The position numbers were made by a program, and so were the translations under genes. Below, one piece after another: positions 1 to 6,251 of a DNA stretch of 6,251 nt. Each line of letters opens with the position of its first letter. Position 1 is the first letter of the stretch. The notes below the pieces were generated by a model. It saw only the letters and a list, made by a program, of their open reading frames with translations. It was not told the DNA's origin and ran no database searches. The stretch spans positions 1 through 6,251 of the forward strand of contig JAICVV010000132.1 of assembly GCA_025935155.1 (NCBI GenBank). The letters run 5' to 3'. The DNA comes from Alphaproteobacteria bacterium (GTDB lineage Bacteria; Pseudomonadota; Alphaproteobacteria; Micropepsales; Micropepsaceae).

Positions 1-2
1 CA

Positions 3-29
3 GCTACTACAGCGGCGAGGGCGACGTGA
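3..29 (+). CDS. possible 3' end of an upstream phage gene (partial)
   Basis: The reading frame entering from the left edge reads ATTAARAT and stops with TGA at 27-29, overlapping the GTG start of the hydrolase as GTGA. The next two junctions of this operon are ATGA overlaps, so a coupled upstream gene ending here fits the local style. Only eight codons are visible, so no function can be given. The competing view is that the hydrolase frame, also open to the edge (reading SYYSGEGD before the GTG), is the one translated here. Confidence 0.3.
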   Translation, partial: ATTAARAT

Positions 30-439
30 TCGGCGGCGATCAGGACACCTTGGCGCGCACCATCTATGGCGAGGCGCGCGGCGAAAGCTATGCCGCGCAA
101 CAGGGCGTGGCGTCCGTGGTGATGAACCGCGCGGCGGACACGCTCCATTTTCCCGATGGTGCCATTTCGGTCGCGGCAATCTGCAAGCAGCCGTGGCAGT
201 TCTCCTGCTGGAATGCGAACGATCCCAACCGTTCGGTGATCGAGAACGTGCAGGCGGGAAACCAGATTTTCGATCAGTGTCTGGCAATCGCGGCGCGCGC
301 GCTCGGCGGCACACTGCCCGACAACACGGGCGGGGCGGAGTATTACCACGATACCAGCATCGCCACGCCTCAATCTTGGGGACAGGTGGTGCGGACCACG
401 CAAATTGGACGGCTGGTGTTCTTTAGGAGCGTCGCATGA
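26..439 (+). CDS. SleB-type cell wall hydrolase (phage endolysin)
   Basis: This 137-aa protein matches the SleB / Hydrolase_2 family, which cleaves peptidoglycan glycan strands; in phages it acts as the endolysin. Visible signatures are LARTIYGEARGE (residues 9-20, with the presumed catalytic Glu16), VASVVMNRA (28-36), a QFSCWN block (58-63) and a GAEYYHD segment near 103-109 followed by PQSW. There is no signal peptide, so export would need a holin; two small membrane proteins follow directly. GTG at 26 is chosen because GAGG lies 5 nt upstream, it forms a GTGA overlap with a possible upstream stop, and it gives the usual short N-terminus before the first motif. The frame is open to the window edge, so a longer protein is not excluded. 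The stop overlaps the next start as ATGA. Confidence 0.88.
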   Translation: MIGGDQDTLARTIYGEARGESYAAQQGVASVVMNRAADTLHFPDGAISVAAICKQPWQFSCWNANDPNRSVIENVQAGNQIFDQCLAIAARALGGTLPDNTGGAEYYHDTSIATPQSWGQVVRTTQIGRLVFFRSVA

Positions 440-555
440 GGCGCAACAACGGGAGCCTTGTGAAGCCGTTTGAGGTCGGCCTTGCCACGGCGCTTGGCTG
501 GGGCGTGGTGGCGGTGATCGCCTACTACCTGTTCAAAGGGAAGATCACCGTATGA
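436..555 (+). CDS. 39-aa single-TM phage protein (candidate holin-like)
   Basis: A very short gene encoding 39 residues: a basic N-terminus (MRRNNGSLVKPFE), one hydrophobic helix of about 20 residues (VGLATALGWGVVAVIAYYLF) and a short basic tail (KGKITV). A clear AGGAG lies at 425-429, 6 nt before the ATG, and ATGA overlaps link it to the hydrolase before it and to the next gene after it. Position directly after an endolysin that lacks a signal peptide suggests a role in lysis, for example as a holin or accessory membrane protein. I recognise no specific family, so the function is inference from context. The start, SD and overlaps make the gene itself convincing. Confidence 0.75.
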   Translation: MRRNNGSLVKPFEVGLATALGWGVVAVIAYYLFKGKITV

Positions 556-731
556 CGGTTGAACTCGCCACCATCATTGTCTCGCTGGTGATCGTGTTCG
601 CGCAAGGCATTGGCGCGCTCATCAACAATGGCCGCTACTCGAAACTGGAACTGAAAATGGAGAGGCGGCTGACGCGCCTCGAAACCCGCCTGTTCGGGAA
701 ACCCCTGCCGTCAGATGAAGGAGAAGACTGA
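552..731 (+). CDS. 59-aa TM plus coiled-coil phage protein (lysis-region)
   Basis: Encodes 59 residues beginning MTVELATIIVSLVIVFAQG. An N-terminal hydrophobic segment (about residues 4-24) is followed by a charged amphipathic helix rich in K, E, R and L (about 30-48), which has the look of a short coiled coil, then a loose acidic tail (PSDEGED). The start overlaps the previous stop as ATGA, implying translational coupling. The layout of one N-terminal membrane anchor plus coiled coil resembles small phage lysis accessories such as short i-spanin-like proteins, but it is much shorter than a typical Rz and no outer-membrane partner is visible. Function therefore stays unassigned; membrane location is well supported. 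Confidence 0.72.
   Translation: MTVELATIIVSLVIVFAQGIGALINNGRYSKLELKMERRLTRLETRLFGKPLPSDEGED
718..723 (+). promoter_or_regulatory. Shine-Dalgarno AAGGAG deciding the 733 start
   Basis: AAGGAG lies 9 nt before the ATG at 733 and inside the end of the previous gene. An in-frame ATG at 715 lies upstream of this site and has no SD of its own, so 733 is preferred as the start of the 109-aa protein. Confidence 0.6.
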
Positions 732-732
732 C

Positions 733-1062
733 ATGACGACTTTGGCCCCCGCGCCGAAACTGCCCAACCACAATACCGATACGTTGGGCGCCACTCTGGA
801 AAGCCTGCTCGGCTGGGCGCAGAATATCGAAAAGCTGGTGCTGCCTTTGGTGGCGCAGCTGAACCCAGAAATCGCTTCGTTGATCGGTGAGGGCACACAG
901 TTTGCCGAAGATGTTGCCGGGGCCGTGGTTTCCCCGCCCCCGCCGCCCACGCCGGTTGCGCCCGCCGCCGCCGTGCCTGCTGGAAACGTGCAAGGGGCGA
1001 GCAACACGCCGGTGATGCCGTCATGGCTTCCCAGCCTGAAACTCGCGCCGAAGGCAGGCTGA
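733..1062 (+). CDS. hypothetical phage protein with Pro/Ala-rich linker
   Basis: A 109-aa protein starting MTTLAPAPKLPNH, one nucleotide after the preceding stop (TGACATG). Its first half (about residues 15-60) is predicted by eye to be helical (LGATLESLLGWAQNIEKLVLPLVAQL), followed by a low-complexity linker with a run of five prolines and many alanines (about 67-82), then a short tail ending in PSWLPSLKLAPKAG. There is no signal peptide and no convincing transmembrane helix. I do not recognise the family. Its place between small membrane proteins and a phage-type protein suggests a phage accessory, possibly a structural or lysis-associated scaffold. A start at 715 would add MKEKTD but lacks an SD. 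Confidence 0.65.
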   Translation: MTTLAPAPKLPNHNTDTLGATLESLLGWAQNIEKLVLPLVAQLNPEIASLIGEGTQFAEDVAGAVVSPPPPPTPVAPAAAVPAGNVQGASNTPVMPSWLPSLKLAPKAG

Positions 1063-1063
1063 C

Positions 1064-1153
1064 ATGGCGAAGCGAAAATCCAAGCACAAGAAGAAGCGCC
1101 ACCACAGATTGCCCCCACGGGGCAAAAACGGCCGTTTCAAAAAGAGGCGTTAA
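1064..1153 (+). CDS. 29-aa extremely basic phage micropeptide
   Basis: Encodes 29 residues beginning MAKRKSKHKKKRHHR and ending LPPRGKNGRFKKRR. Sixteen residues are Lys or Arg and three more are His, with no acidic residue. The start follows the previous stop by one nucleotide (TGACATG), and its TAA is directly followed by the next gene's ATG (TAAATG), so it sits as a real gene-sized slot in a coupled operon. The closing GKNGRFKK pattern resembles tails of small basic phage proteins I have seen, but I can name no family. Binding to nucleic acid or to anionic membrane or capsid surfaces is a reasonable inference from charge alone. It is too short for most gene callers. Confidence 0.6.
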   Translation: MAKRKSKHKKKRHHRLPPRGKNGRFKKRR

Positions 1154-1699
1154 ATGCCTGCTCCCCAAGGCGGTCCGGTTGTGCTCTCGACGGGGTTCTT
1201 AAGAACCCCGTCAGGGAGCTTCCAGCGGCCCGCAAATGCCACGGCCTATGCCAGCGGCCAGTTGATCGCCAACAGCATCACGGTGGCTCTGTGTGTGCCT
1301 GTCACGCTTTCTGGTGCGGCCCGTCTCTCAGGGGGCAGCGGCATGGTGCGGCGCGTGTGGTTCATGTCGTCAAACGGGCTGGCATGGGTGACATCGGCCG
1401 TGCGGGTGCATCTGTTCACCTCCGCGCCCGTCTACACCAATGGCGACGGCGGCAATGTGAATGGCGGTCTCACCGAAACCAACGCGCCCAGCTATCTCGG
1501 CTGGTGCGACATCGCCAATCTGACGCCGCGCTTTAGCGGCGGGGTGAAGTGCATGGGATCGCCAGCGCAAGGCACGGAGATGAACTTCCAGTGCGCCGAT
1601 GGCTCGACATCGCTCTATGCGGTGTGCGAGGCGCGGGGTGCGATCAATCCGGCTGCGAGCGACATCATCACCGTGGGCGCGGAAATCTGGCCGGATTAG
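1154..1699 (+). CDS. conserved phage-type hypothetical protein (possible structural/tail-region)
   Basis: A 181-aa protein with no signal peptide or membrane helix. After a variable leader (residues 1-22) it has the blocks FQRPANATAYASGQLIANS (about 23-41), GMVRRVWFMSS (about 63-73), VRVHLFTSAPVYTNGDGG (about 83-100), YLGWCDIANL (113-122) and a closing LYAVCEARGAINPAASD stretch. This pattern of short beta-strand-like blocks resembles a family of phage proteins that are usually left as hypothetical and lie near structural or lysis genes; that recollection is from memory and no activity is known to me. An AGAGG lies 6 nt before the ATG, which abuts the preceding TAA. Oddly, codons 12-20 carry a perfect 24-bp palindrome. 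Confidence 0.75.
   Translation: MPAPQGGPVVLSTGFLRTPSGSFQRPANATAYASGQLIANSITVALCVPVTLSGAARLSGGSGMVRRVWFMSSNGLAWVTSAVRVHLFTSAPVYTNGDGGNVNGGLTETNAPSYLGWCDIANLTPRFSGGVKCMGSPAQGTEMNFQCADGSTSLYAVCEARGAINPAASDIITVGAEIWPD
1189..1212. repeat. perfect 24-bp palindrome inside a coding region
   Basis: The half-site GACGGGGTTCTT (1189-1200) is followed at once by its exact reverse complement AAGAACCCCGTC (1201-1212). As RNA it would form a 10-bp stem closed by a UUAA loop. It lies 35 nt after the start codon of the 181-aa gene. No U-run follows, so it is not a classical terminator. Being self-complementary as DNA, it could equally be a protein-binding site. Confidence 0.9.
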
Positions 1700-1705
1700 G
1701 GGCAA

Positions 1706-1737
1706 CGGGCGCGCGGCTGGAGAACCCCGCGCGCCCG
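1706..1737. terminator. GC-rich hairpin between convergent operons (likely terminator)
   Basis: CGGGCGCGCGG (1706-1716) pairs perfectly with CCGCGCGCCCG (1727-1737), giving an 11-bp stem around a 10-nt loop. It begins 7 nt after the stop of the last plus-strand phage gene and lies between that operon and the converging minus-strand pair. No T-tract follows on either strand, so termination is inferred from stem strength and position only. Confidence 0.55.
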
Positions 1738-1808
1738 CGCTCCTTGCGAACGTTCACAATGTCAAACAGCGGCGAAGCGCGCGGAGAGCGTGTTCGCCAA
1801 AAACCGGA

Positions 1809-2195
1809 CTAACGCTGTGGCGGGCAGGGATAGGCATAGGCCAAAGCGCCCGCCACCATCATGCCTGAATCCACACTCATGGTTTCGGGGTGGCGGCGCA
1901 TGTACTGCAGCACCACGCGGAATTTCTCTCTCGGACCTGCATCGGCCGGCAGACAGAACATCTTGCGGCCGTATCCGAGGCGCTGCATGGCGTGAAGGCC
2001 GTCTATCTCCCCCAGAATGCGCGCGACACAGGTTGCGTGATCGTCCGGCGCGCCGGTCATGCCAGCTTGCGCCCGCGTGCCCGTGCCGCCACGGCAAAGC
2101 TGTTGCAGGTCCCTGACGCGCATTTCGGTTGCCCACGATCCCGAGCTGAAAAGAGGGGTAATAGCGGCGGCGGCGATCAGTGTACGGAATATCAT
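1809..2195 (-). CDS. secreted Rap1a/Tai-like immunity family protein
   Basis: A 128-aa protein with a signal peptide (MIFRTLIAAAAITPLFSSGSWA, likely cut after Ala22), so periplasmic. The mature part has the layout of the Rap1a/Tai family: LQQLC (Cys34), TCVARILGEIDG (Cys56), FCLP (Cys81), VVLQYMRRHPE (95-104) and a closing VAGALAYAYPC (Cys124). Four cysteines in this spacing suggest two disulfides. Named members protect against type VI secretion peptidoglycan amidases; many annotated homologues have no proven target. The start is set by the signal peptide and an ATGA overlap with the upstream HTH gene; GGGGAA lies just before it. Longer upstream readings in this frame lack a leader and are unlikely. 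The family call is by motif memory; the immunity function is inference, and the phage setting may mean another role. Confidence 0.72.
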   Translation of the reverse strand: MIFRTLIAAAAITPLFSSGSWATEMRVRDLQQLCRGGTGTRAQAGMTGAPDDHATCVARILGEIDGLHAMQRLGYGRKMFCLPADAGPREKFRVVLQYMRRHPETMSVDSGMMVAGALAYAYPCPPQR

Positions 2196-2641
2196 CGGTT
2201 TCCCCGGAGTGTGGCTTGCACAATGCGGCTGATGCTCTTGGGATGAAGATGAACGGCGGCTGAAATTTCCACATTGGTCCATCCCAGACGCGCGAGGCGC
2301 ATAATCTCGCGGTTGCGCCGCGCCTTGGCGGCGTGACCGCGGATAGACCATTGACGGATCAGGAGCATTTCGGCTTCGCGATGGGAGACGGACAGCTCCT
2401 GTGAAAGTCCGGCGATGCAAAATTCGTCCGTGCGGCATTCTGACTCAGAGGCCCAATAATTGATTTTGCTTTCGCGTTCGCGTTGCTGGTCGCGCGCCGC
2501 CCGTGCGGCTTCGATATATTCGGCCGCCTGTGCAAGCTGGATGGCTTCGTTTTGCAGGGTTTCGGCCAAGGCGCGGAGGTGCTCGGGGTGCTGACGCAGT
2601 TCGCTTTCAAGCCTTGTGTTCCAGAGGGCGGAGCGGCGCAT
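2192..2641 (-). CDS. helix-turn-helix DNA-binding protein, phage-type
   Basis: A 149-aa protein. Residues about 10-62 are long charged helices rich in E, A, R and Q, compatible with a coiled coil. A middle segment (about 75-95, GLSQELSVSHREAEMLL) may be a helical hairpin. The C-terminus (about 112-141, IMRLARLGWTNVEISAAVHLHPKSISRIVQ split as helix, turn, helix) reads as a clear helix-turn-helix, with the sharp turn at AVHLHP and a recognition helix at KSISRIV. It is presumably a regulator or small DNA-binding factor of the prophage. Its stop overlaps the start of the secreted Tai-like protein (ATGA), so the two are co-translated. No SD is visible before the ATG; an AATAAT stretch lies just upstream, so a very short leader transcript is possible. 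I cannot name a specific family. Confidence 0.72.
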   Translation of the reverse strand: MRRSALWNTRLESELRQHPEHLRALAETLQNEAIQLAQAAEYIEAARAARDQQRERESKINYWASESECRTDEFCIAGLSQELSVSHREAEMLLIRQWSIRGHAAKARRNREIMRLARLGWTNVEISAAVHLHPKSISRIVQATLRGNR

Positions 2642-2747
2642 TGGTTATTATTGTGTTAACGAACGCCCGACAGCGGCCAGCCTAGCCGCAAAAAATTTTC
2701 GCTCAAATGAACAGCGATGTAATGGAGAACGGGAGATTACCGCGCTT

Positions 2748-2775
2748 TTGCATGTCAAGCTATTTCCCATAATAT
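2748..2775 (+). promoter_or_regulatory. candidate sigma70-like promoter toward mazG
   Basis: TTGCAT (2748-2753) and TAATAT (2770-2775) are separated by 16 bp in the AT-rich divergent intergenic region, upstream of mazG. Matches to consensus are partial (3 of 6 and 4 of 6), so this is a weak call supported mainly by position. Confidence 0.3.
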
Positions 2776-2777
2776 AC

Positions 2778-2783
2778 ATTATA
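2778..2783 (-). promoter_or_regulatory. consensus -10 hexamer on the minus strand
   Basis: Read on the minus strand this is TATAAT, an exact -10 match, facing the HTH gene about 137 nt downstream. No good -35 is seen 16-18 bp upstream. The surrounding ATAAT / ATTAT arms (2769-2782) also form a small inverted repeat that could be an operator between the divergent genes. Confidence 0.25.
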
Positions 2784-2811
2784 CGTAATTCTGGCCAGCG
2801 ATCTCGGGGGT

Positions 2812-2818
2812 GGAGGAG
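2812..2818 (+). promoter_or_regulatory. strong Shine-Dalgarno GGAGGAG, misplaced for mazG
   Basis: GGAGGAG is the best ribosome-binding sequence in the window. It lies 34 nt before the mazG ATG, too far to serve it, but 5 nt before an ATG at 2824 that opens an 8-codon ORF. An in-frame TGA at 2844-2846 prevents mazG from starting further upstream. Confidence 0.55.
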
Positions 2819-2823
2819 ATGAA

Positions 2824-2850
2824 ATGGCCTGCGGCCATCGCTATGAATAG
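2824..2850 (+). CDS. 8-codon leader mini-ORF before mazG
   Basis: ATG at 2824, optimally spaced from GGAGGAG, reads MACGHRYE and stops at TAG 2848-2850, two nucleotides before the mazG ATG. mazG itself has no comparable SD. The arrangement would allow ribosomes to load at the mini-ORF and re-initiate on mazG. The peptide shows no run of a single regulatory codon, so attenuation by amino acid supply is not suggested. It could also be a chance ORF. Confidence 0.3.
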   Translation: MACGHRYE

Positions 2851-2852
2851 GC

Positions 2853-3653
2853 ATGATCCGGCCAAACCCTCGCGACATCTCCGCCCTGCTCGACATCATG
2901 CGCCGCTTGCGCAACCCTGACGGCGGCTGCCCATGGGACGTGGAGCAGACCTTCGCCTCCATTGCGCCTTACACCATCGAGGAAGCCTACGAGGTCGCCG
3001 GCGCCATCGAGGAAGAGAACTGGGATCACCTGAAGGACGAGCTGGGCGACCTGCTGTTCCAGGTGGTGTTCCACGCCCGCATGGCGGAGGAACGCGGCCT
3101 GTTCGATTTCGGCGACGTGGTGGCTGCGGTCACCGACAAGATGGTGCGGCGGCATCCGCATGTGTTCGGCGATCTCGCAGGCATCGACACGGCGGAAGCG
3201 CAGATCAACGCGTGGGAGAAGCACAAGGCCCGCGAGCGCGCCGAGAAGCCGGATGCCAGCCTGCTGGACGATGTGCCCCGTGCCCTGCCTGCCCTGACCC
3301 GTGCGCTGAAACTTCAGAAACGCGCGGCAAGCGCCGGTTTCGATTGGGATTCCGCGCTCCGCGTCGTGGAAAAGCTAACGGAAGAAGCGAACGAGATCGT
3401 AGAAGCGAAAGCGTCCGGCGCGCCGCAATCGGACATCGAGGAAGAGGTGGGCGATCTGCTGTTTGTCGTCGCCAACCTCGCCCGGCACCTGAAGGTGCAG
3501 CCGGAAGATGCCCTGCGCGCCGCCAACGAGAAGTTCTCACGCCGCTTCTGCTTCATCGAGCAAAGCCTTCGCGCGCAAGGTAAATCTCCGCACGATGCCA
3601 CGCTGGATGAAATGGAATCCCTTTGGCAGGAAGCAAAGCGCGGCGAGCGTTAG
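2853..3653 (+). CDS. mazG: nucleoside triphosphate pyrophosphohydrolase MazG
   Basis: A 266-aa cytosolic enzyme that hydrolyses (d)NTPs to NMP and pyrophosphate, a house-cleaning role against aberrant nucleotides and, in some bacteria, a modulator of ppGpp levels. Two tandem MazG domains are visible. The first has EEAYE (43-47) and ELGD (63-66), the metal-binding EExxE...ExxD pattern, followed by DKMVRRHPHVFGD (95-107). The second has EEANE (177-181) and EVGD (198-201). The GGCPWD block near residues 24-29 and the length close to E. coli MazG (263 aa) support a full-length gene. The start is fixed by an in-frame stop at 2844-2846. Only a weak purine stretch precedes it, and translation may couple to the mini-ORF. 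Its stop overlaps that of the converging beta-lactamase gene. Confidence 0.96.
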   Translation: MIRPNPRDISALLDIMRRLRNPDGGCPWDVEQTFASIAPYTIEEAYEVAGAIEEENWDHLKDELGDLLFQVVFHARMAEERGLFDFGDVVAAVTDKMVRRHPHVFGDLAGIDTAEAQINAWEKHKARERAEKPDASLLDDVPRALPALTRALKLQKRAASAGFDWDSALRVVEKLTEEANEIVEAKASGAPQSDIEEEVGDLLFVVANLARHLKVQPEDALRAANEKFSRRFCFIEQSLRAQGKSPHDATLDEMESLWQEAKRGER

Positions 3654-4501
3654 CGGGTGAATTCCCTCGCCACCGTCCGGCCCACATCCGCCAGCACGGC
3701 GTCGCGCGATTCCGGATAGAGGCGCGAGCCGGTGTAATAGGCGGCAATCAGAATGGGCGCCCGGCCCGGCGGCGACACGATGGCCAAGTCGTTTGCGGTG
3801 CCGTTCGCGCCCGTGCCCATCTTGTGCCCGCTTTTCCAGTTCTTCGGCAGCCCCGCCGCCAGCCGCGGCATCCGCGTCTGGTAATGCACCAGCCAGTCGA
3901 CAAGCTGCGCCCGCGCCTTCGCCGATAGCGCATGACCGAGCAGCAGCACCCTCATATCGCCCAGCATGGCGGCGGGCGATGTGGTGTCGCGCGGATCGCC
4001 GGGGATGCAGGTGTTGGCGGATGGCTCGGTGCGGTCGAGCCGCGTGATCGAATCGCCCAGCGTGCGCACATAGGCCGTGACGCCGGCCGGTCCGCCAAGC
4101 TGGGCGAGCAGCAGATTGGCGGCGGTGTTGTCGCTCCACTGCGCGGCGGCCGCGGCGAGCGCGCCCAGTGTCATGCCGCCCTGCCCCACATGCGCGCGCG
4201 TGACCGGCACGTATTCGAGTAGGTCGCGCTCGCCGAACTTGATCCAGCGGTCGAGATGTTCGCGGCCTTCATCCGCGCGATGCAGAAGGTCCGAAACCGC
4301 AAGCAGCTTGAAGGTGCTGCACATGGGGAAGCGTTCGTCCGCGCGATAGTTGAGCCCCCTGCCGGAACCGGTGTCGAGCGCCGCAACGCCCAGATGCCCG
4401 CCGCCTTTCGTTTCGAGCGCCGCGAAGGTATTGGATTTTGCCCACGCGGGTGCGATCGCCAACGCGGCGGACGCTATCGCCAGTTCTCTACGATTCAGCA
4501 T
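3650..4501 (-). CDS. bla: class A beta-lactamase with KMG in place of KTG
   Basis: A 283-aa serine beta-lactamase that hydrolyses beta-lactams in the periplasm. The leader MLNRRELAIASAALAIAPAWA carries an RR pair and an A-x-A site, consistent with Tat export. Catalytic motifs are STFK (Ser62/Lys65; Ambler S70/K73), SDN (123-125; Ambler 130-132) and the omega-loop TEPSANTCIPGDPRDTT with Glu159 (E166) and Asn163 (N170). The third box reads HKMGTGANGTAND (226-238), so Ambler K234 is followed by Met235, not the usual Thr or Ser. Cys61 sits at Ambler 69, but the residue at 238 is Gly, so the 69-238 disulfide of some carbapenemases is absent. GGGGG lies close upstream of the ATG. The gene has no mobile-element neighbours and looks chromosomal. 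Spectrum cannot be read from sequence. Confidence 0.93.
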   Translation of the reverse strand: MLNRRELAIASAALAIAPAWAKSNTFAALETKGGGHLGVAALDTGSGRGLNYRADERFPMCSTFKLLAVSDLLHRADEGREHLDRWIKFGERDLLEYVPVTRAHVGQGGMTLGALAAAAAQWSDNTAANLLLAQLGGPAGVTAYVRTLGDSITRLDRTEPSANTCIPGDPRDTTSPAAMLGDMRVLLLGHALSAKARAQLVDWLVHYQTRMPRLAAGLPKNWKSGHKMGTGANGTANDLAIVSPPGRAPILIAAYYTGSRLYPESRDAVLADVGRTVAREFTR

Positions 4502-4537
4502 GCCGCCCCCGGTGTGCGATAAACGCCCTCCTCTATC

Positions 4538-4611
4538 GCCGCATTATGGCCGAAGCGGGACGCGTGGCGCAGTGGACAGGCGCATGCGGCTGCCGCATTA
4601 TGAGCATTATG
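4538..4611 (+). repeat. three GCATTATG repeats at candidate hicB starts
   Basis: GCCGCATTATG occurs at 4538-4548 and 4592-4602, and the core GCATTATG again at 4604-4611. Each copy ends in an ATG in the hicB reading frame (4546, 4600, 4609). They may be operator copies for autoregulation or simply alternative start contexts. Confidence 0.6.
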
Positions 4612-4815
4612 ATCACGTTCAAGCTTAAGAAAGACACCAAGGGATTCCACGCATGGAGTCCGGAATTGCCGGGCGTCCACACGCACGGGGCTACACGCGC
4701 GGCCGCGCTCGCCAATCTGAAAGACGCAGTGCGGCTTTATCTCGACGATGTGATGGAGGAATCTCTGCTGTCCGCGAAGGAGCCATCGCGCGCTTCCCGC
4801 CGTTCGGCGGCGTGA
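4600..4815 (+). CDS. hicB: HicB-family antitoxin
   Basis: A 71-aa protein (MSIMITFKLKKDTKGFHAW...) with the short HicB fold: a beta strand MITFKLKKD, FHAWSPELPGVHTHGAT (about 16-32) carrying the family's PELPG and GxT pattern, and a helix LANLKDAVRLYLDDVMEE (38-55). It would neutralise the adjacent HicA RNase. There is no C-terminal ribbon-helix-helix or HTH domain, unlike longer HicB proteins; the tail is a short Ser/Arg/Ala-rich stretch. The start is uncertain: in-frame ATGs at 4546, 4600 and 4609 all follow GCATT and none has a good SD; 4600 or 4609 gives the usual family N-terminus. hicB precedes hicA by 27 nt, the reverse of the classical hicAB order but common in this subfamily. It is divergent from bla. 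Confidence 0.85.
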   Translation: MSIMITFKLKKDTKGFHAWSPELPGVHTHGATRAAALANLKDAVRLYLDDVMEESLLSAKEPSRASRRSAA

Positions 4816-4842
4816 TGCTTCCGGCCAGAAATCGATCTGATA

Positions 4843-5037
4843 ATGAAGCCGCGCGAGCTGCGAAAAATTCTTGAGCAGAATGGGTTTATCTTCACGCGGC
4901 AATCTGGCAGCCACGCGATCTTCAAACATCCATCGAGCAAGCGCCGCGTCGTGCTTCCTATTCACAGCAGCGACATACCGGCTGGAACACTCAACGCAAT
5001 CCTGAAGGACGCTGGCCTGAAGCCAGGCAGGAAATAA
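4843..5037 (+). CDS. hicA: HicA-family mRNA interferase toxin
   Basis: A 64-aa toxin of the YcfA/HicA family, a small double-stranded-RNA-binding-like fold that cleaves mRNA during growth arrest. It begins MKPRELRKILEQNGF, then RQSGSHAIFKHP with the catalytic His at residue 24, RRVVLPIHSSDIPAGTL (34-50) and NAILKDAGLK (51-60), all family-typical and complete, so the toxin looks intact. Upstream of the ATG no strong SD is visible; coupling to hicB over the 27-nt gap or weak translation is likely, as expected for keeping toxin below antitoxin. Its stop lies 4 nt from the stop of the converging membrane protein gene. Confidence 0.93.
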   Translation: MKPRELRKILEQNGFIFTRQSGSHAIFKHPSSKRRVVLPIHSSDIPAGTLNAILKDAGLKPGRK

Positions 5038-5041
5038 GAAT

Positions 5042-5530
5042 TTACCGCCGCCACTTGCGTAAGGTCACCACACTCATCGCGATGGTGATCCACCAGGCGA
5101 GGATCGCACAGAACCCGAACACCACGCGGTCGAGCATGGCGTTCGATACTGGCATCCAAAGTCCGTCGATGCCCATCGAGAAATGCCGTGGCCCCGGGCC
5201 AAACGCCACCCAAGTGAACAGCATCGCCAGCCCGCCCGCTATGCCAACGCCGATGATGTCGTTCAGCGCGCGCAAAGCTCGCGGCGTCGTGGCCGGCAAG
5301 TCGCTGCTGTTGCCGTTCGCGCCAACCATGCCGCGCAGGATGACGATGAATCCCGCGCTCACGAATATCAGGCCGATCAGCCAGCCCATCCATGCGGGCG
5401 CGGGATCGGCCGTTGGCGCATTAGTACGCGGCAGAACGCCCATCATCGCCAGCAGCGGAATCGTACCCACCAACACGGTCATCACGCCAAGCGCGATAGT
5501 GACCTTGTTGGACGATGCGTTCCCGCCCAT
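5042..5530 (-). CDS. four-TM inner membrane protein, unknown function
   Basis: A 162-aa protein with four hydrophobic segments at roughly residues 10-31, 46-68, 90-110 and 130-153 (VTIALGVMTVLVGTIPLLAMM, WLIGLIFVSAGFIVILRGM, IIGVGIAGGLAMLFTWVAF, VVFGFCAILAWWITIAMSVV), so an integral membrane protein. After the third helix comes FGPGPRHFSMG, a motif I have seen in unnamed proteobacterial membrane proteins; no function is known to me. ATG at 5530 is preferred over GTG at 5536 because GGAG stands 5 nt before the ATG, while the GTG overlaps that SD. Its stop is 4 nt from that of hicA on the other strand. A 7-bp inverted repeat covers its SD. Confidence 0.78.
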   Translation of the reverse strand: MGGNASSNKVTIALGVMTVLVGTIPLLAMMGVLPRTNAPTADPAPAWMGWLIGLIFVSAGFIVILRGMVGANGNSSDLPATTPRALRALNDIIGVGIAGGLAMLFTWVAFGPGPRHFSMGIDGLWMPVSNAMLDRVVFGFCAILAWWITIAMSVVTLRKWRR

Positions 5531-5535
5531 TTCCA

Positions 5536-5563
5536 CTCCGTGGGTGTTTTATCGCGCACGGAG
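5536..5563 (-). promoter_or_regulatory. inverted repeat covering the SD of the membrane protein gene
   Basis: On the minus strand CTCCGTG (5563-5557) and CACGGAG (5542-5536) form a 7-bp stem around a 14-nt loop. The 3' arm contains the GGAG that serves the ATG at 5530, so folding of the mRNA would hide it. A role in translational control or as a protein-binding operator is inference. Confidence 0.3.
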
Positions 5564-5588
5564 ATTACCCTGATGCCGTAAATACATC

Positions 5589-5631
5589 ATTGTCATCCCC
5601 GGCGAGCATCGTGCCCGTCCGCGCGCGATGC
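5589..5631 (+). repeat. repeat copy C (solo) of the hairpin repeat
   Basis: Begins ATTGTCATCCCC and shares its first 26 nt (5589-5614) exactly with copy A at 5729-5754. It then holds the arms GCATCG (5606-5611) and CGATGC (5626-5631), extended inward by a G-T pair and two more pairs before a mismatch. It lies in the same orientation as copy A, 140 bp away, but lacks the downstream GAGGGAAGGGGA block. Confidence 0.8.
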
Positions 5632-5652
5632 CAAGGTGCCGCGCAACACTTC

Positions 5653-5700
5653 ACCTCCCCCTACGCGTGGAGGTCGCCGGGCACAGCCGGGCGGGTGGGC
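5653..5700. repeat. possible second GC-rich REP-like element
   Basis: Between copies C and A lie a 6-bp inverted repeat ACCTCC (5653-5658) / GGAGGT (5669-5674) and a GCCGGGC direct repeat (5676-5682, 5686-5692), followed by GGGTGGGC. This resembles dispersed GC-rich repeats common in sphingomonad intergenic regions; that resemblance is from memory, and only one copy is in the window. Confidence 0.35.
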
Positions 5701-5731
5701 TTCGCGGCAGCGAACGGCTTGACCCAATATT

Positions 5732-5789
5732 GTCATCCCCGGCGAGCATCGTGCGCATCCGCGCGCGATGCGAGGGAAGGGGACCCAGG
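5732..5789 (+). repeat. repeat copy A (left inverted repeat of the nuclease unit)
   Basis: Starts GTCATCCCCGGCGAGCATCG and ends GGGAAGGGGACCCAGG. It matches the reverse complement of copy B at 51 of 58 positions, with most differences in a 12-nt central stretch. Internal arms GCATCGTGCGC (5746-5756) and GCGCGCGATGC (5761-5771) pair over 11 bp with one G-T, closed by ATCC. It encodes the last 18 residues and the stop of the GIY-YIG gene on the minus strand. Confidence 0.88.
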
Positions 5790-6104
5790 GAGTTCCGGCA
5801 GCGCGATCTCGCCGAGTAGGCGCACATACAGACCGTTCCAGCCGGAGTTGTGCTTCTCGATCAGGCGGATTTTCCATGCGCGATTCCAGCCTTTGATCTG
5901 CTTCTCTCGCGCGATGGCTTCGTGAATGTCGGTGTGCAACTCGTACCAGACAAGAATGTGGACGCCGTACTTTCTGGTGAAACCGGCGACGACGTTGTTC
6001 TTGTGCTGCCACGTCCGGCGGAGCACGTCATTGGTGACGCCGGTGTAGAGGGTGCCGTTGCGGCGGCTCGCCAGCGGGCACACGAAATACACGTGCCCTT
6101 TCAT
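5733..6104 (-). CDS. GIY-YIG nuclease family protein (YhbQ/UvrC-N-like)
   Basis: A 123-aa protein with a single GIY-YIG nuclease domain of the small bacterial COG2827 type. Visible are HVYFVC (4-9, the GIY strand), TLYTGV (18-23, YIG as YTG), RRTWQHK (29-35) with the conserved Arg, FTRKYGVHILVWYE (42-55), and AIAREKQIKGWNRAWK (63-78) carrying the metal-binding Glu67. It is expected to be a metal-dependent DNA-cleaving protein; cellular roles of this class are poorly known. Relatives are about 95 aa; here about 18 extra C-terminal residues (106-123) and the stop are encoded by repeat copy A, so the tail is probably not functional. The ATG at 6104 follows a weak GCGAGA and lies 22 nt from repeat copy B. 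An upstream frame through copy B is open but unlikely to be translated. Confidence 0.88.
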   Translation of the reverse strand: MKGHVYFVCPLASRRNGTLYTGVTNDVLRRTWQHKNNVVAGFTRKYGVHILVWYELHTDIHEAIAREKQIKGWNRAWKIRLIEKHNSGWNGLYVRLLGEIALPELPGSPSLASRADAHDARRG

Positions 6105-6125
6105 GTATCTCGCGCTTGACCGGCA

Positions 6126-6183
6126 CCTGGCTCCCCTTCCCTCGCATCGTGCGCCCGCACGCACGATGCTCGCCGGGGATGAC
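6126..6183 (-). repeat. repeat copy B (right inverted repeat of the nuclease unit)
   Basis: Reverse complement of copy A at 51 of 58 positions. Its internal arms GCATCGTGCG (6144-6153) and CGCACGATGC (6160-6169) form a perfect 10-bp stem with a 6-nt loop. The loop-proximal sequence differs from copy A while the outer stem is kept in both, so the hairpin looks like the conserved part. Confidence 0.88.
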
Positions 6184-6251
6184 ACGCAGTGTACTGTCTC
6201 CTAGGAAGAGGAGTTGATTCCGGACCTATTTTGTTCTATATGAGACGGATG
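6184..6251. other. right-edge non-coding stretch
   Basis: No gene is supported here. AGGAAGAGGAG (6203-6213) is purine-rich like an SD, but the TTG that follows opens only nine codons. The region turns AT-rich near 6226-6241, and an ATG at 6240 reads MRRM to the window edge without a good SD, so it may or may not start a gene beyond the window. Confidence 0.3.

Follow-up and report, generated by a model that had tools for sequence, protein, structure and literature searches.

REPs are common short bacterial repeats, and the CGTC-tagged REPs are one of two large REP superfamilies sorted in 2013 (Di Nocera et al., 2013, PMC3733652). As described there, they have a CGTC head (often TGTC or CCTC), a stem of 8–9 bp, a loop of 4–5 nt and a CCA tail, they are mostly alphaproteobacterial, and neisserial dRS3 and rickettsial RPE-4/6 are placed among them. 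In the REP-rich genomes surveyed in that paper, most REPs are located between ORFs that are convergent or unidirectional. GTAG-tagged REPs together with a RAYT/TnpA_REP enzyme make up the REPtron (PMC3733652; PMC8266576). For the CGTC repeats, the excerpts of PMC3733652 used here report no association with transposase genes and apparently no dedicated transposase, and it is suggested that the enzyme of these REPs may have disappeared early.

The word “GIY” is absent from the same excerpts, and a link between a GIY-YIG gene and REPs is likewise absent from the excerpts used of the RepRanger paper (PMC12306157), a GIY-YIG survey (PMC1564403), a TnpA_REP study (PMC8266576) and a meningococcal review (PMC3898611). 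Nor was such a link found in the titles and opening lines of abstracts among the matches listed by a full-text literature search, with bioRxiv and most subscription papers outside its scope. The same search gave no paper in which GIY-YIG occurs together with dRS3.

The window analyzed here is the whole stretch of 6,251 bases, an entire contig of a 2.46 Mb assembly that is 82% complete. The first-pass annotation had described a 123-aa GIY-YIG gene between two inverted 58-bp hairpin repeats with 51 matches, and this arrangement was confirmed by a PF01541 match, by alignment of the two arms and by folding. The features of the window are the following:

5733..6104, minus strand: GIY-YIG nuclease gene, 123 aa, with ATG at 6104 and TGA at 5735-5733 inside the left REP

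5731..5787, plus strand: left CGTC-class REP, long variant (relaxed REP detector; fold -17.1 kcal/mol, z -2.3)

6128..6184, minus strand: right CGTC-class REP of the same type, inverted (relaxed REP detector; fold -17.0 kcal/mol, z -2.9)

5591..5636, plus strand: third REP copy, truncated, with tag and inner hairpin sequence only (92% over 48 nt, 5589-5636, to the left REP)

4618-5037: HicB-like and HicA toxin-antitoxin pair (PF07927, E 5e-22; PF15919 below its cut-off)

3650-4501: class A beta-lactamase family gene (NF033103 above cut-off)

Small frames resembling phage-like cell-wall hydrolase and tail genes were also seen by eye at 1-1700.

PF01541 is the sole domain matched in the 123-aa protein, and with E = 2.2e-14 and 53.9 bits against a curated cut-off of 22.6 it places the protein in the GIY-YIG superfamily; there is no Y1/HuH transposase domain. 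Residues Y20 (of YIG), R30, H34, E67 and N86, which we take to be the catalytic residues of the GIY-YIG fold (Tyr, Arg, His/Tyr, Glu, Asn), are invariant in all 102 aligned sequences, the window copy included. Position 9, the first Tyr (of GIY), is Tyr in 101 of the 102 sequences and hence typical of the subfamily, but Cys in the window copy. Because this first active-site Tyr is replaced, the nuclease copy of the window is, judging from its sequence, likely impaired. A structure model made from the 102 sequences reached a pLDDT of 84.5 and superseded an earlier, poor model from 42 close relatives (pLDDT 63.8). The predicted fold had its best structural matches in Slx1, UPF0213, I-TevI and UvrC, and similarity to UPF0213 was also found by sequence profile (E 4e-9). 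A phage or defence gene was considered and rejected, as no PHROGs or PADLOC family matched at E ≤ 0.001.

Aligned with each other, the arms at 5732-5789 and 6126-6183 are identical at 51 of 58 positions (52/59 with one base added; 88% over 59 nt). Elsewhere in the window, with both strands compared and the arms excluded, no 59-mer came closer to the left arm than 44/59, at the third copy. As single-stranded DNA the 57-nt arms fold into a common structure in which an 11-bp inner hairpin sits on a 5-bp outer stem. Both start with TGTC and end with CCA, and this head and tail, like the AT at the start of the stem, are those of CGTC-tagged REPs. The TGTC tag of the left REP points outward and its GGGGACCCA end faces the gene; the tag of the right REP likewise points outward. 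The combination of an 8–9 bp stem starting with AT and a loop of 4–5 nt is found in many relatives but not in the window REPs. The window repeats are long variants of CGTC-tagged REPs. The left one overlaps the gene, whose last codons and TGA stop are read from it, the stop being the TCA of the TGTCAT tag on the opposite strand. A solo repeat copy claimed nearby is indeed present at 5591-5636, but it is truncated, lacks the GGGGACCCA end and folds no better than shuffles. Rfam at gathering score gave no known RNA family in the window.

For a sample of the nuclease subfamily selected without regard to repeats, a genome collection was scanned with an 11-sequence alignment and the best 80 of at least 585 confirmed matches were taken; all counts in this paragraph are for these best 80. 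The strict REP detector demanded YGTCA and a CCA tail together with a stem of 8 bp in which no fewer than 7 positions pair, and a relaxed rule was added that also catches the long type of the window. With the strict detector we found 183 REPs in 69.8 kb within 300 bp of the gene, compared with 111 in 1,127 kb for the rest of the loci, which gives 2.62 vs 0.099 REPs per kb. On reversed sequence it found 0 REPs near the gene and 5 far from it. With the relaxed rule included, a REP was present within 250 bp on at least one side in 74/80 loci and on both sides in 50/80, and the nearest REPs on both sides had their tags outward in 39/80. For comparison, the other open frames of 80–160 aa in these loci, located mechanically in six frames, had a REP near in 117/2558 cases and on both sides in 4/2558. 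The heads of the REPs in relatives are CGTC or TGTC. According to phylum labels taken from record titles, some of which may be wrong as most loci are metagenome bins, the loci span Alpha-, Beta-, Gamma- and Deltaproteobacteria, Chloroflexi, CPR, Nitrospirota, Elusimicrobia, Planctomycetota, Bacteroidota and others.

The association was specific to the subfamily. Among 143 PF01541 matches in 41 related genomes, 114 were examined (93 non-uvrC and 21 uvrC-type) and 29 left out. Scores against the subfamily profile were bimodal, with 54 loci above 70 bits and 39 loci below 60 bits or unscored. A REP was found within 250 bp of 43 of the 54 subfamily loci (30 with REPs on both sides, 25 with the nearest tags outward), compared with 1 of the 39 other non-uvrC loci and 2 of the 21 uvrC loci, none of which had REPs on both sides or tags outward. 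The remaining 11 of the 54 subfamily loci had no detected REP within this distance, which is a point against a partner role. With 183 REPs in 69.8 kb near the gene against 111 in 1,127 kb and a REP at 43/54 subfamily loci, the repeats are clearly not scattered without association with GIY-YIG genes.

The proposal of the first-pass annotation that a small GIY-YIG protein may be the partner of a dispersed hairpin repeat, in parallel with REP/RAYT pairs, is strongly supported, since the pairing recurs across phyla, is subfamily-specific and shows a repeat type that tracks the nuclease sequence (see below). Our main reading, to which we assign a probability of roughly 70%, is that the GIY-YIG nuclease between tags-outward CGTC-class REPs is the dedicated partner of that REP type, predicted to cut the base of the hairpin and to spread the unit and gene-less copies.

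Twelve plasmid loci, taken from 35 matched records, were searched with the detector. REPs within 250 bp were present on both sides in five (L215, L216, L218, L219, L223), on one side in two (L214, L224) and absent in five (L213, L217, L220, L221, L222), the last group being a further point against the partner reading.

Several of these loci were also inspected by eye. The subfamily genes of L213 and L217 (Sinorhizobium) are flanked by CCTC-headed hairpins missed by the detector, which we take to be possible RIME elements. CGTCG/TTGG hairpins, also missed by the detector, flank the subfamily gene of L221 (Novosphingobium pNL2), while nothing close to a REP-like hairpin was seen by eye in L220. 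In L222 (a Planktothrix agardhii plasmid) several TGTCATTCTGAG repeats flank the subfamily gene, whose neighbours are an MmeI-type restriction gene and DISARM drmA, one on each side. L214 (Neisseria gonorrhoeae) has a subfamily GIY-YIG frame at 2361-2870 that is missing from the gene table of the collection; dRS3-like CGTCATTCCCGC repeats lie near it, on one side by the detector and on the other by eye. L224 (Photobacterium) has seven consecutive REP(+)-REP(-) dimers at 2967-5137, starting ∼180 bp downstream of the subfamily gene.

The types of REP and nuclease were compared between units for 134 subfamily loci (L053/L144 and L054/L141 each counted twice), 73 of which have an outward-tagged REP on each side. 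Over the first nine stem bases, the REPs at either end of a unit had an identity of 0.93 (40/73 identical) vs 0.73 for units of one genome (160 comparisons). For the 34 units of the window's genus, protein identity correlated with REP stem identity (Mantel rank correlation, rho 0.46), a value reached by 0/2000 free and 0/2000 within-genome permutations. Stem identity was 0.95 for proteins at least 70% identical in different genomes (26 pairs), 0.67 for proteins less than 60% identical in one genome (36 pairs) and 0.68 for those less than 60% identical in different genomes (372 pairs). When 53 of the 54 subfamily loci were aligned and ranked by identity to the window protein, the long TGTCATCCCCGGC...AGGGGANCCA REP type was present in 9/9 loci with at least 66% identity (the window included; a clade of 7 genomes defined by protein identity) and in 1/44 less similar loci, at 63% identity. 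One genome can hold several units that differ in REP type: seven of the 34 genus units are in genome G008 and six in G013. REP type tracks the nuclease and not the host genome. Nuclease and REPs inherited together in a single block would lead to this pattern as well, so that what the congruence shows is pairing, not recognition. Genes of the subfamily are thus bordered by cognate REPs whose type follows the enzyme, as in a REPtron.

The long REP type was found in 16/41 genomes, all in the window's genus (control 0); the window's genome has 6 copies and G013, the richest, 54. The first-pass annotation had raised the possibility that the repeat is absent elsewhere, and this is excluded. With the nuclease-flanking REPs removed manually from the counts, 4–50 long copies remained in the seven genomes that have a similar nuclease of intact length and 0–28 in the 18 other genus genomes, nine of which had none (Mann-Whitney p = 0.007). 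Long REPs without an intact similar nuclease in G007 (26), G010 (12), G016 (19) and G022 (28) count against the partner reading. In G023 the similar nuclease is in two frames between two intact long REPs, and is either broken or misassembled, and G016 has a broken similar nuclease beside one long REP.

Many long copies are heads-out dimers, REP(+)-spacer-REP(-), although nearly all of the 40 places sampled were picked for this order and the orientation count is therefore biased. The spacers of 38 long-type dimers were 30–32 nt in 13 cases (G008, G016, G022), 58–91 nt in 23 and longer in two, and 35/38 start with GG and end with CC. These dimers look like the REP-GIY-YIG-REP unit minus its gene. 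In one long-type dimer (L275) the spacer holds a nested CGTCATCGCCCGG-type dimer. The tips of the hairpins are hypervariable, with 96 distinct tips in 99 long REPs, while the base is conserved; the variable tips still fold better than shuffles (median z -2.7). Candidate causes of this variability are template switching, or hairpin cleavage and repair.

The outer flanks were mutually complementary and terminator-like for dimers or units in L237, L245, L093, L131 and L151; the dimer of L245, for example, is enclosed by AAAACTCCGC and GCGGAGTTTT. Such terminator-like inverted flanks enclose a minority of the dimers and units. Insertion into hairpin loops is a lead only: the mean run of flank complementarity was reached by 1, 5, and 0 of 500 partner shuffles in three sets, and the counts of runs of at least 5 were unremarkable in two of the three. 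Copies within one genome did not fix the ends of the unit, as L144 and L151 (85% over 565 nt) are similar for 40–55 nt past the REPs.

Of 240 genomes surveyed in the class, 68 carry the subfamily at E ≤ 1e-26, a cut-off set in the present analysis, and one of them (G147) has ten strong subfamily matches. At least two REP-pattern hits were found in 40/68 genomes with the gene vs 19/172 without it (Fisher odds ratio 11.5, p = 1e-13, kinship ignored), and 1054/1259 of the pattern hits were in gene-bearing genomes. The 28/68 gene-bearing genomes with fewer than two hits are again a point against the partner reading, though the pattern does not cover every stem type and possibly missed REPs there. 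The survey also bears on a housekeeping role, in which a structure-specific Slx1-like nuclease resolves REP hairpins or cruciforms while another enzyme moves the REPs. We consider this unlikely, as the subfamily is patchy (68/240), the gene is broken beside REPs in two genomes (G023, G016), empty sites exist (Azospirillum sufB-sufC, see below), and units of several REP types share a genome (seven units in G008, six in G013), which a caretaker would not need.

Sites with and without a unit could be compared in a few plasmids. In Azospirillum lipoferum 4B the gap between sufB and sufC holds a unit, consisting of the gene with two heads-out dimers around it; sufB adjoins sufC with no unit in A. 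ramasamyi, A. oryzae, and Azospirillum sp. B510, the flanking genes being 95–97% identical. No REP is present in these three gaps, and in the surrounding 50 kb of the four Azospirillum plasmids the detector found 5 REPs in one and none in the three sisters, with no further junctions. The sufB-sufC gap of Shinella sp. PSBB067 contains a subfamily gene, with one REP found by the detector and a second by eye, and the corresponding gap of Sinorhizobium meliloti has no subfamily gene. Another Shinella unit is missing at its site in three relatives. The simple reading of these sequences is that units were gained in the Azospirillum and Shinella lineages, with loss in the sisters as an alternative that may apply. 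Terminal inverted repeats (the inverted REPs) and insertion at an empty site (Azospirillum, Shinella), as used to recognize insertion sequences, are thus both seen. The first-pass annotation had looked to sister strains for empty sites with precise insertion ends: sites lacking the unit were found, but the junctions are too diverged, or without REPs, for target duplication or exact ends to be read. No empty site was obtained for the window's own unit, whose neighbour gene occurs in only 2/60 genus genomes, the window's own included.

The empty sites also speak to the idea that the gene encodes a homing endonuclease which copies itself into REP dimers by cutting, the REPs being targets multiplied by other means. 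GIY-YIG is a homing-endonuclease superfamily according to the excerpts of PMC1564403, and gene-less REP-spacer-REP dimers, possible empty targets, are common in the genus. The three Azospirillum gaps, however, have no REP and the detector found none in the 50 kb around them, which makes insertion into a pre-existing REP improbable for that unit, and where both long REPs of a unit were seen, both were complete and not halves of one split site. On this evidence we regard homing as improbable. Least credible, and in our view very improbable, is a passenger gene beside which REPs collect for unrelated reasons (terminators, a shared insertion hot spot) or which is moved with the REPs by Y1 (RAYT-like) transposases: the placement of REPs mostly between convergent or unidirectional ORFs (PMC3733652, as excerpted) and the minority of dimers and units inside terminator-like inverted flanks would fit, but the pattern is missing in other non-uvrC GIY-YIG genes (1/39), uvrC (2/21) and frames of similar size (4/2558 on both sides; loci from the best 80 of at least 585), REP type tracks the nuclease sequence within genomes, and RAYT/Y1 was rejected as the mover of CGTC REPs because, among 31 matches in the 41 genomes (30 with a locus), a REP lay within 250 bp in 1/30 and on both sides in 0/30.

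We thus prefer the dedicated partner, and we infer cleavage and spread of the REPs by the nuclease. The enzyme would recognize the conserved base of the REP (tag, lower stem and CCA tail) and leave the tip free to vary. By analogy with the action of Slx1-like GIY-YIG enzymes on branched DNA, a strand break may then be made at the REP base, and repair or replication across this break could copy the unit or a dimer into new intergenic sites. GIY-YIG enzymes are believed to hydrolyse strands, not to transfer them, and unlike for the REPtron enzyme we know of no strand-transfer chemistry for the subfamily nuclease. A direct transposase step is therefore not expected, and host repair would be needed in the proposed model. 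More tentatively, and with somewhat less than even odds, the REP-GIY-YIG-REP units might form a mobile element class new to bacteria, one that autonomously drives all REPs of the CGTC superfamily, neisserial dRS3 as well as those of alphaproteobacteria. Such units would move when a lone GIY-YIG nuclease cleaves the hairpin, and their hypervariable paired tips would be the scar of cleavage and repair.

How do these units compare with described systems? GIY-YIG homing endonucleases and Penelope elements are similar in that a GIY-YIG nuclease is tied to genetic mobility. Unlike in these, no intron, intein or reverse transcriptase was present in the units read, and the gene lies between two complete inverted hairpins. 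Slx1 and UPF0213 (BH0048, EF2693) share the fold of the window nuclease, and to our knowledge no repeat association of UPF0213 has been described. Slx1 itself is eukaryotic and carries a RING domain (PMC1564403, as excerpted).

The REPs themselves are close to the CGTC-tagged REPs (dRS3, RPE-4/6) as these are described in the excerpts of PMC3733652, with a CGTC/TGTC head, a stem starting with AT, a CCA tail, dimers and dispersal. The described repeats have no dedicated enzyme, whereas here a nuclease gene sits between two of them, and the window type has a long variable inner hairpin instead of the loop of 4–5 nt. A testable candidate enzyme can now be named for this superfamily.

Judged from the excerpts of PMC3733652 and PMC8266576, the likeness to the REPtron lies in a nuclease gene bordered by tagged palindromes that are also dispersed as singles and dimers, in the co-variation of repeat and enzyme types, and in the possibility of several enzyme-repeat sets per genome. 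The differences are that the window enzyme is GIY-YIG and that of the REPtron HuH/Y1, that the tag of the subfamily REPs is CGTC/TGTC and that of the REPtron GTAG, and that TnpA_REP is mostly single-copy (PMC8266576) whereas G147 has ten strong subfamily matches. If the partner reading is true, a single GIY-YIG enzyme is enough to drive a bacterial element, and two unrelated nuclease folds would independently have become engines of tagged hairpin repeats. We conclude that the REP-GIY-YIG unit resembles a REPtron in its pairing but uses an unrelated nuclease; it is not a member of the REPtrons, as both the enzyme family and the tag differ.
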